The translations under genes were made by a program, and so were the position numbers. A stretch of DNA of 64,000 nt from Bradyrhizobium sp. CCGB01. GTDB lineage: Bacteria > Pseudomonadota > Alphaproteobacteria > Rhizobiales > Xanthobacteraceae. Below the pieces are notes generated by a model, which saw nothing but the letters and a program-made list of their open reading frames with translations, was not told where the DNA came from and did no database searches. Where the stretch lies: the NCBI RefSeq assembly GCF_024199795.1, contig NZ_JANADK010000001.1, positions 7,812,001 through 7,876,000 of the forward strand. The letters run 5' to 3'. Positions 1 through 64,000 of this stretch are shown piece by piece (positions within the stretch are counted from its first letter, which is position 1; each line of letters opens with the position of its first letter).

Positions 1-443
1 ATCTCGGCGTCGATCCCCTCGGCTCCGGCCTCAATAGCGTCAATCCCGCTCGGACGCGCACAGCCGTCGCCGGCGATGTGGTCGAGCCAGAAAGCAGCGT
101 CATCCCTTGGCGATCCATGGCACAGGAAGACCCGTTCCTGGTACGTGAGCGTGGATGGCATGCTGGCCATCCACTCGAAATGCTTGCGCTCGAGCTCACG
201 AAAATCGCTGCGCGCCGAGGTGCCGGCCTGCCGGAGCTCCAGCAGGATTCGATCCTGATCACCTTGTATGGACGGAAAGCCCCGCTCCATCAGCAAATCT
301 GCGGTTCGGGCCGCTTCCAGCGGGCCGCTGACATGATCGCCGAGGTTCACGACCTCGTCGATGCCGAGCGTGGCGATGTCCGCAAGGACGGCTTCAAGTG
401 CAGGTCGATTCCCGTGTACATCCGCGATGGCAGCAAACTTCAT
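1..443 (-). CDS. Metallophosphoesterase, C-terminus outside window
   Basis: I read this on the minus strand from an ATG at 443, preceded by a GGGAGGGT ribosome site; it runs off the left edge, so only the first 147 codons are present. The product begins MKFAAIADVHGNRPALEAVL and continues with a GDHVSGP motif and a CHGSPRDD motif. D-x-H, GD and GH-like blocks in this order are the metal-binding signature of calcineurin-like phosphoesterases, specifically the short YfcE/bacterial phosphodiesterase-like group. It is likely a cytoplasmic phosphatase or phosphodiesterase with a two-metal centre. The substrate cannot be inferred. It is divergent from the GMC oxidoreductase gene with a 247-bp spacer. 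Confidence 0.85.
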   Translation of the reverse strand, partial: MKFAAIADVHGNRPALEAVLADIATLGIDEVVNLGDHVSGPLEAARTADLLMERGFPSIQGDQDRILLELRQAGTSARSDFRELERKHFEWMASMPSTLTYQERVFLCHGSPRDDAAFWLDHIAGDGCARPSGIDAIEAGAEGIDAE

Positions 444-690
444 GTGACCCTCCCGTTCGAGATGGCCGACGATTCACGCGATGCGGGATAATGCAGGACT
501 GGCGGTTCTCTTTAGCTGCATTTATAGAAGCGCCCGCAAGCTGAGGATCAAATCGGCGCTGACGGAAGAATTACACACTCAAGGTGGCCGGGCAAGCGAT
601 GCGAGTTGCGAACTGTCGGACAGTGGCGGCGTGACCTCCAGGCAATAACCCGCTAGGCTCACCGTACAAGAACAAGAGGAAACGCCAATC

Positions 691-2388
691 GTGTACGACT
701 TCATCATCGTGGGCGGCGGCTCGGCGGGGTCCGTGCTGGCCCACCGACTCTCCGCGAAGAGCGCCAACAAGGTCCTGCTGTGCGAAGCCGGACAGGACAC
801 ACCGCCGGGCAACGAGCCCGCCGAGATCAGGGACAGCTATCCCGGCACAGCCTATTTCGACCCGCGCTTCCACTGGACCGATCTCAAGGTCACGACGCAA
901 ATCGTCAGCCACAACAATCCGAACGAAGGGCGTCCGCCCTTGCGGAAATACGAGCAGGCGCGCGTGCTGGGCGGCGGCTCGTCGATCAACGGCCAGATGG
1001 CCAATCGCGGCGCACCAACCGACTATGATGAATGGGACGCGCGGGGTGCCGAAGGCTGGCGCTGGAAGGACGTGCTGCCCTACTTCAAGAAGGTCGAGCG
1101 CGACCTCGATTTCGACGGGCCGTACCACGGCAAGGACGGCCGAATTCCGGTCCGCAGAATTCCGCGGGAGCACTGGACACGGCATTCGCAGGCATTCGCC
1201 GAGGCCTTCCAGCAGGCGGGCCATCAATTCCTGCCCGACCAGAACGGCGAGTTCGTCGACGGCTTCTTCCCGGTGACGCATTCCAACCAGGCCGAGCAAC
1301 GCGTCTCGGCCGCGATGGGCTATCTCGATCGGGACACGCGCAAGCGCACCAACCTCACGATCTCCACCAACACGCAGGTTCGGGAGTTGCTGTTCGAGGG
1401 CACGCAATGCGTCGGCGTGAAGGCTGTGGTCGACGGACGCGAGCAGGAGTTTCGCGGCCGCGAGATCATCCTCTCCAGCGGCGCGATCCACTCGCCGGCG
1501 CATCTGTTGCGCGCCGGCATCGGTCCGGTCGGCCACCTCAAGGATATGGGCATTCCCGTCCTGATGGGGCTGGCGGGCGTCGGCCAGCGCCTGATGGATC
1601 ATCCATCGATCTCGCTGTCGTCCTTTGTCCGCCGTGGCGCACGCATGAACGAGCATACCAGGCGTCACATGCAGCTTGGCCTGCGTTATTCGTCCGGGCT
1701 ATCAGGCGTACCGAAGGGCGACATGTTCGTCGTCCTGCTCAGCAAATCGGCCTGGCACGCGGTCGGCGAGCAGATCGGCTCGCTGCTGACCTTCGTCAAC
1801 AAGACCTATTCCGAGACCGGACAGGTCAAGCTTGCCTCGCGCGATCCCGCGGCCGAGCCGATCGTCGAGTTCAATTTGCTGTCCGACCGGCGCGACCTCG
1901 ATCGCCTGATGAGCGGCTTCCGCAAGATGGCGGCCGTGCAGATGAGCGACGTCGTGAAGACTGTGACGGACAAGCCGTTCCCGGCCGCCTACACCGACAA
2001 GGTCCGCAAGATCGGCGTGGTCAATACCAAGAACAAGATCCTGACAAAGATCGCCGCAACCTTGATGGACGGGCCGGCGGCGCTGCGGCACTATCTGATC
2101 GACAATTTCGTGGTGGAAGGTTTCACCTTCGATGACGTGATGAACGACGACGAGGCGCTCGAAGCCTTCGTCCGCAAGGCGACCATCGGCGTGTGGCACG
2201 CCTCGTGCTCATGCCGCATGGGCCGGGCCGACGATCCGATGGCGGTGGTCGACAATCAGGGCCGCGTCAAGGGCATCCAGGGTCTGCGCGTCGTCGACGC
2301 CTCCATCTTCCCGGTGGTGCCTTGCGCCAACACCAATTTCCCGGTGCTGATGTCGGCGGAGAAGATCGCGGCAGCGATGGTGCAGTAA
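691..2388 (+). CDS. GMC family FAD-dependent oxidoreductase (choline dehydrogenase-like)
   Basis: The 565-aa product starts at a GTG (691) behind an AAGAGGA ribosome site. It opens with an FAD-binding Rossmann motif (YDFIIVGGGSAGSV, residues 2-15). A GGGSSINGQ stretch follows, as expected for the GMC signature, and the C-terminal block contains WHASCSCRMG and NTNFPV, which carry the His/Asn active-site pair of glucose-methanol-choline oxidoreductases. Length is typical for the family. It would oxidise an alcohol to an aldehyde using FAD; the substrate is unknown, and calling it choline dehydrogenase would be over-specific without a betaine aldehyde dehydrogenase or betI beside it. No signal peptide is visible. 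It stands alone, convergent with the esterase gene. Confidence 0.92.
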   Translation: MYDFIIVGGGSAGSVLAHRLSAKSANKVLLCEAGQDTPPGNEPAEIRDSYPGTAYFDPRFHWTDLKVTTQIVSHNNPNEGRPPLRKYEQARVLGGGSSINGQMANRGAPTDYDEWDARGAEGWRWKDVLPYFKKVERDLDFDGPYHGKDGRIPVRRIPREHWTRHSQAFAEAFQQAGHQFLPDQNGEFVDGFFPVTHSNQAEQRVSAAMGYLDRDTRKRTNLTISTNTQVRELLFEGTQCVGVKAVVDGREQEFRGREIILSSGAIHSPAHLLRAGIGPVGHLKDMGIPVLMGLAGVGQRLMDHPSISLSSFVRRGARMNEHTRRHMQLGLRYSSGLSGVPKGDMFVVLLSKSAWHAVGEQIGSLLTFVNKTYSETGQVKLASRDPAAEPIVEFNLLSDRRDLDRLMSGFRKMAAVQMSDVVKTVTDKPFPAAYTDKVRKIGVVNTKNKILTKIAATLMDGPAALRHYLIDNFVVEGFTFDDVMNDDEALEAFVRKATIGVWHASCSCRMGRADDPMAVVDNQGRVKGIQGLRVVDASIFPVVPCANTNFPVLMSAEKIAAAMVQ

Positions 2389-2414
2389 GCGGCAACGTTC
2401 GAGACCAGGACTGG

Positions 2415-2440
2415 ATGGCCGGGACAACGAGCCCGGCCAT
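2415..2440. terminator. Hairpin between convergent genes
   Basis: ATGGCCGGG (2415-2423) and CCCGGCCAT (2432-2440) form a perfect 9-bp stem with an 8-nt loop in the 67-bp gap between the convergent GMC oxidoreductase and esterase genes. There is no clear T-run on either side, so it may be a bidirectional terminator or a remnant of the palindromic intergenic repeats common in Bradyrhizobium. Confidence 0.5.
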
Positions 2441-2455
2441 GATGCCAGGGAGGCT

Positions 2456-4120
2456 TCAGTCCCGCGAGACTCGCGGTGTCGAGGGCGTGACGTTCGCCGG
2501 CGTATGGAAGTCGAGGCGCGCGCGGTTCTCCTCGCGCACACCGCTATCGTCGCCGAACTCGACATATTTCTGCGTATCCGCAGCCCACTGAGGCCACGGC
2601 GTCGCCGGCGTGCCGGGATTGCCGGTTCGCGCGAATGCGACCAGCGTATCCATCATGCGTTCCGACATTGCGCGATCGAATTCGGTCCAGACCCGCGTGG
2701 TACGAAACCTGTTGAAGGCGTCCTGGGTCCCGAACCAATAGGGCACGTCGGACGTGTGGTAGGCGCCGATTTTCTGCGGACTGTCGAAGAACTGCACGTC
2801 CTTCGCGAACGGGTGCACGCGAGAGAACATGTACATGTAGAACGGCGCCTTGCCGTTCTTCGTCTGCGCCATGGCCCAGTTGCGCGTGCCGATCTCGACC
2901 AGCCCCTCGCGCGCGGCGAGCAGGCCCATCGCCTTGGCCTCTTCGTCAGTCTTCGCCGGATAGAGCGCGAGGAAACGGTCGGCCTGGTCGCCATAGAGCT
3001 TTCGCGCAGCCGCGACGTAGCCTTCCAGATTGGCCGCGGTGCGGAGGTCATTAGAACTTTCGTCGCTGGTGAAGCCTGCGACAGTTGCGACGTCGTTCTG
3101 CTTCCCGGCAGCAAAGATGTTCGGCACGGTGTCGGGCAGGACGTAGCCGTCGATGTCGGGCGTGACCGCGATCGTTCCGGCGCAGCCGAGCTGGCAATCC
3201 TTCTGGATCGCAAGAATCTTGTCGGCCTGGATCAGCCGCATCTCGGCGAGCGAGGACGCGCCGAGCGCCGTCTGCACGTCGAGACCGATCTTCTCGGCGG
3301 CCGGCAGCGTCGGGAATTTGAAGCGATTGTCGAACATGCTCAGACTCATCGCGAATCCGCGATGGAACAGGCCCTTCGCCAGTGGGCTCGCTTCCAACGC
3401 CGAGACCGACATGGCGCCCGCGGACTGTCCCGTGATGGTGACGCTGTCGGGATCGCCGCCGAACGTCGCAATGTTGCGCTTGATCCATTGCAGGGCCGCG
3501 ATCTGGTCCATCAGGCCGTAATTGCCGGAGGCATGGTGCGGCGATTCCGCGGTCAATTCGGGATGGGCGAGGTTACCCAGGATACCGACACGGTAGTTGA
3601 AGCTGACGAAGATCGTACCTTTCCTGGCAACGTTCTCGCCGTCATACATCGCCATGCCGCTGGAGCCGAGCGTGAAGCCACCGCCATAGATCCAGACCAC
3701 CACCGGCAGCTTTGCGCCCGCTTTCGCATCCGGGCTCGCCCAGATGTTCAGATAGAGGCAATTCTCACCGGTCGCCTCCTCGCCGAAATAATGATTGAGA
3801 TTGTGCCGGCGCAGCACCTGGATGCACTCCGGTGCCGGCCGGTCGGCATGATAGACGCCCTTCCAAGCCTCGACCTTCTGCGGTGCGCGCCAGCGCAGGT
3901 CGCCGAGCGGTGGCGCAGCATAGGGGATGCCGAAATAGGCCTTCACGCCGGATGGCAGCACCTTGCCGGAGACAGCGCCGCTGTCGATGCTGACGGGATC
4001 TTCAGGGATCGGCGTCACGACGATCTGCGCCGGCGCCGGCACGGCCGCCAGCAAAGAGAGGATTGAGGCCATCGCGAGAACCGCGCGCGAGAGCACGCGC
4101 CCACTGTCTGAAACGCCCAT
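2456..4120 (-). CDS. Exported type-B carboxylesterase
   Basis: The 554-aa protein has an N-terminal hydrophobic segment ending in AVPAPAQ (about residues 13-32), a likely Sec signal peptide, so it should act in the periplasm or outside. It has the alpha/beta-hydrolase architecture of the carboxylesterase/cholinesterase family: oxyanion-hole YGGGF (about 145-149), nucleophile elbow GQSAGA with Ser233, and a C-terminal AYHTSDVPYWFGT block expected to carry the catalytic His. It would hydrolyse an ester of unknown nature. It is followed on the other side by a second, cytoplasmic esterase and an MFS carrier in the same orientation, which suggests a pathway for extracellular ester use. Confidence 0.9.
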   Translation of the reverse strand: MGVSDSGRVLSRAVLAMASILSLLAAVPAPAQIVVTPIPEDPVSIDSGAVSGKVLPSGVKAYFGIPYAAPPLGDLRWRAPQKVEAWKGVYHADRPAPECIQVLRRHNLNHYFGEEATGENCLYLNIWASPDAKAGAKLPVVVWIYGGGFTLGSSGMAMYDGENVARKGTIFVSFNYRVGILGNLAHPELTAESPHHASGNYGLMDQIAALQWIKRNIATFGGDPDSVTITGQSAGAMSVSALEASPLAKGLFHRGFAMSLSMFDNRFKFPTLPAAEKIGLDVQTALGASSLAEMRLIQADKILAIQKDCQLGCAGTIAVTPDIDGYVLPDTVPNIFAAGKQNDVATVAGFTSDESSNDLRTAANLEGYVAAARKLYGDQADRFLALYPAKTDEEAKAMGLLAAREGLVEIGTRNWAMAQTKNGKAPFYMYMFSRVHPFAKDVQFFDSPQKIGAYHTSDVPYWFGTQDAFNRFRTTRVWTEFDRAMSERMMDTLVAFARTGNPGTPATPWPQWAADTQKYVEFGDDSGVREENRARLDFHTPANVTPSTPRVSRD

Positions 4121-4144
4121 CTGATCTCCCCTTTGCTTTTCTTG

Positions 4145-5629
4145 TCAGGCCACCGCTACGGAACGGGACTGTTCTGTCAGTTCCGCCCACACGCGAAAGC
4201 GCGCGCCTTCATTGTGAGGCACAATATGGAACGGCTGGCCGAAGATTGCGAGCGGCTCCTTGGCCGACTCGAACCGCGGCCAGGCTTCCGCGACGTCGGG
4301 CGTACCGGTCGTGACGAAGCGCAGCACACCCGCCTGAAACCGCGCCGCCACGTCGATGTCGGCGGGCGTCATCGGTCCGCCCTTACGCTTGAGGATCGGA
4401 CGGTCGATGAAATCAGGCAGGTGCGCCCACAGGCACGCGTTGTCCGCGCCATGGGTCGGTCCCTGCGACAGGAACGGCTCCAGCGCCGGACGATGGTCGA
4501 ACCGGCTCAGCCACGCCGCGCCGCCCGCCGCAGCATGCAGCCGCGCGAGATCGGCCATCGGGCGATGCCAGAACGCATCCGAGAGCAGCGCCTCGTACGG
4601 ATCCTCGTCGAGACGCGCGGTGGCACGGTAGTAGGACAGCAGGCGGCACCAGCCGACATCGCCAAACGCCGCGCGCACCTGCCGCTCGGTGGTGCGGATC
4701 ATCGCGGCCGGTGGCGTGCTCTTCAGGAACATCACCATCTCGTCGCGGCAGGAGCCGAGCCAGAGCGGAATGTCGCGCAAGGTCCCGTCGGCAAAGACAT
4801 CGCGCGGCTCGCGCGGGATCACCGTGCCGTCGAGCACGGGACCGAACACGGTACCCTGCTCCGTCTCGTCCGCGAGCCTGCGGCCGACGCGCTCTATCCC
4901 GGCGAAGAGTTTTGGCAGCGGCATGGACGCAATCGCGGCTGGATCGCGCGCCAGATCGAGCTCGTCGAGCACGCGGCGCGCGACGTCGTCGGCATGATCG
5001 GCGCTCATGATGTTGCGCCCGGGCGCACTGAGCGCGAGGGCGCGGATGAACTTGCCTCGAGCTTGCGGCAGGGTGGCAAGCGCAATCACGATCGAAGCAC
5101 CGGCGGACTGACCGGACAACGTGATCGCATCCGGATCGCCGCCGAAATTGGCGATGTTGGCGCGCACCCAGTCGAGCGCGGCAAGCGCGTCCAACATGGC
5201 GAGGTTGTTGGCCTCCTCAAAGCCGTGGCGATGCAGTTGCAGGAAGCCGAGCGGCCCGAGCCTGTAGTTGATGGTGACGATCACGGCCGGACCGTGCGCG
5301 GCGAGGAAGGAGCCGTCGTAATCGGCGCCGCCGCCGGTGACGAAGGCGCCGCCATGGATGAAGAACTTAACCGGCAGCGGGCGATCGGCCGCTGCCGGCG
5401 ACCAGATGTTCAGGCTAAGACAGGTCGCCTCGTCCGCATCGAGATGGCCGGGCTGCGGCGCGAACGCGCCGTAGTCCGTGCATTGCCGCGGCTCCGTCCA
5501 CGCGCGGGGCGGCACCGGCTTGGCAAAGCGCCGCGCAGTTGCGAACGGCACGCCCTTGAACGCAAGTACTCCGTTCTGCTCGGCGCCGAGAACCGGCCCG
5601 CTCGTGGTCGGAACTGGATTCGTCAACAT
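4145..5629 (-). CDS. Cytoplasmic type-B carboxylesterase
   Basis: I chose the ATG at 5629 (AGAGGTGA ribosome site 8 nt upstream; 20 bp after the MFS stop) rather than the longer reading frame to 5677, giving 494 aa. It starts MLTNPVPTTSGPVLGAEQ and has no signal peptide. Family hallmarks are the SLNIWSP segment, the HGGAF oxyanion hole (about 92-96) and nucleophile GQSAGA with Ser175. It lies 24 bp upstream of the exported esterase and directly downstream of the MFS gene in one apparent operon. A simple reading is one esterase outside, one importer and one esterase inside. The substrate is unknown. Confidence 0.9.
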   Translation of the reverse strand: MLTNPVPTTSGPVLGAEQNGVLAFKGVPFATARRFAKPVPPRAWTEPRQCTDYGAFAPQPGHLDADEATCLSLNIWSPAAADRPLPVKFFIHGGAFVTGGGADYDGSFLAAHGPAVIVTINYRLGPLGFLQLHRHGFEEANNLAMLDALAALDWVRANIANFGGDPDAITLSGQSAGASIVIALATLPQARGKFIRALALSAPGRNIMSADHADDVARRVLDELDLARDPAAIASMPLPKLFAGIERVGRRLADETEQGTVFGPVLDGTVIPREPRDVFADGTLRDIPLWLGSCRDEMVMFLKSTPPAAMIRTTERQVRAAFGDVGWCRLLSYYRATARLDEDPYEALLSDAFWHRPMADLARLHAAAGGAAWLSRFDHRPALEPFLSQGPTHGADNACLWAHLPDFIDRPILKRKGGPMTPADIDVAARFQAGVLRFVTTGTPDVAEAWPRFESAKEPLAIFGQPFHIVPHNEGARFRVWAELTEQSRSVAVA

Positions 5630-5648
5630 GCGATCGTCACCTCTGCTT

Positions 5649-6989
5649 TCAACCACGCTGCCTGCCGAGGTCGGCAATGTCGACCTTGTGCGTCTCGCGC
5701 GCGGTCGCCGCCGCCGCTGCCGAGATCACGCAGCAGCAGGCAACGAAGGTCGCAACGGGAACCCAGCCGTTCGGTCCCTCGCCGACCAGGCTTGCGCTCA
5801 CCAGCGGCGTGAAGCCGGCGGCGAGGAAGCCGAGCTGCGTGCCGATCGCGGTGCCGGAATAGCGCACGCGCGCCTCGAACATCTCGGCATAGAAGGACGG
5901 CCAGATCGCGTTCGGCGCGGCATAGATGACGCCCGAGAGGATCATCGCCGCTGCGAAGATCGCCAGCGTATTCCCCGACGTCACCAGCATGAAGTACGGG
6001 AACACCAGCACGGCGCAGCCGAGCACACCGCCGATGAACACCGGCTTGCGGCCGATCTTGTCGGCCAGCAGGGCCCACAGCGGCTGGGTGATCAGCGCGG
6101 TGACATTGCCCAGCACGCCGGCCCACAGCATGGTCGGACGCGCCACGCCGAACTTGCTGGTGGCATAGCCGAGCGCGAACACGGCGGTCATGGTGCTCAC
6201 GGTCGCGATCAGCGCGCAGACGATGACGCGCAGCACGTCTGGCCAGTAATCGCGCAGCAGTGCGACGACCGGGAAGCGCGCCACCTGCGCCTTGTCCTTG
6301 ATGTCCTCGAACACGGGCGTTTCCGGCATGGTCCGCCGCACCAGATAGGCGACGACCAGAACGACGAACGACAGCAGGAATGGAACGCGCCAGCCCCAGC
6401 TCAGCAATTGGTCCTCAGGCAGGCTCGACACCGGAATGAACACCAGCGTTGCGAGGATCGCACCGGCCTGGGTGCCGCTCAAGGTCCAGCTCGTGAAGAA
6501 GGCACGGTTGGAATTGGCGGAATGCTCCAGCGTCAGCGAGTTCGCCCCGCTCTGCTCGCCGGCGGCCGAGAGGCCCTGCAACAGGCGCAGCAGCGTCAGG
6601 ATGACAGGCGCGGCATTGCCGATCGCCTTGGCGTCCGGCAGCAGGCCGATGGCGAGCGTCGAGCCGCCCATCAGCACCAGCGTGAACAGCAGCACCGTCT
6701 TGCGGCCGATGCGGTCGCCGAAATGGCCGAGAATGACGGCGCCGACCGGGCGCGCGATATAGCCGATGCCGAAGGAGAGCAACGCGAGCAGCGTCGCGGT
6801 CGAGGGATCGACATTGGCGAAGAACACTTTTGGAAAGATCAGCGCCGCCGCGGTGCCATAGATGAAGAAGTCGTAGTATTCGAGCATGCTGCCGACGAAG
6901 CTGACCAGCGCTGCGCGCTTGGGAAGCTTGTTCGGTGTAGCTTCTGCGCCGGACGACGCCTGCAGCGGTGCGGTTGACGTCAACGTCAT
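5649..6989 (-). CDS. MFS transporter, metabolite:H+ symporter type
   Basis: The start is the ATG at 6989, preceded by GGAGG, giving 446 aa; a longer frame to 7070 lacks a good ribosome site. The protein has about 12 hydrophobic segments. The N-terminal SFVGSMLEYYDFFIYGTAAA block and the loop GHFGDRIGRKT (MFS motif A) are typical of the metabolite:H+ symporter family, which carries organic acids, osmolytes and aromatic acids. It probably imports an organic acid or an ester with protons. It heads the operon with the two esterases and is divergent from the TetR gene at 7197, which is the likely repressor. Confidence 0.9.
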   Translation of the reverse strand: MTLTSTAPLQASSGAEATPNKLPKRAALVSFVGSMLEYYDFFIYGTAAALIFPKVFFANVDPSTATLLALLSFGIGYIARPVGAVILGHFGDRIGRKTVLLFTLVLMGGSTLAIGLLPDAKAIGNAAPVILTLLRLLQGLSAAGEQSGANSLTLEHSANSNRAFFTSWTLSGTQAGAILATLVFIPVSSLPEDQLLSWGWRVPFLLSFVVLVVAYLVRRTMPETPVFEDIKDKAQVARFPVVALLRDYWPDVLRVIVCALIATVSTMTAVFALGYATSKFGVARPTMLWAGVLGNVTALITQPLWALLADKIGRKPVFIGGVLGCAVLVFPYFMLVTSGNTLAIFAAAMILSGVIYAAPNAIWPSFYAEMFEARVRYSGTAIGTQLGFLAAGFTPLVSASLVGEGPNGWVPVATFVACCCVISAAAAATARETHKVDIADLGRQRG

Positions 6990-7092
6990 TGAATTGTCCT
7001 CCCCATGTGTCCGTTGCGGCTCGCGTCGGGCGGTCGCCCCGCGAGCATTTTCTGGTTCTTGTTGCCGCAACCTTGGTTTGGATCCATAATGT

Positions 7093-7106
7093 ACGAACTA
7101 GTACGT
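7093..7106. promoter_or_regulatory. Candidate TetR operator
   Basis: ACGAACTAGTACGT is a 14-bp palindrome with one mismatched pair around an ACTAGT core. It lies in the 207-bp divergent spacer between the MFS gene and the TetR gene. Position and symmetry fit a TetR-family operator controlling both genes; this is inferred, not shown. Confidence 0.5.
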
Positions 7107-7196
7107 TTACGCAATACGCTTTGGATCGATGCCTGAACAGGCGAAATTTGCCTTCACCTTCAAGGCGATCCATGGAAACTGGCGGGAGAAACAGCA

Positions 7197-7850
7197 ATGC
7201 TCGAGCGCATGCCGCCCCCATCGAAGCGCACCAACGATCCCGAGCGCACCAAGCGCGACATCCTCGAAGTGGCGATGGCCGAATTCGCCTCGGAGGGCTA
7301 TTCCGGCGCCCGCGTCGATGCGATCGCGGCACGGACGCGCACGTCGAAGCGGATGATCTACTACTATTTCGGCGGCAAGGAGCAGCTCTACCTCGCGGTG
7401 CTGGAGGAAGCCTATCGCAGCATCCGCGCGCTGGAGGACCAGCTCGACATCGAAAGCTGCGACGCCCGCGAGGGATTGCGCCGGCTGATCGAGGCGACCT
7501 TCGACCACGACGAGCGCAACCCGAATTTCATCCGCCTCGTCAGCATCGAGAACATCCACCACGGCAAGCACCTGAAGCAGAATTTGCAGCTGCGCCAGCT
7601 CAACGCCAGCGTGATCGCGACACTCGACGGCATCCTGAAGCGCGGCCGCGACGAGGGTGCCTTCCGCGACGACGTCGACGCCATCGACCTGCACCTCGCC
7701 ATCTCCTCCTACTGCTTCTTCCGCGTCGCCAACCGCCATACGTTCGGCGCCCTGTTCGACCGCGACCTCAGCGAGCCCAGGGTGCTGGCGAAGAGCCGGA
7801 CGCAGATCGTGGAGATGATTTTGGCATGGCTGGGGGCGAAGGAGGCTTAG
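7197..7850 (+). CDS. TetR/AcrR family transcriptional regulator
   Basis: The 217-aa protein starts at an ATG behind GGGAGAAA. Residues about 14-60 form the TetR helix-turn-helix (RTKRDILEVAMAEFASEGYSG, then TSKRMIYYYFGGKEQLY). The rest is a helical ligand-binding domain (FDHDERNPNFIRLVSIENIHHGKHL). It likely represses itself and the divergent MFS-esterase operon, released by a pathway metabolite. Its 3' end faces the ABC permease gene with only 6 bp between the stop codons. Confidence 0.93.
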   Translation: MLERMPPPSKRTNDPERTKRDILEVAMAEFASEGYSGARVDAIAARTRTSKRMIYYYFGGKEQLYLAVLEEAYRSIRALEDQLDIESCDAREGLRRLIEATFDHDERNPNFIRLVSIENIHHGKHLKQNLQLRQLNASVIATLDGILKRGRDEGAFRDDVDAIDLHLAISSYCFFRVANRHTFGALFDRDLSEPRVLAKSRTQIVEMILAWLGAKEA

Positions 7851-7856
7851 CAGCCC

Positions 7857-8642
7857 TCACCCACTCCGCTTCTGCCGCGCGCTCGCGAGCAGCACCAGCA
7901 TGAACGACGCCGCCGTCATCAGCGTCGAGATCGCGGCGATGGTCGGATCGATCTCGTCGCGGAGCGCGGTGAACATGCGCTTGGTCAGGGGCTGATACTG
8001 GCCGCCGGAGATGAATAGCGCGACGATGGTCTCGTCCATCGCCGAGATGAAAGCGAAGATGCCGCCCGCGACCACGCTGGACTTGATCTGCGGCAGCGTC
8101 ACCGCGAAGAAGCTGCGCAGGCGGTTCATGCCGAGGCTACGGGCCACCATCTCCTGCGCCGGGTCGAAGCTTTGCAAGCCCGCCAGCACCGAGATGACGA
8201 CGTAGGGCAAGCCGAGCATCACGTTTGCCAGCACGAGGCCGGGCATGGTCGCGACCAGGCCGACTTTTGCATAGACGAAGAAGATGCCGACCGCAGTGAT
8301 GATGATCGGCACCACCAGCGGCAGGAGCAGTGCCATATGGATGACGCGCATGATGCGCAGCTTCGACTGGCTGATCGCATAGGCGGCGGCGACCCCGCAC
8401 GGCGTTGCGATCAAGACGGTCAGGAACGCGACCGTCAGCGTCACCCGCGTCGCCTGCATCCAGGCCGGGTTGGCGAAATATTGCTGGTACCAGCGCAGCG
8501 AGAACGACGGCGGCGGGAACGTCAGAAAGCGTGCGCTGGAGAACGAGATCGGCGCGATGATCAGGACGGGAAGGATCAGATAGACCAGCACCAGTGCGCT
8601 GATCACATAGAGGAAGATCCGTGCGGGCGAGGCGCGCATCAT
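7857..8642 (-). CDS. ABC transporter permease (PotC-like)
   Basis: The 261-aa product starts at an ATG (8642) that overlaps the stop of the upstream permease in an ATGA. Six hydrophobic segments are visible, with the binding-protein-dependent permease EAA-type loop near ARSLGMNRLRSFFAVTLPQI. By family it is the second inner-membrane subunit of a spermidine/putrescine or opine-type importer. It is the last gene of the six-gene ABC operon and is presumably translationally coupled to the first permease. Confidence 0.92.
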   Translation of the reverse strand: MMRASPARIFLYVISALVLVYLILPVLIIAPISFSSARFLTFPPPSFSLRWYQQYFANPAWMQATRVTLTVAFLTVLIATPCGVAAAYAISQSKLRIMRVIHMALLLPLVVPIIITAVGIFFVYAKVGLVATMPGLVLANVMLGLPYVVISVLAGLQSFDPAQEMVARSLGMNRLRSFFAVTLPQIKSSVVAGGIFAFISAMDETIVALFISGGQYQPLTKRMFTALRDEIDPTIAAISTLMTAASFMLVLLASARQKRSG

Positions 8643-9508
8643 TTCTGCCCCAGCACGCGATCGAGCGAAATGAAGCGGCTGACGGCGAAGAAGATCAGGA
8701 GCACGCTGGCGAACAGCACGACCGCGACGGCGCTCGCAGCGCCAAACTGGTTGTAGAGTTCGACATTGCGGCTGACCAGCATCGACACCATCACCGTGCG
8801 GCCGCCACCGAGCAGCTCCGGCGTGATGTAGAAGCCGAGGCAGAGCACGAACACCATGGTGCAGCCGGCGAGCACGCCCGGCAACGACAGCGGCAGGAAG
8901 ACGCGGAAGAATGTCAGCGACGGGCTTGCGCCCAGGCTCGCGCCGGCCTGCATCAAATCGCCGGGGATCTTCTGCATGGTGGCATAGAGCGGCAGCACCA
9001 TGAACGGCAGCAGGATATGCACGGTCGCAACCACCGTGCCGAAGGTGTTGTGGACCAGCGCGAGCGGCTCGGAGATCACGTCGAGATAGCGCAAGAACTG
9101 ATTGATCACGCCGGTGCGCTGGAGCAGCGCCAGCCAGGCGTAGGCGCGCACCAGCACGCTGGTCCAGAACGGCAGCACCACCAGCGACAGGATGAGGATG
9201 CTCCACCCCTTCGGCACCGCATTGGCGAGGTAGGCCACGGGATAGCCGAGCAGCAGCGCGATCAATGTGACCGCGAGGCTGATCTCGAAGGTCAGCGCAA
9301 AGCTGCGCCAGTAGATCTCTTCGGTGAAGACGCGGCGATAGTTCTCCAGCGTGAAACCGTCATGATAGATCGACTGCCAGGCGAGCCAGCCGACCGGCAG
9401 CACGATCAGAGCCAAGATCACGAGCAGCGCCGGCGACACCAATGCCAGCATCAGGCCGTGCTCGCGGCGCTGATGCTTTTGCGATGGATCGGGCACGGAT
9501 GTCGTCAA
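8639..9508 (-). CDS. ABC transporter permease (PotB-like)
   Basis: The 289-aa protein has a short charged N-terminus followed by a first membrane helix (LMLALVSPALLVILALIVLPVGW) and five further helices. The inner-membrane EAA-like loop is ASLGASPSLTFFRVFLPLSLPG. It belongs to the polyamine/opine class of binding-protein-dependent permeases and should pair with the PotC-like subunit encoded immediately downstream with a 4-bp overlap. It lies 15 bp after the binding-protein gene. Confidence 0.92.
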   Translation of the reverse strand: MTTSVPDPSQKHQRREHGLMLALVSPALLVILALIVLPVGWLAWQSIYHDGFTLENYRRVFTEEIYWRSFALTFEISLAVTLIALLLGYPVAYLANAVPKGWSILILSLVVLPFWTSVLVRAYAWLALLQRTGVINQFLRYLDVISEPLALVHNTFGTVVATVHILLPFMVLPLYATMQKIPGDLMQAGASLGASPSLTFFRVFLPLSLPGVLAGCTMVFVLCLGFYITPELLGGGRTVMVSMLVSRNVELYNQFGAASAVAVVLFASVLLIFFAVSRFISLDRVLGQK

Positions 9509-9523
9509 CGCTGCCTCGCTCGC

Positions 9524-10570
9524 TTACTTCTGCATGAACGACGCCCAACGCTTCTCGGCGGCTTCGCCCGCGGGCGAGGACCACCAGGCGTAGGACATCA
9601 GCGCCTGCTTGGCCGCATTGGCCGGCTCGCTCGGCAATTGCGCGGCGCGCTCGGGCTTGATCACGCCGGTCTCGAACGCCTTGGGGTTACCCGGGCCGTA
9701 ATCGATGTTGAGCGGCAGATTGGCCTGGTGCACGGGATCGACGGCCTCGTTGAGGAATTTCACCGCGGTGGCGAGATTCGGCGCGCCCTTGAGGATGCAG
9801 AGCGAGGTGCTCTGCAAAATGCCTTGGTTGTAGGTGAAGGCGACCTTGGCGCCTTCCTTGGCGACGGCGCTGACGCGGCCGTTCCAGGCCATCTCCATGT
9901 CGACCTCACCGTCATTGAGCAGCTGCGCCGACTGCGCGCCCGAGGTCCACCACACCGTGATATGCGGCTTGATCTCCTCCAGCTTCTTGAAGGCGCGGTC
10001 GACGTCGAGCGGATAGAGCTTGTCGGGCGCGACGCCGTCGGCCATCAGTGCCGCCTCGAGCGTGGCGAACGGGTGGTTGCGCAGGGCGCGGCGGCCGGGG
10101 AATTTCTTGACGTCCCAGAAATCGGCCCAGCTGTTCGGCGCGTCCTTCGGGAAGGTCTTCTGGCTGTAGGACAGCACGCTGGAATAGAATTCATAGGATA
10201 CCGAATAGGGACTGCGATAGGCCTCCGGCATAGCCGCGCCGTTCGGAATCTTCGAGAAGTCGAGCTTCTCGATCAGCCCCTGCTCGCCGCCACGCAGGCA
10301 GTTGCCGGTCGGGGTGTCGACGACATCCCAGATCGGCTTGCCGCTGCCGACCTGCGTCTTGATCGCGGGCCAGGCGTCGGGGATCGAATCCTGGTTGATG
10401 GTGATGCCGAGCTTTTTCGCGGAAGGATCGAGGATCGCCACCGTCTGCGCCTGCTGATAGGCGCCACCTTGCGAGACGAAGGTGATCTGCTCGGCGGCAT
10501 CAGCCGCACTGGTCAATCCGATCGCACCCAGCAGCGCGCAGCTCAATCCAAACTTCTGCTTCATCGTCAT
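9524..10570 (-). CDS. ABC transporter periplasmic substrate-binding protein (PotD-like)
   Basis: The start at ATG 10570 sits behind a strong GGAGGAGGTGAGG ribosome site; the product is 348 aa. A signal peptide (MKQKFGLSCALLGAIGLTSA then ADAAEQ, cleavage near residue 25) directs it to the periplasm. The mature start ITFVSQGGAYQQAQT and the segments GKPIWDVVDTPTG and PNSWADFWD are typical of class I/II solute-binding proteins of the spermidine/putrescine family. The strong ribosome site fits the usual excess of binding protein over permeases. The ligand is probably a polyamine, an opine or a related amine, consistent with the neighbouring amine oxidase. Confidence 0.92.
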   Translation of the reverse strand: MTMKQKFGLSCALLGAIGLTSAADAAEQITFVSQGGAYQQAQTVAILDPSAKKLGITINQDSIPDAWPAIKTQVGSGKPIWDVVDTPTGNCLRGGEQGLIEKLDFSKIPNGAAMPEAYRSPYSVSYEFYSSVLSYSQKTFPKDAPNSWADFWDVKKFPGRRALRNHPFATLEAALMADGVAPDKLYPLDVDRAFKKLEEIKPHITVWWTSGAQSAQLLNDGEVDMEMAWNGRVSAVAKEGAKVAFTYNQGILQSTSLCILKGAPNLATAVKFLNEAVDPVHQANLPLNIDYGPGNPKAFETGVIKPERAAQLPSEPANAAKQALMSYAWWSSPAGEAAEKRWASFMQK

Positions 10571-10592
10571 CCTCACCTCCTCCAAATCAATC

Positions 10593-11912
10593 TTATTGAC
10601 CGATCGCATCGAGAAACTGGTACCAGCCGGCGACCATGCGCACGGCGGGCTCGCGCAGCGGATAGAACGGGATCGTCTTCATGCGCTTGATATCGAGCAG
10701 ACCGACATCGGGCGACTCGCCACGCACGAAGGCGGCGAGATAGCGGCCCATCAGGCCCGACATCGCGACACCGGCGCCGTTGTAGCCCATCGAGACCAGC
10801 GTGCGGTCGTCGAGCCGGCCGATATGCGGCACCGAGTCCAGCGTCATCGCCACGAGGCCCGACCATTTATATGCGAGCGGAACGTCGGCCAGATCGGGGA
10901 AGATGCCGACCATCGCCTTGCGCAGCGCGTCGAAGGCGGCTTGCGAGTCCTGCTTGCCGAAGGCGCCGCGCCCGCCAAAGATGACGCGATTGTCGACCAT
11001 GCGGAACCAGCGCATCATGCGCTTGGTCTCGGTGTAGGTGCGCCCCGTCGGCATCAGCTTTCCAGCGAGATTGCGCGGCAGCTGCTCGGTGGCAACCATG
11101 GCGCTGCGGAACGGGATCAGCGTCCGCTGCATGTGCGCGGTCGCATCGGTCAGGTCGGAATAGCTGTTGGTGGCGATGATCGCCTGTTTCGCGCGCACCG
11201 CACCTTGCGGCGTTTCGGCGACGATACCGTCGTTATCGCGCCGCAGCCTCACCACCGGCGATTCCTGGAAGATCGGAACACCGCGGCTCGCGACGCCATT
11301 TGCAAGGCCGCGCAGATAATTCAGAGGATGGATCCCGCCCGAGCCGGGATTGAGCACGCCGCCGACAAAGATGTCGGAACCGGTCTCCTCGCGCACGCCG
11401 TCTCTGTCGAGGATGCGGACCTCGGCAGAGCCCATCTCGCGCGTCATCCAGTTGGCTTCGTCGATCGCGGCCTTCAGCGTCGTCTCGTTATGCGCGGCCT
11501 TGACCTGGCCCGTGCGGGTCAGGTTCGCGCTGGTGATGCCGAACTCGGACACCAGCTCCTCGACCATGTCGGTCGATTCATGCGCGATCTCGTACATGCG
11601 CTTCGCCATGGCGCGGCCGTGGGCGGCGTCGACCTCGCGGAACGACAGGCGAAACTTGGCGGTGATCACACCGCCATTGCGCCCGCTCGCACCCCAGCCC
11701 GGGCGGTTCGCTTCCAGCACGACCGGCGACAATCCGCTCTTGGCGATGTGATGCGCGGCGGAGAGGCCTGTGTAGCCCGCCCCGATGATCACCACATCCG
11801 CCTGATGTTCGCCCGACAGCACGGGAAACGCACGCGCCGGCTCCGCTGTGGCTTCCCACAGCGAGTTGGCCGATGGCAGCGCGTTCCAGTCCCGTGTCAT
11901 GCTCGCGCTCAC
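10593..11912 (-). CDS. FAD-dependent amine oxidase, DAO family (PuuB-like)
   Basis: The 439-aa protein carries an N-terminal dinucleotide-binding motif (ADVVIIGAGYTGLSAAHHIAKSG, about residues 38-60) and the RPGWGASGRNGGVI block typical of D-amino-acid-oxidase-family enzymes such as gamma-glutamylputrescine oxidase. The C-terminus has GYNGAGVAMSGLMGRYLA, the FAD-contacting segment of the family. It likely oxidises a secondary or primary amine to an imine/aldehyde with release of ammonia and peroxide. Being in the importer operon, it is probably the first catabolic step for the transported compound. The start is either Met1 or Met5; I kept Met1. Confidence 0.88.
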   Translation of the reverse strand: MSASMTRDWNALPSANSLWEATAEPARAFPVLSGEHQADVVIIGAGYTGLSAAHHIAKSGLSPVVLEANRPGWGASGRNGGVITAKFRLSFREVDAAHGRAMAKRMYEIAHESTDMVEELVSEFGITSANLTRTGQVKAAHNETTLKAAIDEANWMTREMGSAEVRILDRDGVREETGSDIFVGGVLNPGSGGIHPLNYLRGLANGVASRGVPIFQESPVVRLRRDNDGIVAETPQGAVRAKQAIIATNSYSDLTDATAHMQRTLIPFRSAMVATEQLPRNLAGKLMPTGRTYTETKRMMRWFRMVDNRVIFGGRGAFGKQDSQAAFDALRKAMVGIFPDLADVPLAYKWSGLVAMTLDSVPHIGRLDDRTLVSMGYNGAGVAMSGLMGRYLAAFVRGESPDVGLLDIKRMKTIPFYPLREPAVRMVAGWYQFLDAIGQ

Positions 11913-11916
11913 GGAT

Positions 11917-12633
11917 TTAAGTCGCCGGCCCGATTGCCGCGTCGGCCAGCGCCTTCAGCGTCGGGAAATGGAAGTCCGGCTTGGTCAGCGTCTCCACCGC
12001 CGGCGTGCCGCCAAAACCGGCGATGCCCTGGCGGCGCTCGATCCAGCACACCTTGTAACCGAGTTGTCGCGCGATCCCGATGTCGTGGTACTGGCTCTGC
12101 GCAACGTGCAGGATGTCGGACTGCTTGTAGCCGAAGGCGGACTGGCGCCCCTTGTTGTAGGCGAAGAACTCCGGGTTCGGCTTGGCAACGCCGGTGTCGT
12201 CGGCGCAGACGGTGTCGTCGAAGGGATTGCCGAGCGCGTGCGCGTAGCAGGAGAGCGCGACGCGGTCCGCATTGGTCATCGCCACCAGGCGGAACTTCGT
12301 ACGCAGCCGCTTGAGCGCCTCGACCGAATCCGCGAACGGCCCCCAGCGCAGCACGGCGAGCTGGAACACGTCGCAGGATGCATCGTCAGCCGGCAGCCCG
12401 AGTTCCTTGGCGAGGTAGCGATAGACGTGGAACATCACCTCGCTGGAGCGCTCATAGTGCTTGTCGCGGCCGCGCTTGTAGGATTCGAAGATCACGTCGT
12501 CGCTGAGCTCGGCCGGTGTCTTGCCCGAGATCCGGCGCACCGCGGAGAGCACGCCGGTCTCGAAATCGATCAAGGTGCCGACGACGTCGAAGGTGAGAAC
12601 CTTGAAATTGCTGAACGAGGCTGCTGACGACAT
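11917..12633 (-). CDS. HAD-superfamily hydrolase, haloacid dehalogenase type II-like
   Basis: I start this at ATG 12633 (238 aa; GAGAAGAAG upstream) instead of the TTG at 12660. HAD motif I is TFDVVGTLID (nucleophile Asp16), motif II lies in LVAMTNADR, the motif III lysine in GVAKPNPEFF, and an acidic-type motif in the ILHVAQSQYHDI region. The D-x-x-G-T form of motif I resembles 2-haloacid dehalogenases rather than phosphatases of the D-x-D-G-T type. In an amine importer operon its substrate may not be a haloacid; I would call only the superfamily. It is encoded between the ATPase and oxidase genes. Confidence 0.85.
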   Translation of the reverse strand: MSSAASFSNFKVLTFDVVGTLIDFETGVLSAVRRISGKTPAELSDDVIFESYKRGRDKHYERSSEVMFHVYRYLAKELGLPADDASCDVFQLAVLRWGPFADSVEALKRLRTKFRLVAMTNADRVALSCYAHALGNPFDDTVCADDTGVAKPNPEFFAYNKGRQSAFGYKQSDILHVAQSQYHDIGIARQLGYKVCWIERRQGIAGFGGTPAVETLTKPDFHFPTLKALADAAIGPAT

Positions 12634-12668
12634 TTTTGGCTTCTTCTCTCGGTTGAACAAGGCTGGCT

Positions 12669-13748
12669 TCAGTCCACCCTGGGCACGACGATGGTGTCCT
12701 CGGGGTGGAGGGTGACGGTGAGACTGCCGCCGAGCGGCGGGATCCGGCTGTAGGCCTGGTGATAGCTCGGCTGGCGCAGGCTGAGCGCGATGCCATCAGT
12801 GAGCGCCAGGAAGATGCGCAGGCTCTCGCCCTGGTAGACGATATCGGTGACCGTCCCGGTCAGGCGATTGCAGGCGGCATCCTGCGCGCCGTCGTCGATC
12901 AGCAGCTTTTCGCTGTGCACGGCGAGCATCAGGGCGTCACCGGAGGGAATGGCGCGGGCGCTGCGCAGCAGCGCATTGCCGAGCGCGACGCTGGAGGCAT
13001 CGACGCGGCGGACGGGCAACATCGTGGCTTCACCGATGAAGCTCGCGACAAAAGAATCGGCGGGATGATCGTGCAACCGCTCGGGCTGGTCGATCTGGAT
13101 CAGCCGGCCGTCCTTCATCACGGCGACGCGGTCGCTCATGGTCAGCGCCTCGCGCTGGTCATGGGTAACGTAGATGATGGTGGCGCCGATGCGCCGGTGC
13201 AGCGCGCGCAGCTCGATCTGCATGGATTCGCGGAGCTGCTTGTCGAGCGCGGAAAGCGGCTCGTCCATCAGGATCAGGCGCGGCTCGAAGATCATGGCGC
13301 GCGCGAGCGCCACGCGCTGGCGCTGGCCGCCGGAGAGCTGCGCGATGCCGCGCCCCTCATAACCGGCTAGCCCGACCATCGCGAGCGCCGCCCGCACCTT
13401 GTCCGGCCAGTTCGCTTTCGGCAGGCGGCGCGCACGCAGGGGAAAGGCGACGTTCTCGCCGACGCTCATATGCGGGAACAGCGCGTAGTTCTGGAACACA
13501 ACGCCAATGTCGCGCTTGTGCGGCGGCATCCAGGTGACGTCGCGTCCGCCGAACAGGATCGTTCCGCTCGAGGGCAGGATGAAGCCCCCCAGGATGCCGA
13601 GCAGCGTGGTCTTGCCGGAGCCGGAGGGACCGAGCAGCGAGACGAACTCGCCGGCGCCGACATTGAGGGAAACGTCGTCGAGGGCGCGAACGGCGCCGTA
13701 CGCCTTGCTCGCGGACCTGATCTCGACGCTTTCCGCTCGTTTGTCCAA
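12669..13748 (-). CDS. ABC transporter ATP-binding protein (PotA-like)
   Basis: I favour the TTG at 13748 (359 aa, AGGT upstream), because the first strand of the ATPase fold then begins at residue 8; an in-frame GTG at 13829 gives 386 aa. Walker A is GPSGSGKTT (about 40-48), followed by the Q-loop VFQNYALFPHM, the signature QLSGGQRQRVALARA and Walker B LILMDEPLSALD. The C-terminal third is a TOBE-type regulatory domain ending HPEDTIVVPRVD. It energises the PotB/C-like permeases and heads the six-gene operon. The divergent LysR gene is 211 bp away. Confidence 0.92.
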   Translation of the reverse strand: MDKRAESVEIRSASKAYGAVRALDDVSLNVGAGEFVSLLGPSGSGKTTLLGILGGFILPSSGTILFGGRDVTWMPPHKRDIGVVFQNYALFPHMSVGENVAFPLRARRLPKANWPDKVRAALAMVGLAGYEGRGIAQLSGGQRQRVALARAMIFEPRLILMDEPLSALDKQLRESMQIELRALHRRIGATIIYVTHDQREALTMSDRVAVMKDGRLIQIDQPERLHDHPADSFVASFIGEATMLPVRRVDASSVALGNALLRSARAIPSGDALMLAVHSEKLLIDDGAQDAACNRLTGTVTDIVYQGESLRIFLALTDGIALSLRQPSYHQAYSRIPPLGGSLTVTLHPEDTIVVPRVD

Positions 13749-13907
13749 CGATCGACCTCGCCATGTCCCTATGCTGGCGTGCCTCACTGCGCGCCATAAG
13801 CCTGCTTTATAGACAGGGATTTTGAGCACTCACAGGCGAAGCGTGCGTCGCACCAAATCTTCTCTCGTGAGCCCTGTGTTTAGGCTGTCATGCCAATGAC
13901 ACCAGAC

Positions 13908-13931
13908 TTGGCAAAATCCGGCAATTGCCAA
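13908..13931. promoter_or_regulatory. Candidate LysR-type regulator binding site
   Basis: TTGGCAA (13908-13914) and TTGCCAA (13925-13931) form a perfect 7-bp inverted repeat with a 10-bp spacer. It lies 29 bp before the LysR start and upstream of the ABC operon. LysR-type proteins usually bind such interrupted palindromes in the divergent promoter they share with their target. Confidence 0.6.
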
Positions 13932-13959
13932 ATTCTCACCCAGCTCATAACATGGCGTT

Positions 13960-14898
13960 ATGCCCGAGCTGCGCCGGATGCTGCCCTCCAGTAACGCCCT
14001 GTTCGTCTTCGACGCAGCGGCGCGCAATGGCAGCTTCACCGCGGCAGCGGCGGAACTGAACGTCACGCAGCCCGCGGTGAGCCGGATGCTCGGACAGTTC
14101 GAGGAGCATCTCGGCGTTCGCCTGTTCGACCGCAAGGCGGGCCGCGCGGTCCTCACCGAGGAAGGCGAGTTGCTTTATCGGCGCGTGCTCGAGGGCTTTC
14201 GCAGCATCGAGACCGGGCTCGTCGAGATCGAGCGGCGCCGCAAAGGCACCGAGACGGTGACGCTCTCGGTCTCCTCCGCCTTCACCACGCATTGGCTGAT
14301 GCCGCGCATCGACAAGCTGCAAAAGCAATTTCCCGAGGTCGATCTGCGCTTCCAGCTCATCTCCGGCGCGTTGCGCGGGCCGGTGGAGAATGTCGATCTC
14401 GGCATGCGCTTTCGCGACCGCGACGAGCCGTCATCCGGCGGCACGCTGGTGATGAAGGAAGTGATGCTGCCGATGTGCAGCCCCGGCTATCTCGGCGAGA
14501 CCGATCCCACCGAAGGCAACACCATCATTCGCCTCGCCGAGACGCCGGGCGACTGGGCCGCGGATTACGCCTCGCTGCTCACCGGCCGCCGCGGTGCGGC
14601 CAAGGCGCTGAGCTTCACCGACTATGCCGTCGTGATGCAGGCCGCCCTGCTCGGCCAGGGCATCGCGCTCGGCTGGCTGACGGTGGCCTCGCACTGGTTA
14701 TTGACCGGCGCGCTGGTGCCGGCCTCCGACCGGCTGACCACCACGCGGCGCATCTGCGAATTCCTGCCGCCGCGCAACCGGCCGATGCGCCCCATCGCCG
14801 CCGAAATCCGCGACTGGATCATCGCGCAGATGAAAAGCGAGATCGCCGCGATCGACCGGCTCTATCCGAAGCTCGGCGCGATGGCGGCGTGTTATTGA
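13960..14898 (+). CDS. LysR family transcriptional regulator (GcvA-like)
   Basis: The 312-aa protein has the winged helix-turn-helix at residues about 10-68 (ALFVFDAAARNGSFTAAAAE, then TQPAVSRMLGQFEEHLGVRL) and a periplasmic-binding-like co-inducer domain from about residue 95 (TVTLSVSSAFTTHWLMPRID). The pattern of a divergent LysR gene beside an importer/catabolic operon indicates it is the specific activator of the ABC-amine oxidase genes. The exact start (ATG 13960 or an internal Met7) is not certain. Confidence 0.92.
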   Translation: MPELRRMLPSSNALFVFDAAARNGSFTAAAAELNVTQPAVSRMLGQFEEHLGVRLFDRKAGRAVLTEEGELLYRRVLEGFRSIETGLVEIERRRKGTETVTLSVSSAFTTHWLMPRIDKLQKQFPEVDLRFQLISGALRGPVENVDLGMRFRDRDEPSSGGTLVMKEVMLPMCSPGYLGETDPTEGNTIIRLAETPGDWAADYASLLTGRRGAAKALSFTDYAVVMQAALLGQGIALGWLTVASHWLLTGALVPASDRLTTTRRICEFLPPRNRPMRPIAAEIRDWIIAQMKSEIAAIDRLYPKLGAMAACY

Positions 14899-14920
14899 GC
14901 GGGGAGGCTCTTCTCCCTCC

Positions 14921-15002
14921 CCGTCATTGCGAGCGTAGCGAAGCAATCCAGAATCCCTCCGTGGAAAGACCCTGGATTGCTTCGCTACGCTCGCAATGAC
15001 GG
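14921..15002. repeat. Long palindromic intergenic repeat
   Basis: Two perfect 31-nt inverted arms (14921-14951 and 14972-15002) flank a 20-nt spacer. Each arm contains TCATTGCGAGCGTAGCGAAG, a type of palindromic repeat I recognise as dispersed in Bradyrhizobium and related genomes. It sits between convergent lysR and uxuA, where an RNA hairpin would also end transcription from either side. Confidence 0.85.
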
Positions 15003-15022
15003 CATGGATGGAGCTTCGGCTC

Positions 15023-16213
15023 CTACCGATGCTCGATCGCCCTGATCGCGCCGCGGAGTTCGGCGAGGCCGCGCAGGCGGCCGATGGCGGTGTAGCCGGG
15101 ATTGGTGCGCTTGGTGGCGGCGAGATCGTCCAGCATGCGATGGCCGTGATCGGGACGGAACACGATTCGCTTGTCGGGCGCGCGCCGCGCGTTCTCTTTC
15201 AAAAGCGCCTTCAGCACCGCGACCATGTCGACGTCGCCGTCGAGATGATCGGACTCGTAGAAGGACAGGCCGTCGGCCTCGCGCTTGGTCGCGCGCAGAT
15301 GCGCAAAGGCGATGCGCGGGCCGAAGCGTTCGGCCATCGCCGGCAGATTGTTCTCCGCGCGCACGCCGAGCGAGCCCGTGCATAGACAGATGCCGTTGGC
15401 CTTCGACGGCACGGCATCGAACAGCGCCTGATAGTCGTCGGCGGACGAGGCAATGCGCGGCAGGCCGAACAGCGGCCGCGGCGGATCGTCCGGATGCAGC
15501 GTCAGCGAAACCCCGAGTTGCTCGGCAACCGGCGCGACGCGGCCCAGGAACTCGGCGAGATGCTGCCGCAGGATCTTCGGCGTGATGTCGCGATAGGTCT
15601 CCAGCCGGTTGCGGAATTGCGGGATCGTCATCGGCTCGGTGGTCGAACCGGGCAACGCGCTCGCGATGACCATGACGAGGTAGTCGATATCGGCCTGGCT
15701 CATCTGGTCGAACAGCGCTTTCGCGCGGGCCTGCTGCTCGGGCGAATACTCCTGCACGGCGGCGGGACGCTTCAGGATATGCAGCTCGAACGCGGCAAAG
15801 CGGTCCTGGTCGAAGCGCATGGCGCGGGCGCCGTTCGGCAACTCCCACTCCAGATCGGTGCGGCACCAGTCGACCACCGGCATGAAATTGTAGCAGATGA
15901 TCTTGATGCCGGCGGCCGCCACCGCTTCCAGGCTCGCAATCCAGGCCTCGATGGACTTTGTGGCCTTGCCGCCGAGACGCTTGACGTCGTCGGGGATCGG
16001 AATCGATTCCACCACCGACCAGGTCAGCTGCGAGCGGCCGGGCTGGCCGCGCTCGATGAAATTCTTGCGCTCCTCGACCGCCTTGCGCGTCCAGGCTTCC
16101 CCGATCGGCACCTGATGCAGCGCCGAGACGATATCGGTCGCCCCGGCCTGCCTGACATCATCGAGCGAGACCGGATCATCTGGCCCGTACCAGCGCCATC
16201 CCTCTAGCATCAT
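15023..16213 (-). CDS. uxuA: Mannonate dehydratase
   Basis: The start is ATG 16213 behind GGAGGGAACTCCC, giving 396 aa, the usual UxuA length. Recognisable blocks are MLEGWRWYGPDDPVSLDD at the N-terminus, CYNFMPVVDWCRTDLEW, SLTLHPDDPPRPLFGLPRI (metal-binding His/Asp region), LCTGSLGVRAENNL and FRPDHGHRMLDD near the end. The enzyme dehydrates D-mannonate to 2-keto-3-deoxygluconate in hexuronate breakdown, using a divalent metal in a TIM-barrel. It is the last gene of the minus-strand sugar-acid operon, and the uxuB partner is encoded divergently upstream of the regulator. Confidence 0.96.
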   Translation of the reverse strand: MMLEGWRWYGPDDPVSLDDVRQAGATDIVSALHQVPIGEAWTRKAVEERKNFIERGQPGRSQLTWSVVESIPIPDDVKRLGGKATKSIEAWIASLEAVAAAGIKIICYNFMPVVDWCRTDLEWELPNGARAMRFDQDRFAAFELHILKRPAAVQEYSPEQQARAKALFDQMSQADIDYLVMVIASALPGSTTEPMTIPQFRNRLETYRDITPKILRQHLAEFLGRVAPVAEQLGVSLTLHPDDPPRPLFGLPRIASSADDYQALFDAVPSKANGICLCTGSLGVRAENNLPAMAERFGPRIAFAHLRATKREADGLSFYESDHLDGDVDMVAVLKALLKENARRAPDKRIVFRPDHGHRMLDDLAATKRTNPGYTAIGRLRGLAELRGAIRAIEHR

Positions 16214-16228
16214 GGGAGTTCCCTCCAA

Positions 16229-17278
16229 TCAATTCGCGGTCAGCACGACCTTGACGCTCTGCGAGCGGTCGAGCGCTAGCCGCAGTGCGTCCGGCGCGGT
16301 CGACAGCGGCTGCTCGGCGGTGACCAGCGACAGCACGTCGACGCTGCCGGCGCCGATCAGCTCCACAGCCGTCAGGAACTCGAGCCCGAAGCGGAACGAG
16401 CCGCGCAGGTCGATCTCCTTTGCCATCACTGCATTCGACGGCGTCGGGATCTGGCCGCCCGGCAGATTGCCGATCTGCACCACCACACCGCCGCGCCTGA
16501 CGATGCCGATCGCGCTCGCAAGCCCCGCGGCCGTGCCCGAGACCTCGAACGCGACGTCGTAGGGACGCGACGCCGCCTGCGCCTTCAGGCCATCCTCACC
16601 GCCCGCAACATTCTCGACATGCGACGCGCCGAGCCGGGTCGCGAAGGCCAGCGGTGCCGGGGCGATGTCGGCGACCGTGATGTCGGCCATGCCGGCGCGA
16701 TGCGCGGCGAGCATGGTCAGAAGCCCGATCGGACCGGCGCCGAAGATGATGCCGCGCTTGCCCTCGATGTTGCCGGCGCGCGCGACCGCGTGCAGGCAGA
16801 CCGCGAGCGGCTCGGCAAGGGCCGCGGCCTGATAGGACACGTGATCGGGAATCTTCACGCACTGCGCCGGGATCGCGTCGAAATAATTGGCGAAACCGCC
16901 CTGCATGTGCGGCGTCTTCGAGGCCGAGCCCATGAAGTAGATGTTCTCGCAGAGGTTCGGCCGGCCCTCGCGGCAGGCGACGCAATGGCCGCACCAGCGC
17001 GACGGATTGACGGCGACACGGTCGCCGACCTTGAGGTTCGCCGCGGAGCCGGAAATCTCCACGACCTCGCCCGAGATCTCATGGCCGAGCACGAGCGGCG
17101 ACTTCACCACGAAATCTCCGGTGCGGGCATGACGGAAATAGTGCATGTCCGAGCCGCAGATGCCGCCGGCACCGAAGCGGATGCGCACCATGCCGTCCGC
17201 GAGCTTGTCGAGCGGATGCTCGATCATGCGCAGATCTTCGGGGCCAAACAGGGTTGCGGCGAGAGCGGTAGAGGTCAT
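16229..17278 (-). CDS. Zinc-dependent alcohol dehydrogenase, L-idonate 5-dehydrogenase type
   Basis: The ATG at 17278 overlaps the dctM stop by 4 bp (ATGA); the product is 349 aa. The medium-chain dehydrogenase pattern is clear: catalytic zinc ligands in GICGSDMHYF and GHEISGEV, structural zinc cysteines in WCGHCVACREGRPNLCE, and NAD(P)-binding IIFGAGPIGLL. The HYFRHARTGDF region resembles L-idonate 5-dehydrogenases, which interconvert L-idonate and 5-ketogluconate. In a uxu/TRAP operon it probably handles a second sugar acid. An alternative is a general polyol or L-gulonate dehydrogenase. Confidence 0.88.
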   Translation of the reverse strand: MTSTALAATLFGPEDLRMIEHPLDKLADGMVRIRFGAGGICGSDMHYFRHARTGDFVVKSPLVLGHEISGEVVEISGSAANLKVGDRVAVNPSRWCGHCVACREGRPNLCENIYFMGSASKTPHMQGGFANYFDAIPAQCVKIPDHVSYQAAALAEPLAVCLHAVARAGNIEGKRGIIFGAGPIGLLTMLAAHRAGMADITVADIAPAPLAFATRLGASHVENVAGGEDGLKAQAASRPYDVAFEVSGTAAGLASAIGIVRRGGVVVQIGNLPGGQIPTPSNAVMAKEIDLRGSFRFGLEFLTAVELIGAGSVDVLSLVTAEQPLSTAPDALRLALDRSQSVKVVLTAN

Positions 17279-18681
17279 TTGGAAAGTCCCATGTATTTTG
17301 GCAGCCAGAGGGTCAGTTCGGGAATGTAGGTGATCGCGATCAGCGCGAGCATCAGCGGCACCAGCCAGGGCAGGATCGCAACCGTCGTGCGCTCGACCGA
17401 GAGCTTTGCCACGCGGGCGAGCACGAACAGCACCATGCCGAGCGGCGGATGCAGCAGGCCGATCATCAGGTTCAACGTCATGATCAGACCGAAATGGATC
17501 GGATCGATGCCGAGCTTGAGCACGATCGGCAGCAGGATCGGCACCAGAATGGTGATCGCCGCCGTGGTGTCGATGAAGCAGCCGACGAACAGGATCAGGA
17601 CGTTGGCGAGCGCCAGAAACACCCATTTGTTGTGGGTGATACTGAGCATCCAGTCCGAGAGCATCTGGGCTGCCTGCGATACCGTCAGCAGCCAGGCGAA
17701 GATCGAGGCCGCCGTGACGATGAACAGCACCGAGGCCGTGGTCTCGATGGTGTCGAAGGTCGCCTTCGCGACCGTCTTCAGCGTCATGGTGCGGTAGCGC
17801 ACGAGACCGAGGAACAGCGACCAGATCACCGCGGCAACCGCGGCTTCGGTCGGCGTGAACCAGCCGAGCGTCATGCCACCGATCAGGATCACCGGCGCCA
17901 TCAGCGCCATCACCGCCGAGAAGTCGAAATACCAGTCGATCGCGAGCAGCGTGCCGAGACCGATGACCACAGCCATGTTGACCGACATGCCGGCAAGCAC
18001 CATCAGCCAGATCGAAAGCGGGAACGCCAGCACGATGAGGATCTCGAGGCCGGCCGAGCCGAGCTGCGGCCAGGAGAACGGTGTATCGCTGCCCCATTTG
18101 TTCTTGTGCGCAAAGTAGGTGACGGTGGCCATCATGAACAACGTCAGGACGATGCCGGGAATGACGCCGCCCAGGAACAGTGCGCCGATCGAGACGTTGG
18201 CCATCATGCCATAGATCACGAAGGGCAGCGACGGCGGGATGATCGGCCCGAGCGTCGCCGACGCCGCGGTGACTCCGACCGAGAACTCGGTGGAGTAGCC
18301 GTGGTCCTTCATCGCCTTGATCTCGATGGTGCCGAGCCCGGCGGCGTCCGCGATCGCGGTGCCGGACATACCGGAGAAGATCACCGAGCCGATGATGTTG
18401 ACGTGGCCGAGGCCGCCGCGCATCCAGCCGACCAGCGCGACCGCGAACTTGTAGATGCGGCCGGTGACGCCGGCGATGTTCATGAGATTGCCGGCCAGGA
18501 TGAAGAACGGCACGGCGAGCAACGGAAAGCTCTCGACGCCCGCGATCATGCGCTGCGCCAGCGTGACGTCGGGCGTCACGCCGCTGACCAGGATGTAGAG
18601 CAGCGACGACGCAGCCATGGCAATCGCCACGGGAACGCCGAGCAGCATCAGAATGAGAAAGCCTCCAAGCAACAGCAGCAT
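17275..18681 (-). CDS. dctM: TRAP transporter large permease DctM
   Basis: The 468-aa protein is almost entirely hydrophobic with 12 or more membrane helices. It carries the SGMSGTAIADAAGLGTIEIKAM and TLGPIIPPSLPFVIYG segments characteristic of the large TRAP permease (DctM family). It is the sodium-driven translocating subunit for the sugar acid captured by DctP. It overlaps the dehydrogenase gene by 4 bp and lies 4 bp after dctQ. Confidence 0.95.
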   Translation of the reverse strand: MLLLLGGFLILMLLGVPVAIAMAASSLLYILVSGVTPDVTLAQRMIAGVESFPLLAVPFFILAGNLMNIAGVTGRIYKFAVALVGWMRGGLGHVNIIGSVIFSGMSGTAIADAAGLGTIEIKAMKDHGYSTEFSVGVTAASATLGPIIPPSLPFVIYGMMANVSIGALFLGGVIPGIVLTLFMMATVTYFAHKNKWGSDTPFSWPQLGSAGLEILIVLAFPLSIWLMVLAGMSVNMAVVIGLGTLLAIDWYFDFSAVMALMAPVILIGGMTLGWFTPTEAAVAAVIWSLFLGLVRYRTMTLKTVAKATFDTIETTASVLFIVTAASIFAWLLTVSQAAQMLSDWMLSITHNKWVFLALANVLILFVGCFIDTTAAITILVPILLPIVLKLGIDPIHFGLIMTLNLMIGLLHPPLGMVLFVLARVAKLSVERTTVAILPWLVPLMLALIAITYIPELTLWLPKYMGLSK

Positions 18682-18685
18682 GATG

Positions 18686-19264
18686 TTATCCTTCCGATCC
18701 GTCGTAGGCGCCGGGGCGTTCGAGGACCGAGTAGCCTTGCCGCCAGTTCTGCACCGCGACCTGCACCGAGCGTGCGAACATCAGCACGAAGCCGAGCAGC
18801 ACGGCGTAATAGACGTAGTCCTTGGGAAGATTGATCGTGGTCATGGACTCATCGCCGATGATCTGGATGTAGACCCAGACCAGCTTGATGGCGTAGCCGA
18901 AGAAGGCGATCCGGATCAGGTCGATCGCCGTCGACAGCGCGCGCCCCACGGGTTGCGGCAGATAGCGGTAGATGAGGTCGACCTGGATATGCCGCGACAG
19001 CCGTACGCACATCGATGAGCCGATGAAGACCACGCCGATCAGGCAGTAGGTCGCGATCTCCTCGGTCCAGGCATAGCTGTCGTTGAGCACGTAGCGGGTG
19101 AAGAACTGGAGGAAGACGGCGAGCGCCATCACCCAGAAGATCGCCAGCGCCACCCAGTCCTCGAAAGCGTAGACGCCGAGATCGACCTTCGGCGTCGCCT
19201 CCTCCTCGAAGGTATGGGCGATTTCATCCCCGGTGATCTGCCGGTGCACTTCGGCGGTGGACAT
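18686..19264 (-). CDS. dctQ: TRAP transporter small permease DctQ
   Basis: The 192-aa protein has a soluble N-terminal tail of about 30 residues and four predicted membrane helices, with the AWTEEIATYCLIGVVFIGSS segment typical of DctQ proteins. It would associate with DctM to form the membrane complex. It lies between dctP (separated by a 114-bp spacer carrying a repeat) and dctM (4-bp gap). Confidence 0.93.
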   Translation of the reverse strand: MSTAEVHRQITGDEIAHTFEEEATPKVDLGVYAFEDWVALAIFWVMALAVFLQFFTRYVLNDSYAWTEEIATYCLIGVVFIGSSMCVRLSRHIQVDLIYRYLPQPVGRALSTAIDLIRIAFFGYAIKLVWVYIQIIGDESMTTINLPKDYVYYAVLLGFVLMFARSVQVAVQNWRQGYSVLERPGAYDGSEG

Positions 19265-19286
19265 GGGTTACTCCTCAAACTGGCTC

Positions 19287-19371
19287 CGTCGTTCCGGGAT
19301 GGTGCCTTAGCACCAGACCCGGAACCTCGAGATCCCGGGCTCGGTCCTACGGACCGCCCCGGGATGACGAC
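19287..19371. repeat. Double-hairpin intergenic repeat between dctP and dctQ
   Basis: This unit folds into two tandem hairpins: TTCCGGG/CCCGGAA enclosing GGTGC-ctta-GCACC (19292-19324), and ATCCCGGG/CCCGGGAT enclosing GGTCC-tac-GGACC (about 19331-19365). Its outer ends CGTCGTTCC and GGGATGACG are also related. This is a dispersed palindromic repeat type of Bradyrhizobium. Placed between the binding-protein and permease cistrons, it could protect the dctP mRNA or attenuate downstream expression. Confidence 0.75.
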
Positions 19372-19378
19372 TACGTCG

Positions 19379-20356
19379 TCACTTCACTGCCTGGATGCGT
19401 TCCCAGTCGGCCTTGCGATAGCCGAACGTCTCGAACGCGACGTTCTTCAGCACGGTGTCGCGGAACTCGTTCTTGTCGACCTCGGTCACGGTCAGGCCCT
19501 TCTCCTTGAAGAAGGACACCAGCTTGGCTTCGTTCTGCTTGATCTCGCCGGTCGCCTTGGCAGCGGCCTCCTGTGCGACGTCGGTGAAGATCTTCTTGTC
19601 CTCGTCGCTGAGCTTCTTCCAGAGCGCGCCCGCCACCACGGTGTTGAGATGGTCGACGATATGACCGGTCAGCACGATGTGCTTCTGCACCTCGTAGAAC
19701 TTCTTGGCTTCGATCGTCGTCAGCGGATTCTCCTGCGCCTCGACGGTGCCGTTCTGGAGCGCGAGATAGACTTCGGCGAACGCGATCGGCGCGGTGTTGG
19801 CGCCGCAGGCACGCGGCATCGCAAGGTAAGCCGGAACGTCGGGCACGCGCATCTTCAGACCCTTGAGGTCGGCGCAGGTCTTGATCGGCTTGTTCGACGA
19901 GGTCTGGCGCACGCCGTAATAGGTCACCGCGACGATGTGGTGGCCGCTCTTGTCCTCATAGCCCTTGGCGAGTTCCTTGAAGATATCGCTCTTGGTGTAG
20001 GCGAGGAGATGATCGGCATCGCGGAACGTATAGGGATAATAGGTCACGCCGATCGGCGGAAAGCTCTTGGCCGCGAAGCTCGAGCCGGAGATGATGATGT
20101 CGACAGAGCCGAGCGAAAGGCCCTGGTTGATGTCGGCCTCCTTGCCGAGCTGCGAGGCCGGATAGACGTCGACCGAATAGCGCCCGTTGGTGCGCTTGCC
20201 GATCTCCTGCGCGGCCCAGACCGACGCGGTGTGGAACGGCTCCGACGTCTCGTAGACATGGGCCCATTTGAGCTTGGTCTGCGCCATGCCGGGATTGGTC
20301 GCCGCGAACATTGCCGCGACCGACGTCGCGAGCACCATCGTCATCTTCTTCAACAC
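19379..20356 (-). CDS. dctP: TRAP transporter substrate-binding protein DctP
   Basis: I chose the GTG at 20356, 8 nt after GGAGG, giving 325 aa; an upstream GTG (20371) and a downstream ATG are also in frame. A signal peptide ends near NPGMAQ. The mature protein starts TKLKWAHVYETSEPFH and contains LKMRVPDVPAYLAMPRACGA, whose arginine is in the position of the TRAP carboxylate-binding Arg, then FAEVYLALQNGTVEAQENP. This is a DctP-family periplasmic receptor for an organic or sugar acid. Gene context (uxuA, uxuB) points to a hexonate or hexuronate. Confidence 0.95.
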   Translation of the reverse strand: MLKKMTMVLATSVAAMFAATNPGMAQTKLKWAHVYETSEPFHTASVWAAQEIGKRTNGRYSVDVYPASQLGKEADINQGLSLGSVDIIISGSSFAAKSFPPIGVTYYPYTFRDADHLLAYTKSDIFKELAKGYEDKSGHHIVAVTYYGVRQTSSNKPIKTCADLKGLKMRVPDVPAYLAMPRACGANTAPIAFAEVYLALQNGTVEAQENPLTTIEAKKFYEVQKHIVLTGHIVDHLNTVVAGALWKKLSDEDKKIFTDVAQEAAAKATGEIKQNEAKLVSFFKEKGLTVTEVDKNEFRDTVLKNVAFETFGYRKADWERIQAVK

Positions 20357-20427
20357 TGACTTATCCTCCACTGACTAAAGTCTGCTTCTTGTTCACCCGT
20401 CCCGAAGTGGATACGGGCCGCTCAATC

Positions 20428-21240
20428 TCATCGCCGCCGTGCGCCGCTGCTCGCAGCCCGCTTCTTCGGTGCAGGTTTCGGTTTTGACGGCTTGGCCGGC
20501 GATCGCTCCGTGCGGCTGCGCCCGGAAGACGATCCCGCCGCGTTCTCGGCACCGAAGTTCTGTGCAAAGCGCTCCTGGGAACGCGCCAGATGAGTGCGCA
20601 TGGCCTCGCGCGCGGCGTCCGGATCGCGCGCCGCAATCGCATCACGCACGGCGCGATGCTCGTCGAGCGCCGTGCGCCAGGTGCCCGGGCTCTCGAAATA
20701 ATGCGCAAGCTGCGCGAAATAGGGATTGAGACGCTGGTCGAACAGCTCACCGACCACGCGCACCAGAACGGCATTGCCGAGACTTCCGGCGATCGCGACA
20801 TGGAAGGCGCGGTCGTGCACCATCGAGGCTTCGCCGGGATGCTCGACATTCTCCATCGCGACAAGGGAGGCATCGATGCGCGCGACGTCGTCCTTCGTCG
20901 CCACACGCGCGGCCTGCTCGGCGATGGCGCTTTCGAGGAATTCGCGGGCGCGCAGCAGCTCGAACGGACCTTCGATGCCGGAGGCCGGAAGCGCGGGCGC
21001 GGCATCCGCGGGCTCGGTCACGTAGATGCCGGAACCGACCCGGATGCGGACGCGACCCTCCACCTCGAGCGCAATCAGGGCTTCGCGCACCGTCGGGCGC
21101 GAGATCTTGAGCTGCTCGGCGAGCTCACGCTCGGTCGGCAAGCGGCTGCCGACCGCGTACTCGCCGCTGTCGATCAGGCTTCGCAATTGATCGGCGACCT
21201 GGCGATAAAGCCGTCTCGCCTCCACAGCTTCCAGCGGCAC
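20428..21240 (-). CDS. GntR family regulator, FadR/UxuR subfamily
   Basis: The GTG at 21240, behind GGGGAGGA, gives 270 aa; the longer frame to 21330 would run through the operator. The N-terminal winged helix (LYRQVADQLRSLIDSG, then LPTERELAEQLKISRPTVRE) is followed by a helical FCD ligand domain (about residues 90-230, with DRAFHVAIA as a metal-binding block). A Lys/Arg/Pro/Ala-rich tail of about 35 residues ends the protein and is unusual. It probably represses the divergent uxuB and the dctPQM-uxuA operon, in which it is the first gene, in response to a sugar acid. Confidence 0.9.
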   Translation of the reverse strand: MPLEAVEARRLYRQVADQLRSLIDSGEYAVGSRLPTERELAEQLKISRPTVREALIALEVEGRVRIRVGSGIYVTEPADAAPALPASGIEGPFELLRAREFLESAIAEQAARVATKDDVARIDASLVAMENVEHPGEASMVHDRAFHVAIAGSLGNAVLVRVVGELFDQRLNPYFAQLAHYFESPGTWRTALDEHRAVRDAIAARDPDAAREAMRTHLARSQERFAQNFGAENAAGSSSGRSRTERSPAKPSKPKPAPKKRAASSGARRR

Positions 21241-21302
21241 GCTGGTCCTCCCCGAAAGGGTCTCGCAGGGGAGGCACCCCCGGCGGCCCGCCAATTTTGG
21301 AA

Positions 21303-21319
21303 AATTGGTCTTACCAATT
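21303..21319. promoter_or_regulatory. UxuR/FadR-type operator
   Basis: AATTGGTCTTACCAATT is a perfect 7-3-7 palindrome (21303-21309 and 21313-21319). The TTGGT-N3-ACCAA core matches the known operator style of GntR/FadR-subfamily regulators, closely resembling the E. coli UxuR site. It lies 63 bp before the regulator start and 63 bp before uxuB, so one site could control both divergent units. Confidence 0.75.
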
Positions 21320-21382
21320 GACCGAAGCATTGACCGAGGACAGGCGCCATGTCAAGCAGCAGCAAAGCAAGGGGAGACGTCC

Positions 21383-22852
21383 ATGCGCCTTGGCCGCGCC
21401 AATCTCGACCGGTTGCCGCCGGCTATCCGTCGCCCGGCCTATGACCGGTCGCGCGTTACGCCCGGTATCGTGCATCTCGGCCTCGGCGCGTTTCATCGCG
21501 CCCATCAGGCGGTCGTCATCGACGACTGCCTCGCCACCGGCGCCGCGTCATGGGGCATCGTCGGCGCGAGCCTGCGCAGCCCGGATACGCGCAACGCCCT
21601 CTCTCCACAGGATCATCTCTATACGGTCGCCGTACGTGCCGCGGAAGGCACCGAGCACCGCGTGATCGGCGCGCTGCTCGACAGCGTCGTCGCGCGCGAG
21701 AATCCGGCAGCGCTGGTCGAGCGGATGGCCGATCCGTCCATCCGCATCGTCTCGCTGACGGTCACCGAGAAGGGCTATTGCCACACGCCGCAGACCGGCG
21801 ACCTCGACGAGCGGCATGCCGATGTCGTGCACGATCTCAACAATCTCGACGCGCCGCGCTCGGCGCCGGGCTTCATCGTGGCCGCGCTGGCGCGCCGGCG
21901 CGCACAGGGACTTCCGCCCTTCACCGTGCTGTGCTGCGACAACCTCGCCGCCAACGGCCACACGGTGCAGCGGATCGTGGCGCAGTTCGCTGCGCTTCGG
22001 TCCAGGGATCTCGGCAAGTGGATTGCCGAGACGGCCGCCTTCCCCTCGACCATGGTCGACCGCATCGTGCCGGAGACGACGGACGCGGACCGCGATGCGG
22101 TCTCGACCGCTCTCGGCCTGCGCGACGCCTGGCCGGTCATGACCGAACCCTTCACGCAATGGGTGGTCGAGGACCGGTTTACGGCAGGCCGGCCCGATCT
22201 CGCCGCCGCGGGCGTCGAGCTCGTCACCGACGTCAAGCCGTTCGAGCTGATGAAGCTGCGGCTGCTCAACGCCAGCCATTCCGCGCTGGCCTATCTCGGC
22301 TATCTCTCAGGCTACGAGACCATCGCCGGCACCATGCAGGATCCGCATTTCGCCCGTCTCGCCGCGCAGGTGATGGAAGAGGCCGCGGTGACGCTGACGA
22401 TGCCTGCTGGCACTGATCTTTCCGCCTACCGTGCTTCGCTGCTCAAGCGCTTCGCCAATCCGGCGTTGCATCACCGCACCTGGCAGATCGCGATGGACGG
22501 GTCGCAAAAGCTGCCGCAGCGCCTGCTCGGCGCGATGCAGGATCGCCTCGCCAAGAACCTGCCGATCGCGACGCATGCGCTCGCCGTGGCCGGCTGGATG
22601 CGCTACGTCACCGCGCTCGACGAGCAGGGCCGCGCGATCGACGTGCGCGATCCGCTCGCCGCCGAGTTCGCCGCGCTGGCGCGCGAGGCCGGTCCCGTCG
22701 CCGAGAAGCTCGCGCCCAAATTGCTTGGCGTGGAAAAAGTGTTCGGTCCATTCGGCGCCGATCCGCGCCTGCGCGAGGCCGTGACCTCCGCACTCGGCCG
22801 TCTTTATAAGGACGGCGCGCGGCGGGCCGTGGAGACGCACGTCTCGGCGTGA
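21383..22852 (+). CDS. uxuB: D-mannonate oxidoreductase / fructuronate reductase (mannitol dehydrogenase family)
   Basis: Starts at ATG 21383 behind GGGGAGAC; 489 aa, the normal length for the polyol long-chain dehydrogenase family. The N-terminal IVHLGLGAFHRAHQAV binds NAD(H). The catalytic K-x4-N-x2-H signature is seen in ELMKLRLLNASHSALAYLG. Members reduce D-fructuronate to D-mannonate or oxidise mannitol. Next to uxuA and a UxuR-like operator, fructuronate reductase is the better call. It is the only gene of the plus-strand side of this divergent pair. Confidence 0.88.
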   Translation: MRLGRANLDRLPPAIRRPAYDRSRVTPGIVHLGLGAFHRAHQAVVIDDCLATGAASWGIVGASLRSPDTRNALSPQDHLYTVAVRAAEGTEHRVIGALLDSVVARENPAALVERMADPSIRIVSLTVTEKGYCHTPQTGDLDERHADVVHDLNNLDAPRSAPGFIVAALARRRAQGLPPFTVLCCDNLAANGHTVQRIVAQFAALRSRDLGKWIAETAAFPSTMVDRIVPETTDADRDAVSTALGLRDAWPVMTEPFTQWVVEDRFTAGRPDLAAAGVELVTDVKPFELMKLRLLNASHSALAYLGYLSGYETIAGTMQDPHFARLAAQVMEEAAVTLTMPAGTDLSAYRASLLKRFANPALHHRTWQIAMDGSQKLPQRLLGAMQDRLAKNLPIATHALAVAGWMRYVTALDEQGRAIDVRDPLAAEFAALAREAGPVAEKLAPKLLGVEKVFGPFGADPRLREAVTSALGRLYKDGARRAVETHVSA

Positions 22853-22950
22853 TCACAAAGCAGGCAATGCTGCACTGCGGTCAAAGTCGAACGCAAAATC
22901 GATCGGAAGTCGCGCTTGATTTTTGCCTGTCATTGGCTCACCCGAGAGCG

Positions 22951-23358
22951 ATGGCAAAGGACAACAAGGTCATCGCCGCGAACGCGGCCTTCTACGCCGC
23001 CTTTTCAACGGGCGACTTCAACGAAATGGAGCGGATGTGGGCGGATGACGACGCCATTTCCTGCATCCATCCCGGCTGGCCGGCCATCATCGGCCGCGCC
23101 ACCGTGATCGGCAGCTGGCGCGACATCCTGCAAAATCCGGAGCGGCCACAGATCGCTTGCGCCGAACCGCAGGCCATCGTCGACGGCGACAGCGCCCGCG
23201 TGCTCTGCATCGAGATCGTCGACGGCACCGCTTTGGCCGCAGCCAACCATTTTCGGCGCGTTGGCGACGGCTGGCGCCTGGTGCATCACCAGTCGAGCCC
23301 GATCGCGCAGATTGTCGAGCAGGCTGAAGACGATAGCCCGAGCCACCGGGTCCACTGA
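22951..23358 (+). CDS. NTF2/SnoaL-like protein
   Basis: The start at ATG 22951 gives 135 aa; an upstream in-frame ATG at 22849 overlaps the uxuB stop and lacks family sequence. The protein is a small cone-shaped alpha+beta (NTF2-like) fold: VIAANAAFYAAFSTGDFNEMERMWADDDAISCIHPGWPAIIGRATVIGSW is, in pieces, typical of DUF4440/SnoaL-like proteins in alphaproteobacteria. No catalytic assignment is possible. It is convergent with the HAD gene (24-bp gap). Confidence 0.8.
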   Translation: MAKDNKVIAANAAFYAAFSTGDFNEMERMWADDDAISCIHPGWPAIIGRATVIGSWRDILQNPERPQIACAEPQAIVDGDSARVLCIEIVDGTALAAANHFRRVGDGWRLVHHQSSPIAQIVEQAEDDSPSHRVH

Positions 23359-23382
23359 CCGCGGCGGGCCGGCCGGCGCTTT

Positions 23383-24138
23383 CTACTGTGCATGGGGTTG
23401 TTTTTCAGTTTTTTGTTTTGAGCCCCCGAGTTCCGACAGATCATCCAGCACGAACCGTGCATCGCTGAAATCATCGTCCCGGAAGAACATGCTGCGCGTG
23501 ATGAGCACCGGAATGTTCGCCCGCGAGGCCGCGATCAGGCCATTGGCGGAATCCTCGATCGCGACGCAGTCTGAAGCCTCCAGCTTCAGCCGCGCCAGGG
23601 TTTCGAGATAGACATCCGGCGCGGGTTTCTTGTGCCGGACGTCGTCGCCGGCGACGACCGCATCGAAATCCGCGGCCCAGCGGCTCCCCAGCGCTTGCGA
23701 TAGCAGCGCATCGATATTGCCGTGCGAGGTGGTGGTCGCGATCGCAAGCCGCTGGCCGCGCGCCTTGGCCGCAGCGAGCAGATCCGCCACGCCCGGCCGC
23801 AGCGGACAGCAGCCGGTCTCGATCAACTCGGCGTAATGCAAGGTCTTGACGCGATGGAGCTCTGCGATGCTCGCATCCGACAATGGCGAGGCGATCCACA
23901 GCCTTTCATGATAGGCGCGGACGCGCTCCTTGCCACCCGTCACCCGCAGCAGATTCTTGTAGACGGCGCGGTCCCAATGCCAGTCGAGACCGTGGCGGGC
24001 GAAAGCGTGGTTGAAGGCCCGCCGATGCAGTTCCTCGGTTTCGGCCAGCGTACCGTCGACATCGAAGATCAACGCGGCGGCACGCTGGATCAGTTCGACA
24101 GCATCGCCGGGCGCTAAAGCTGGCGCTTCTGCCTGCAT
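23383..24138 (-). CDS. HAD hydrolase, CbbY/beta-phosphoglucomutase-like
   Basis: Starts at ATG 24138 with AGGAGGGG upstream; 251 aa. Motif I is ALIFDVDGTLAETEELHRRAF, in which the D-x-D-G-T-L pattern carries the nucleophile Asp and acid/base Asp. A helical cap with an ERVRAYHERLW segment follows, then motif II (ATTTSHGN), motif III lysine (HKKPAPDVYLE) and motif IV (AIEDSANGL). It is a sugar-phosphate phosphatase or phosphoglycolate-type enzyme of the CbbY group. It is not near Calvin-cycle genes, so the substrate stays open. It is divergent from the epimerase gene. Confidence 0.88.
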   Translation of the reverse strand: MQAEAPALAPGDAVELIQRAAALIFDVDGTLAETEELHRRAFNHAFARHGLDWHWDRAVYKNLLRVTGGKERVRAYHERLWIASPLSDASIAELHRVKTLHYAELIETGCCPLRPGVADLLAAAKARGQRLAIATTTSHGNIDALLSQALGSRWAADFDAVVAGDDVRHKKPAPDVYLETLARLKLEASDCVAIEDSANGLIAASRANIPVLITRSMFFRDDDFSDARFVLDDLSELGGSKQKTEKQPHAQ

Positions 24139-24294
24139 GAAGGATGCCCCTCCTGACGCTCCTGTCATAGGCGAGCATCGCCTGCATTGGTGGGCGAGTA
24201 AAATTGCAATATCTTTTGCCGGACCCAAAAATCTCTTATGAGCAAAGGGCGCGCAGCTAGCGCGACCGGGAACTCCGACCAGCACGGCAGGCGC

Positions 24295-25143
24295 ATGCGG
24301 CTCTTCATCCTTGGCCTCGGCTACAGTGCCCGGCACTTCGTCCGCCAATTCGGCGGCAGCTTCTCGCATATCGCCGGCACCGTGCGCGATCCCGGAACGC
24401 GGGATGACCTTGCCGGCATCGAACTCCATGCCTTTTCCGGAAGCAGTCCAGCACGCGAGACGGTCGAACGTATCGGCGAGGCCGATGTCCTTCTCATCTC
24501 GATCCCGCCTGGCAGCACCGGCGACCCTGCCATCGCGGCCTTCGGCGACATGCTGGCGACGGGCCGCCGCAAGGTGGTCTATCTCTCCACCATCGGCGTG
24601 TACGGCGATCACGCGGGCGGATGGGTCGACGAGAGCACGCCACCGCAGGCCACACTCGACCGCACGCGTATGCGGGTCGTCGCCGAGCAGGCCTGGACCG
24701 ACACGACGCGCGGCGATGCCGCGATCCTGCGGCTTGCCGGCATCTACGGCCCCGGGCGCAACGCGCTGGTGACGCTGCGGGCGGGGACCGGCCGGCGCAT
24801 CATCAAGCCCGGGCAGGTCTTCAACCGCATCCATGTCGACGATATCGCAAGCGCGATCATGGCCGCGGTGAAACACCGTGGCGGCGGCACCTGGAACGTC
24901 TGTGACGACGAGCCGACGCCGCCGCAGGACGTGATCGCCTATGCCGCGAAACTGATGGGTGTTGTACCGCCGGCCGAAGAGCCGTTCGAGACTGCGGAGA
25001 TGTCGGCGATGGCGCGCAGCTTCTACGCCAGCAGCGCCCGCGTCGCCAACGCGAAACTGAAGCGCGAGCTCGGTGTCACGCTTGCCCATCCGACCTACCG
25101 GCACGGCCTGGACGCGCTGTGGCGGGCCGGCGAAGGACGATAG
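24295..25143 (+). CDS. NAD(P)-dependent epimerase/dehydrogenase family protein
   Basis: I place the start at ATG 24295 (282 aa), because MRLFILGLGYSARHFVRQFG is the natural N-terminus of an extended short-chain dehydrogenase; an in-frame ATG at 24238 adds 19 residues without an evident ribosome site. The nucleotide motif G-x-G is at residues 7-9, VVYLSTIGVYGDHAGGW holds the conserved Ser/Thr and Tyr, and RLAGIYGPGRN is the sugar-epimerase-like block. It resembles YeeZ-type SDR proteins with unknown substrate. The stop is followed by the convergent dienelactone hydrolase region. Confidence 0.85.
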   Translation: MRLFILGLGYSARHFVRQFGGSFSHIAGTVRDPGTRDDLAGIELHAFSGSSPARETVERIGEADVLLISIPPGSTGDPAIAAFGDMLATGRRKVVYLSTIGVYGDHAGGWVDESTPPQATLDRTRMRVVAEQAWTDTTRGDAAILRLAGIYGPGRNALVTLRAGTGRRIIKPGQVFNRIHVDDIASAIMAAVKHRGGGTWNVCDDEPTPPQDVIAYAAKLMGVVPPAEEPFETAEMSAMARSFYASSARVANAKLKRELGVTLAHPTYRHGLDALWRAGEGR

Positions 25144-25294
25144 GCGATCCTGACGGCGTCGCGCCGACGGTCGATTGCGGCGGCGCCTGCTCGTTCGCGA
25201 CGATCGGCGACGACATCCGCTTCGGGCAGATGCCGCTCAACGCAGGACATCGTCTATGGCGCGATGACGAAGTGAGACCGCAACTTGATACAAG

Positions 25295-25319
25295 GAGGGC
25301 GGCCATTAAGGCCGCCCTC
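25295..25319 (-). terminator. Hairpin terminator after the dienelactone hydrolase gene
   Basis: GAGGGCGGCC (25295-25304) and GGCCGCCCTC (25310-25319) make a perfect 10-bp stem with a 5-nt loop, beginning 14 bp after the dienelactone hydrolase stop. The T-run is weak on both strands, but position between convergent genes supports a terminator role. Confidence 0.7.
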
Positions 25320-25332
25320 TTGAGATTCGGCG

Positions 25333-26220
25333 TCAGCTCAACACGCCATATTTCTTGAACCAGGCCTGGGCCTGCTTCCAGGCATCTTCCGCCGCATCCT
25401 TGCGGTAGCTGCCGCGGTAGTCGGCATGGAAGCCGTGCGGCGCCTCCGGATAGATCTTGAATTCGGCCGTCTTCTTGTTCTGCTCGAGCGCGGCCTTGAG
25501 CTGCTCGACCTGAGCGACGGGAATGCCGGTATCGGCGCCGCCATAGAGGCCGAGCACCGGCGCCTTCATCTCGGGCGCGAGCTGCATCGGGCTCTTCGGC
25601 CACAGCGGATTGGCGGGATCGACCACCGTGCCGTAGAACGCAACGCCCGCCTTGAGGGTGCCGCCGTGGGCGGCATATTCCCACACGGTGCGCCCGCCCC
25701 GGCAGAAGCCGACGATGCCGAGCTTGGCGGTGTCGCCGCCTTGCGATCCTGCCCATGCCACTGTCGTGTCGAGATCGGACAGCAGCTCCGCGTCCGGTTT
25801 CGAATTGACGATCGGCAGCAGATCCTTGATGTCCGCGACCTTGGTGAGGTCAGTGCCCTTGCGGAAGTAATAATCGGGCGCGACCGCGAACGCGCCAAGC
25901 TTGGCCAGACGCCGCGTCACGTCCTTGATGTATTCGTGCAGGCCGAAAATCTCCATCGCCACGATGATCACCGGCGCCCTGGTGTTGCCGGCCGGACGGG
26001 CGAAATAGGCGGGCATCTCCTCGGAGCCGACCTTGATCCTGGCATCGCCAGCCTGGAGGCCGCTGGTGTCGGTCGCGATCACCTCGGCGCGGACCGGCCC
26101 GGCCGCAAGCGTGTAGCCGGCAGCGACCGCCGCCGTCGCGCTCATGAATCCGCGACGCGAGACCGGCGCGACTTTCGTCAGCCCGACGACGTCGGATGTC
26201 ATGGTGGTTTCGAAGCTCAT
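25333..26220 (-). CDS. Tat-exported dienelactone hydrolase family protein
   Basis: The 295-aa protein has a twin-arginine signal (SRRGFM at residues 21-26, then an Ala-rich hydrophobic stretch ending VRAEV near 45), so it should be folded before export to the periplasm. The hydrolase domain shows Glu90 in AMEIFGLHEYI, nucleophile Cys173 in GIVGFCRGGR, Asp230 in GGADTGIP and His262 in PHGFHADY. These match the Cys-Asp-His triad plus Glu of dienelactone hydrolase. By family it opens lactone or ester rings. It has no chlorocatechol pathway neighbours here. Confidence 0.92.
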   Translation of the reverse strand: MSFETTMTSDVVGLTKVAPVSRRGFMSATAAVAAGYTLAAGPVRAEVIATDTSGLQAGDARIKVGSEEMPAYFARPAGNTRAPVIIVAMEIFGLHEYIKDVTRRLAKLGAFAVAPDYYFRKGTDLTKVADIKDLLPIVNSKPDAELLSDLDTTVAWAGSQGGDTAKLGIVGFCRGGRTVWEYAAHGGTLKAGVAFYGTVVDPANPLWPKSPMQLAPEMKAPVLGLYGGADTGIPVAQVEQLKAALEQNKKTAEFKIYPEAPHGFHADYRGSYRKDAAEDAWKQAQAWFKKYGVLS

Positions 26221-26844
26221 CGGTCTATCCTTCCTGATTCCTGGCCCTGATCGTTCGGGCGGCGCATTCGCCGATAGTTGCCGGCGAAACGCAAATCACC
26301 AGCCTGCGAGCGCGCCGCCCTTCTGGCTTGTCTCTACGATCCAAAGGCCGTTGCCGACCAGCAATGGCGAAGGCCCGCGTTGGAAACACATGAAGCGAAT
26401 TCGGCGCGTAGGCCGAACGTATTTCGGATTTAACCGTCTGGCTGCATTGCAGCGCAACATCCATTAACTGCGAATGGTGGTTCTCTCACCACCGTTTTCG
26501 CTGCCACGAGTTGCAGACGCTCCGGCGGTGCCCGCGATTCGAAACGTCCTGTGGCAACAAATGGGCTCCGCAGTGGCCGTGGCGACACATCATGTTGCTC
26601 ACACGCGGCACGAGACCGGAATCCTGCGGGAAAAACTCGGTCATTTGACTGAAATTTTCCGAAGAGTTGAGCCGTACGATTTACTCGAACTTTCTGTGTG
26701 ACGCTCTAGTTCCACGTTCGAAACCTCCATCTCCAGAACGGAGAAGCGTCTACCAAGCGCGGTTCGTCGTCCTCTTCGAGCGAAGGATCGCTCGACAAGA
26801 TTCATTCTCGCCCTCCCAGATTGCGCGACCAAAGACGCAATTGA
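26221..26844. other. Long non-coding spacer
   Basis: A 620-bp divergent spacer between the dienelactone hydrolase and MarR genes. Short open frames here have no ribosome site and no recognisable sequence. I see a hairpin GGTGGT-tctctc-ACCACC (26476-26493) followed by GTTTTC, possibly a weak terminator, and a TTCGGC/GCCGAA inverted repeat near 26400-26420. No RNA gene was recognised. Confidence 0.4.
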
Positions 26845-26856
26845 ATAAAGCTTTAT
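26845..26856. promoter_or_regulatory. Candidate MarR autoregulatory operator
   Basis: ATAAAGCTTTAT is a perfect 12-bp palindrome 16 bp before the MarR ATG. It is AT-rich in an otherwise GC-rich region and sits where a repressor would block its own transcription or translation start. Inferred from symmetry and position only. Confidence 0.45.
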
Positions 26857-26872
26857 CCGATCCGGACTTGAA

Positions 26873-27451
26873 ATGATTTTAGCTCGTGAAGCGATTGAGT
26901 TGTTGGGGCAGATGGCCCGCATCCTGTGGTTCGAAGGCACCAAGCATGGCTTGCGCGACCGCGAATGGATGGCCCTGCGCTTTCTCTCCCGCGCCAACCG
27001 TTTCTCGCGGACGCCCTCGGCGCTCGCGAGCTATGTCGGCACCACGCGCGGCACCGCCTCTTTCATCATCGGCGAGCTCGAGCGGCTCGGATATCTGGAG
27101 CGAAAGCGCTCGGCCACGGACAAGCGATCGGTGACGCTGAGCGTGACACAGCAGGGCAAGAAGTTCCTGGTGCGCGACCCCATCAGCGTTCTCCTCGAGC
27201 CGATCGCCGTCCTCGACGACGAAACCAAGATCCGCTTTCGCGACACGCTCCGGCATGTGCTCGATCAGGCAGACGCGGCCGAGCAGCGGCACCATACCGA
27301 CGTTTGCAAACGATGCATCTTCCTGCGCGAGGATCGCGCCGGCACGGACGGCAAGGCGGCCGCCGAGTTCAGCTGCCGCCTGTTTCGCGCACCGATCGCG
27401 GAGGCGGAAATCGATCTGCTATGCACCAGCTTCGAGCATCACCGCCAATAG
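26873..27451 (+). CDS. MarR family regulator with C-terminal four-cysteine tail
   Basis: The 192-aa protein is longer than most MarR proteins. Residues about 28-100 form a winged helix (LRDREWMALRFLSRANRF, GTTRGTASFIIGELERLGYL, RKRSATDKRSVTLSVT), where the last block is the MarR wing. The C-terminal extension (about 135-192) has four cysteines spaced C145-x2-C148-x19-C168-x15-C184, next to His140/His141. Such a set could ligate a metal or Fe-S cluster or form redox-sensitive disulfides. No target operon is obvious; it is convergent with the coiled-coil membrane protein gene. Confidence 0.85.
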   Translation: MILAREAIELLGQMARILWFEGTKHGLRDREWMALRFLSRANRFSRTPSALASYVGTTRGTASFIIGELERLGYLERKRSATDKRSVTLSVTQQGKKFLVRDPISVLLEPIAVLDDETKIRFRDTLRHVLDQADAAEQRHHTDVCKRCIFLREDRAGTDGKAAAEFSCRLFRAPIAEAEIDLLCTSFEHHRQ

Positions 27452-27465
27452 AAGACGGCCTTCGA

Positions 27466-28410
27466 TCACGGCGTTGCCTTGCGTGACGAGTAGATGACAC
27501 CGCCGCTGGACTCCACCACCAGACGGCCGTTCTCGTTCCTGATTTCCTCGATGCGGCCAAGGCCGGGCACCTGCTGTCCCAGCACGGCCTCGATGACGCC
27601 GTTCGGACTTTGCAGGATCGCAATCCCCTCATAGGCCTGACGGACGGACCAGCCCTTGATCGCCTTGCGCGGCGCGGACGGGGCCACCGAGCCGGTGATC
27701 TCGGGCGCAGCAACCGAGGCCATCATCGGCATCGTCTGCGACGGCGGTTGCACAGCAACGGTCGTCGGCGCCTGGGCTTGGACCTGGGCCTGGGCTTGAG
27801 CCTGCGCAAGCTTGTCGAGCTTCACCGTCGAGGATGAGCTCACACGCTCGATACGATCCAGGTTCTCGCCGAACCTGCCGAAGCGGTCATTGGTCGCCTT
27901 GCTCGACTGATCGACCGCGGTGCGCAGGCCGTCGAGATTTTCGGACACGCCCGAGACCTGCTTGCGCAGCTGCGCGACAGTCTCGCGCAGATTCCTGATC
28001 TCCGTATTGGCGGCAACGTTGCTCTGGGCGGGCTGCGTGGTGAGATAAGCAATCACGCCGGTGCAGGCGCAGACCACCAGGATCGCGGCGACCGCCAGGG
28101 TTGCGAGCGGCACAACCCATGTCGGACGCGGCGGCGGCGGCTTGGCGACGATTACCGCCGGCTTGATTACAACTGGTGCAGGCTTCGGTATCGCCATCTT
28201 GTCGAGGCGCGCCTTGGCGCGAATACGCTTCAGCCCCTCGAGCGCCTCTTTCGCCAGAGTTTCGTCGTTCGCCGCAGCCGCCACACGCTTTGCATTTGCA
28301 GCGGGCTTGGCCGTCTGTGTCGTGTTTGCATCGCGCGCTTCCGGAGCCGGCTTCGCCGCCGCGGAAACATCAGCGGTCGCGTTGGGGCGAGCTTGTCCAT
28401 CGGACAACAT
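27466..28410 (-). CDS. Single-pass membrane protein with periplasmic coiled coil, unknown function
   Basis: The 314-aa protein has an Ala/Pro/Lys-rich cytoplasmic N-terminus of about 95 residues with a proline run (AKPPPPRPTW), one membrane helix at about 98-123, and a heptad-like coiled coil at about 134-200 (EIRNLRETVAQLRKQVSGV). An Ala-Gln repeat follows at about 202-213. The conserved-looking C-terminal module at about 255-311 contains GWSVRQAYEGIAILQSPNG and ends SSGGVIYSS. I do not recognise a named family. The last module resembles the beta-rich periplasmic domains of envelope or pilus-associated proteins, but this is only an impression. Confidence 0.75.
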   Translation of the reverse strand: MLSDGQARPNATADVSAAAKPAPEARDANTTQTAKPAANAKRVAAAANDETLAKEALEGLKRIRAKARLDKMAIPKPAPVVIKPAVIVAKPPPPRPTWVVPLATLAVAAILVVCACTGVIAYLTTQPAQSNVAANTEIRNLRETVAQLRKQVSGVSENLDGLRTAVDQSSKATNDRFGRFGENLDRIERVSSSSTVKLDKLAQAQAQAQVQAQAPTTVAVQPPSQTMPMMASVAAPEITGSVAPSAPRKAIKGWSVRQAYEGIAILQSPNGVIEAVLGQQVPGLGRIEEIRNENGRLVVESSGGVIYSSRKATP

Positions 28411-29102
28411 GTGAAAATGCTCCGTTCGGTTCGATCTATCGAACGGTGAAGTTATTTGCCGAAGCTTGCCTGAAACGTGCGCAACGAAAACTTTTCATCG
28501 CGCGCGATGCGACGTCACATGAGTCAAAAGCGTCATGCACGTGGCGAGAGTGCGACTCGAAAGACACACACTCGCCAAGATTTCGCCAAGCTGGAGTCGC
28601 CTCGCCGTACATGAGTCGAATTGTCGCATGTGGAAACATGAGCGGGAGAGTCAATCCGGGGTTGAAAACCCCTCCATGCGCGTGACCCGCAGCACCCGAT
28701 AAAACAGCTGTGATTGTACGGGGATGCGGAACCTTAGAAACGCTACGGTGCAAAACTAGTTCGGATATCAAATCAACTGATGCGGTCAGATATACAAAGA
28801 AACAACCCGAAACAAATCATTAGCATCAAGCACGTGTAGCAATCGCTTTGTTCCGCGCGCTTGATCGGAAATCGGCAATTGTTACGGTCCTACCAAGTGA
28901 TTCTCGCCAGTTGGCGAGGAGATCGACACAGTTCAGTGGCGTTCGGACCTGATAGGCAACTTGGCGCAACTGTTCTAGGTCGCTGTCTCAATCCGCTCCG
29001 CGGGGTGATCCGTAAGACACCCGCCGGGCCTCACGCAGTAAGCGTTCAGTATCGAGTCGAAGTAGCAGGCCTGCACACGCAGGCACTGAATGCGTAGGGC
29101 TG
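28411..29102. other. Non-coding spacer upstream of lafR
   Basis: About 690 bp without a supported gene. It includes a CCGTTCG/CGAACGG hairpin (28422-28446) just upstream of the membrane-protein gene, a GGGGTT-gaa-AACCCC hairpin near 28659, and an AT-richer stretch at about 28740-28850 that could hold a promoter. An open frame at 28861-29097 has no ribosome site or recognisable sequence and I do not call it. Confidence 0.4.
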
Positions 29103-29138
29103 CCCGCGAATATCGAAACCATAACAACGGTTCGCGGG
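29103..29138. promoter_or_regulatory. Inverted repeat upstream of lafR
   Basis: CCCGCGAA (29103-29110) and TTCGCGGG (29131-29138) are perfect 8-bp arms around a 20-nt segment containing AACCATAAC. The repeat ends 88 bp before the lafR start, so it may be an RNA hairpin in the leader or an operator for a regulator of this master gene. Confidence 0.4.
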
Positions 29139-29226
29139 AAGGAATGTCGTCAAACAGCATCATTGCCGAGCCGGGCATCACAACAACCAACCGGCCGCAA
29201 CAAGTGCGAAACAGGGGCGAAAGACT

Positions 29227-30003
29227 ATGTATATCATCGTTGATGATCGCGAGAGCGTCACGAACAGCTACGTCGGAGGGCTCGTTCGCGAAGGTGTATC
29301 GTCGATCGGCTTCTCCTCCGGAGAATTCTGGGACTGGCTGCAATCTGCGAGTGAATCGGATCTGGCTGCGGTCGACGCCTTCCTCCTCGGGGATTGCGAC
29401 GCCCGTGGAAGCCTGCCGCGGGCGATGCGCAAGCGCTCCTCGGCTCCCATCATCGCCATGAGCGGCCAGAAGATGCTCAAGAACACGCTTGAGCTGTTCG
29501 AATCGGGCGTCGACGACGTCGTTCATGTGCCGATTCACCTGCGCGAGATCCTCGCCCGAACGGCCGCAATCGCGCGCCGCCGGGTGGGCGAGCTGCCGAG
29601 GCCCTGCGAGACCAGGATCCAGGTCTTCTTCAACGGACGTGACCCCGAGATCGCGGGCCACGCCCTCACCCTGCCCCGCCGCGAGCTGCGCATTCTCGAA
29701 TATATGGTCAGCAACCACGGCAAGTGGATCACCAAGACGCAGATCTTCAACGCGGTCTACGGCATCTTCGAGTCGACCTTCGACGAGAGCGTGATCGAGA
29801 GCCACGTCAGCAAGCTGCGCAAGAAACTCCGCGACCGCCTCGGCTTCGACGCGATCGTGGCCCGGCGCTACGTCGGATACCGCCTCGACATTCCGGCCGG
29901 CGAGACGACCGCCATCGACGTGCCGATGCAGGAACTGGACGAGGTCGGCATCCTCCTGAACAGGGCACATGCCGCCCCGGCGGCGTACCCGGCCGGAAAC
30001 TGA
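29227..30003 (+). CDS. lafR: Lateral flagellum master regulator, OmpR-type with atypical receiver
   Basis: The 258-aa protein has a receiver-like domain (about 1-115) and an OmpR/PhoB winged helix (about 130-230; LTLPRRELRILEYMVSNHGK and DESVIESHVSKLRKKLRDRLG). It matches the LafR/FtcR/Rem group of rhizobial and Brucella flagellar activators. The acidic pair Asp6-Asp7 is present, but alignment by the usual spacing puts Gly55 (with Asp56 next to it) at the phospho-acceptor site, and the conserved Lys before Pro102 is Val101. It is therefore likely active without standard phosphorylation. It lies beside the flagellar cluster on the opposite strand, behind an AGGGGCGAAAG ribosome site. Confidence 0.88.
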   Translation: MYIIVDDRESVTNSYVGGLVREGVSSIGFSSGEFWDWLQSASESDLAAVDAFLLGDCDARGSLPRAMRKRSSAPIIAMSGQKMLKNTLELFESGVDDVVHVPIHLREILARTAAIARRRVGELPRPCETRIQVFFNGRDPEIAGHALTLPRRELRILEYMVSNHGKWITKTQIFNAVYGIFESTFDESVIESHVSKLRKKLRDRLGFDAIVARRYVGYRLDIPAGETTAIDVPMQELDEVGILLNRAHAAPAAYPAGN

Positions 30004-30030
30004 CGCGGCAGGGCAACGCCACGAAACCGA

Positions 30031-30068
30031 CAACGGCCTCTGCGGAGTACCCTTCGCAGAGGCCGTTG
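30031..30068 (+). terminator. Terminator after lafR
   Basis: CAACGGCCTCTGCG (30031-30044) and CGCAGAGGCCGTTG (30055-30068) form a perfect 14-bp stem with a 10-nt loop, 28 bp after the lafR stop. A short CACTTTC tail follows. The remaining 200 bp to the convergent membrane-protein gene show nothing else. Confidence 0.8.
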
Positions 30069-30275
30069 CACTTTCAGCGATAGAAACGGTGGAGCAGACG
30101 GCGGGCCCCGCGACGCAGGCGCCGCGGCACGGGCGTCGATTTGCTACTCAGGCCAGATCCTCCCGAAACGATCACGCGCGCCGAAGCCCCGCCTGGATGG
30201 AATCGGAATCGGGCTCTGGATCTCAGCTCCGGCGCGCTTTCTTGCACGAGCCGGTATCCAGCTCGCACGAAAACG

Positions 30276-30731
30276 CTACTGCTTCTGGAATTCTTCCTTC
30301 GAAACGTAGTTGAAGTCCTCGACCAGGACGTCCTGGACAATGTCGGCCTGCATCCGCTCGTTGACGCGCTGCTTGATGGCCGTCGTGAGAATGGAGAGGT
30401 CGTAACGGGCGAGCTTCCTGAAATCGAGGCGGTCGTCGGCATAGATCCTGCGGAAAGCCTCGTCGACGACGAACGGCTCCGGCGGGACGTTGAGCTGGTG
30501 CATGGTCCGCGCCTCAACGGTGTAGACGAAGCGCGCCACGATGTAGCCCTGCACGTTGCCGCCCTCGACCATGGGCACGCTGAGCGCCCGCGTCTTCTGG
30601 TATTGGAGGCCGTCGAGATACTCCTCCTTTGCCGGCAGCAGGCTGCCGTTCTCCTTCCAATAGGCCACGGCATAGCTCGTGCCCGCCGTGAGGATGCAAA
30701 CCCAGAGCCCGGCCAGCACGAGTCTGATCAT
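30276..30731 (-). CDS. Membrane-anchored protein of the flagellar cluster, FliL-like layout
   Basis: The 151-aa protein has an N-terminal membrane helix (residues 1-24, MIRLVLAGLWVCILTAGTSY) and a periplasmic domain. The domain contains NVQGYIVARFVYTVEART and a helical C-terminus (SILTTAIKQRVNERMQADIV, then VLVEDFNYVSKEE). One helix plus a compact alpha/beta domain with a late amphipathic helix resembles the layout of FliL, but the cluster already has a fliL candidate. The start overlaps the FlgN-like stop (ATGA). It is the last gene of the long minus-strand array, so a motility role is likely by context. Confidence 0.75.
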   Translation of the reverse strand: MIRLVLAGLWVCILTAGTSYAVAYWKENGSLLPAKEEYLDGLQYQKTRALSVPMVEGGNVQGYIVARFVYTVEARTMHQLNVPPEPFVVDEAFRRIYADDRLDFRKLARYDLSILTTAIKQRVNERMQADIVQDVLVEDFNYVSKEEFQKQ

Positions 30732-31240
30732 TTTCCGTCCCGTGCTGTGCGGCCGGTATAGGTGCCGTCGGACTCGGCATCCTTGATCGCCTTGACGATG
30801 ATGGTCGCGACCTCGCGCACCGCATCGTAATGCATTTCGAGGATGGAACGGTTTCGCTCGAGCTTCTCGCGCAACCGCTGGATCTCCTCGGTGATCTCGA
30901 CCTCGCTGCCGAGATGCATCCGTGCCCGCATCAGGCGGACGAATTCGAGCATGCTCCGGCTCTTCCGGGCGCTGAAATCGTCGAAATCGATCTTCTGGCC
31001 CGTAGCGAGCGCGACCGTCTCTTCTTCGACGATGTTCTCGAGCCGGCGGATTGCAGACAACAAGCCGCGCACCTCGTCCGATCTCGCCTCGTCAGTGCCG
31101 TCGTTGACCACGTCATTGCCGACATTCGGCAGCAGCGCGGGCAATAGTGCATCGCCCGACGCAACTTCCATCGTCATCGCCTCGGTGTCCATGACCGGCT
31201 GCTCCACCACCAGGGCCGCCGCGCCTTCTTGTGCCTGCAT
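30728..31240 (-). CDS. FlgN-like flagellar export chaperone
   Basis: Starts at ATG 31240 behind GAGGGG (a TTG at 31258 is the alternative); 170 aa. After a variable, acidic N-terminus, residues about 55-160 are almost purely helical and coiled-coil-like: LLSAIRRLENIVEEETVALA, then LEFVRLMRARMHL and LREKLERNRSILEMHYDAVR. The segment order matches FlgN family chaperones of rhizobia, which protect FlgK and FlgL before export. Both of those substrates are encoded in the same array. The stop overlaps the next start by 4 bp. Confidence 0.7.
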   Translation of the reverse strand: MQAQEGAAALVVEQPVMDTEAMTMEVASGDALLPALLPNVGNDVVNDGTDEARSDEVRGLLSAIRRLENIVEEETVALATGQKIDFDDFSARKSRSMLEFVRLMRARMHLGSEVEITEEIQRLREKLERNRSILEMHYDAVREVATIIVKAIKDAESDGTYTGRTARDGK

Positions 31241-31279
31241 AGGAAATTCACCCCTCAACTTCTGTCACCCATTCCCGGA

Positions 31280-31762
31280 TCACGATCCGGCCTTCCCCGT
31301 AACGTCAGGCCCCGCTGGCTGAGCAGCGGCGAGCTGCTTGGCAATGCCAATGCCCTTGCCCTTTGCCAGCTGAGCACCGAGCTGCTCCGCCAGCATCGAC
31401 TTCCAGACGCCGCCGGCCGTGCCCTTGCCAAAGACCTCCTCCGACTCCTTCGGCAGCATCGTCTCGACGAAGGTCTGGAGAATGAACGCCTCGAACTTCC
31501 GGTACACCTCGCCGGATGCGGGCGCCTTGATCACCTGCACGGGCGGTCCGTTCACAGCCGTCGACTGCGCCTCGGCCACCTTCGCCACGGATTGATCGGC
31601 AGTCGCCGCCTTGGCCTTGCCGACCTCCGCGTCCATCGTGGCGGCGAAATCGGCGTTCGATGATTTCAGCGCATCGAGCTTCGCCGTCGCCGCGCGCTGC
31701 GCCACGGGATCGGCGGCCTCGAGAACATCGAGAACGAGGTCGGGTGTCGCTGTCACGATCAT
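31280..31762 (-). CDS. flgJ: Rod-binding protein FlgJ, short form without muramidase domain
   Basis: The ATG at 31762 overlaps the upstream stop (ATGA); 160 aa. The C-terminal half contains EVYRKFEAFILQTFVETMLP and GGVWKSMLAEQLGAQLAKGKG, which match the rod-capping domain of FlgJ. The peptidoglycan hydrolase domain found in enterobacterial FlgJ is missing. A separate lytic transglycosylase is encoded at 40501-41085 and could supply that activity. The N-terminal 70 residues are Ala-rich and weakly conserved. Confidence 0.82.
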   Translation of the reverse strand: MIVTATPDLVLDVLEAADPVAQRAATAKLDALKSSNADFAATMDAEVGKAKAATADQSVAKVAEAQSTAVNGPPVQVIKAPASGEVYRKFEAFILQTFVETMLPKESEEVFGKGTAGGVWKSMLAEQLGAQLAKGKGIGIAKQLAAAQPAGPDVTGKAGS

Positions 31763-32178
31763 GTCTTGTTCCGGCTGGCTGGCCGTGGCGTCCAGTCGCG
31801 CACGGCGGGGCTCATTCCCATCATCTCTTCGAGCGAGCGCGCTTCCGCGTCGCGAAGCTTGTCCGCGAGCGCGGCCTTCGCGACCTGCTCGAGCTGTTTC
31901 ACACGGCGGCTCTCCGAGCGGACCTGGTCGAGCTGCTGCGACGCCTGCGCCTGGACCGCGCGCGCATCGACGCTCGTCCTGTTCAGGCGCCGCGCGATCG
32001 ATTCGCTCGACGACCCCGCCGGCGGCTTCCCCTCGTTGAGGGTCCCCACCAGCCATTCCTGCTCGTCCTGCAAGCTGCGCTCCTGCTGCCTCAGATGCGC
32101 CAGCTGCCATTCGGACAGCCGGAGTTGAAGCTTCACCAGCGAGACCATCCGGCCGAGCTTGTCCGCGCGCGAATTCAT
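31759..32178 (-). CDS. FliJ-like coiled-coil protein
   Basis: The 139-aa protein is helical with long heptad-like stretches (GRMVSLVKLQLRLSEWQLAH, LRQQERSLQDEQEWL, QASQQLDQVRSESRRVKQLE). It resembles FliJ, the export-apparatus stalk that links FliI to FlhA, in length and coiled-coil layout. It lies directly after fliR and overlaps flgJ by 4 bp. Sequence identity to FliJ cannot be judged by eye, so the name is left open. Confidence 0.6.
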   Translation of the reverse strand: MNSRADKLGRMVSLVKLQLRLSEWQLAHLRQQERSLQDEQEWLVGTLNEGKPPAGSSSESIARRLNRTSVDARAVQAQASQQLDQVRSESRRVKQLEQVAKAALADKLRDAEARSLEEMMGMSPAVRDWTPRPASRNKT

Positions 32179-32184
32179 GACCGA

Positions 32185-32937
32185 TCACTCCGCCAGCCAC
32201 GACGAGACGCCGAGCATGAACTGCGTCAAGAGCTCGTCGCTGGTGAGGTAGAGCAGCAGGAAGCCGCCGAACAGCACGAAGGGCACCGAGATGAAATAGA
32301 CCGGAATCGCCGGCGTCAGCTTGTTGATCAGGCCGACCGCGAGGTTGACGATGACCGAGTAGACGATGAAGGGGCTCGTGATCCGCAGCGTCAGCACGAA
32401 CGCCTCGGACAGGCGGCCGACGAGCTGGTCGAGCGCCATGCTGCCGCCGATCCTGTTGCCGGGCTGCCAGACGTCGTAGGAGTTCATCAGCCCGCGCAGG
32501 ACCTGCCAGTGCTGATCGGTCATGAAGAACAGCGTGGTGACGGCGGCCATGATCAGCGGCACCAGGGCCGGCGCCGGATCGGTGTCGCCGACCGGCGTTC
32601 CCGGGATGTTGCTCAGCCCGATCGCGCTCGCCATCACGGTCGCCATGGTCTGGAGCGCGAGGAAGAACACGCGCCCGCCGAGCCCGATGACGCTGCCGAC
32701 CACGAGCTCGGAGCAGATCAGGAGCGCGAGATTCAACGGCGCGGCGTTGTCGGTCAGAGGTTTCAGGACCGCGATCAGGATCGGCGTCAGCGCAAACGTG
32801 GTGACCAGCGCGACGAACAGGCGGACCTGGGCCGGAACGTTGACGCTGGAATAGCCGGGCACGAGCATCAGGCAGGCGCCGATGCGGCAGAACACGATGA
32901 ACGTGACCAGCACGCTGTCGGCAAGGCCGGCGATCAC
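32185..32937 (-). CDS. fliR: Flagellar export gate protein FliR
   Basis: The start is a GTG (32937) overlapping the flhA stop as GTGA; 250 aa. It has six hydrophobic segments. [20 protein letters not shown], then [21 protein letters not shown] at the N-terminus and [21 protein letters not shown] in the middle match FliR. It forms the core of the export gate with FliP and FliQ, both encoded in this cluster. Confidence 0.95.
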
Positions 32938-35015
32938 GAGACGGCTCCGAGCGCCCTGATCTCGGCACTGCGGGCGACCTCGACATGCGAGAGGATCGGC
33001 AAGGTCGGAAACACGCGCTCCAGGATCATCCGGACATAGGGGCGGGCTTCGGGGGTCACCGCCAGAACCACGCTGGTGCCGTTCTCGGTGAATTTGCGGA
33101 TCGCGGCACTGGCTTCGGTCGCGAATTGCTCGATCAGGCGCGGGTCGGCGTCGAACTCGACGACGTCGCCCTTGGCGTCGCGCTTCAGGCTCTGGTGGAA
33201 CGCCAGGTCCCAGCGATTGCCGAGGCGGACGACATTCAGCACGCCGTTGTCGGAGAGGTCGCCGCAAATCTGCTGGGCAAGGCGCGTCCGCACATGCTCT
33301 GCGACCTGCTCGGAGCGCCGGACATGGGGTGCGATCTCGGCAATGGCCTCCAGGATCAGATGGAGGTTTCGGATCGACACGCGCTCGGCCAGCAGGATCT
33401 TCAGGATCGCCAGCAGGCCCGAATAGGAGATCTGCGACGGGCAGAGATCCTCGACCAGGCGCTTGTATTCGGGTTCGAGACGGTCGAGCAGCCCGCGCAT
33501 GTCCTTGTACGACAGCAGCTGCGCGAGATTTGCCCTGAGCACTTCACTCAGATGCGTGAGCAGAACCGACAGATTGTCCACGGGTTTGCAGCCCTGACGC
33601 TTGACCTCGTCGGTGAACGCCTCCGTCACCCACAGCGCCTTCATGCCGAAAGCGGGTTCGATCACCTCTTCGCCGGGCACGTCGGGCTTGCCGTCCTTGT
33701 CGACGAGCACCAGCACCTCGCCGAGCCGGAGCTCGCCATGGGCGACGCGCGTGTCGTGGATCCTGATCTGGTATCCCTTGGGATCGATCGACAGGTTGTC
33801 GCTGAGCTTGATCTCGGGAACCACGAAACCATACTGCTTCGCGAACTTCTTCCGGATCTTGCTGACCCGGTGCGCAAGCTCGGTGCGCGAGCCCAGCATG
33901 TGAACCGAAAGATGACCGCCGAGCGACAGCTCGATCTCCGCGGTCTTGAGCGACTCCTTGACGGAGTCCTTGGCCTCGGCCTGGGCGCGCTCGTCGGCCT
34001 TGCGCGCATCTTCCTTCTGCTTCAAGGCCGCCTGCTGCTTCGGCAGCGAATAGCCGACGAAGGCCATGACGCCGCCGAGCAGCACAAAGGGCGCCATCGG
34101 CAGACCCGGCATCAGGCCGAGCACGAACATCATCAGCGCGGCGGCAGATACCGCGCGGGGATAGCCGCCGAGCTGCCGTAGCACGGCCTGCTCCGCCGAG
34201 CCCCTGGTGCCGCCCTTCGAGACCAGCAGGCCCGCCGACAGGGACACGATCAGGGCCGGCATCTGCGATACCAGACCGTCGCCGACCGAGAGTTTTGTGT
34301 AGACGTCGGCGGCGCGCGACAGGGTCAGGCCGTGATGGGTTACGCCGATGATGATGCCACCGAAGATGTTGATCGCGGTGATGATCAGGCCGGCAATGGC
34401 ATCGCCGCGGACGAATTTTGAGGCACCGTCCATGGCGCCGAAGAACGCGCTTTCCTCTTCGAGCTCGCGGCGCCGGCGCTGCGCCTCCTTGTCGTCGATC
34501 AGGCCCGCGGAGAGATCGGCGTCGATCGCCATCTGCTTGCCGGGGATGGCGTCTAGCGTGAAGCGGGCGCCGACTTCGGCGATACGCGTTGCACCCTTGG
34601 TGATCACGACGAAGTTCACCGTCACCAGGATGGCGAAGATGATCAGGCCGATGACGAAGTCGCCGCCCATGACGAATTTCGAGAAGCCGGCAACGACGTG
34701 GCCCGCGGCCTGCTCGCCTTCCCCGCCGCGCGACAGGATCAAACGGGTGGTCGCGACGTTCAGCGCCAGGCGCAGGATCGTCGCAATCAGCAGCACGGTC
34801 GGGAACGCGGAAAAATCAAGCGGCCGCTGGATCCACAGCGCAACCATCAGGATCAGCGCCGACAGTGCGATCGAGATGGCAAGTCCGAGGTCGATCAGGA
34901 TCGGCGGTATGGGCAGAAACAGGATCGTGAGCATGGCCACGATACCGCCCGCGAAAAACGCGTCGGCCCCCAATCGTCGCGGGGTCGGCAGGCTAGCAGC
35001 TAACGTATCGGCCAT
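32934..35015 (-). CDS. flhA: Flagellar export gate protein FlhA
   Basis: The 693-aa protein has about eight N-terminal membrane helices (residues about 20-330) and a cytoplasmic domain with the expected blocks: [20 protein letters not shown] (the conserved FHIPEP-family loop), [20 protein letters not shown], and the C-terminal [20 protein letters not shown]. Length fits FlhA. It forms the nonameric ring receiving substrates and chaperones. It is coupled to fliR by GTGA and lies 76 bp after the fliQ stop. Confidence 0.97.
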
Positions 35016-35091
35016 GGGTCACCGGCAGAGGGTCCACCCCCAATCTGCCGTGCAAAGCTTACGCGGGGGTGGTGGCCGGAGCTCTCGCGGA

Positions 35092-35358
35092 TCAGAAGCC
35101 GTGCTCGATCCGCGAATAGACCAGCTCGGTGAAGGTGGAGAGATGCGCGCCGATGAAGGAACCGGAGACGGCAACGACCAGGAGAATGACGATGATCTTC
35201 GGAACGAAGGTCAGCGTCACCTCCTGGATCTGGGTCAGCGCCTGGATCAGCGCAATGGCGGTGCCGACAAGCATCGCGGCGCCGACGGCGGGGCCGGAGG
35301 CGACGATGATGGTCCAGATCGCCGCCTGGACGATGTCGAGGGCGTCCCTCTCGTTCAT
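35092..35358 (-). CDS. fliQ: Flagellar export gate protein FliQ
   Basis: The 88-aa protein has two membrane helices (IWTIIVASGPAVGAAMLVGT and FVPKIIVILLVVAVSGSFIG) separated by ALIQALTQIQEVTLTF, the conserved FliQ loop. Start ATG 35358 overlaps the flgD stop by 4 bp. It assembles with FliP and FliR into the export pore. Confidence 0.96.
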   Translation of the reverse strand: MNERDALDIVQAAIWTIIVASGPAVGAAMLVGTAIALIQALTQIQEVTLTFVPKIIVILLVVAVSGSFIGAHLSTFTELVYSRIEHGF

Positions 35359-35774
35359 GACTGGCTGATCGTGAGTCCGGGTCCGACCGCGACCTTCGTG
35401 CCGTTCTCGAGCGTCGCGATGGAGCCGTCGCTGTTGATCGAGATCGAAGTGACTTTGCCGCTGAAGGTCGCCCCGGTCGAGTCGGTGAAGCTGACGGTTT
35501 TCCCGATCAGCCCATTGGCCTGTGACAGCGACTGCGAGGACAGCAGCGCATCCAGCTTCGAATTGGTCTGCATGGCCTGCTCGACCGTCGAGAGCTGGGC
35601 GAACTGGCTCATATATTGCGAGGTGTCCATCGGATTGGTCGGATCCTGGTTCTTCATCTCGGCGACGAGGAGCTGAAGAAACGTATTGTAATCGACGGTG
35701 TTGCTCGCCGTGGTCGTGGTGGAGTTGGTCGAACTGGACTTGCTGGTGCTGTCGGTCGCGCTGGTGACGTTCAT
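35355..35774 (-). CDS. flgD: Hook capping protein FlgD
   Basis: The 139-aa product is a short FlgD: a Ser/Thr-rich N-terminus, the diagnostic VDYNTFLQLLVAEMKNQDPT, then MDTSQYMSQFAQLSTVEQAM, and a reduced C-terminal beta region. It caps the growing hook. The short form without the full C-terminal Ig-like domains is common in rhizobia. It precedes fliQ with a 4-bp overlap. Confidence 0.95.
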   Translation of the reverse strand: MNVTSATDSTSKSSSTNSTTTTASNTVDYNTFLQLLVAEMKNQDPTNPMDTSQYMSQFAQLSTVEQAMQTNSKLDALLSSQSLSQANGLIGKTVSFTDSTGATFSGKVTSISINSDGSIATLENGTKVAVGPGLTISQS

Positions 35775-35789
35775 GTAGCCTCTCCGCTG

Positions 35790-36209
35790 TCAGGCAGCCT
35801 CGAATGGAATCTCGGTGGTGGCGCCGGCGAGACCGGCCAGGATGGCGTCCTCCACCGGAAACAGCGCCCGGATCCGCTTGAGCGCCTCGAAATAACGTGT
35901 CGTTCCGACCAGCTCGTGGATCGCGGCGAGCCCGTCGAGCATCTCGCGGCTCTCGCAAACCGCGAGCAGGGACGCATGATGCTCGCCATAGAGCGCCGCT
36001 GCCGCGCCGATATCCGTCGGGTTCATCAGCATGAGCTGGACGATGAAGTAGAGCTGCCGCATCGCCGTGGTGGCGTCGGAAGCCTGCATGACCTGCCCTT
36101 CGAGCAGGAACATCACGTCGTTGACGAGCTCGACGGAGACCTTGCGGTCCACGCGCAGCACCGCGCCGTTAATGTAAATGCGTTCGCCCGCCCGCAAGGA
36201 TACTTTCAT
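35790..36209 (-). CDS. flbT: Flagellin post-transcriptional regulator FlbT
   Basis: Starts at ATG 36209, sharing one base with the flaF stop (TAATG); 139 aa. Typical blocks are MKVSLRAGERIYINGAVLRV, VMFLLEGQVMQASDATTAMR and QLYFIVQLMLMNP. In Caulobacter FlbT binds the 5' untranslated region of flagellin mRNA and lowers its stability when hook assembly is incomplete; in Brucella it acts positively. Here it is the natural candidate to bind the structured flagellin leaders at 48445-50925. Confidence 0.95.
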   Translation of the reverse strand: MKVSLRAGERIYINGAVLRVDRKVSVELVNDVMFLLEGQVMQASDATTAMRQLYFIVQLMLMNPTDIGAAAALYGEHHASLLAVCESREMLDGLAAIHELVGTTRYFEALKRIRALFPVEDAILAGLAGATTEIPFEAA

Positions 36210-36553
36210 TAAAGCGCGTCTCGGATCATGCGGTTGATTTCGATGAGCTGCATCACGTCGTTCGACCTCTCCTCGCGCAGGCGGTCGGCTTCCTTGACGA
36301 CCCACAAGCCGATCGAGATGATGTCGGCGCGCAGCTTCTCGGGGAGGCCGTTCTCCGGATGCGCCAGATCCTCGATGAAGATCGTCCACAGCCGCCGCAC
36401 ATAGAGCAGGCTCTCGACCTGGTCCTCGCGGCTGAAGCGCCCTCCCTGGAGCCGCTCGAGCCGGTCGATGCCGAGACTGAGCGCCTGCCGCTCGCGGCCC
36501 CGCGCCTCATAGCCGCTATCGTCGACGACCGCTCCATAGGCTTCAAACGTCAT
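36209..36553 (-). CDS. flaF: Flagellar biosynthesis regulator FlaF
   Basis: Starts at ATG 36553; 114 aa. The N-terminal ALSLGIDRLERLQGG and central LWTIFIEDLAHPENGLPEKL then ISIGLWVVKEADRLREERS match FlaF. FlaF works opposite or together with FlbT to permit flagellin translation and secretion in alphaproteobacteria and may act as a flagellin chaperone. It overlaps flbT by one base. Confidence 0.93.
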   Translation of the reverse strand: MTFEAYGAVVDDSGYEARGRERQALSLGIDRLERLQGGRFSREDQVESLLYVRRLWTIFIEDLAHPENGLPEKLRADIISIGLWVVKEADRLREERSNDVMQLIEINRMIRDAL

Positions 36554-36620
36554 CGGAACCACTCTGCGCAGGAGACCAAACAATGAGACAAAGGTTGCGA
36601 GCCTAACCAGGAACCTGGGC

Positions 36621-37667
36621 TCAGAGATAATTGACGAGGCTGAGCTTCTGAAGCTGCGAGGTGAGCGCAAGTGCCGTCTGGATCTGCGTCTGCAGTGTGT
36701 TGACCCGGACCGAGGCCTCGGTCGGGTCGACCGCCTCCATACCGACGATCTGTTTGTTCAGAATGTCCTGCTGCGTCTTGAGCTTGTCGGTGGCGCCGGT
36801 GACCCGCTGCTGGACCGTGCCGACGCTGCCGCCGAGCGCAGCGAGGTCCGTGATGGCGTTACCGACGAGCCCGATGGCCTTGTCCACGACGACCTGGAAC
36901 GTCGCCTGGTCCAGGTTCGCATTCCCGAGATCCGCCATCATGGTGTAGGCCTCGGCGAGCTTGCGGAAGCCGGCCTGGTTGGCGCTCACTGACGTATCGG
37001 CGATCTCGGTCGTGGAGATACGGCTTTGCATGACCTGGTCGGTGGCCGATGACCAGTTGGTGTTCCAGGCCGGGCTCGCGAACTCGGCATCGAAAGTGGT
37101 GTCGAGGAAGGTCTGCATCTGCGCCGGGGTGATGGTGTTCACGCTGGGCGAGGATTGCGAGAAGCCGAAGGTCGCGAGGAAATCGGCGTCGACCTGGTTC
37201 TTGCTGGCCGAGCCCGCGGTGTAAGCCGTGATCGGCGTGTTCTGCGTGTTGATGCCCGAGAAGAGATACGAACCGTTATAGGAGACGTTCAGCGCGCCGA
37301 TCAGGTCCTGGAGGTTGGACGACGCAGGCGGCAGGATGATCCGCCCGCCGCCGTCGGTGCTGCGGGCCGCGATCAGGTCCTTGAGGAAGGACGTTGCTGT
37401 CGTATTGAGTTGGGTGATCCGGTTCTGTGTCGTGTCCAGGCGGCCCGAGACGAGCCCGTTGGTATCGACGAGCTGATCGGCGAAGCTGAAATCCGCCCGC
37501 AGCGTGACGTCGTTTCCCGTCGTGGCACCGAGTTCGAGGCCAACATCGGCGAAGCGGCCGGTGGTGGCTTCCTTCGAGGCCTTGGTCAGCGCAGCCTGGT
37601 TGTTCGTGATCGAGGACCTCAACGACGAAGACAGCATCAAGGTCGAGATATAGTTGGCGCTCATCAT
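36621..37667 (-). CDS. flgL: Hook-filament junction protein FlgL
   Basis: The 348-aa product begins MMSANYISTLMLSSSLRSSI and has the flagellin-like N-terminal helix (NNQAALTKASKEATTGRFAD) and C-terminal helix (TEASVRVNTLQTQIQTALAL). The middle is variable, as expected for FlgL, which joins the hook to the filament. It begins 3 bp after the flgK stop. Either of two adjacent ATGs may start it. Confidence 0.93.
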   Translation of the reverse strand: MMSANYISTLMLSSSLRSSITNNQAALTKASKEATTGRFADVGLELGATTGNDVTLRADFSFADQLVDTNGLVSGRLDTTQNRITQLNTTATSFLKDLIAARSTDGGGRIILPPASSNLQDLIGALNVSYNGSYLFSGINTQNTPITAYTAGSASKNQVDADFLATFGFSQSSPSVNTITPAQMQTFLDTTFDAEFASPAWNTNWSSATDQVMQSRISTTEIADTSVSANQAGFRKLAEAYTMMADLGNANLDQATFQVVVDKAIGLVGNAITDLAALGGSVGTVQQRVTGATDKLKTQQDILNKQIVGMEAVDPTEASVRVNTLQTQIQTALALTSQLQKLSLVNYL

Positions 37668-37670
37668 GAC

Positions 37671-39146
37671 TTAGTTCCCCACGGCAGCCAGAAGGCTCTG
37701 CAACATCTGGTCGACGGTCGAGATGATCTTCGACGACGCCGAATAGGTACGTTCGACCTGAAGCATCAAGGACATCTCGTCGTCCATGTTGACGCCGCTG
37801 ACGTTCGAAAGCGCCGCGGTGCTGCGGTCGAGCAGCGTTTTCTGGTAGGTGACGTTGTCGTCCGCGGTCTTGCGCTGGTTTTCGATCCAGCTCGTCGATG
37901 ACGCCGCGAAGTCGATCAAGCTGCCCATCGGCTTGCCTTGCGTGGTCGCATCGAACGGCTGCGCCGCATCCATGTTGCCGATGAGCTGCTGCAGCCGGGT
38001 CGAGTAGCCGCCGCTGCCGGCGGTGTTGTATCGGTATGCAACATTGCCGCTGATCGCGCCATCGCGCAACAGATTGGGGTTGCCGCCCTGCGCCGGATCG
38101 ACCGACGCGGCAACACTGATCAAGCCGGCCAGGCCGACCGAGACTGTCGCGCTCGCCGGCATCGCCGGCGCACCCGGATAGGTGAAAAGGCCGGGCACAT
38201 CCGGCAGCGCCGCGCCGGACTGGTCGACTTCCTTGAAGGCTTCGACAAGGCCGCGTGCGACTTCGTCGAGCTGGCTCTGATACGTGACCGTGGCGTTGTC
38301 GCGCAACTGGGCAAGGCCCGCGAGCTTGCCGGTCTTGATCGGCATCACCGAATTGGCGCCGGTGACCGGGACACCGTCGATATAGACCGCATTGCCCGTC
38401 GTGCCAGCCGTATAGATATTGGTCGCCGCGAAGCTGACCGAGCGCGCCGTCTTGTCGAACAGAACGACGCCGCTGTCGGTGTACAGCGCCGCGTCGCCGT
38501 TGGCACGAAGCGTCATCGAGACGCCGACCTCCTCCGACAGCTTCGAGACGATGGTGTCGCGCTGATCCAGGTAGTCGGTGACGTCGTCACCGGTGATCGT
38601 CCCCTTCACGATCGCCGTGTTGACCTTATCGAACTGGCTGAGCAACTGATTGATATTGGTGACCGAAGTCGCCATATCGGCGTCCGCACCCTGGCGCACC
38701 GTCTGCACGGTCTTGGTGGCCTGGTTGAGCGCGGTCGCCATGTCCTTGGCGGACGTGACCGCCGCCTGCGCCAGCGTGGTGTTGTCCGGGGCGTTGGCAT
38801 ATTGCTGGAGCGCCTGCTTCAGCTTGCTGAGCTGGGCGGCCGGCGACTGCCCGAGATCGGGATCGTCCACAGTCGAGGCCGATATCGTCTGAAGACCGTC
38901 ATAGATCGCACTCTGCTTGGCGGACGACGAGGTCGCGATCAAGACGTTGTTGTAGAGACCCGAGCTGGCGGCACGCTGGATCGCCGCGACATAGACGCCG
39001 GCATTGGGCAAATTGTCCAGAACGGCGATCTTGCGCGAATAGCCGGCGGCGCTGGCGCCGGCGATGTTGCGCGAGATGGTCGACGACTGGATACCGGACG
39101 CCATGAGCGAGGCGCGAGCGGAGTCGAGAGCAGCGGTAAGGGACAT
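37671..39146 (-). CDS. flgK: Hook-filament junction protein FlgK
   Basis: The 491-aa protein begins with the rod/hook N-terminal pattern MSLTAALDSARASLMASGIQ then ISRNIAGASAAGYSRK, and ends with GVNMDDEMSLMLQVERTYSA, the conserved FlgK C-terminus. It is the first hook-filament junction protein, encoded next to flgL and flgE. Confidence 0.95.
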   Translation of the reverse strand: MSLTAALDSARASLMASGIQSSTISRNIAGASAAGYSRKIAVLDNLPNAGVYVAAIQRAASSGLYNNVLIATSSSAKQSAIYDGLQTISASTVDDPDLGQSPAAQLSKLKQALQQYANAPDNTTLAQAAVTSAKDMATALNQATKTVQTVRQGADADMATSVTNINQLLSQFDKVNTAIVKGTITGDDVTDYLDQRDTIVSKLSEEVGVSMTLRANGDAALYTDSGVVLFDKTARSVSFAATNIYTAGTTGNAVYIDGVPVTGANSVMPIKTGKLAGLAQLRDNATVTYQSQLDEVARGLVEAFKEVDQSGAALPDVPGLFTYPGAPAMPASATVSVGLAGLISVAASVDPAQGGNPNLLRDGAISGNVAYRYNTAGSGGYSTRLQQLIGNMDAAQPFDATTQGKPMGSLIDFAASSTSWIENQRKTADDNVTYQKTLLDRSTAALSNVSGVNMDDEMSLMLQVERTYSASSKIISTVDQMLQSLLAAVGN

Positions 39147-39180
39147 GATTGACTCTTGCCCGGAATGAGCGCCGAAGAAT

Positions 39181-40413
39181 TCAGCGCTTCAGGTTGACGA
39201 CGACGTCGAGCAGGTCGGCACCGGTCTGGAACGATTTCGAGTTCGCGGTGAAGCCGCGCTGCGCCTCGATCATCCCGGTGAGCTCGTCCGCGAGATCGAC
39301 GTTGGAGTCTTCCAGCGCGCCGTTCTGGATCGTACCGAGCCCGCCGGTGCCGGCATTCGCGGCCTGCGCGTTGCCGGAATTCGCGTTGGTCGAATAGACG
39401 TTGCCCGGCTCGGGCGTGAGATTGTCAGGGCTCGCGACGTCGGCAAGCATGAGCGTGTAGAGCGTCAGCTGCTGGCCGTTCTTGAGGACCGCCGTCACAT
39501 GGCCCGCCTCGTCGACGTCGACCTTGTCGATGGCCGACGGAACGCTGCCGTTGACGGTTGCCTTGAAGCTGAAATCGGTCCCGACCTGCGTCATGTTCGA
39601 CAGATCCATGGCGAGCGGCGCGCCGCCGGGAACGGTCACGGTGAGGCCCGTCGGGCTCGCCGCGGCCAGCGCACCCTTTCCGGCCGCCGTGGTGTCGAAG
39701 GTGAAAGTGGTGGCGGGAGCAAGCGAGGTACCCGTCGCGGAGTCATAGACCTGAATCTGCCAGGTGTCTGAGCCGGCGGCCGTCGCGGTATGGGACATAT
39801 AGACGTCGAGCGTCACGGCCTGGCCGATATTGTTGTAAGCCACGATCGAGCTCTTCGAAGAGTAAGAGGCCGGACCGGGCGGGCCGGCAATGACGGCCGC
39901 TTTCGGATCCAGATTGCCGGTCGTGAGCGTCCCCGCCGTCGACGGCACCGGCACCTGCGAGACCTGGGCGATGTTGACGATCTGCATGCCGGCCAGGCTG
40001 TTCTGCGAAAAATTGGTCACGAGGCCGGGCTGACCCAGAAGATAGTAGCCGGCGGCGTTGACCAGATTGCCCTGGCTGTCAGGCACGAACGAGCCGGCGC
40101 GCGTCAGGAACTGCTGCGTGTTGGCGGCGTTCGAGACCACGAAGAATCCGTTGCCCTGGACGGCGAGGTCCGTGGTCGACGTGGTGAATTGCGTATGCCC
40201 GGCGTCGCTGATGGCGTAACGGACGGTCGTCTCGACCGCGCCGGAGTCGTAATTGCCCGAGCCGCTCTTCAGGATCAGGGAGGAGAATTCGGTCGAAGCC
40301 CGCTTGTAGCCGGTGGTGTTGACGTTCGCGATATTGTCCGAGACCGTCGACAGCTTGTTGGACTGCGCAGACATGCCGGAAACGCCGGTGCGCATAATGC
40401 CGTAGAGGCTCAT
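39181..40413 (-). CDS. flgE: Flagellar hook protein FlgE
   Basis: The 410-aa protein starts MSLYGIMRTGVSGMSAQSNK, followed by STVSDNIANVNTTGYKRAST, the axial protein signature. FVVSNAANTQQFLTRAGSF marks the D1 region, and the C-terminal VDLADELTGMIEAQRGFTAN completes the axial helix pair. It polymerises into the hook. It is preceded by a palindrome (40473-40487). Confidence 0.97.
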   Translation of the reverse strand: MSLYGIMRTGVSGMSAQSNKLSTVSDNIANVNTTGYKRASTEFSSLILKSGSGNYDSGAVETTVRYAISDAGHTQFTTSTTDLAVQGNGFFVVSNAANTQQFLTRAGSFVPDSQGNLVNAAGYYLLGQPGLVTNFSQNSLAGMQIVNIAQVSQVPVPSTAGTLTTGNLDPKAAVIAGPPGPASYSSKSSIVAYNNIGQAVTLDVYMSHTATAAGSDTWQIQVYDSATGTSLAPATTFTFDTTAAGKGALAAASPTGLTVTVPGGAPLAMDLSNMTQVGTDFSFKATVNGSVPSAIDKVDVDEAGHVTAVLKNGQQLTLYTLMLADVASPDNLTPEPGNVYSTNANSGNAQAANAGTGGLGTIQNGALEDSNVDLADELTGMIEAQRGFTANSKSFQTGADLLDVVVNLKR

Positions 40414-40472
40414 GGATTGGGCTCCTTTGGTAGGGTGCAGTTACAATGAGGGTTCTTGCTTGCGCGGGGCTG

Positions 40473-40487
40473 ATGGTTTGGAACCAT
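40473..40487. promoter_or_regulatory. Palindrome upstream of flgE
   Basis: ATGGTT-TGG-AACCAT is a perfect 6-3-6 palindrome 60 bp upstream of the flgE start, in an 87-bp gap. Its AACCAT half-site recurs upstream of the first flagellin gene and of lafR, so it may be a binding box for a flagellar regulator. Confidence 0.4.
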
Positions 40488-40500
40488 GCACAACTTCTTG

Positions 40501-41085
40501 TTATGACGTTGTCTTCGGCTGACAGAAGGAACGCGCCTTGTCGGTCCACGCGCCGAAGCCGCTCGAGACCAGATGAGCGACGATGTGACAGACGTAGCGC
40601 TTCTGCGCAGGCTGATTGTTGGGGCCGGCGTTGTAGCGGGCGACCGCCATGGTCCAGCTGCCCTCGCGCTGCTTCAGCTCCTTCAGGAAGCGTGCGGCGT
40701 ATTCGACGTTCTTGGCGGGATCGAACATCGCGCGCACCGAAGCGAACTTGTCGCCGTGATAATAGTGGTTGATCTGCATGCAGCCGAGGTCGATCAGCTT
40801 GATGCCCTTGCTGCGCATCGCCTCGAAATTCGCGATCGCATCGTTCATGTCCTTGGCGAACACGGTCTGGCCGTCGGCGCCGAGCGCGTAAGGATAGAGC
40901 GCGCCGCGCCGTCCGGTCTCGGTGAGGCCGACGGCATAGAGAATGCCGAGCGGAATCCCGTGCTGCTGCGATGCGCGCGCCATCTCGCGCTCGCAGGGCC
41001 GTGCGTTGTCGGTCGCCGCTGCGGCGGCGCCCGCGTTACAGATAAACAGGGCCGCGGCGAATCTGCGGGCCCACGTCCTGGTCAT
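40501..41085 (-). CDS. Exported lytic transglycosylase (SLT domain)
   Basis: Starts at ATG 41085, inside the 3' end of fliK (50-bp overlap); 194 aa. A signal peptide (MTRTWARRFAAALFICNAGA, cleavage near residue 24) precedes an SLT fold. HGIPLGILYAVGLTETGRRG holds the catalytic Glu56, followed by DLGCMQINHYYHGD and ARYNAGPNNQ, the classical motifs. It cleaves peptidoglycan and likely opens the wall for rod passage, compensating for the FlgJ without a hydrolase domain. The location between fliK and flgE supports this role. Confidence 0.92.
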   Translation of the reverse strand: MTRTWARRFAAALFICNAGAAAAATDNARPCEREMARASQQHGIPLGILYAVGLTETGRRGALYPYALGADGQTVFAKDMNDAIANFEAMRSKGIKLIDLGCMQINHYYHGDKFASVRAMFDPAKNVEYAARFLKELKQREGSWTMAVARYNAGPNNQPAQKRYVCHIVAHLVSSGFGAWTDKARSFCQPKTTS

Positions 41086-42379
41086 GACGCGTCTCCTGGT
41101 TGGACTGGCGCTCCTGCCGGGCCTGCCTCGCATCGCCATCCGATTGCCCCGACGACGTGCTGGCGCCGTTGAACGAGCCTTGCGACTGCGACGACGACTG
41201 TTGCTGGCCCGAGAGCTGCGGCTGCGACTGCCCCGAGCCGCTCTGGAATCCGTCCAGCGAACCGTGCTGGACAGGCGCGACGTCGGCGACATAGCCCGCC
41301 GACTGCATGAGATCGCGGATCGAGTCGCGCTGCTGATCCAGCATCTGGCTGGTGTCCTTGCGCGTGGCCGCGAGGTGAACGGAGACCTCCGAGCCGACGA
41401 GGCGCAGGCGCACGGTGACATTGCCGAGCGCCGGCGGCTCAAGATTGATCGTGAGGATCTTGAGCGGCTCGGGCGCATTGGTCTGCGACGTCGCGAGATC
41501 GGGGACGGCGGATGCCGTCGAAGCCGGCGATTCCTTCAGCTCGGCGACGACCGCGTTGGCGACCTGCTGCGTGGCGCTGAACTGTGTCGGCGGCAGATGG
41601 GTCTCCTGCTGGACCACGGTGACCTTGGTCGCTTCGGGCAGTGCGTCCCGCGCCGAGGCTTTGACAGCGCGTTCGACATTGGCCGTGACGGCCTCGAAGC
41701 CCTGCGTCGCGGGCATGGCCTTCGAGGACGCTTCGCTGCCTTGCTGCGCGGCCGCTACGGTCGGCGATGCCACGGCCTGTGACCGCGAACCTGTCGGAGC
41801 CGTAGCTGTCGGCGCGGGATCGGCGGTGGCGATCCTCGCCATACCTGTCGCCTGAACTTCACGCTTCGTCGTGGATGCGCGCTCATCGCGTGCGGGCGCA
41901 TCCTTCTTGTCGCCTGCCGGCGATTGGATCTGCGGCTTCACCGTCGGAACGGCCGCGATCTCCTGTCCGGCGATGGCGGGAATGCTCGGCCTGTCCAAAA
42001 CATCCGCCTTCGCGCTGTGGTCGACCGGAGCTTGCGTCTCTGGCGCTTTCTCGGTCTTTTCGTCGGAAGCCTTGTGACTGGATTTTGACTCGTCAGCCGC
42101 CCCGGTGCGTTCCTGCACCGTCTCGTCCGTCGTCTTGTCCTTCCCGGTTGGGTGCGCAAGACGCGTTCGCAACGACCCGGCTTTCACGCTCGTATCGCTG
42201 CCCTCGTCGTTGAGCGCCTTTTTCGCGAGATTCGAGACGGTGTGCAGCAGATCGTTGAACGACGAATCTGCCGGCGATTTCGTCCCGGCGGTCTTGCCGG
42301 AGCGCGACGTGCCGCGCATGTTGAGGCTTTCGGCGAGACCCGAAAAGACCTGGCCTGAGGTTCCACTGAGTTTCGTCAT
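41036..42379 (-). CDS. fliK: Hook-length control protein FliK (MotD)
   Basis: The 447-aa protein is low-complexity and Ser/Ala/Gln/Thr-rich over the first 290 residues, then carries the conserved hook-length domain at about 300-375 (ILTINLEPPALGNVTVRLRL, then ATRKDTSQMLDQQRDSIRDL). Gln/Ser-rich sequence follows. This is the layout of the rhizobial protein first named MotD and now known as FliK. It acts as ruler and triggers the FlhB specificity switch. It overlaps motC by 4 bp and the transglycosylase gene by 50 bp. Confidence 0.9.
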   Translation of the reverse strand: MTKLSGTSGQVFSGLAESLNMRGTSRSGKTAGTKSPADSSFNDLLHTVSNLAKKALNDEGSDTSVKAGSLRTRLAHPTGKDKTTDETVQERTGAADESKSSHKASDEKTEKAPETQAPVDHSAKADVLDRPSIPAIAGQEIAAVPTVKPQIQSPAGDKKDAPARDERASTTKREVQATGMARIATADPAPTATAPTGSRSQAVASPTVAAAQQGSEASSKAMPATQGFEAVTANVERAVKASARDALPEATKVTVVQQETHLPPTQFSATQQVANAVVAELKESPASTASAVPDLATSQTNAPEPLKILTINLEPPALGNVTVRLRLVGSEVSVHLAATRKDTSQMLDQQRDSIRDLMQSAGYVADVAPVQHGSLDGFQSGSGQSQPQLSGQQQSSSQSQGSFNGASTSSGQSDGDARQARQERQSNQETRHDQDVGPQIRRGPVYL

Positions 42380-43566
42380 GGACGGCGATCCCTGGTGAGG
42401 CGTTCGAGTTCGCCGAGCTCTGTCTGAGCGCGCGCGAGCGTCGCGGTCGACGAGGCGAGATCGAGGCGCGCCGGCGTGACCGGAGGCTTGTCGGCGACGG
42501 CGGATCCGCCCGCGAACGATTTGCGGACATCGAGTGCCAGCTGCAACGTTGCGTTCAACAACGGGACGTCGCGCTCGGGTAGCTTGGAGCGGTCGAGTGC
42601 TTTCAGCTCGGCGACACCACCGTCATACTCGTCGGTGAGCGCCCGCGAGACGCCGCGGAAGAAGTGCGCGCGCTCGCGTTCCGGCGAGGCATCGGCACTG
42701 AGTGTCAGCGCGCGCTCGCCGGCAAGCCGGGACACGGCCAGCCGCCCATTCACCATCGCGGTACGCGCGATCACGAGATAGAGCTTGAGGCGGCTCGCGC
42801 GGTCGATCTGCTCCAGCAGGGTGACGATCCGCGCAAAGCGGCGCTCGTCGAGAGCGAGGCTCGATTGCGTCAGGCCAGAGGAGAAGCGCTGCCAGAAGTC
42901 CCCGGCGTAGACCGAGTTGCGGTAGTGGCGGATATAGGCCAGCGTCAGAAACTCGAACTTGTCGAAATCCTCGGCCTGCCCGACCAGCAGGATCTCGCGG
43001 CGCAGCGCCGCCTCCTCCACGAGCGTGCCTGGCAAGAGCAGGCGCGCGTCGTCCAGGCGCTCGATCGCGAGCGATGCCTCGGAGCGCGCGAACAGCGCGC
43101 CCTGGACCAGCGCGACCTGCCCGCCCAGGCCCGATGGAAGCGTGCGCGGCTTGACGTCCTTGAGCAGCTCGCGCGCTTCGTCCTGGCGTCCCTCGACATA
43201 GGCCAGCGCACCATTGAACAGCCGCTCGTCGACGTTCAGCTTATCGCGCGGCAACTTTCGGACGACCTGCGGCCCGCCGCCGCTGAGCAAATAGACGATG
43301 ACGGCCTGGCCGTTCTGCGCGTTGCTCCACACGCCCGCGTCGGCGGCGAGGAACTTTTCGCCGACCTGCCGGATCAGCGCGATGTGGCTGCCATGCGCCG
43401 CGGTGTCCCCACGCGCAATGCCGTCCTGCACTGCCTGCAACGTGCGCACGAGCTCATAGGGCTCGCCCGAGGTCGATGCCGGGGACGGTGCCGGATCGGC
43501 AAACGCGTAAGCCGTCGTGAACGACAGCATCATCGGCAGCACGGCACGGAGGAGCGGCTTGATCAA
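42376..43566 (-). CDS. motC: Periplasmic motility protein MotC
   Basis: The start is a TTG (43566) overlapping the motB stop as TTGA; 396 aa. A signal peptide precedes ADPAPSPASTSGEPYELVRT. Blocks such as YLLSGGGPQVVRKLP, FNGALAYVEGRQDEARELL and LREILLVGQAEDFDKFEFLT-like sequence fit rhizobial MotC. In Sinorhizobium MotC is periplasmic, binds MotB and is needed for stator function with MotE as chaperone; both partners are in this cluster. Confidence 0.9.
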   Translation of the reverse strand: MIKPLLRAVLPMMLSFTTAYAFADPAPSPASTSGEPYELVRTLQAVQDGIARGDTAAHGSHIALIRQVGEKFLAADAGVWSNAQNGQAVIVYLLSGGGPQVVRKLPRDKLNVDERLFNGALAYVEGRQDEARELLKDVKPRTLPSGLGGQVALVQGALFARSEASLAIERLDDARLLLPGTLVEEAALRREILLVGQAEDFDKFEFLTLAYIRHYRNSVYAGDFWQRFSSGLTQSSLALDERRFARIVTLLEQIDRASRLKLYLVIARTAMVNGRLAVSRLAGERALTLSADASPERERAHFFRGVSRALTDEYDGGVAELKALDRSKLPERDVPLLNATLQLALDVRKSFAGGSAVADKPPVTPARLDLASSTATLARAQTELGELERLTRDRRP

Positions 43567-44891
43567 GGGCGCTTCTCCCGGATCAGGATCTCGATCCGGC
43601 GGTTCTGTGCAGCCGCGGGATCGTTCGGCAATTTCGGCCGCCGGTCGGCGTAGCCTTCGACATGCTCGATCCGTTGCGCATCGACACCGGACCGAACCAG
43701 CATGTAGTAGGCCATCTGAGCGCGAGCGGTCGACAGCCGCCAATTGTCGTAGTTCTCCGACTTGTACGCGCGATTATCGGTGTGGCCACGCACGATGATC
43801 ACATCCTGGCGTTTCGTCAGCAGCGGCCCGATCTTGTCGATCACGCGGATGAGCTCGGGCCGCGGCTCGGCCGAGCCGACCGCGAACATGCCGAAGCTCG
43901 CATCGTCGGTCAGGCTGACCAGAAGGCCTTCCTCGACTTGACGCACCTCGGCCACCGGCCCCGCACCGGCCTTGATGTCCGATAGCGCATCCGCAATCGC
44001 GGACTGAAGCTGCTTCACGGTCGGCTGCTGAGACTGCGCCGCCTCGCGCGCTTCGAGATTCTTCGCTGCATCGTTGGGGCTCGGCTGCGCCGCGGCGCTC
44101 GCCTGGGCGCCTGGTTGCGTATTCGCCTGGGCACTCCCATCGCGTTGAGCCTGCGATGGCACAGGCCCTGGTGGCAGCAGGGGTGACAGGCTTGCAGACG
44201 ACGCGTCCGCATTCGGAGCCACGCTTCCGCCGGCATCGTCCTGCTTGGCGCGGCGCGCCTGCGGCTCGCCCTGACCTGTCCCGGACGCGCTGTCGCGCGC
44301 GGATGCATTCGGCTTCGGCTCGCTGTCGATGAAGCGATCCGCGTCCTTGGACGTCTGCGGCGCCAGCTTCCAATAGCCGGGATCGAACGGATCGCGGTAG
44401 GCATCGCCGCCCTTGAGGCCGTCTTCTTCGGCCGACGTTAGCGCGCCGGCACGGCGCTGGCCCGAGGCCTGGTTCGCGCTATTCGCGATCTCGGTAAGCG
44501 TTGCGTAGGGATCGCGGAACAGGACCTTCTCTTCGAAGGAGGCCGGCTTCTCCGCCGTCGGCGAGTCGCCGCGACGCTCTTCGTTCGGCCCGGCCGGCTG
44601 ACGCTTGCCATCCTGGCCCTCGAACTGCGTCGGCTCCTTCTTGGTGAGATCCTTGAGGCCCTTCGGGGCGGGTGCATTCTCCGCAAGCTTGATCGGGTTG
44701 AAATAGCTCGCGACAACCTGCTTCTGGTCCTGGTTCAGCGCATTGAGCAGCCACATGACCAGGAAGAACGCCATCATTGCGGTCATGAAGTCCGCATAAG
44801 CGATCTTCCAGACGCCGCCGTGATGCGCCTCCTCCGCAAAGGCGCTGCGCCTGCGGATGATCACCAGCTCGTGCTTGACTTCTTCCACCAT
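43563..44891 (-). CDS. motB: Stator protein MotB with long periplasmic linker
   Basis: The 442-aa protein has one membrane helix (YADFMTAMMAFFLVMWLLNA) with Asp34 as the expected proton-carrying residue, preceded by a short basic cytoplasmic tail. A long linker of about 230 residues, rich in Ala, Gln, Ser and Lys/Glu, leads to an OmpA-like peptidoglycan-binding domain (DVIIVRGHTDNRAYKSENYD, then LPNDPAAAQNRRIEILI). The linker is much longer than in enterobacterial MotB, as in other rhizobia, probably for MotC contact. It is coupled to motC by TTGA. Confidence 0.95.
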   Translation of the reverse strand: MVEEVKHELVIIRRRSAFAEEAHHGGVWKIAYADFMTAMMAFFLVMWLLNALNQDQKQVVASYFNPIKLAENAPAPKGLKDLTKKEPTQFEGQDGKRQPAGPNEERRGDSPTAEKPASFEEKVLFRDPYATLTEIANSANQASGQRRAGALTSAEEDGLKGGDAYRDPFDPGYWKLAPQTSKDADRFIDSEPKPNASARDSASGTGQGEPQARRAKQDDAGGSVAPNADASSASLSPLLPPGPVPSQAQRDGSAQANTQPGAQASAAAQPSPNDAAKNLEAREAAQSQQPTVKQLQSAIADALSDIKAGAGPVAEVRQVEEGLLVSLTDDASFGMFAVGSAEPRPELIRVIDKIGPLLTKRQDVIIVRGHTDNRAYKSENYDNWRLSTARAQMAYYMLVRSGVDAQRIEHVEGYADRRPKLPNDPAAAQNRRIEILIREKRP

Positions 44892-44897
44892 GGCAGG

Positions 44898-45602
44898 TTA
44901 CCGGCGCGCCTCGTCCAGACGTTCGCTCCATGCCGCAATCCGCGTCTCGATCACGGTCTGATCGGCGACGACGCGGACTTCGAATGTCTCGGCGGCCTCG
45001 TACTCGATGCCCGTGCGCCTGCTAGCCTCGAGCTGCGTCCGCACGAGGTCGAGCAGCTCACCCGGGCCGGTGATCTTGAACACCGGCACCGGCGAATTGC
45101 CGGTCAGCGCCGCGATCTGCTCGACCAGCGATCCGATCGCCTTGTCGCGGACCGCATCGGCGAGGAAGGGCAGCAATATGCGCGCGACCGAGCTTGCGAT
45201 GTTGGTCTCGATCTCGCGGCAAGCCGACTCGAAGCCGCCGACGATCGCGACCGCCTGCTGGTCGGACCATTTGGCACGCTCCTCGCCGAGCCGGATCGCG
45301 CTGCGGACGCGCTCCTCGGCAACCCTGGCATCGCCTTCGGCAACACCGGCGGCGTGGCCGCGACGATAAGCGTCTTCCAGGAGATTGACCGGCGGAGCTT
45401 CTGCCTCGGGCGCCGGAAGCGGCGACTGAAGCTGCGGCTGCGATTGAGCCTGACGCTGCGGCTGGGCCTGAGGCTGCGGCTCGCGCCGGAGCTCCTTCGG
45501 CCGCGTCAGCACGTCCTGGATCTTGGGCGGCGGAGGCGGCGGTGCCTTGGCCCGGCCGTTCGCATCGAATTGCGTCAGGAGTTTTCCGATTGCCGCGTTC
45601 AT
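44898..45602 (-). CDS. FliH-like export apparatus protein
   Basis: The 234-aa protein has a Pro/Gln-rich N-terminus (a run of prolines near residue 22, then Q-P-Q repeats to about residue 60) and a helical middle with GHAAGVAEGDARVAEERVRS, a small-residue/Glu pattern like the FliH stalk. The C-terminal globular domain contains ARILLPFLADAVRDKAIGSL. The position between fliF and motB and the start overlapping the fliF stop by 4 bp fit FliH, the partner of the FliI ATPase. Similarity by eye is moderate. Confidence 0.72.
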   Translation of the reverse strand: MNAAIGKLLTQFDANGRAKAPPPPPPKIQDVLTRPKELRREPQPQAQPQRQAQSQPQLQSPLPAPEAEAPPVNLLEDAYRRGHAAGVAEGDARVAEERVRSAIRLGEERAKWSDQQAVAIVGGFESACREIETNIASSVARILLPFLADAVRDKAIGSLVEQIAALTGNSPVPVFKITGPGELLDLVRTQLEASRRTGIEYEAAETFEVRVVADQTVIETRIAAWSERLDEARR

Positions 45603-47227
45603 GCTGCCTCCTCGCGTCGCATCCAGTCTTTAAGGATTGCTGCCGCCTGCATCTGATCGAGACGGACGATCTGCTCCAGGCGCTTCTGCGGCGTCCGCTG
45701 CATCTTGCCCTCGAGGTCTTCGACGAGGTTGAGCTCGGGATCCTGACTTTCAGCCAATGCAAGGGCCGTGGCAGCTTCGAGCTCGGCAGCTTCAGCCGCC
45801 TCGGTCTGCTCCTGCGCCGCGCGATGGGTCAGGATGCCGTTGACCGCCGGCCGAAGGCCGAACCAGACCAGCATCGAAGCAACGGCCAGGATGGTCACCG
45901 CGTTGATGACGCTGCCGAGCTGCTTGTTGATCATCTCGACGAAGCTGATCGGCGGCACCGGAGCAAGCTCGCGCGAGCCTTCGACGAAGTCGACGGCCGT
46001 GACCTGGATCTGGTCGCCGCGCTGCTTGTCCAGTCCGCCGGCGGTCGCCGCGAGCGCGCTGATCTCGGCGAGCTTGCTGTCGACGATGGCCTGGTTGCTC
46101 TTGTCGCCGAGATCGGCGACGAGCCGCGCGCGGTTGACCAGCACAGCGATGAAGAGCTTCTTGACCGAATAGCCGTCGCTCACCGTCGTCGTGGTCTTGG
46201 ATGATACCTCGAAATTGGTGACGTCCTCGCGGCGGGTCTTGTCCTCGCTGGAGTTCTTGCCGCCGCCGGCGTTCACCTGCTGGTCGGGAAGGTTCTGCTG
46301 CACCGTGGTCGGCTGCGAACGGTCCGCGTTCTGCGACGATTCCTTCTCGCGCACGTTCCGGACCGAACGCTCGGCACGGCTCTCCGGGTCGTAGACGGTC
46401 TCGTTGATCTGCCGCTTGTCGGTGGAGAGCTGCGGAGCGACGCTCACCTCGAAATTGTCCAGACCGAGATATGGCGTCAGCGCCTTGCGGATGTTCTCCT
46501 GCACCATCCCGCCGACGGTCTTCTGGAGGCTCGCCATCTTGGTCGGCGCGGCGCTCGCCTCGTCCTCTTCGGCGAGCAGCATCGAACCGTCGGCATCCAG
46601 CACCGTCACCTTGTCGCGGCTCATGCCGGGAATGGCGGCGGCGACGAGATGACGGATCGACTGCGCCGTGCGTGCTTCGATGGCGCCGTCGGTGCGCAGC
46701 ACGACCGATGCGGAGGGCGGCTGCTGCGTCCCGCGGAAAGAGCCGCGCACCGGCAGCACGATATGCACCCGCGCCGCCTTCACGCCCTTCATCAACTGCA
46801 CCGTGCGCGCGATTTCACCTTCCAGCGCCCGGAGCTTGGTGACCTCCTGCATGAACGAGGTCAGGCCGAGCGAGCCGATCTTGTCGAACAGCTCGTAGCC
46901 GGAATTGGCGCTGGTCGGCAGCCCCTTCTCGGCGAGCAGCATCCGCGCCTGCATGGTCTGGCTCGGGCGTACCGAAATGGCGTCGCCGGCCGTACTGACA
47001 TCGAAGGTGATGTTCTGCTCGCGGAGCGCCGCGCCGATGCGCGTCACGTCTTCACGGTTCAGACCGGTATAGAGCGTTTCGAACTCGGGCCGGCTCAGAT
47101 AATAGGCGCCGCCGACGACGGTGACGAGAACGGCAAAACCGATCAATCCCAAGGCCATCAGGCGCCGCGGCCCAAGCTCCAGCAGATTGTTGAGCAGTTG
47201 CTGTACCTGCGCACGACTGAGCAGCAT
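45599..47227 (-). CDS. fliF: MS-ring protein FliF
   Basis: Starts at ATG 47227 (GAGGT upstream); 542 aa. Membrane helices are at about 24-43 and 440-462. The periplasmic part has ETLYTGLNREDVTRIGAALR, LPTSANSGYELFDKIGSLGL and the ring-building GVKAARVHIVLPVRGSF. The C-terminal tail (QKRLEQIVRLDQMQAAAILK) is the FliG-binding segment. It forms the MS ring. It heads the fliF-fliH-like-motB-motC-fliK unit. Confidence 0.96.
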   Translation of the reverse strand: MLLSRAQVQQLLNNLLELGPRRLMALGLIGFAVLVTVVGGAYYLSRPEFETLYTGLNREDVTRIGAALREQNITFDVSTAGDAISVRPSQTMQARMLLAEKGLPTSANSGYELFDKIGSLGLTSFMQEVTKLRALEGEIARTVQLMKGVKAARVHIVLPVRGSFRGTQQPPSASVVLRTDGAIEARTAQSIRHLVAAAIPGMSRDKVTVLDADGSMLLAEEDEASAAPTKMASLQKTVGGMVQENIRKALTPYLGLDNFEVSVAPQLSTDKRQINETVYDPESRAERSVRNVREKESSQNADRSQPTTVQQNLPDQQVNAGGGKNSSEDKTRREDVTNFEVSSKTTTTVSDGYSVKKLFIAVLVNRARLVADLGDKSNQAIVDSKLAEISALAATAGGLDKQRGDQIQVTAVDFVEGSRELAPVPPISFVEMINKQLGSVINAVTILAVASMLVWFGLRPAVNGILTHRAAQEQTEAAEAAELEAATALALAESQDPELNLVEDLEGKMQRTPQKRLEQIVRLDQMQAAAILKDWMRREEAA

Positions 47228-47268
47228 ATGACCTCGTACCAATGCGAACGTATGGGACACTCCGCTGC

Positions 47269-47287
47269 CAACCTTGTCTGAAGGTTG
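47269..47287. promoter_or_regulatory. Hairpin in the fliF leader
   Basis: CAACCTT-gtctg-AAGGTTG is a perfect 7-bp stem with a 5-nt loop, about 42 bp before the fliF start. It may be a leader hairpin or an operator; no other support. Confidence 0.3.
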
Positions 47288-47471
47288 CGCGCGGACACGA
47301 ATGTGTCAGTTCGCAGGCGCGACGTTGCAATTTTACAAGAAGCTCGGCCGACGCGGTCGGTTCGCCGGCAACAACAAGCGGCGCCGGGCGCGTTGGCGCG
47401 CGATCGGCTGCGATGCATTGCACGAGACTGGCGTCAGGAGGTCAATTGCGGGCACATCGTGTGCCACCAAA

Positions 47472-47517
47472 CCCCGCCGTTCATGGCGGGGACCGTGCTC
47501 CCATAGGGAGCACGGTC
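47472..47517 (-). terminator. Double hairpin after the third flagellin gene
   Basis: On the minus strand, GACCGTGCTCC/GGAGCACGGTC (47491-47517) is followed by CCCCGCC/GGCGGGG (47472-47491) and GTTTGG. It starts 19 bp after the flagellin stop. It differs from the terminators of the other two flagellin genes. Confidence 0.75.
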
Positions 47518-47535
47518 ATTGTCGAGGTCAAAAAC

Positions 47536-48444
47536 TTACTTGAACAGCGACAGGATGCTCTGGCTGTTCTGGTTGGCGATCGAGAGCGCCTGCACGCCGA
47601 GCTGCTGCTGGGTCTGGAGCGCCTGGAGGCGGGTCGATTCCGCGTTCATGTCGGCGTCGACGAGCTGGCCGACACCGCGATCCACCGAGTCCATCAGAGT
47701 CTTGACGAACTCCGTGTTGGTCGAGATGCGGTTCTTGACCGCGCCGAGATCGGCGGCGGCGGAGGCCACCGAGTTGATGCCAGCGGTGAGCTGCGCGATG
47801 TAGCCATCGAGCGTGGTCATGTCGGCGGTCGAGTCGGTCAGCGCCGAGATGTTGATCGTGTTGATCGACGCTGGGCCGCTCACCTTGTCCAGGATGCCGG
47901 TCTGGGTCGCGGTATAGAGCGAGTAGTTGGCGATCGTCAGGGTGATGGACCCGATCGTGGGCGTGCCGCTGACGCGCGAGAACGACGACACCAGGTTGAA
48001 GGTCGCCGGCGTGGTCGCGGTCGTGCTCAGCCAGTTCACGCCGTTGAAGGTGGCCGCATCGGCGGTGCCCTTCATCTGCTGCTGAATCTGGGTGATGTCG
48101 GCCTGGATCTTGGCGCGGTCGATACCCGCGGTCTTGGCTTCGACCAGCAGCGCCTGGAGCTTGGTCAGGCCACCGGTCTTGTCGCCGACGACAGCGGTCA
48201 GAGCGGTATATTCGGTATCGACGGTCGCAGCCGACAGACCGAGCGAGTCGGAGACGGCGGAGAGCGCGGCGTTGTCGGCGCGCATCGAGGTTGCGATCGA
48301 CCAGTAGGCGGCGTTGTCCGAAGCAGTCGCAACGCGCTGGCCGGTCGAGATCCGGTTCTGCGTCGTCGCGAGCTGCGAGCTGACGCTCCGCAAGGTCTGG
48401 AGCGCGGTCATTGCGGCAGAATTGGTAAGCAGGCTCGAAGCCAT
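47536..48444 (-). CDS. lafA: Lateral flagellin (third in transcription order)
   Basis: Starts at ATG 48444 behind AAAGGGACG; 302 aa, the size of Bradyrhizobium lateral flagellins. The N-terminal MASSLLTNSAAMTALQTLRS, then TQNRISTGQRVATASDNAAY, and the C-terminal LGVQALSIANQNSQSILSLF are the conserved D0/D1 helices that mediate export and polymerisation. The exposed centre is short. It is nearly identical to the flagellin at 48740-49648, differing at scattered residues. Its leader has the shared structured block and an SD/anti-SD pairing with one wobble. Confidence 0.96.
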   Translation of the reverse strand: MASSLLTNSAAMTALQTLRSVSSQLATTQNRISTGQRVATASDNAAYWSIATSMRADNAALSAVSDSLGLSAATVDTEYTALTAVVGDKTGGLTKLQALLVEAKTAGIDRAKIQADITQIQQQMKGTADAATFNGVNWLSTTATTPATFNLVSSFSRVSGTPTIGSITLTIANYSLYTATQTGILDKVSGPASINTINISALTDSTADMTTLDGYIAQLTAGINSVASAAADLGAVKNRISTNTEFVKTLMDSVDRGVGQLVDADMNAESTRLQALQTQQQLGVQALSIANQNSQSILSLFK

Positions 48445-48534
48445 TCTTGACGTCCCTTTGAAACGGATTGAATTTTTGGGGACATACCGGGCTTGCACCG
48501 GTACGGCAGGGCGGCATCATGCCTTTGGGCGGCG
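48445..48534 (-). promoter_or_regulatory. Structured 5' leader of the third flagellin gene
   Basis: Read on the minus strand, this block contains CAAAGGCATGATGCCGCC, then TACCGG-tgcaagc-CCGGTA, then ATGTCCC (plus 48479-48485). The SD-overlapping GGGACGT follows (plus 48450-48456). ATGTCCC can pair with GGGACGT over 7 bp including one G-U pair, masking the ribosome site. The loop is 22 nt. Confidence 0.7.
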
Positions 48535-48680
48535 GAAATGCAGGCCCAACCTGTCGTAGCGCGACACTAGCGCGCGAAGTTTGCGCGAGGCTTGTGTCTC
48601 TGTGACCGAACCGCAACAAGGTGAGCCAGGTCGAGGCACGCAGTGCCACCCGATCGCGGCTATACCGCGACTAGTGCAGG

Positions 48681-48720
48681 CCAAAATGAAAAGGGCCGCG
48701 CTTCGCGAGAAGCGCGGCCC
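48681..48720 (-). terminator. Rho-independent terminator of the second flagellin gene
   Basis: On the minus strand GGGCCGCGCTTC-tcgc-GAAGCGCGGCCC is a perfect 12-bp stem followed by TTTTCATTTTGG, starting 19 bp after the flagellin stop. The same stem and loop follow the first flagellin gene. Confidence 0.9.
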
Positions 48721-48739
48721 CCTCAGATAGTTTCGAGGC

Positions 48740-49648
48740 TTAGCGGAACAGCGACAGGATGCTCTGGCTGTTCTGGTTGGCGATCGAGAGCGCCTGAACG
48801 CCGAGCTGCTGCTGGGTCTGGAGAGCCTGAAGGCGGGTCGATTCCGCGTTCATGTCAGCGTCGACGAGCTGACCGACACCGCGATCCACCGAGTCCATCA
48901 GGGTCTTGACGAACTCCGTGTTGGTCGAGATGCGGTTCTTGACGGCGCCGAGATCGGCGGCGGCGGAGGCCACCGAGTTGATGCCAGCGGTGACCTGCGC
49001 GATGTAGCCATCGAGCGTGGTCATGTCGGCGGTCGAGTCGGTCAGCGCGGAGATGCTGATCGTGTCGATCGAGGCAGCGCCGCTCACCTTGTCCAGGATG
49101 CCGGTCTGGGTCGCCGTGTAGAGCGAGTAGTTGGCGATCGTCAGGGTGATGGAGCCGATCGTCGGCGTGCCGCCGACGCGCGAGAACGACGACACCAGGT
49201 TGAAGGTCGCCGGCGTGGTCGCGGTCGTGCTCAGCCAGTTCACGCCGTTGAAGGTCGCCGCAGCGGCGGTGCCCTTCATCTGCTGCTGGATCTGGGTGAT
49301 GTCGGCCTGGATCTTGGTGCGGTCGATACCGGCGGTCTTGGCTTCGACCAGCAGCGCCTGGAGCTTGGTCAGGCCGCCGGTCTTGTCGCCGACAACCGCC
49401 GTCAGAGCGGTGTATTCGGTATCGACGGTCGCGGCCGACAGACCGAGCGAGTCGGAGACGGCGGAGAGCGCGGCGTTGTCGGCGCGCATCGAGGTCGCGA
49501 TCGACCAGTAGGCGGCGTTGTCCGAAGCAGTCGCAACGCGCTGGCCGGTCGAAATCCGGTTCTGCGTGGTGGCGAGCTGCGAGCTGACGTTGCGGAGGGT
49601 CTGCAGCGCGGTCATTGCAGACGAGTTGGTGAGCAGACTAGAACCCAT
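48740..49648 (-). CDS. lafA: Lateral flagellin (second in transcription order)
   Basis: Starts at ATG 49648 behind AAAGGGACATC; 302 aa. It begins MGSSLLTNSSAMTALQTLRN and ends with the same helix as its neighbour. It is almost identical in protein and DNA to the 47536-48444 copy, so the pair arose by recent duplication or is kept alike by gene conversion. The upstream block of about 50 bp (plus 49779-49829) is also shared with that copy (48571-48619) and may hold the promoter. Confidence 0.96.
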   Translation of the reverse strand: MGSSLLTNSSAMTALQTLRNVSSQLATTQNRISTGQRVATASDNAAYWSIATSMRADNAALSAVSDSLGLSAATVDTEYTALTAVVGDKTGGLTKLQALLVEAKTAGIDRTKIQADITQIQQQMKGTAAAATFNGVNWLSTTATTPATFNLVSSFSRVGGTPTIGSITLTIANYSLYTATQTGILDKVSGAASIDTISISALTDSTADMTTLDGYIAQVTAGINSVASAAADLGAVKNRISTNTEFVKTLMDSVDRGVGQLVDADMNAESTRLQALQTQQQLGVQALSIANQNSQSILSLFR

Positions 49649-49733
49649 TTTGATGTCCCTTTGGAGATTGAATTGAGTTTGGGGACATACCGGGCTTGCA
49701 CCGGTACGACAGGGCGGCGTCATGCCTTTGGGC
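49649..49733 (-). promoter_or_regulatory. Structured 5' leader of the second flagellin gene
   Basis: Minus-strand order: CCAAAGGCATGACGCCGCC, TACCGG-tgcaagc-CCGGTA stem, ATGTCCC (plus 49682-49688), 22-nt loop, GGGACAT (plus 49653-49659) overlapping the SD. The last two are perfectly complementary over 7 bp. The block is nearly identical to that of the third flagellin gene over its core. Confidence 0.72.
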
Positions 49734-49864
49734 TGCGGAAGAGCGGGTTAGGGCCCAACCTGTCGTAACGACCGCGATAGCACTTGAAGCTTGTGCGAGG
49801 CTTGTGGCTCTGTGGCCCGACCGCAACAGAGAGAGCCGATTTATGGCGTGCGCGCGGCGTCACG

Positions 49865-49902
49865 CCAAACGAAAGGGCCGCGCTTCGCGAGAAGCGCGGC
49901 CC
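49865..49902 (-). terminator. Rho-independent terminator of the first flagellin gene
   Basis: On the minus strand GGGCCGCGCTTC-tcgc-GAAGCGCGGCCC followed by TTTCGTTTGG, 19 bp after the flagellin stop. The stem-loop is identical to that after the second gene, although the coding regions of the two genes are more diverged. Confidence 0.88.
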
Positions 49903-49921
49903 CCTCAGAGAGTGTCGAAGC

Positions 49922-50827
49922 TTAGCGGAACAGCGACAGGATGCTCTGGCTGCTGTTGTTGGCGATCGAGAGCGCCTGCACGCCGAGCTGCTGCTGAACC
50001 TGGAGAGCCGCCAGACGGGTTGACTCCTGGTTCATGTCGGCGTCGACGAGCTGGCCGATACCGCGATCAATCGAGTCCATCAGCGACTTCACGAAGTCCG
50101 TGTTGGTCGAGATACGGGTCTTGACCGCACCGAGATCGGCGGCGGCCGAGGCCACCGAGTTGATCGCCGTGGTGACCTGCGCGATGTAGCCATCGAGCGT
50201 GGTCATGTCGGCCGTCGAGTCGGTCAGCGCGGAGATGCTGATCGTGTTGACCGAAGCCGTGCCGCTCACCTTGTCCAGGATACCGGTCTGGGTCGCGGTG
50301 TAGAGCGAGTAGTTGGCAACCGTCAGGCTGATCGAGCCCGTGGTGGGCGTGCTACCGACGCGGGAGTACGACGACACCAGGCTGAAGGTCGCCGGCGTGG
50401 TCGCAGTCGTGCTCAGCCAGTTCACGCCGTTGAAGGTTGCCGCATCCGCGGTGCCCTTCATCTGCTGCTGGATCTGGGTGATGTCGGCCTGGATCTTGGT
50501 GCGGTCGATACCGGCGGTCTTGGCCTGGACCAGCAGGGACTGGAGCTTGGTCAGACCGGAGCTGCTGTCACCGATGACCGAGGTCAGAGCGGTGTATTCG
50601 GTGTCGACGGTCGCGGCCGACAGACCGAGCGAGTCGGAGACCGCGGAGAGCGCGGCGTTGTCGGCGCGCATCGAGGTTGCGATCGACCAGTAGGCGGCGT
50701 TGTCCGAAGCGGTGGCCACGCGCTGGCCGGTCGAGATCCGGTTCTGCGTGGTGGAGAGTTGCGAACTCACAGACCTCAGGGTCTGGAGTGCGGTCATGGC
50801 GGTCGAGTTCGTAAGCAGGCTTGACAT
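49922..50827 (-). CDS. lafA: Lateral flagellin (first in transcription order)
   Basis: Starts at ATG 50827; 301 aa. It opens MSSLLTNSTAMTALQTLRSV and ends LGVQALSIANNSSQSILSLF. It is the most divergent of the three, with changes such as SSSGLTKLQSLLVQAKTAGI and SLVSSYSRVGSTPTTGSISL. It lies downstream of fliP with its own upstream region containing three TAACCAT-type boxes and the strongest SD/anti-SD pairing. It may be the primary filament subunit, or the first one made. Confidence 0.96.
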   Translation of the reverse strand: MSSLLTNSTAMTALQTLRSVSSQLSTTQNRISTGQRVATASDNAAYWSIATSMRADNAALSAVSDSLGLSAATVDTEYTALTSVIGDSSSGLTKLQSLLVQAKTAGIDRTKIQADITQIQQQMKGTADAATFNGVNWLSTTATTPATFSLVSSYSRVGSTPTTGSISLTVANYSLYTATQTGILDKVSGTASVNTISISALTDSTADMTTLDGYIAQVTTAINSVASAAADLGAVKTRISTNTDFVKSLMDSIDRGIGQLVDADMNQESTRLAALQVQQQLGVQALSIANNSSQSILSLFR

Positions 50828-50925
50828 TGCGTATGTCCCTTTGATGTACGCGTTACATTTTCACGAGGGGACATACCGGGCTTTCACCGGTACGGAGGGG
50901 CGGCATCATGCCTTTGGACTGATGT
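50828..50925 (-). promoter_or_regulatory. Structured 5' leader of the first flagellin gene
   Basis: Minus-strand order: CCAAAGGCATGATGCCGCCC, TACCGG-tgaaagc-CCGGTA stem, GTATGTCCC (plus 50868-50876), 28-nt loop, GGGACATAC (plus 50831-50839) overlapping the AAAGGGAC ribosome site. The two 9-mers are perfectly complementary, the strongest SD-masking helix of the three genes. Confidence 0.75.
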
Positions 50926-51014
50926 GGGTGGGGTCCAACCCGCCGTGCCGCATTGCTAGCACGTCGAATCTTGCTTCGAGATTAAGGGCAGCCTGAATTT
51001 CGTAGCAAAATCAT

Positions 51015-51068
51015 ATGGTTAACATTACCCAACGCTAACCATAAGCCGGTACTTCTCGCTAACCATAA
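51015..51068. promoter_or_regulatory. Cluster of TAACCAT boxes upstream of the first flagellin gene
   Basis: ATGGTTAA (51015-51022, the inverse of TTAACCAT) is followed by two direct copies of GCTAACCATAA at 51034-51044 and 51058-51068, spaced 24 bp start to start. This AT-rich stretch between fliP and the flagellin looks like a set of regulator half-sites. Candidates are CtrA (TTAACCAT half-sites are known) or LafR. Confidence 0.5.
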
Positions 51069-51092
51069 CCAGCCGGCCGGCAATCGCGGCGC

Positions 51093-51833
51093 TTAAGAGA
51101 ACGACCGCACCAGGCCCGAGGCGAGCAGATTCCAGCCGTCGATCAGGACGAAGAACAGCACCTTGAACGGCAGTGCGAGGATCGAAGGCGGCATCATCAT
51201 CATGCCCATCGACATGGTCAGCGTCGCCACGATCATGTCGATGACGAGGAACGGCAGGATGATCAGGAATCCGATCTCGAACGAGCGCCTGAGCTCCGAG
51301 ATCATGAAGGCCGGAATGATCACGCGCAAATCGATGCGCTTGTCGTCGAACTTCTTGCGAAAGCTCTCCGCAGCAAGCGCCTCGAAGGTCTGGAGATCCT
51401 TGTCGCGGACATGAGCCAGCATGAACTCGCGGAACGGATCGGTGATCTTCAGATAGGCTTCTTCCTCCGAGATCTCGTTCTTCATGAGAGGCTGGATGCC
51501 GGTCTCCCAGGCGCGATCGAAGGTCGGAGCCATCACGTAGAAGGTCATGAACAGCGCGAGGCTGATGAGCACCAGATTGGCCGGCGTGGTCTGGAGACCG
51601 AGGCCGGAGCGCAGGAACGACAGCGACACCGCAAATCTCGTGAAGCTCGTCACCATGATGAGCAGGCCCGGCGCCACCGACAGCACCGTGATCAGCGCCA
51701 TCAGCTGGATGATCCGGCCGCTGGTCGAGCCGTTGCCGGGCGGCAGCAGCGAGTTGAGATCCGGAATCTGGGCCAGCGCCACCTCGGGCAGCACGACCAG
51801 AACCAACGCGAGCAGCAGGACTCTCACTCTCAC
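51093..51833 (-). CDS. fliP: Flagellar export gate protein FliP
   Basis: The 246-aa protein has a cleavable-looking N-terminal signal (RVLLLALVLVVLPEVALAQ) and four membrane helices. The conserved LSVAPGLLIMVTSFTRFAVS, then SLGLQTTPANLV-like and IPAFMISELRRSFEIGFLI segments are diagnostic for FliP. It forms the export pore with FliQ and FliR. It overlaps fliL by 4 bp. No terminator is evident before the flagellin downstream. Confidence 0.96.
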   Translation of the reverse strand: MRVRVLLLALVLVVLPEVALAQIPDLNSLLPPGNGSTSGRIIQLMALITVLSVAPGLLIMVTSFTRFAVSLSFLRSGLGLQTTPANLVLISLALFMTFYVMAPTFDRAWETGIQPLMKNEISEEEAYLKITDPFREFMLAHVRDKDLQTFEALAAESFRKKFDDKRIDLRVIIPAFMISELRRSFEIGFLIILPFLVIDMIVATLTMSMGMMMMPPSILALPFKVLFFVLIDGWNLLASGLVRSFS

Positions 51834-52273
51834 TGAATCACCAACGTCTCAATGATCAATTCGCGGATCTTGCCCGACGAGCGGATATTGGCGCGCTCGG
51901 TCAGGTCGTCGCGCAGATGCTGGAGCCCGCGCGATCCCTCGAACTGGCCAACCGATGCCGACCGCAGATAGGTCACGATGTCCTCGCTGATATGGGCGGC
52001 GAGGATGCCGGCATCCTCGTCGCTCATGCTTTCGGTCACCATGGAGGCTTCGACACGGGCCCAGTTGTTGGCCGGCGCGGCGAGATTGGTCACGATCGGG
52101 GACAGTTTCCTCAGCCGCGCGCTGCCGGCGTAGCTCGTGGCAAGGGGCGGCGGCGTGGCGCTCTTCTTCGCGTCGGCGACGCGCTGTGCGGCCGCGAACA
52201 GATGCAGGCCGGCAACCGCGCCCGCGCCGATCGCGATCAGGGTCAGCGCCACAATGGTCGCAATCAGGCGCAT
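51830..52273 (-). CDS. fliL: Flagellar basal-body associated protein FliL
   Basis: I start at ATG 52273 (147 aa); a GTG one codon upstream is also possible. One membrane helix at about 5-27 is followed by a periplasmic domain with LRKLSPIVTNLAAPANNWAR and the C-terminal RANIRSSGKIRELIIETLVI, which agree with FliL. It associates with the stator around the MS ring. It sits between flgH and fliP. Confidence 0.85.
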   Translation of the reverse strand: MRLIATIVALTLIAIGAGAVAGLHLFAAAQRVADAKKSATPPPLATSYAGSARLRKLSPIVTNLAAPANNWARVEASMVTESMSDEDAGILAAHISEDIVTYLRSASVGQFEGSRGLQHLRDDLTERANIRSSGKIRELIIETLVIQ

Positions 52274-52315
52274 CACGTCCCCAGCCCTCGCGGTGCGGCC
52301 CGGCCGGCGCTGCTC

Positions 52316-53011
52316 TCAGAATGGTGCCACGGCGTCATAGATCCGATGTCCCCATCCAGGCTGCTGCACGTCAGACAGATTTCCGCGACCGCCATAGGAC
52401 ACACGCGCCTCGGCGATCTTCTCGTAGGAGATCGTGTTGGTGCGCGAGATATCGCGCGGACGCACGATGCCGCCGACGTTGAGCACGCGCATCTCGGTGT
52501 TGACCTTGAACTCCTGCGATCCGCTGATCATCATATTGCCGTTCGGCAAAACGTCGGTGACGACGGCGGCGATCGACAGCTTGATGTCCTCGGTGCGGTC
52601 GATCTGACCGTTGCCCTTGATCTGGGTGTTGGTGCTGAGATTGGCGTTGGCCGAACCCTTGTCGTTCCATCCGGCGACGTCCATCAGCCAGTCGAGGCCG
52701 AACTTGATCTGCGAATCGCGCGAGCGGTCGGTCTTGTTGTCGAGCTTGGCCTTGTCCTGCATCGAGATGATCACCGTCACGACGTCGCCGGTGCGCCGGG
52801 CGCGGGGATCGCGGTAGAGATCGGTGCCGTCGTCCCAGGTCGAGCGATAGCTGACGGGCGAGCGCAGGCGGGGCGTCACCGGGATCGGATCGGCCTGCGT
52901 CCTCAGGCCGCTTCCGACCGGCGACAAGCGCGGACCGGTCAGGACCTCGGCCGGATCATTGACGCATCCGGCAAGCGACAACAGCGACAGGATGAGGATC
53001 AGATGCTTCAT
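52316..53011 (-). CDS. flgH: L-ring lipoprotein FlgH
   Basis: The 231-aa protein has a lipoprotein signal with the lipobox LAGC (Cys16). The mature part contains YRDPRARRTGDVVTVIISMQ and the C-terminal GGIVRPRDISRTNTISYEKI then ARVSYGGRGNLSDVQQPGWG, all diagnostic for FlgH. It forms the outer-membrane L ring. Confidence 0.96.
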   Translation of the reverse strand: MKHLILILSLLSLAGCVNDPAEVLTGPRLSPVGSGLRTQADPIPVTPRLRSPVSYRSTWDDGTDLYRDPRARRTGDVVTVIISMQDKAKLDNKTDRSRDSQIKFGLDWLMDVAGWNDKGSANANLSTNTQIKGNGQIDRTEDIKLSIAAVVTDVLPNGNMMISGSQEFKVNTEMRVLNVGGIVRPRDISRTNTISYEKIAEARVSYGGRGNLSDVQQPGWGHRIYDAVAPF

Positions 53012-53800
53012 CTATTTGGTCTTTCCGTCATCCACGCGACGCATTCCGCCGAGCAGGTCCGCGAGGTGCGCCGCACGTGCCGTATCCATCTCGTTGAAGA
53101 TTGCGCTCGAGCTCCTCGGGCTGAGTTTTGCGAGCACGGCGGCGGCGGTCTCGTCCGCCATGCCGGCGATCTGGGTCGCGGCAGCGTCCGGCTTCATGCG
53201 CGAGTAGATCTCGACGACCTGCGCTTCGGCCTTCTTCAGGAAGTCGTCGCGCAGCGCCATCCATTTCTCGTATTCGGCGCGCTTGGCCTCGACCTCGGCG
53301 ATCCGCTCGCGGAGCTGGGTCTCGGCCTTCTCCAGCTCCTTGAGCTGCCAGGCCAGCCGCGCGTCGACAGCGGGGTCGGCGACATTGCTGCAGAACAGGG
53401 CGACCTCATTGTCCGCAGGCACGGCAGCCTGAGCGGGCGCGGGCTTCGGCGGCGCGGTGACGCTGCCTGGCTTGGCCGGGCGCACGGGCGCGGCCGCGGG
53501 CGCCGGAGCCGGCGCACGTGTCGGTGCAGGCGACTCTGGCGCCGGCACCGCGCCGGTGATTGCGGGCCCTGAGTCTTCGGCTGCCCACGCCGTCGCCCGG
53601 ATCGACGCGTTGTCGCCCGCTATCGGCGAGGCCGGCGGATACGGCTTCTGCGGCCCGGGCGCGCGGGCACGCGCGAAGGACAGCAGGTTGAGCGGCCTTG
53701 TCGGTTTGGCCTCCTCCAGCGCCAGAACGGGCGAAGCGCATCCAAGCGCGGCAGCCGCGACCAGGACGAGGAGTTTGGCTTTGTGATCCAGCTTCAGCAT
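53012..53800 (-). CDS. motE: MotE-type periplasmic chaperone
   Basis: I start at ATG 53800 (262 aa) because a signal peptide follows directly (LDHKAKLLVLVAAAALGC, then SPVLALEEA); an in-frame ATG at 53836 is possible. A Pro/Ala-rich linker (about 75-125) leads to a coiled coil (AWQLKELEKAETQLRERIAE) and a C-terminal MgtE_N-like helical module (SRMKPDAAATQIAGMADETA, then SSAIFNEMDTARAAHLADLL). In Sinorhizobium MotE is the chaperone of MotC and forms disulfide dimers; here one cysteine (in EVALFCSNVADP) lies in the mature part. Confidence 0.85.
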   Translation of the reverse strand: MLKLDHKAKLLVLVAAAALGCASPVLALEEAKPTRPLNLLSFARARAPGPQKPYPPASPIAGDNASIRATAWAAEDSGPAITGAVPAPESPAPTRAPAPAPAAAPVRPAKPGSVTAPPKPAPAQAAVPADNEVALFCSNVADPAVDARLAWQLKELEKAETQLRERIAEVEAKRAEYEKWMALRDDFLKKAEAQVVEIYSRMKPDAAATQIAGMADETAAAVLAKLSPRSSSAIFNEMDTARAAHLADLLGGMRRVDDGKTK

Positions 53801-53867
53801 CGGGTCGCGGGCGATTCTCGGTCGAGACCTGAGCATTGAGCGACCAAGCTTGCACGACGCTTGCGCA

Positions 53868-54998
53868 TCATTGCACGATGACATCGGCCTGGAGGGCGCC
53901 GGCCGTTTTGATCGCCTGGAGGATCGCGATGATGCCTGATGGTTTAAGGCCGATCTGGTTCAACCCGCGCACCAGCCGCTGAAGATCGACGCCGCTCAGG
54001 ATCGCCACCTGCGATCCGGCCTCGTTGGCTTCGACGATGGTCTGGGGAACGACGACCGTCTTTCCTTGCGAGAATGGCGCCGGCTGCGACACCACGGGAA
54101 GCTCGGTGACACGAACCGTCAGATTGCCGTGCGTCACGGCAACGGTCGATATGCGTACGTCGCGCCCGATCACCACGGTGCCGGTGCGCTCGTTGATCAC
54201 CACCCGCGCCGGCGTGTCCGGCTCTACCGTCAGCTCGCCTATTTCCGCGAGGAAACGGACCGGGCCGATATGGCGCGGCTTCGACAGCACGATCGTGCGG
54301 TAGTCGCGCTCGAAGGCGATCTGCGCGCGATAGCGGCCGCCGGCGTAGCGGTTGATGGCGTCGAGGATCCGCGTCGCGGTCACGAAATCGGGGTTCTTGA
54401 GCTCAAGCACCAGGAACTCCATTTCATGGAGGCTTCCCTGCACCTCGCGCTCGACCAGCGCACCGTTCGGGATGCGGCCTGCGGTCGGCGTGCCCTGGCT
54501 GACGTTCTGCGCCTGCCCTCCCACGCTATAACCGGCGACCGTGACCGCGCCCTGCGCCACCGCGTAGACCGCTCCGTCCGCCGCGCGCAGCGACGTCATC
54601 ACCAGCGTGCCGCCGAGCAGCGAGGTCGCATCGCCGAGTGACGACACGGTCACGTCCATGCGCTCGCCCGCACCGATCGACGGTTGCAGATCCGCAGTCA
54701 CCATCACGGCCGCGACGTTGCGCGTGCGCAGCGTGGTCGGACGCGGGGGATTGTTGGTGCTCGTGGTCTCGTTCCTGACATTGATGCCCATGTTCTCGAG
54801 CATCGATTGCAGGGACTGCTCCGTGAACGGGGCATTGCGAAGCGTGTCGCCGGTGCCGTTCAGGCCGATGACGAGGCCGTAGCCGACGATCTGGTTTTCA
54901 CGCAGTCCCTTGATGTCCGCGATGTCCTTGATGCGGACGGCGGCCTGGGCGCTGGCGGCGGAAACGAGCAGGACGAGCGCGAGCAGGAATCTGGTCAT
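53868..54998 (-). CDS. flgI: P-ring protein FlgI
   Basis: The 376-aa protein has a signal peptide (MTRFLLALVLLVSAASAQA) and the FlgI hallmarks RIKDIADIKGLRENQIVGYG then LVIGLNGTGDTLRNAPFTEQ and TVVVPQTIVEANEAGSQVAI near the end. It forms the periplasmic P ring. It overlaps flgA by 4 bp. Confidence 0.97.
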   Translation of the reverse strand: MTRFLLALVLLVSAASAQAAVRIKDIADIKGLRENQIVGYGLVIGLNGTGDTLRNAPFTEQSLQSMLENMGINVRNETTSTNNPPRPTTLRTRNVAAVMVTADLQPSIGAGERMDVTVSSLGDATSLLGGTLVMTSLRAADGAVYAVAQGAVTVAGYSVGGQAQNVSQGTPTAGRIPNGALVEREVQGSLHEMEFLVLELKNPDFVTATRILDAINRYAGGRYRAQIAFERDYRTIVLSKPRHIGPVRFLAEIGELTVEPDTPARVVINERTGTVVIGRDVRISTVAVTHGNLTVRVTELPVVSQPAPFSQGKTVVVPQTIVEANEAGSQVAILSGVDLQRLVRGLNQIGLKPSGIIAILQAIKTAGALQADVIVQ

Positions 54999-55471
54999 GA
55001 TCCGTCCACGACCTTGACGGTGCCGTCGGGCTGGACGACGCCCCTGATGATCACGCCGGTGTCGGTGTTTCGCACCGGGATGAGCGCGCCGGCTGCGCCC
55101 GACTGCATCGCCGCGCCGTAAGTGACGATCGACAGGCCGCTGTCTTCCACCACGACCTTGACCATGGCGCCGCGGGCAATGGTCCAGGGATCCTCGACTG
55201 AGTTTGACGGGATCGGCTGGCCTGGCAGCAATGCGCGCCGCGCCATGCGGCCGACCAGGACCTGGCGCGCTTCGATGAACATGGCGACGCCGAGCACGTT
55301 CGGCGCGAAGGCGCGTTCCGTGATCATGTCATCCCGGATCAGCTCGCCGGCGCGGATCGACACCGCAGGCACCGGAAGCCGCTTCTCCTCGGCCGCGGCG
55401 ACGCGCGCCGCGACGAGAACCAGCAGCACGGCGGCCAACCCGCGCACCATCAGGCCCACCCTGTTCAACAT
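54995..55471 (-). CDS. flgA: P-ring assembly chaperone FlgA
   Basis: Starts at ATG 55471, 14 bp after the flgG stop; 158 aa. A signal peptide is followed by an SAF-like domain (LPVPAVSIRAGELIRDDMIT, RQVLVGRMARRALLPGQPIP) and a C-terminal beta region (ALIPVRNTDTGVIIRGVVQP). It assists FlgI polymerisation in the periplasm. The length is shorter than enterobacterial FlgA, as in other rhizobia. Confidence 0.92.
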   Translation of the reverse strand: MLNRVGLMVRGLAAVLLVLVAARVAAAEEKRLPVPAVSIRAGELIRDDMITERAFAPNVLGVAMFIEARQVLVGRMARRALLPGQPIPSNSVEDPWTIARGAMVKVVVEDSGLSIVTYGAAMQSGAAGALIPVRNTDTGVIIRGVVQPDGTVKVVDGS

Positions 55472-55484
55472 CGAGACACCGGAA

Positions 55485-56273
55485 CTAGCGCATGCCCTTC
55501 GAGACCGTCGAAGCCATTTCATCCGAGGCCTGGATGACCTTGGCATTCATTTCGTAGGCGCGCTGCGCCGAGATCAACTCGGTGATTTCCTTGACCGGAT
55601 CGACGTTCGAGGCTTCGAGATATTGCTGGTTGATCTTGCCGTAGCCGGAATCGCCCGGCAGTCCGACGACCGGCGTGCCGGACGCCGTGGTCTCGCGATA
55701 GAGATTGCTGCCGAGCGGCTCGAGGCCGGCTTCGTTGGCGAAGTTGGCGAGGTTGAGCTGGCCGATCTGCCGCGGGTTGATTTCCGTGTCCAGCTTGGCA
55801 AACACCTGTCCGGTCTGGTTGACCGTGACCTGAACCGTTCCCTGCGGCACCGTGATCGCGGGATCCAGCAGATAGCCGTCGATGGTGACCAGCTGGCCGT
55901 TGGCGTTGGTATTGAACGAACCCGCGCGGGTGTATTGCACCTCGTTGTTCGGGCCCAGCACCTGGAACCAGCCGCGGCCGTTGATCGCGAGGTCGTAGGG
56001 GTTTCCGGTCTGCGTCAGCGCACCCTGGATGTGCAGCTTGCGGATGGCGGCCGACTTGACGCCGAGGCCGAGATTGGAGCCTTCCGGGATCGGCGAGGAG
56101 CCGTTGACGTTCGCGACGCCCTGCATGCGGTCCATCTGGTAGAACAGATCGGTGAATTCCGCGCGCGCACGCTTGTACGACGTCGAGTTGATGTTGGCGA
56201 TGTTGTTCGCGATGACTTCGATGTTGGTCTGCTGGGCGTTCATGCCCGTGGCCGCAATGGCGAGCGATTTCAC
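55485..56273 (-). CDS. flgG: Distal rod protein FlgG
   Basis: The 262-aa protein begins [20 protein letters not shown] then [20 protein letters not shown], and ends [20 protein letters not shown], the standard FlgG termini. [20 protein letters not shown] is the expected central block. It builds the distal rod. Confidence 0.97.
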
Positions 56274-56291
56274 TTACGTCACTCCTTCAGA

Positions 56292-56621
56292 TCAAATCGA
56301 CATCCGAACGACTTCCTGGTAGGCCTGCACGACCTTGTCGCGAACCGCGACCGCCGTCTGCAGAGCCTGCTCGGCCGACATCAGCGCCTCAACGACCTTG
56401 CGGGTCGATTCCTTGCCCGTCATTGCCGAGATCGACGCCGCCTCGCCCGCCTTCAGCGTGCCTATCGCGTCAGTCGTCACCTGCTTCATCACCGATTCAA
56501 ATCCGACATCGTCGGCGGACTGGATCGCGGTCGGTGCCGCGGGCGCGATGGCCTGCGCCTCGGTCGCGCGGGATGCGGCCTGGCCTGCGGAAATCGCCGT
56601 GGATGAAATCGCCTCAAGCAT
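56292..56621 (-). CDS. fliE: Hook-basal body protein FliE
   Basis: The 109-aa protein shows SADDVGFESVMKQVTTDAIG, then LKAGEAASISAMTGKESTRK and the C-terminal QTAVAVRDKVVQAYQEVVRM that defines FliE. It joins the MS ring to the rod and is exported early. It lies 2 bp after flgC. Confidence 0.94.
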   Translation of the reverse strand: MLEAISSTAISAGQAASRATEAQAIAPAAPTAIQSADDVGFESVMKQVTTDAIGTLKAGEAASISAMTGKESTRKVVEALMSAEQALQTAVAVRDKVVQAYQEVVRMSI

Positions 56622-56623
56622 TG

Positions 56624-57040
56624 TCAGCTCCTCAGCAGGTCGATGGTCATGCCCAGCATCGACCTCACCTGTTTCACGACCTGGAGATTGGCTTCATAGG
56701 ACCGGTTGACTTCCCGCATGTCCGCCATCTCGATCATCATGTTGACGTTCGGCAGCTTGACGTAGCCGGCCTTGTCGGCGGCGGGATGGCCCGGATCGTA
56801 CTCCACGCGGTACGGCGTGGTGTCGACCCCGATCTCCTTGACCTTCGCAAGCTGCGCGCCCGAGGCGCGGTCCATGGCGGCATCGAACGTGATGGTCTTG
56901 CGCTGATACGGATCGGCACCGGCAGCGCGGCCCGTCGACGTCGCGTTGGCAAGATTTTCCGATACGATGCGCATGCGCGTCGACTGGGCTTCGAGCCCGG
57001 AGCTCGCGACCGTCAATGACGCTTGCAGTGAGTCCAGCAT
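56624..57040 (-). CDS. flgC: Proximal rod protein FlgC
   Basis: The 138-aa protein begins [20 protein letters not shown] then [20 protein letters not shown], and ends with [20 protein letters not shown], typical for FlgC. It is part of the proximal rod with FlgB and FlgF. Confidence 0.95.
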
Positions 57041-57051
57041 GTCAATTCACC

Positions 57052-57453
57052 TCAGCTCTTCGCGCTCGACAGCAGCATGCGGTGAAACGATCGCACGACC
57101 GCCGAGTTCATCGAGTAGTCGCGACTGACGTCGCTGCCCTTGATCATTTCCTGCTCGAGGCTCACGGAGTTGCCGGAGTGAACCACTTCCCAGCTGTCCT
57201 TCTTCGCGGTCTTCCGTGTATCGGTCTCGGCCGCGGACAATTGCATGTGCGAGGGCGATGTCGTCGCAAGCCTGACCGGCGTGTTGTCGAGCACCTTGTT
57301 GAAGGGCTCGACGTCGCGTGCTTTGAAGCCGGGTGTGTTGGCATTGGCGACGTTGGTCGCGATGGTCGACTGGCGGAGCTCGAGGTAGCGCGCCTGCGAC
57401 GATGCGAGTTCGAAGAGATAAAGCGGTCCCACGACTGCCCCATTATGATTCAT
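57052..57453 (-). CDS. flgB: Proximal rod protein FlgB
   Basis: The 133-aa protein has LFELASSQARYLELRQSTIA then TNVANANTPGFKARDVEPFN, the FlgB signature, and ends with a helix (VSRDYSMNSAVVRSFHRMLL). It starts the flgBC-fliE-flgGA unit. The start is preceded by TTAAGGAG... in a 64-bp gap after flhB. Confidence 0.93.
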   Translation of the reverse strand: MNHNGAVVGPLYLFELASSQARYLELRQSTIATNVANANTPGFKARDVEPFNKVLDNTPVRLATTSPSHMQLSAAETDTRKTAKKDSWEVVHSGNSVSLEQEMIKGSDVSRDYSMNSAVVRSFHRMLLSSAKS

Positions 57454-57517
57454 TAAGGAGAAGTTTAGGGCCGCAAGCTTTCGTCAGGCTGATGCAGCCG
57501 ACGTCATCCTCGGAAAT

Positions 57518-58603
57518 CTACTGAACCTTCTCAGTCCGCGGCGCCTGCTTGGACTGGAGGAAGTAGATGATCTCGGCGACCGGCCGGAAGAACTCCGCCG
57601 GAATCACCTGATCGACCTGCACTGCTTCATAGAGTGCGCGCGCCAGCGCCTTGTTCTCGATCACCGGAATCCGGTTCTGCTCGGCGACTTCGCGGATCTT
57701 CAGCGCGATCACGTCCATGCCCTTGGCGACGACCATGGGCGCGGCGTTTTCCTCGCGCTTGTAGCGCAGCGCGATCGCGAAGTGCGTCGGGTTCGCGATC
57801 ACGAGCGTCGCACGCGAAGCCGAGGCGATCATGCGCTGGCGCGAGCGGTCGCGCGCCAGCGAGCGCAGGCGCGCCTTGATCAGCGGATCGCCCTCGGCCT
57901 GCTTGTGTTCGTCCTTGATCTCCTGCTTCGTCATGCGCAGCTCGCGCCGCCAGTGGAAGCGCGCCCAGGCGAGGTCGATCGCGACCAGGACGATCGTCGC
58001 GATGCAGATCGCCGAGACGATCCGCATCGCGATGTTGAGAATCATCTCCGGCAGCGCGACCGGATCGGTGTACATCGCCTCGAACGCCTTCGCTTCCGAC
58101 GAGCGCAGCACGAAGGCAACGACGGCCGTCACCGAGACGAGCTTGAACAGCGACTTGGCGAACTCGACGAGGCCCTGCGTTCCGAACAGCCGGCTCCAGC
58201 CGCTGATCGGGGAGATTCGCGACAGCTCCGGCTTGATGCGCTCCAGCACCAGGCGCGGCACATTCTGCAGCAACGATGCGGCGAGGCCAAACACCGCCAG
58301 GGTAACGAGCAGCGGCACCAGGAATCGCAGCGACTCGAGCCCCACCGCGGTGAGCAGGTTTCGCGCGTCTGCACCGTTGCTGAGCGGGAAGCCTTCGGGA
58401 TCGTCGAGCAGGCTCTTCAGCGTCAACGTCAATTGCTGCGCGCCCTGGCCGATCAGGAACGCCTGGATCACCATCAGCGCGGCCATCGAGGCGAGGATGG
58501 AAGCCTCCCGAGAGACCGGGATTTTGCCCTGTTCGAGCGCATCGCGGACTTTCTTCTCGGTCGGCTCTTCTGTCTTGCTCTCCTGATCGGATGTTTCTGC
58601 CAT
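57518..58603 (-). CDS. flhB: Export specificity switch protein FlhB
   Basis: The 361-aa protein has four membrane helices (about 33-210) and the cytoplasmic autocleavage motif NPTH at residues 271-274 within ATLVIANPTHFAIALRYKRE. KTEEPTEKKVRDALEQGKIP is the typical N-terminus. Cleavage between Asn and Pro switches export from hook to filament proteins under FliK control. It lies 13 bp after fliG. Confidence 0.97.
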   Translation of the reverse strand: MAETSDQESKTEEPTEKKVRDALEQGKIPVSREASILASMAALMVIQAFLIGQGAQQLTLTLKSLLDDPEGFPLSNGADARNLLTAVGLESLRFLVPLLVTLAVFGLAASLLQNVPRLVLERIKPELSRISPISGWSRLFGTQGLVEFAKSLFKLVSVTAVVAFVLRSSEAKAFEAMYTDPVALPEMILNIAMRIVSAICIATIVLVAIDLAWARFHWRRELRMTKQEIKDEHKQAEGDPLIKARLRSLARDRSRQRMIASASRATLVIANPTHFAIALRYKREENAAPMVVAKGMDVIALKIREVAEQNRIPVIENKALARALYEAVQVDQVIPAEFFRPVAEIIYFLQSKQAPRTEKVQ

Positions 58604-58616
58604 GCCCGTTCAGCGG

Positions 58617-59657
58617 TCAGCGGAAGACCAGCTCATCCTCCTGCTCGGGGTTGAGCTCGATTTCGCCCTTCTCCGCGAGCTCGAGTGCAAGGTCGGTGAT
58701 GACGCGGCGCGCCTCCAGCACGTCGCGCTGGTTCGACGGCTCGCCGATGGCAAGCTCGTGCTCGACGACGCGGCGGACACGCGAGGCGACAGAGGACAGG
58801 ATCAGTTCGCGGAAGTGCTTGTCCGTGCCCTTCAGCGCGATCACGATACGATCGGTCGGCACCTGATCGAAGATCATGGTACGTGCCTTCGGCGTCAAAT
58901 TGACGACGTCGTCGAAGGTGAACAGCAGCTCCTTCAGAACTTCAGCCGACTTCGGCCGCTTCTCCGACAGGCTCTTCAGCATGTCCTCGATGTGGCCGCG
59001 CTCCATCTTGTTGATGATGTCGGCGACGCGCGCGTAGGTGTCCGCGCCGAGGTTGCGGGCGAAGTTGAGCGTCAGGTCCTCGTGCAAGGTCTTCTCGAGG
59101 ACCTTCATCGCGTCGTCGACGATGGGCTTGAGGCTGAGCACGCGCCGCATCAGCTCATTGCGCAGGCTCGACGGCAACTGGCTCATGACCTTGGCGGCGC
59201 AGGACGGCTTGACCTTGGACAGGATCAGCGCCGCGGTTTGCGGATGCTCCTTGGAGAGGTACGTCGCCAGCGAGTTCTCCGACACCGACGAGACGCGGTC
59301 CCACACCGACCGGCTCGAATTGCCGAGCAGGTCCGACATGATCGCCGAGACCTGGTCGGCCGGAAGCACGTCGCCGAGCACGGCTTCCAGGCCCCCGATG
59401 GTGCCGAGAATGTTGGCGCCCATCGAGAACTGCTGGGCGAATTCCTCAACGATCGACTCGAGTTCCTGCGCGGTGATCGGCCGCAGCTCGGCCGCGGCCT
59501 TGGTGACGATACGGATATCCTGCGGCTCGAACTGCGCGAGCACGCTCGCGGCCGCCTGCCGGCCCATGGCCAACAGGAGCGCAGCGACCTTTTCCGTTCC
59601 GCCCAGCGTGGCGACGCCTCGCTGCTTGATGGGAGCGATGCCGACCTGTGCCGCCAT
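58617..59657 (-). CDS. fliG: Rotor switch protein FliG
   Basis: The 346-aa protein contains the EHPQ motif (LSKEHPQTAALILSKVKPSC) and the torque-generating C-terminal domain with LLFTFDDVVNLTPKARTMIF then KGTDKHFRELILSSVASRVR. It contacts the stator and links FliF to FliM. It follows fliN with a 2-bp gap. Confidence 0.96.
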   Translation of the reverse strand: MAAQVGIAPIKQRGVATLGGTEKVAALLLAMGRQAAASVLAQFEPQDIRIVTKAAAELRPITAQELESIVEEFAQQFSMGANILGTIGGLEAVLGDVLPADQVSAIMSDLLGNSSRSVWDRVSSVSENSLATYLSKEHPQTAALILSKVKPSCAAKVMSQLPSSLRNELMRRVLSLKPIVDDAMKVLEKTLHEDLTLNFARNLGADTYARVADIINKMERGHIEDMLKSLSEKRPKSAEVLKELLFTFDDVVNLTPKARTMIFDQVPTDRIVIALKGTDKHFRELILSSVASRVRRVVEHELAIGEPSNQRDVLEARRVITDLALELAEKGEIELNPEQEDELVFR

Positions 59658-59659
59658 GG

Positions 59660-60034
59660 TCAGGTATCACCCTGCCCCAGCGGTCCAACGATCTCCGTGA
59701 GCGAGACACCGAAGCGGGAATTATCCTCTTCGACGACGACCACCTCGCCACGGGCAACGACGCGGCCATTGACCACGACGTCGACGGGCTCGCCGACGCG
59801 GTGATCCAGCGGAACCACGGCGCCGCGGCCGAGCTTCATCAGATTCGCGACCGGAATGGTCGCCGACCCCAGCACCACCTGCATCGTGACGGGAATGCGC
59901 AGGATGGCATCGACATTGGCGAATTTGCCGGTTTCCTCCGCCGTGCGCGCGGCGATCTCCGCCAGCCGTTCCAGCGGAGACGCATCGGTCTCCGCCGATG
60001 CCGATGCAGACTCATATTCGAAAGATTGCGCCAT
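59660..60034 (-). CDS. fliN: Rotor switch protein FliN
   Basis: The 124-aa protein has an acidic Ser/Ala-rich N-terminus of about 40 residues and a SpoA domain (ILRIPVTMQVVLGSATIPVA, then GEPVDVVVNGRVVARGEVVV and SRFGVSLTEI). It forms the C-ring base with FliM. Confidence 0.95.
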   Translation of the reverse strand: MAQSFEYESASASAETDASPLERLAEIAARTAEETGKFANVDAILRIPVTMQVVLGSATIPVANLMKLGRGAVVPLDHRVGEPVDVVVNGRVVARGEVVVVEEDNSRFGVSLTEIVGPLGQGDT

Positions 60035-60110
60035 TTGGTATCGCCTCTTGGTATTTCCGCTGCCGGAGCGCCGCGACGTTCCGATCGCACGTGTCCTGCA
60101 AGTCCCGAAT

Positions 60111-60425
60111 TCAGTGCTTGTTCGCCTCGGTGCCGCTCATGGTCGCCGCCGGTTGCAGCCCGCTCCGCGCGTCGAGCGCCGCGATCGCCTCGTGGGCCTG
60201 ATCGATCTTCGTGCTCAGCACATTGGCGAGCCGGCCCAGATTTGCGGTGGAATCATGCGCCGCGGTGATGACGGTGTCGAAGGCGCCCGCCGTCTCGTGG
60301 ACGATGGTCGAGAATTCGCCCTGGTAGCTGCGCAGCCGCGCCAATTCGCGGTGCATCCGGGTTACCCTCATGCTGGTGAAGGCCAGCGCGATCAGCAGCA
60401 CGGCATCAACGAGATAGGATATCAT
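60111..60425 (-). CDS. Small membrane protein between fliM and fliN, unknown function
   Basis: The ATG at 60425 lies 20 bp inside the fliM 3' end; 104 aa. One N-terminal membrane helix (MISYLVDAVLLIALAFTSMR) is followed by a helical, coiled-coil-like domain (MHRELARLRSYQGEFSTIVH, then ANLGRLANVLSTKIDQAHEA). I do not know a function. The conserved location in the motA-fliM-fliN-fliG unit suggests a flagellar role, possibly in assembly or placement of the motor. Confidence 0.78.
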   Translation of the reverse strand: MISYLVDAVLLIALAFTSMRVTRMHRELARLRSYQGEFSTIVHETAGAFDTVITAAHDSTANLGRLANVLSTKIDQAHEAIAALDARSGLQPAATMSGTEANKH

Positions 60426-61347
60426 CAACGAACTCCCGCTTCTGATCGACGGGATCCGCCACCTGCATGGCGTAATAGCCATCAAGCTGGCCGATCTGGC
60501 ACCAGAACAGCACCTGGTTGTTGCTCTCGAGCCGGGCGAGCGTGCGCGGCGTGGCTTCGAGCTCGAGCACCTGTCCGACATGGAATTTCACGACGTCGTC
60601 GAGGGATATCATTTTCTCGTCGAGCACCGCGCTCAGCGTCACCTCGGTGCGGTGAACCTCGCTCTCCATCTGCTCGCGCCAACGCGGATCGGTCGTGCGG
60701 CCGTCGCTGGCGGTGACGGTTGCAAGCTTCTGCCTGAGCGGGTTGAGCGCGGAGTGCGGAATGATCAGGAACATCTGGCCGCCGCGATAGAGCGCCTGCA
60801 CCATCATGTTCGCGCAGATCGACATGTTGCTGGCGCGCCCGATCGCCAGCGACGCCATCGCCGTCTCGACCCGCTCGACCCGGAAGGTGACGTTTGACGT
60901 ACCAGCAAAGGCGCCCTGCAGCGCCTTGGCGAACCGCTCGAACAGCGCCTGGACCAGCCGAATCTCGATGTTGGAGAAGGTGCGCTCGACGTCGAGCGGC
61001 GGCTCGGCGCCGTCGGAGCCGAACATCGCCTCGACCATCGTGAACACGAAGTCGCGGTCCAGCATGATGATGACGCGCGAGTCCCACTGCTCGGCATAGA
61101 GCACCGCAGCGACCGCGTTGCCCTCGTAGTCCTTGATGATGTCGCCGAGAGGATCATTGGTGATGCCATTGACCGAGAAATAGCACGGCGTTCCGGCCAT
61201 CGGCTGCAGGCTGTCGGTGCACGATGCCGCCATGCGATCGAAGATCACATTGAGCATCGGCATGCGCTCGATCGATATGCCGGCGGCGTCCAGCAGATAG
61301 TTCGGCAGCTGCTTCCGCTGATCGACGTCCGCGTCTTCCATCATCAT
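60406..61347 (-). CDS. fliM: Rotor switch protein FliM
   Basis: The 313-aa protein has a CheC-like middle domain (MVEAMFGSDGAEPPLDVERT, then TNIEIRLVQALFERFAKALQ-like sequence) and a C-terminal SpoA domain (VTLSAVLDEKMISLDDVVKF, EATPRTLARLESNNQVLFWC). The usual N-terminal CheY-binding LSQxEIDAL peptide is not evident. It starts inside the motA stop (ATGA). Confidence 0.92.
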   Translation of the reverse strand: MMMEDADVDQRKQLPNYLLDAAGISIERMPMLNVIFDRMAASCTDSLQPMAGTPCYFSVNGITNDPLGDIIKDYEGNAVAAVLYAEQWDSRVIIMLDRDFVFTMVEAMFGSDGAEPPLDVERTFSNIEIRLVQALFERFAKALQGAFAGTSNVTFRVERVETAMASLAIGRASNMSICANMMVQALYRGGQMFLIIPHSALNPLRQKLATVTASDGRTTDPRWREQMESEVHRTEVTLSAVLDEKMISLDDVVKFHVGQVLELEATPRTLARLESNNQVLFWCQIGQLDGYYAMQVADPVDQKREFVDDILSR

Positions 61348-62240
61348 GCGCGCGCAGCCTTGGGTTCAGCGTCGGTCACGACGGCCTTGGGACCCGCGAT
61401 CGTCTCGTTCTCGACGACGTCGATCGAGGGCCGCTCGTTGCTCGCGATCATCTTGCGGCCGTGCTCGACGGCGATCTGAGGCATGGCGCCGTTCATGAAC
61501 GCCAGCAGCGTCTGCTTGACGATGATGTAGGGCCGGCAGCGCTTCTCGCGCGTCATCTTGATCTTGATCGCAAAGGGCGAAAGGACGCCGTAGGACAGGA
61601 AGATGCCGGCGAAGGTGCCGACGAGCGCCGCACCGATGAAGCCGCCAAGGAGCTTCGGCGACTGGTCGAGCGCGCCCATGGCCTTGATGACGCCGAGCAC
61701 GGCGGCGACGATGCCGAGCGCCGGCAGCGCCTCGGACACCACCACGATCGAATTATAGGGCGCCAGCTTGGCCTTCACGATGGTGTGGATCTCCTCGTCC
61801 ATCAGCGCTTCGATCTCGTGCGTGCGCGCATTGCCCATGATTATGAGGCGGACATAGTCGCAGATGAATTGCAGCAGCGGCGGATCGCCGAGCACGCTCG
61901 GGAACGCCTTGAAGATCTCGGAGGACGCGGGGTCGTCGATATGCGCCTCGACCTCGTTGCGCCCTTTGCCCCGCAATTCGCGCATCAGGGCATGGAGCGC
62001 CCCGAGCAGATCGAGGTAGTAGCGCTCACCCGGCACCGCGCCGGTGATCGCCTGCATGCAGGCCACCCCGGTATCCACGACCGTTTTCCACGGATTGGCC
62101 ACGATGAAGGTGCCGACCGCGGTACCCATGATGATCACGAATTCCCACGGCTGCATGAGCACGGCCAGATGGCCGCCCATGGCGGCAAATCCGCCAAGCA
62201 GCGCCGCTACCGTGATGAAAATCCCCACGAAACTGCCCAA
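61344..62240 (-). CDS. motA: Stator protein MotA
   Basis: I favour the TTG at 62240 (298 aa, GGAG 6 nt upstream); a longer open frame to 62393 overlaps the divergent gene and has non-MotA sequence. Four membrane helices are visible (SFVGIFITVAALLGGFAAMG, LMQPWEFVIIMGTAVGTFIV, EALPALGIVAAVLGVIKAMG, KLLGGFIGAALVGTFAGIFL). The large cytoplasmic loop carries charged residues for FliG contact. The C-terminal tail is longer than in E. coli. It starts the minus-strand motility unit, divergent from the DUF1217-type gene. Confidence 0.92.
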   Translation of the reverse strand: MGSFVGIFITVAALLGGFAAMGGHLAVLMQPWEFVIIMGTAVGTFIVANPWKTVVDTGVACMQAITGAVPGERYYLDLLGALHALMRELRGKGRNEVEAHIDDPASSEIFKAFPSVLGDPPLLQFICDYVRLIIMGNARTHEIEALMDEEIHTIVKAKLAPYNSIVVVSEALPALGIVAAVLGVIKAMGALDQSPKLLGGFIGAALVGTFAGIFLSYGVLSPFAIKIKMTREKRCRPYIIVKQTLLAFMNGAMPQIAVEHGRKMIASNERPSIDVVENETIAGPKAVVTDAEPKAARA

Positions 62241-62382
62241 CGCGCCGCTCCATCGCCGATCCCGTCGGGAATATCTAGTCGGCGAGCCTTGCGCGAAGCT
62301 GGCTTCCCGGTCGCCAGCCCCGCGCAAGCATTTCGCGGCAGCTTGGGACGATGTCGCAGAAGCGGCCAGAGGGACGCGTGCC

Positions 62383-63174
62383 ATGCTATCCACGATCGCG
62401 GACTACACCAGACTGACCAAGGACATGAGCAAGTCGCTGACCCAGGTCGCGACCGAGCCGGATGTCAGCCGCGATACCGACTACTTCCTGAGCCACATCG
62501 GCAACGTGAAGACCATCGACGATTTCCTGAAGGACTATCGCCTCTACTCCTATGCGATGAAGGCCTTCGGCCTCAGCGACATGACCTATGCCAAGGCGTT
62601 CATGCGCAAGGTGCTGACCGAGGGCGTCGCGTCCACGGACACCTTCGCCAACAAGCTGACCGACACCCGCTACAGGCAATTCGCCGCCGCCTTCAATTTC
62701 GCCGCCCTCGGCGACCAGGCGACCCAGGCGACCGCGGCAACAACCGGCACGGCGACCCAATACGTCACGCAGACGATGGAGGAGAAAGCCGGCGACCAGA
62801 ACGAGGGTCTTCGGCTCGCGCTCTATTTCACCCGCAAGGCCTCCACCGTCACCACCGCTTACCAGATCCTGGCCGACAAGGCGCTGACCCAGGTGGTCCA
62901 GACCGCCATGGGCTGGTCGTCGACGATCAGCTCGTCCGACATCGACGCCCAGGCCAAGATGATCACGGACAAGATCGATCTCACCGATTTCCAGGATCCG
63001 ACCAAGGTCACCAAATTCGTGCAGCGCTTCGCGGCAATGTGGGATGCGACCCAGGCCCAGAGCGACACCTCGACCAACCCCGCGCTGGTCCTGATCGGCG
63101 GCGCGTCGTCGACGTCGGTCAGCCTGGATACCGACATGCTCACGACGCTTCAGAACATCCGGTTCAACAGGTAA
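62383..63174 (+). CDS. DUF1217-type flagellar protein
   Basis: The 263-aa protein starts at ATG 62383 behind GAGGGAC. It is largely helical: MLSTIADYTRLTKDMSKSLT, DFLKDYRLYSYAMKAFGLSD, TYAKAFMRKVLTEGVA and EGLRLALYFTRKASTVTTAY. I recognise the pattern of DUF1217 proteins that sit next to flgF in rhizobial flagellar clusters. The function is not established. It is followed by flgF after 3 bp, and divergent from motA. Confidence 0.8.
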   Translation: MLSTIADYTRLTKDMSKSLTQVATEPDVSRDTDYFLSHIGNVKTIDDFLKDYRLYSYAMKAFGLSDMTYAKAFMRKVLTEGVASTDTFANKLTDTRYRQFAAAFNFAALGDQATQATAATTGTATQYVTQTMEEKAGDQNEGLRLALYFTRKASTVTTAYQILADKALTQVVQTAMGWSSTISSSDIDAQAKMITDKIDLTDFQDPTKVTKFVQRFAAMWDATQAQSDTSTNPALVLIGGASSTSVSLDTDMLTTLQNIRFNR

Positions 63175-63177
63175 ATC

Positions 63178-63906
63178 ATGCAATCGGCTCTCTATGTCGG
63201 CTTGTCGGCGCAGGTCGCCCTCGAAAAGCGCCTCCAGACGATCGCCAACAACGTCGCCAACGTCAACACGGCGGCATTCCGCACCGACGTGGTGAAATTC
63301 GAGACCGTGCTGTCCAAGGCGGGCGCGAACCCGGTCGCCTTCTCCTCGCCCGGCGACAACATCATCTCGCGCGAGATGGGCAGCATCACCGAGAGCGGCA
63401 ATCCGCTCGACGTCGCCGTGGTCGGACAGGGCTGGATCGCCTTCGCCGGCCCGAACGGCACGGTCTATACCCGCGACGGCCGCCTCCAGATCGCCCCCAA
63501 CGGCGATCTCCAGACCGTGTCCGGCTTCCCCGTCATCGATGCCGGCGGCGCGCAGATCACGCTCGACCCGAACGGCGGACCGATCTCGATCGCGCGCAGC
63601 GGCGCGATCACCCAGGACAACAACGAGATCGGCTCCATCGGCCTGTTCAACATTCCCGCCGACGCCAATCTCGAACGTTACGGCAATTCCGGCGTCACGC
63701 CGGACCGGCCCGCGACCGCCATCGCCGATTTCTCCCGCGACGGTTTCAAGCAGGGCTATGTCGAGGGCTCCGGCGCCAATCCGATGATGGAATTGACGAA
63801 GCTGATCGCGGCTTCGCGCGCCTTCGAGGGCACCAATTCGATGATCGAGGGCACCGAGAGCTCGCTTCAGAACGCAATCCGGACGCTGGGCGAGCCCGGC
63901 AAGTAG
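63178..63906 (+). CDS. flgF: Proximal rod protein FlgF
   Basis: The 242-aa protein begins MQSALYVGLSAQVALEKRLQ then TIANNVANVNTAAFRTDVVK, and ends MMELTKLIAASRAFEGTNSM, the FlgF axial pattern. The central SGNPLDVAVVGQGWIAFAGP is conserved. It completes the rod with FlgB, FlgC and FlgG. Confidence 0.96.
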   Translation: MQSALYVGLSAQVALEKRLQTIANNVANVNTAAFRTDVVKFETVLSKAGANPVAFSSPGDNIISREMGSITESGNPLDVAVVGQGWIAFAGPNGTVYTRDGRLQIAPNGDLQTVSGFPVIDAGGAQITLDPNGGPISIARSGAITQDNNEIGSIGLFNIPADANLERYGNSGVTPDRPATAIADFSRDGFKQGYVEGSGANPMMELTKLIAASRAFEGTNSMIEGTESSLQNAIRTLGEPGK

Positions 63907-63907
63907 A

Positions 63908-63939
63908 CTTGAGTCAAGGTAGGCTTGAGTCAAAGTAAG
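63908..63939. repeat. Tandem 16-bp repeat after flgF
   Basis: CTTGAGTCAAGGTAGG (63908-63923) is followed directly by CTTGAGTCAAAGTAAG (63924-63939), with two mismatches. Each holds a TTGAGTCAA near-palindrome. It lies in the gap before the next gene. Confidence 0.6.
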
Positions 63940-63976
63940 ATTTGCGCCTCGCGCGCATTGAGGGTGGACGGTTTCC

Positions 63977-64000
63977 TTGAACGCTCTTCGGCAACTCGAG
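63977..64000 (+). CDS. Possible start of the next gene (fliI), cut by the window edge
   Basis: A TTG at 63977, with AGGGTGG about 12 nt upstream, opens an in-frame stretch of 8 codons reading (M)NALRQLE. After flgF, rhizobial clusters usually carry fliI, whose product is otherwise missing here. The evidence is only position and a plausible start; a GTG at 63964 in another frame is an alternative. Confidence 0.3.

Follow-up and report, generated by a model that had tools for sequence, protein, structure and literature searches.

A five-helix leader RNA of lateral flagellin genes in Bradyrhizobium that co-occurs with one clade of FlbT

The three lateral flagellin genes (lafA1 to lafA3) in the window, i.e. 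the whole stretch of 64,000 nucleotides of Bradyrhizobium sp. CCGB01 that was analysed, are each preceded by a leader RNA roughly 120 nt long. The RNA is encoded on the minus strand, occurs in three copies in its own genome and is composed of five helices (P1-P5), the last of which pairs with the Shine-Dalgarno (SD) sequence. Across genomes, the leader RNA and one clade of FlbT (clade II) were shown by sequence comparison to occur near one-to-one, a pattern suggestive of joint action. We lean slightly towards a mechanism in which P5 would keep the lafA leader switched off by default and clade II FlbT would bind and open it.

The flagellin genes lie on the minus strand at 49922..50827 (lafA1), 48740..49648 (lafA2) and 47536..48444 (lafA3), with ATG starts at 50827, 49648 and 48444. 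The lafA1 ORF contains Flagellin_N and Flagellin_C, and lafA2 and lafA3 (the latter also an ORF) each share 89% identity with lafA1. The start of lafA2 was set by its SD; the longest ORF reaches 49723. The leader RNAs were matched by covariance model R1 at 50825..50948 for lafA1, including SD and start (98 bits), 49645..49768 for lafA2 (107.9 bits) and 48442..48559 for lafA3 (107.8 bits), all on the minus strand. The core match of model R3 in lafA1 spans 50868-50948 (84.8 bits). In the own genome these three matches (98-108 bits) are followed by a next best of 16.4 bits.

In the leader RNA, P1 closes a three-way junction around the hairpins P2 and P3. The P1-P3 region of lafA1 (50892..50946), for which covariation is found across relatives, consists of P1 (50940-50946 with 50892-50898, one C.U mismatch), P2 (50933-50938 with 50914-50919) and P3 (50910-50912 with 50902-50904, loop AUGAU). 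For lafA2 (49706..49766) these are 49760-49766 with 49706-49712, 49753-49758 with 49728-49733, and 49716-49726. For lafA3 (48503..48557) they are 48551-48557 with 48503-48509 (one A.C mismatch), 48544-48549 with 48525-48530, and 48513-48523. P3 has the form GGC-AUGAN-GCC. P4 (ACCGG...CCGGU) adjoins P1 without a gap and is itself abutted without a gap by AUGUCCC, the anti-SD strand of P5, whose partner is the SD segment GGGACAU. P4 pairs 50887-50891 with 50875-50879 in lafA1, 49701-49705 with 49689-49693 in lafA2 and 48498-48502 with 48486-48490 in lafA3. The anti-SD strands follow at 50868-50874, 49682-49688 and 48479-48485, giving P4 plus anti-SD regions of 50868..50891, 49682..49705 and 48479..48502. 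The SD-side strands are located at 50833..50839 (GGGACAU), 49653..49659 and 48450..48456 (GGGACGU, one G-U). The near-invariant parts of the RNA are the P3 loop, P4 and the AUGUCCC strand.

The original prediction concerned P5 alone, as a helix that sequesters the SD of all three genes. The helix was confirmed in each leader: 9 bp in lafA1 (50868-50876 with 50831-50839), where the two outermost pairs borrow P4 bases, 7 bp in lafA2 (49682-49688 with 49653-49659), and 7 bp including one G-U pair in lafA3 (48479-48485 with 48450-48456). The anti-SD segment was measured at 34-49 nt upstream of the ATG, slightly nearer than the 45-60 nt first given. As the three genes are paralogues, their SD helices are not independent evidence. 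In a wider set, at least six contiguous standard pairs to AUGUCCC (G-U allowed) were found in 128 of 156 flagellin leaders versus 28 of 492 other genes at the same loci, and all seven in 79/156 versus 3/492. The motif GGGACA occurs in 94 of these flagellin leaders and in 2 of the other genes. The C that follows the SD purines is near-invariant and paired in 76/77 aligned rows, and the P5 cells are paired in 92.2% (22 leaders) and 90.3% (77 leaders) of cases. In the three window leaders the computed probability that the SD is unpaired is 0.03-0.06, and the predicted cost of freeing it amounts to 6.0-7.4 kcal/mol. SD sequestration is thus backed by a complementarity far above that of other genes, the near-invariant C and the predicted inaccessibility; the unit is a five-helix RNA, however, and not a lone helix.

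The A of AUGUCCC is 98% conserved yet paired in just 34 of 77 rows, and AUGUCCC is therefore conserved beyond its pairing with the SD. Such extra conservation would fit a second partner that reads AUGUCCC. From the sequences it can also be read that GGCAU of P3 could pair alternatively with AUGUC; because both strands are near-invariant, covariation cannot probe this pairing.

Beyond what had been predicted, P5 is the last of five helices, and P1 and P2 covary strongly across relatives. In 77 aligned leaders, an alignment that was fitted to the covariance model, double changes were found at 20 of 28 pairs versus 0/500 shuffles, with slid controls far below. When 86 cores were aligned by MAFFT from sequence alone, 17 of 21 pairs had double changes, with 226 double-changed cells versus at most 100 in slid controls; this alignment (A8) drew on 104 listed cores, from which near-copies and those with a long P2 were left out. 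RNAalifold recovered 27 of the 28 consensus pairs from 22 leaders. This last set (A4) was taken from 30 hand-chosen A2 leaders, the eight left out being misplaced by MAFFT or near-copies; alignment A6, for model R2, used 44 of 79 sources at E 1e-6. The comparative data show the P1-P4 fold of the leader RNA. In P5 the covariation is thin, with no double changes in 22 leaders and five such cells in 77, and the earlier caution that P5 displays conservation rather than true covariation holds in the wide leader set too. Cognate P5 strands did not pair significantly better than shuffled ones, neither in a permutation with p=0.25 (n=18; 136 of 156 leaders taken, those that matched the pattern) nor in a larger one with p=0.16 (n=50; 206 of 249 rows taken, duplicates and short ends left out). 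A variant UGUUCC/GGAACA is present in the leaders L050, L299 and L300. In single-sequence folding, lafA1 (z -0.69) and lafA2 (z -0.56) were no better than shuffles and lafA3 (z -2.05) was weakly better. The minimum-energy folds of the window leaders reproduce the five-helix consensus only in part, and the two outer P5 pairs of lafA3 are predicted at 0.04 and 0.06.

Among the genomes searched, the leader RNA was detected only in the order of the window, and in a class-wide set of 289 genomes only in the window's own; searches with RNA models in sets larger than 40 genomes applied stricter filters, so weak relatives may be missed. Among 147 matches listed, 139 have their end at most 20 nt from a flagellin start and three more are the window's own. 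The leader RNA also precedes chemoreceptor genes, one cheA and two GGDEF-EAL genes among the matches listed; some further regions were chosen partly for lying off flagellin clusters, and the ratio of flagellin to chemoreceptor genes is not a frequency. Loss of the complementarity with the rest of the RNA kept, the case named earlier as speaking against the helix, is seen in a number of leaders of chemoreceptor, cheA and GGDEF-EAL genes, in most of which the start codon lies farther away. Several leaders outside the flagellins lack AUGUCCC or have their start codon at a distance of about 75 to 375 nt. The covariance model allows likely targets, chemoreceptors included, to be listed in rhizobia and relatives.

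The window encodes FlbT (35790..36209, minus strand, PF07378 134 bits), a clade II member and the proposed reader of the leader RNA, next to FlaF (36209..36553, minus strand, PF07309 106 bits). Across 397 genomes, with the clade II cut set by eye in the gap from E 1.8e-17 to 1.5e-7, 127 carry both the RNA and clade II FlbT, 8 the RNA alone, 7 clade II FlbT alone and 255 neither; clade II FlbT is thus present in 127 of 135 RNA-bearing genomes. All 25 FlbT genes labelled as RNA-linked (same contig, 9-32 kb away) belong to clade II, and in a smaller set, as read off the lists, FlbT is encoded in 64 of 65 RNA-bearing genomes. The FlbT link that had been drawn before is far stronger than proposed, as RNA presence follows one FlbT clade, while the likely role is activation. 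Activation is likely because the flbT product of B. diazoefficiens is reported in a review to translationally induce LafA1 and LafA2 (PMC8429497). FlbT of Brucella melitensis is called a translational activator as well (PMC9812332). In Caulobacter, FlbT reportedly controls transcripts of Che proteins too (PMC9812332), and the chemotaxis genes behind the leader RNA fit with this. A 2015 review describes the mechanism of FlbT as unresolved (PMC4347634). A comparison of FlbT with the PDB gave no relative at E 0.01 and one match at E 0.088 to an unrelated chain.

In the proposed mechanism, P5, when formed, would hold ribosomes off the lafA SD. Clade II FlbT would bind the near-invariant P3 loop, P4 and AUGUCCC strand, and this binding would free the SD and turn translation on. 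Flagellin would then be made only while the lateral flagellar programme, flbT included, is running. FlbT itself may in turn be controlled by FlaF or, as in Caulobacter, by an unsecreted flagellin. The same co-occurrence data could be read with the opposite sign, with clade II FlbT, alone or together with unsecreted flagellin, stabilizing P5 and repressing translation until the hook is complete. The co-repression by FlbT and FljJ in Caulobacter serves as a model for this (PMC7591256), but the literature describes FlbT as an inducer or activator in Bradyrhizobium (PMC8429497) and Brucella (PMC9812332), and with the RNA in one genome of 289 class-wide the Caulobacter case need not transfer; we consider such a repressor site unlikely. 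Points that count against a leader opened by FlbT are the thin P5 covariation, the partial folds, the RNA-bearing genome G258 in which no FlbT was found, the non-flagellin leaders with AUGUCCC lost or a remote start codon, and the repression by FlbT in Caulobacter.

The FlbT clade and the leader RNA may also be co-inherited merely as components of one flagellar system. The P1-P4 core could then bind a small molecule, e.g. a second messenger, and set SD access as a riboswitch. This would suit the three-way junction with its near-invariant P3 loop and P4, the chemoreceptors, cheA and two PAS-GGDEF-EAL genes among the controlled genes, and G258, where the RNA precedes a GGDEF-EAL gene and neither FlbT nor flagellin was detected in the genome. 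For that match R2 gave an E-value of 4.2e-4; R3 was trained on it, and its E-value there is inflated. The near one-to-one match with the FlbT clade, however, speaks against a riboswitch, as do the position of the most conserved bases in the hairpin loop, P4 and anti-SD more than in the junction, the lack of a match to any Rfam family, and the weakness of both PAS-GGDEF-EAL matches (30.3 bits each with R2). A riboswitch is accordingly judged improbable, and slightly more so the specific form in which the core is an unrecognised second-messenger riboswitch across the Hyphomicrobiales, with c-di-GMP as first candidate and clade II FlbT as partner or co-inherited, setting translation of flagellins, chemoreceptors, CheA and GGDEF-EAL enzymes. 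A passive leader, whose fold keeps translation constantly low or determines mRNA stability or a temperature response without a dedicated partner, is about as doubtful as the latter. The predicted opening cost alone would lower translation, but neither the FlbT match nor a conservation of the loop and anti-SD that exceeds what pairing requires would be expected, and P5 is short, rich in G-C pairs and unbroken. Control by CsrA or RsmA has a negligible chance: AGGGA at the SD fits the CsrA core motif ANGGA, but none of the 64 RNA-bearing genomes yielded a CsrA, against 3 of 14 control genomes, which refutes such control for these genomes. FlbT as a distant CsrA was likewise rejected, since the likeness is by eye only (hhalign probabilities of 1.7% and 8.7% over 13 columns, against a shallow CsrA alignment). 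The preferred FlbT-opened leader has its closest known counterpart in Caulobacter crescentus, where FlbT reportedly acts on the fljK leader (Anderson and Gober, 2000). Both cases would have an FlbT-family protein acting post-transcriptionally on the 5' leader of a flagellin mRNA, as proposed here for lafA. In contrast to the lafA proposal, Caulobacter FlbT represses; the lafA leader RNA, moreover, was found only in its own genome among the 289 class-wide. The reports on FlbT describe repression in Caulobacter and activation in Brucella and Bradyrhizobium. These opposite signs are possibly explained if they follow the clades, and an RNA that hardly ever occurs without one FlbT clade offers a concrete, testable FlbT substrate.

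c-di-GMP riboswitches control flagellin, chemoreceptor and GGDEF/EAL genes too, with an architecture that differs from that of the lafA leader RNA. Unlike them, the latter is matched by no Rfam 15 family and co-occurs with FlbT. At gathering score the window gave no Rfam 15 match, thus none to a known riboswitch or ROSE-type thermometer, and 11 further leader loci gave a tRNA as sole match. CsrA-FliW of Campylobacter and Bacillus resembles the lafA proposal in coupling the action of a protein on flagellin mRNA to the progress of flagellar assembly, and it was suggested that FlaF/FlbT might be analogous (PMC4894983). It differs in that no CsrA was found in the 64 RNA-bearing genomes and FlbT shows no profile similarity to the shallow CsrA alignment. 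The flg-Rhizobiales RNA motif (RF01736; Weinberg 2010) resembles the lafA leader as a structured Rhizobiales RNA found next to flagellar genes and has three stem-loops (PMC3765529). The lafA leaders do not match it at gathering score, nor even at E 5, and in the own genome it lies 1.5 Mb from the lafA leaders, ahead of flgF in the other flagellar cluster; it is a different RNA in a different place.

The main text of a Bradyrhizobium TSS paper (PMC4842269) contains neither "flagell" nor "lafA". A leader peptide or uORF was rejected, as the frame between the two conserved AUGs is not kept outside Bradyrhizobium-type leaders (the same in 66/66 of these; 29, 28 and 19 per frame in 76 others). Upstream of P1 conservation is weak, with a slight AA at -26/-25 from P1.

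The leaders of the three lateral flagellin genes of the window, lafA1, lafA2 and lafA3 (starts at 50827, 49648 and 48444, minus strand), each contain a segment complementary to the Shine-Dalgarno (SD) region, as originally predicted: AUGUCCC pairs with GGGACAU in lafA1 and lafA2 and with GGGACGU in lafA3. This anti-SD strand does lie upstream of the ATG, but the measured distance is 34-49 nt instead of the claimed 45-60 nt. Single-sequence folding of the three leaders is unremarkable, and their minimum-energy folds contain only part of the five-helix consensus described below. The prediction nevertheless has the SD sequestered, at a cost of 6.0-7.4 kcal/mol for freeing it.

For the comparison, a contig scan with one genome per species was performed, in which the best 80 of 584 relatives represent 78 distinct loci with 156 flagellin starts, the window's own included. 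The same leader layout is found in genera far outside Bradyrhizobium (Roseibium, Pannonibacter, Hyphomicrobium, Rhizobium, Ensifer, Mesorhizobium, Aminobacter and others), and a loose core pattern matches 137 of the 156 flagellin leaders. Helix P1 (ACGACAG/CUGUCGU) encloses P2 (UUGGGC/GCCCAA) and P3 (GGC-AUGAN-GCC). P4 (ACCGG/CCGGU) follows directly 3' of this unit, and the anti-SD strand of the SD helix P5 comes next. The longest ORF of lafA2 (48740-49723, minus strand) opens with the conserved AUG in the P3 hairpin (49723) and shares the frame of the flagellin; automatic annotation may put the lafA2 start 25 codons too far upstream.

The fold is supported by covariation. RNAalifold recovered 27 of the 28 consensus pairs unaided from 22 leaders, and 11 of the 28 are doubly changed. 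In 77 model-aligned leaders, double changes occur in 20 of 28 pairs, with 274 double-changed cells versus a shuffle mean of 75; sliding the partner gave no more than 50. A sequence-only alignment of 86 cores showed double changes at 17 of 21 pairs (226 cells, versus 79.5 for shuffles and no more than 100 for slid partners). Two permutation tests of P5 pairing fell short of significance (p=0.25 and p=0.16). True compensation in P5 is rare, UGUUCC/GGAACA being found in L050, L299 and L300. Of the P5 cells in the 77 model-aligned leaders, 90.3% are paired, and the G-C pair of P5 adjoining the SD purines is intact in 76 of 77 rows. SD function as such does not require a C at that position. SD complementarity of at least 6 pairs is present in 128 of 156 flagellin leaders versus 28 of 492 other genes from these loci. 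Among cores with the canonical AUGUCCC, 119 of 156 have GGGACA no more than 80 nt downstream, versus 1 of 50 other cores, a contrast to which lineage contributes. The SD is predicted to be less accessible in flagellin leaders than before other genes, both in Bradyrhizobium (0.30 versus 0.35, p=0.018) and outside it (0.27 versus 0.39, p=2e-8), with p values that ignore relatedness.

In its own genome, the RNA gives three matches of 98-108 bits, the next best scoring 16.4 bits; the subpolar flagellins of that genome have no match. In the window's order, identified as Hyphomicrobiales from the Bradyrhizobium relatives, covariance model R2 found the RNA in 65 of 249 genomes and the core model R3 found it in 135 of 397. 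A class-wide search (289 genomes; R2, stricter filters) returned the own genome only. No Rfam 15 family matches the leader RNA.

Among 147 matches (named loci and window), 139 end at flagellins and three more are the window's own. Of the five remaining, two lie, by our reading, before a next flagellin cut by the contig end, one is 21 nt off, and the last two (L075 and L076) precede a divergent chemoreceptor gene. At both of these loci (minus strand), the chemoreceptor gene with the RNA diverges from a flagellin gene, and the leader of that flagellin is unmatched by the RNA models. The 59 matches in 51 selected loci, with L075 and L076 included again, stand before flagellins (45), chemoreceptor genes (9), a cheA-like gene (1), PAS-GGDEF-EAL genes (2; L151 in G249 and L157 in G258, with core RNA) and an unnamed small ORF (1), or at a locus edge (1). 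The nine chemoreceptors were called by signature in translation, and four of them, plus cheA, also by Pfam. A further 20 matches comprise 14 before flagellins (one called by eye) and 6 before chemoreceptors (two Pfam-checked). Several non-flagellin leaders keep the core but lack AUGUCCC or have a distant start codon, which makes P1-P4 look like a unit distinct from P5. In three chemoreceptor leaders, UGUUCC is followed by GGAACA (L299 and L300) or GGAACU (L301), with a short ORF after it; the start of the chemoreceptor gene is 249-285 nt downstream. The Aminobacter locus L086 has six consecutive flagellin genes, and five of these carry the RNA.

The flbT and flaF genes of the window (35790-36553) lie about 11 kb from lafA3. 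Of the 249 genomes, 186 have FlbT (PF07378), among them 64 of the 65 that bear the RNA. The FlbT tree (90 sequences, midpoint root) consists of two deeply separated clades with 57 and 33 members (support 0.95 and 1.0). All 25 copies labelled RNA-linked (9-32 kb) belong to clade II, as does the window's FlbT. Copies off-contig or far from the RNA in RNA-bearing genomes are mostly clade I (12 of 14; G169 and G222 are clade II), and the unlabelled copy of G231, on another contig than the RNA, is clade II. Genomes without an R2 match contributed 20 copies, 19 of them clade I; the exception, G246, has a weak R3 match in a later search. The 28 genomes behind the named loci contributed 30 copies; 28 of these are clade II, and the two clade I copies come from genomes with two FlbT genes. 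L078 and L091 derive from clade II genomes and have flagellin leaders without recognisable RNA, and no FlbT was found in three RNA-bearing MAGs. A clade II query separates 397 genomes cleanly: 127 have RNA and clade II FlbT, 8 RNA only, 7 clade II only and 255 neither (Fisher p 5e-84, which ignores shared ancestry). The eight RNA-only genomes are seven with E above 1e-4 and G258. In G681, a clade II FlbT gene (C4:43322-43687) carries several stop codons and a search for the RNA found none; in a congener, G173, the RNA is present and the gene is free of such stops. A CsrA-like FlbT N-terminus (clade I consensus PGExIxIGD ... REKDI, by eye) received no support in profile comparison.

A review (PMC8429497) states that flbT is activated by LafR and that the flbT product induces LafA1 and LafA2 at the level of translation. 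Elsewhere, FlbT is reported as an activator in Brucella, whereas in Caulobacter it is reported to repress flagellins and Che proteins (both PMC9812332), and PMC4347634 calls its mechanism unclear. The conservation of AUGUCCC exceeds what pairing needs. From this literature and this excess conservation, we favour a leader that would be off by default and that clade II FlbT would open; that FlbT binds, in which direction it acts and how it is itself controlled are what we infer. RNA and FlbT inherited together as parts of a single flagellar system can look like such a functional pair. Targets other than flagellins, located elsewhere in the genome, speak for a reader that diffuses but do not single out FlbT, and the rival reading as a riboswitch finds its best fact in G258, where the RNA precedes a GGDEF-EAL gene and searches found neither FlbT nor flagellin.

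No prior description of the leader RNA was found among the papers listed, a search that did not reach most of the subscription literature or a 2017 collection of 224 candidate RNAs; the text of PMC6429828 contains neither "flagell" nor "Rhizobi". Another flagellar RNA, flg-Rhizobiales (RF01736), lies directly ahead of flgF in the other flagellar cluster (L013 4291-4435, equal to C1:6368291-6368435 of the own genome), with one match per genome in 25 of 25 same-genus genomes searched.
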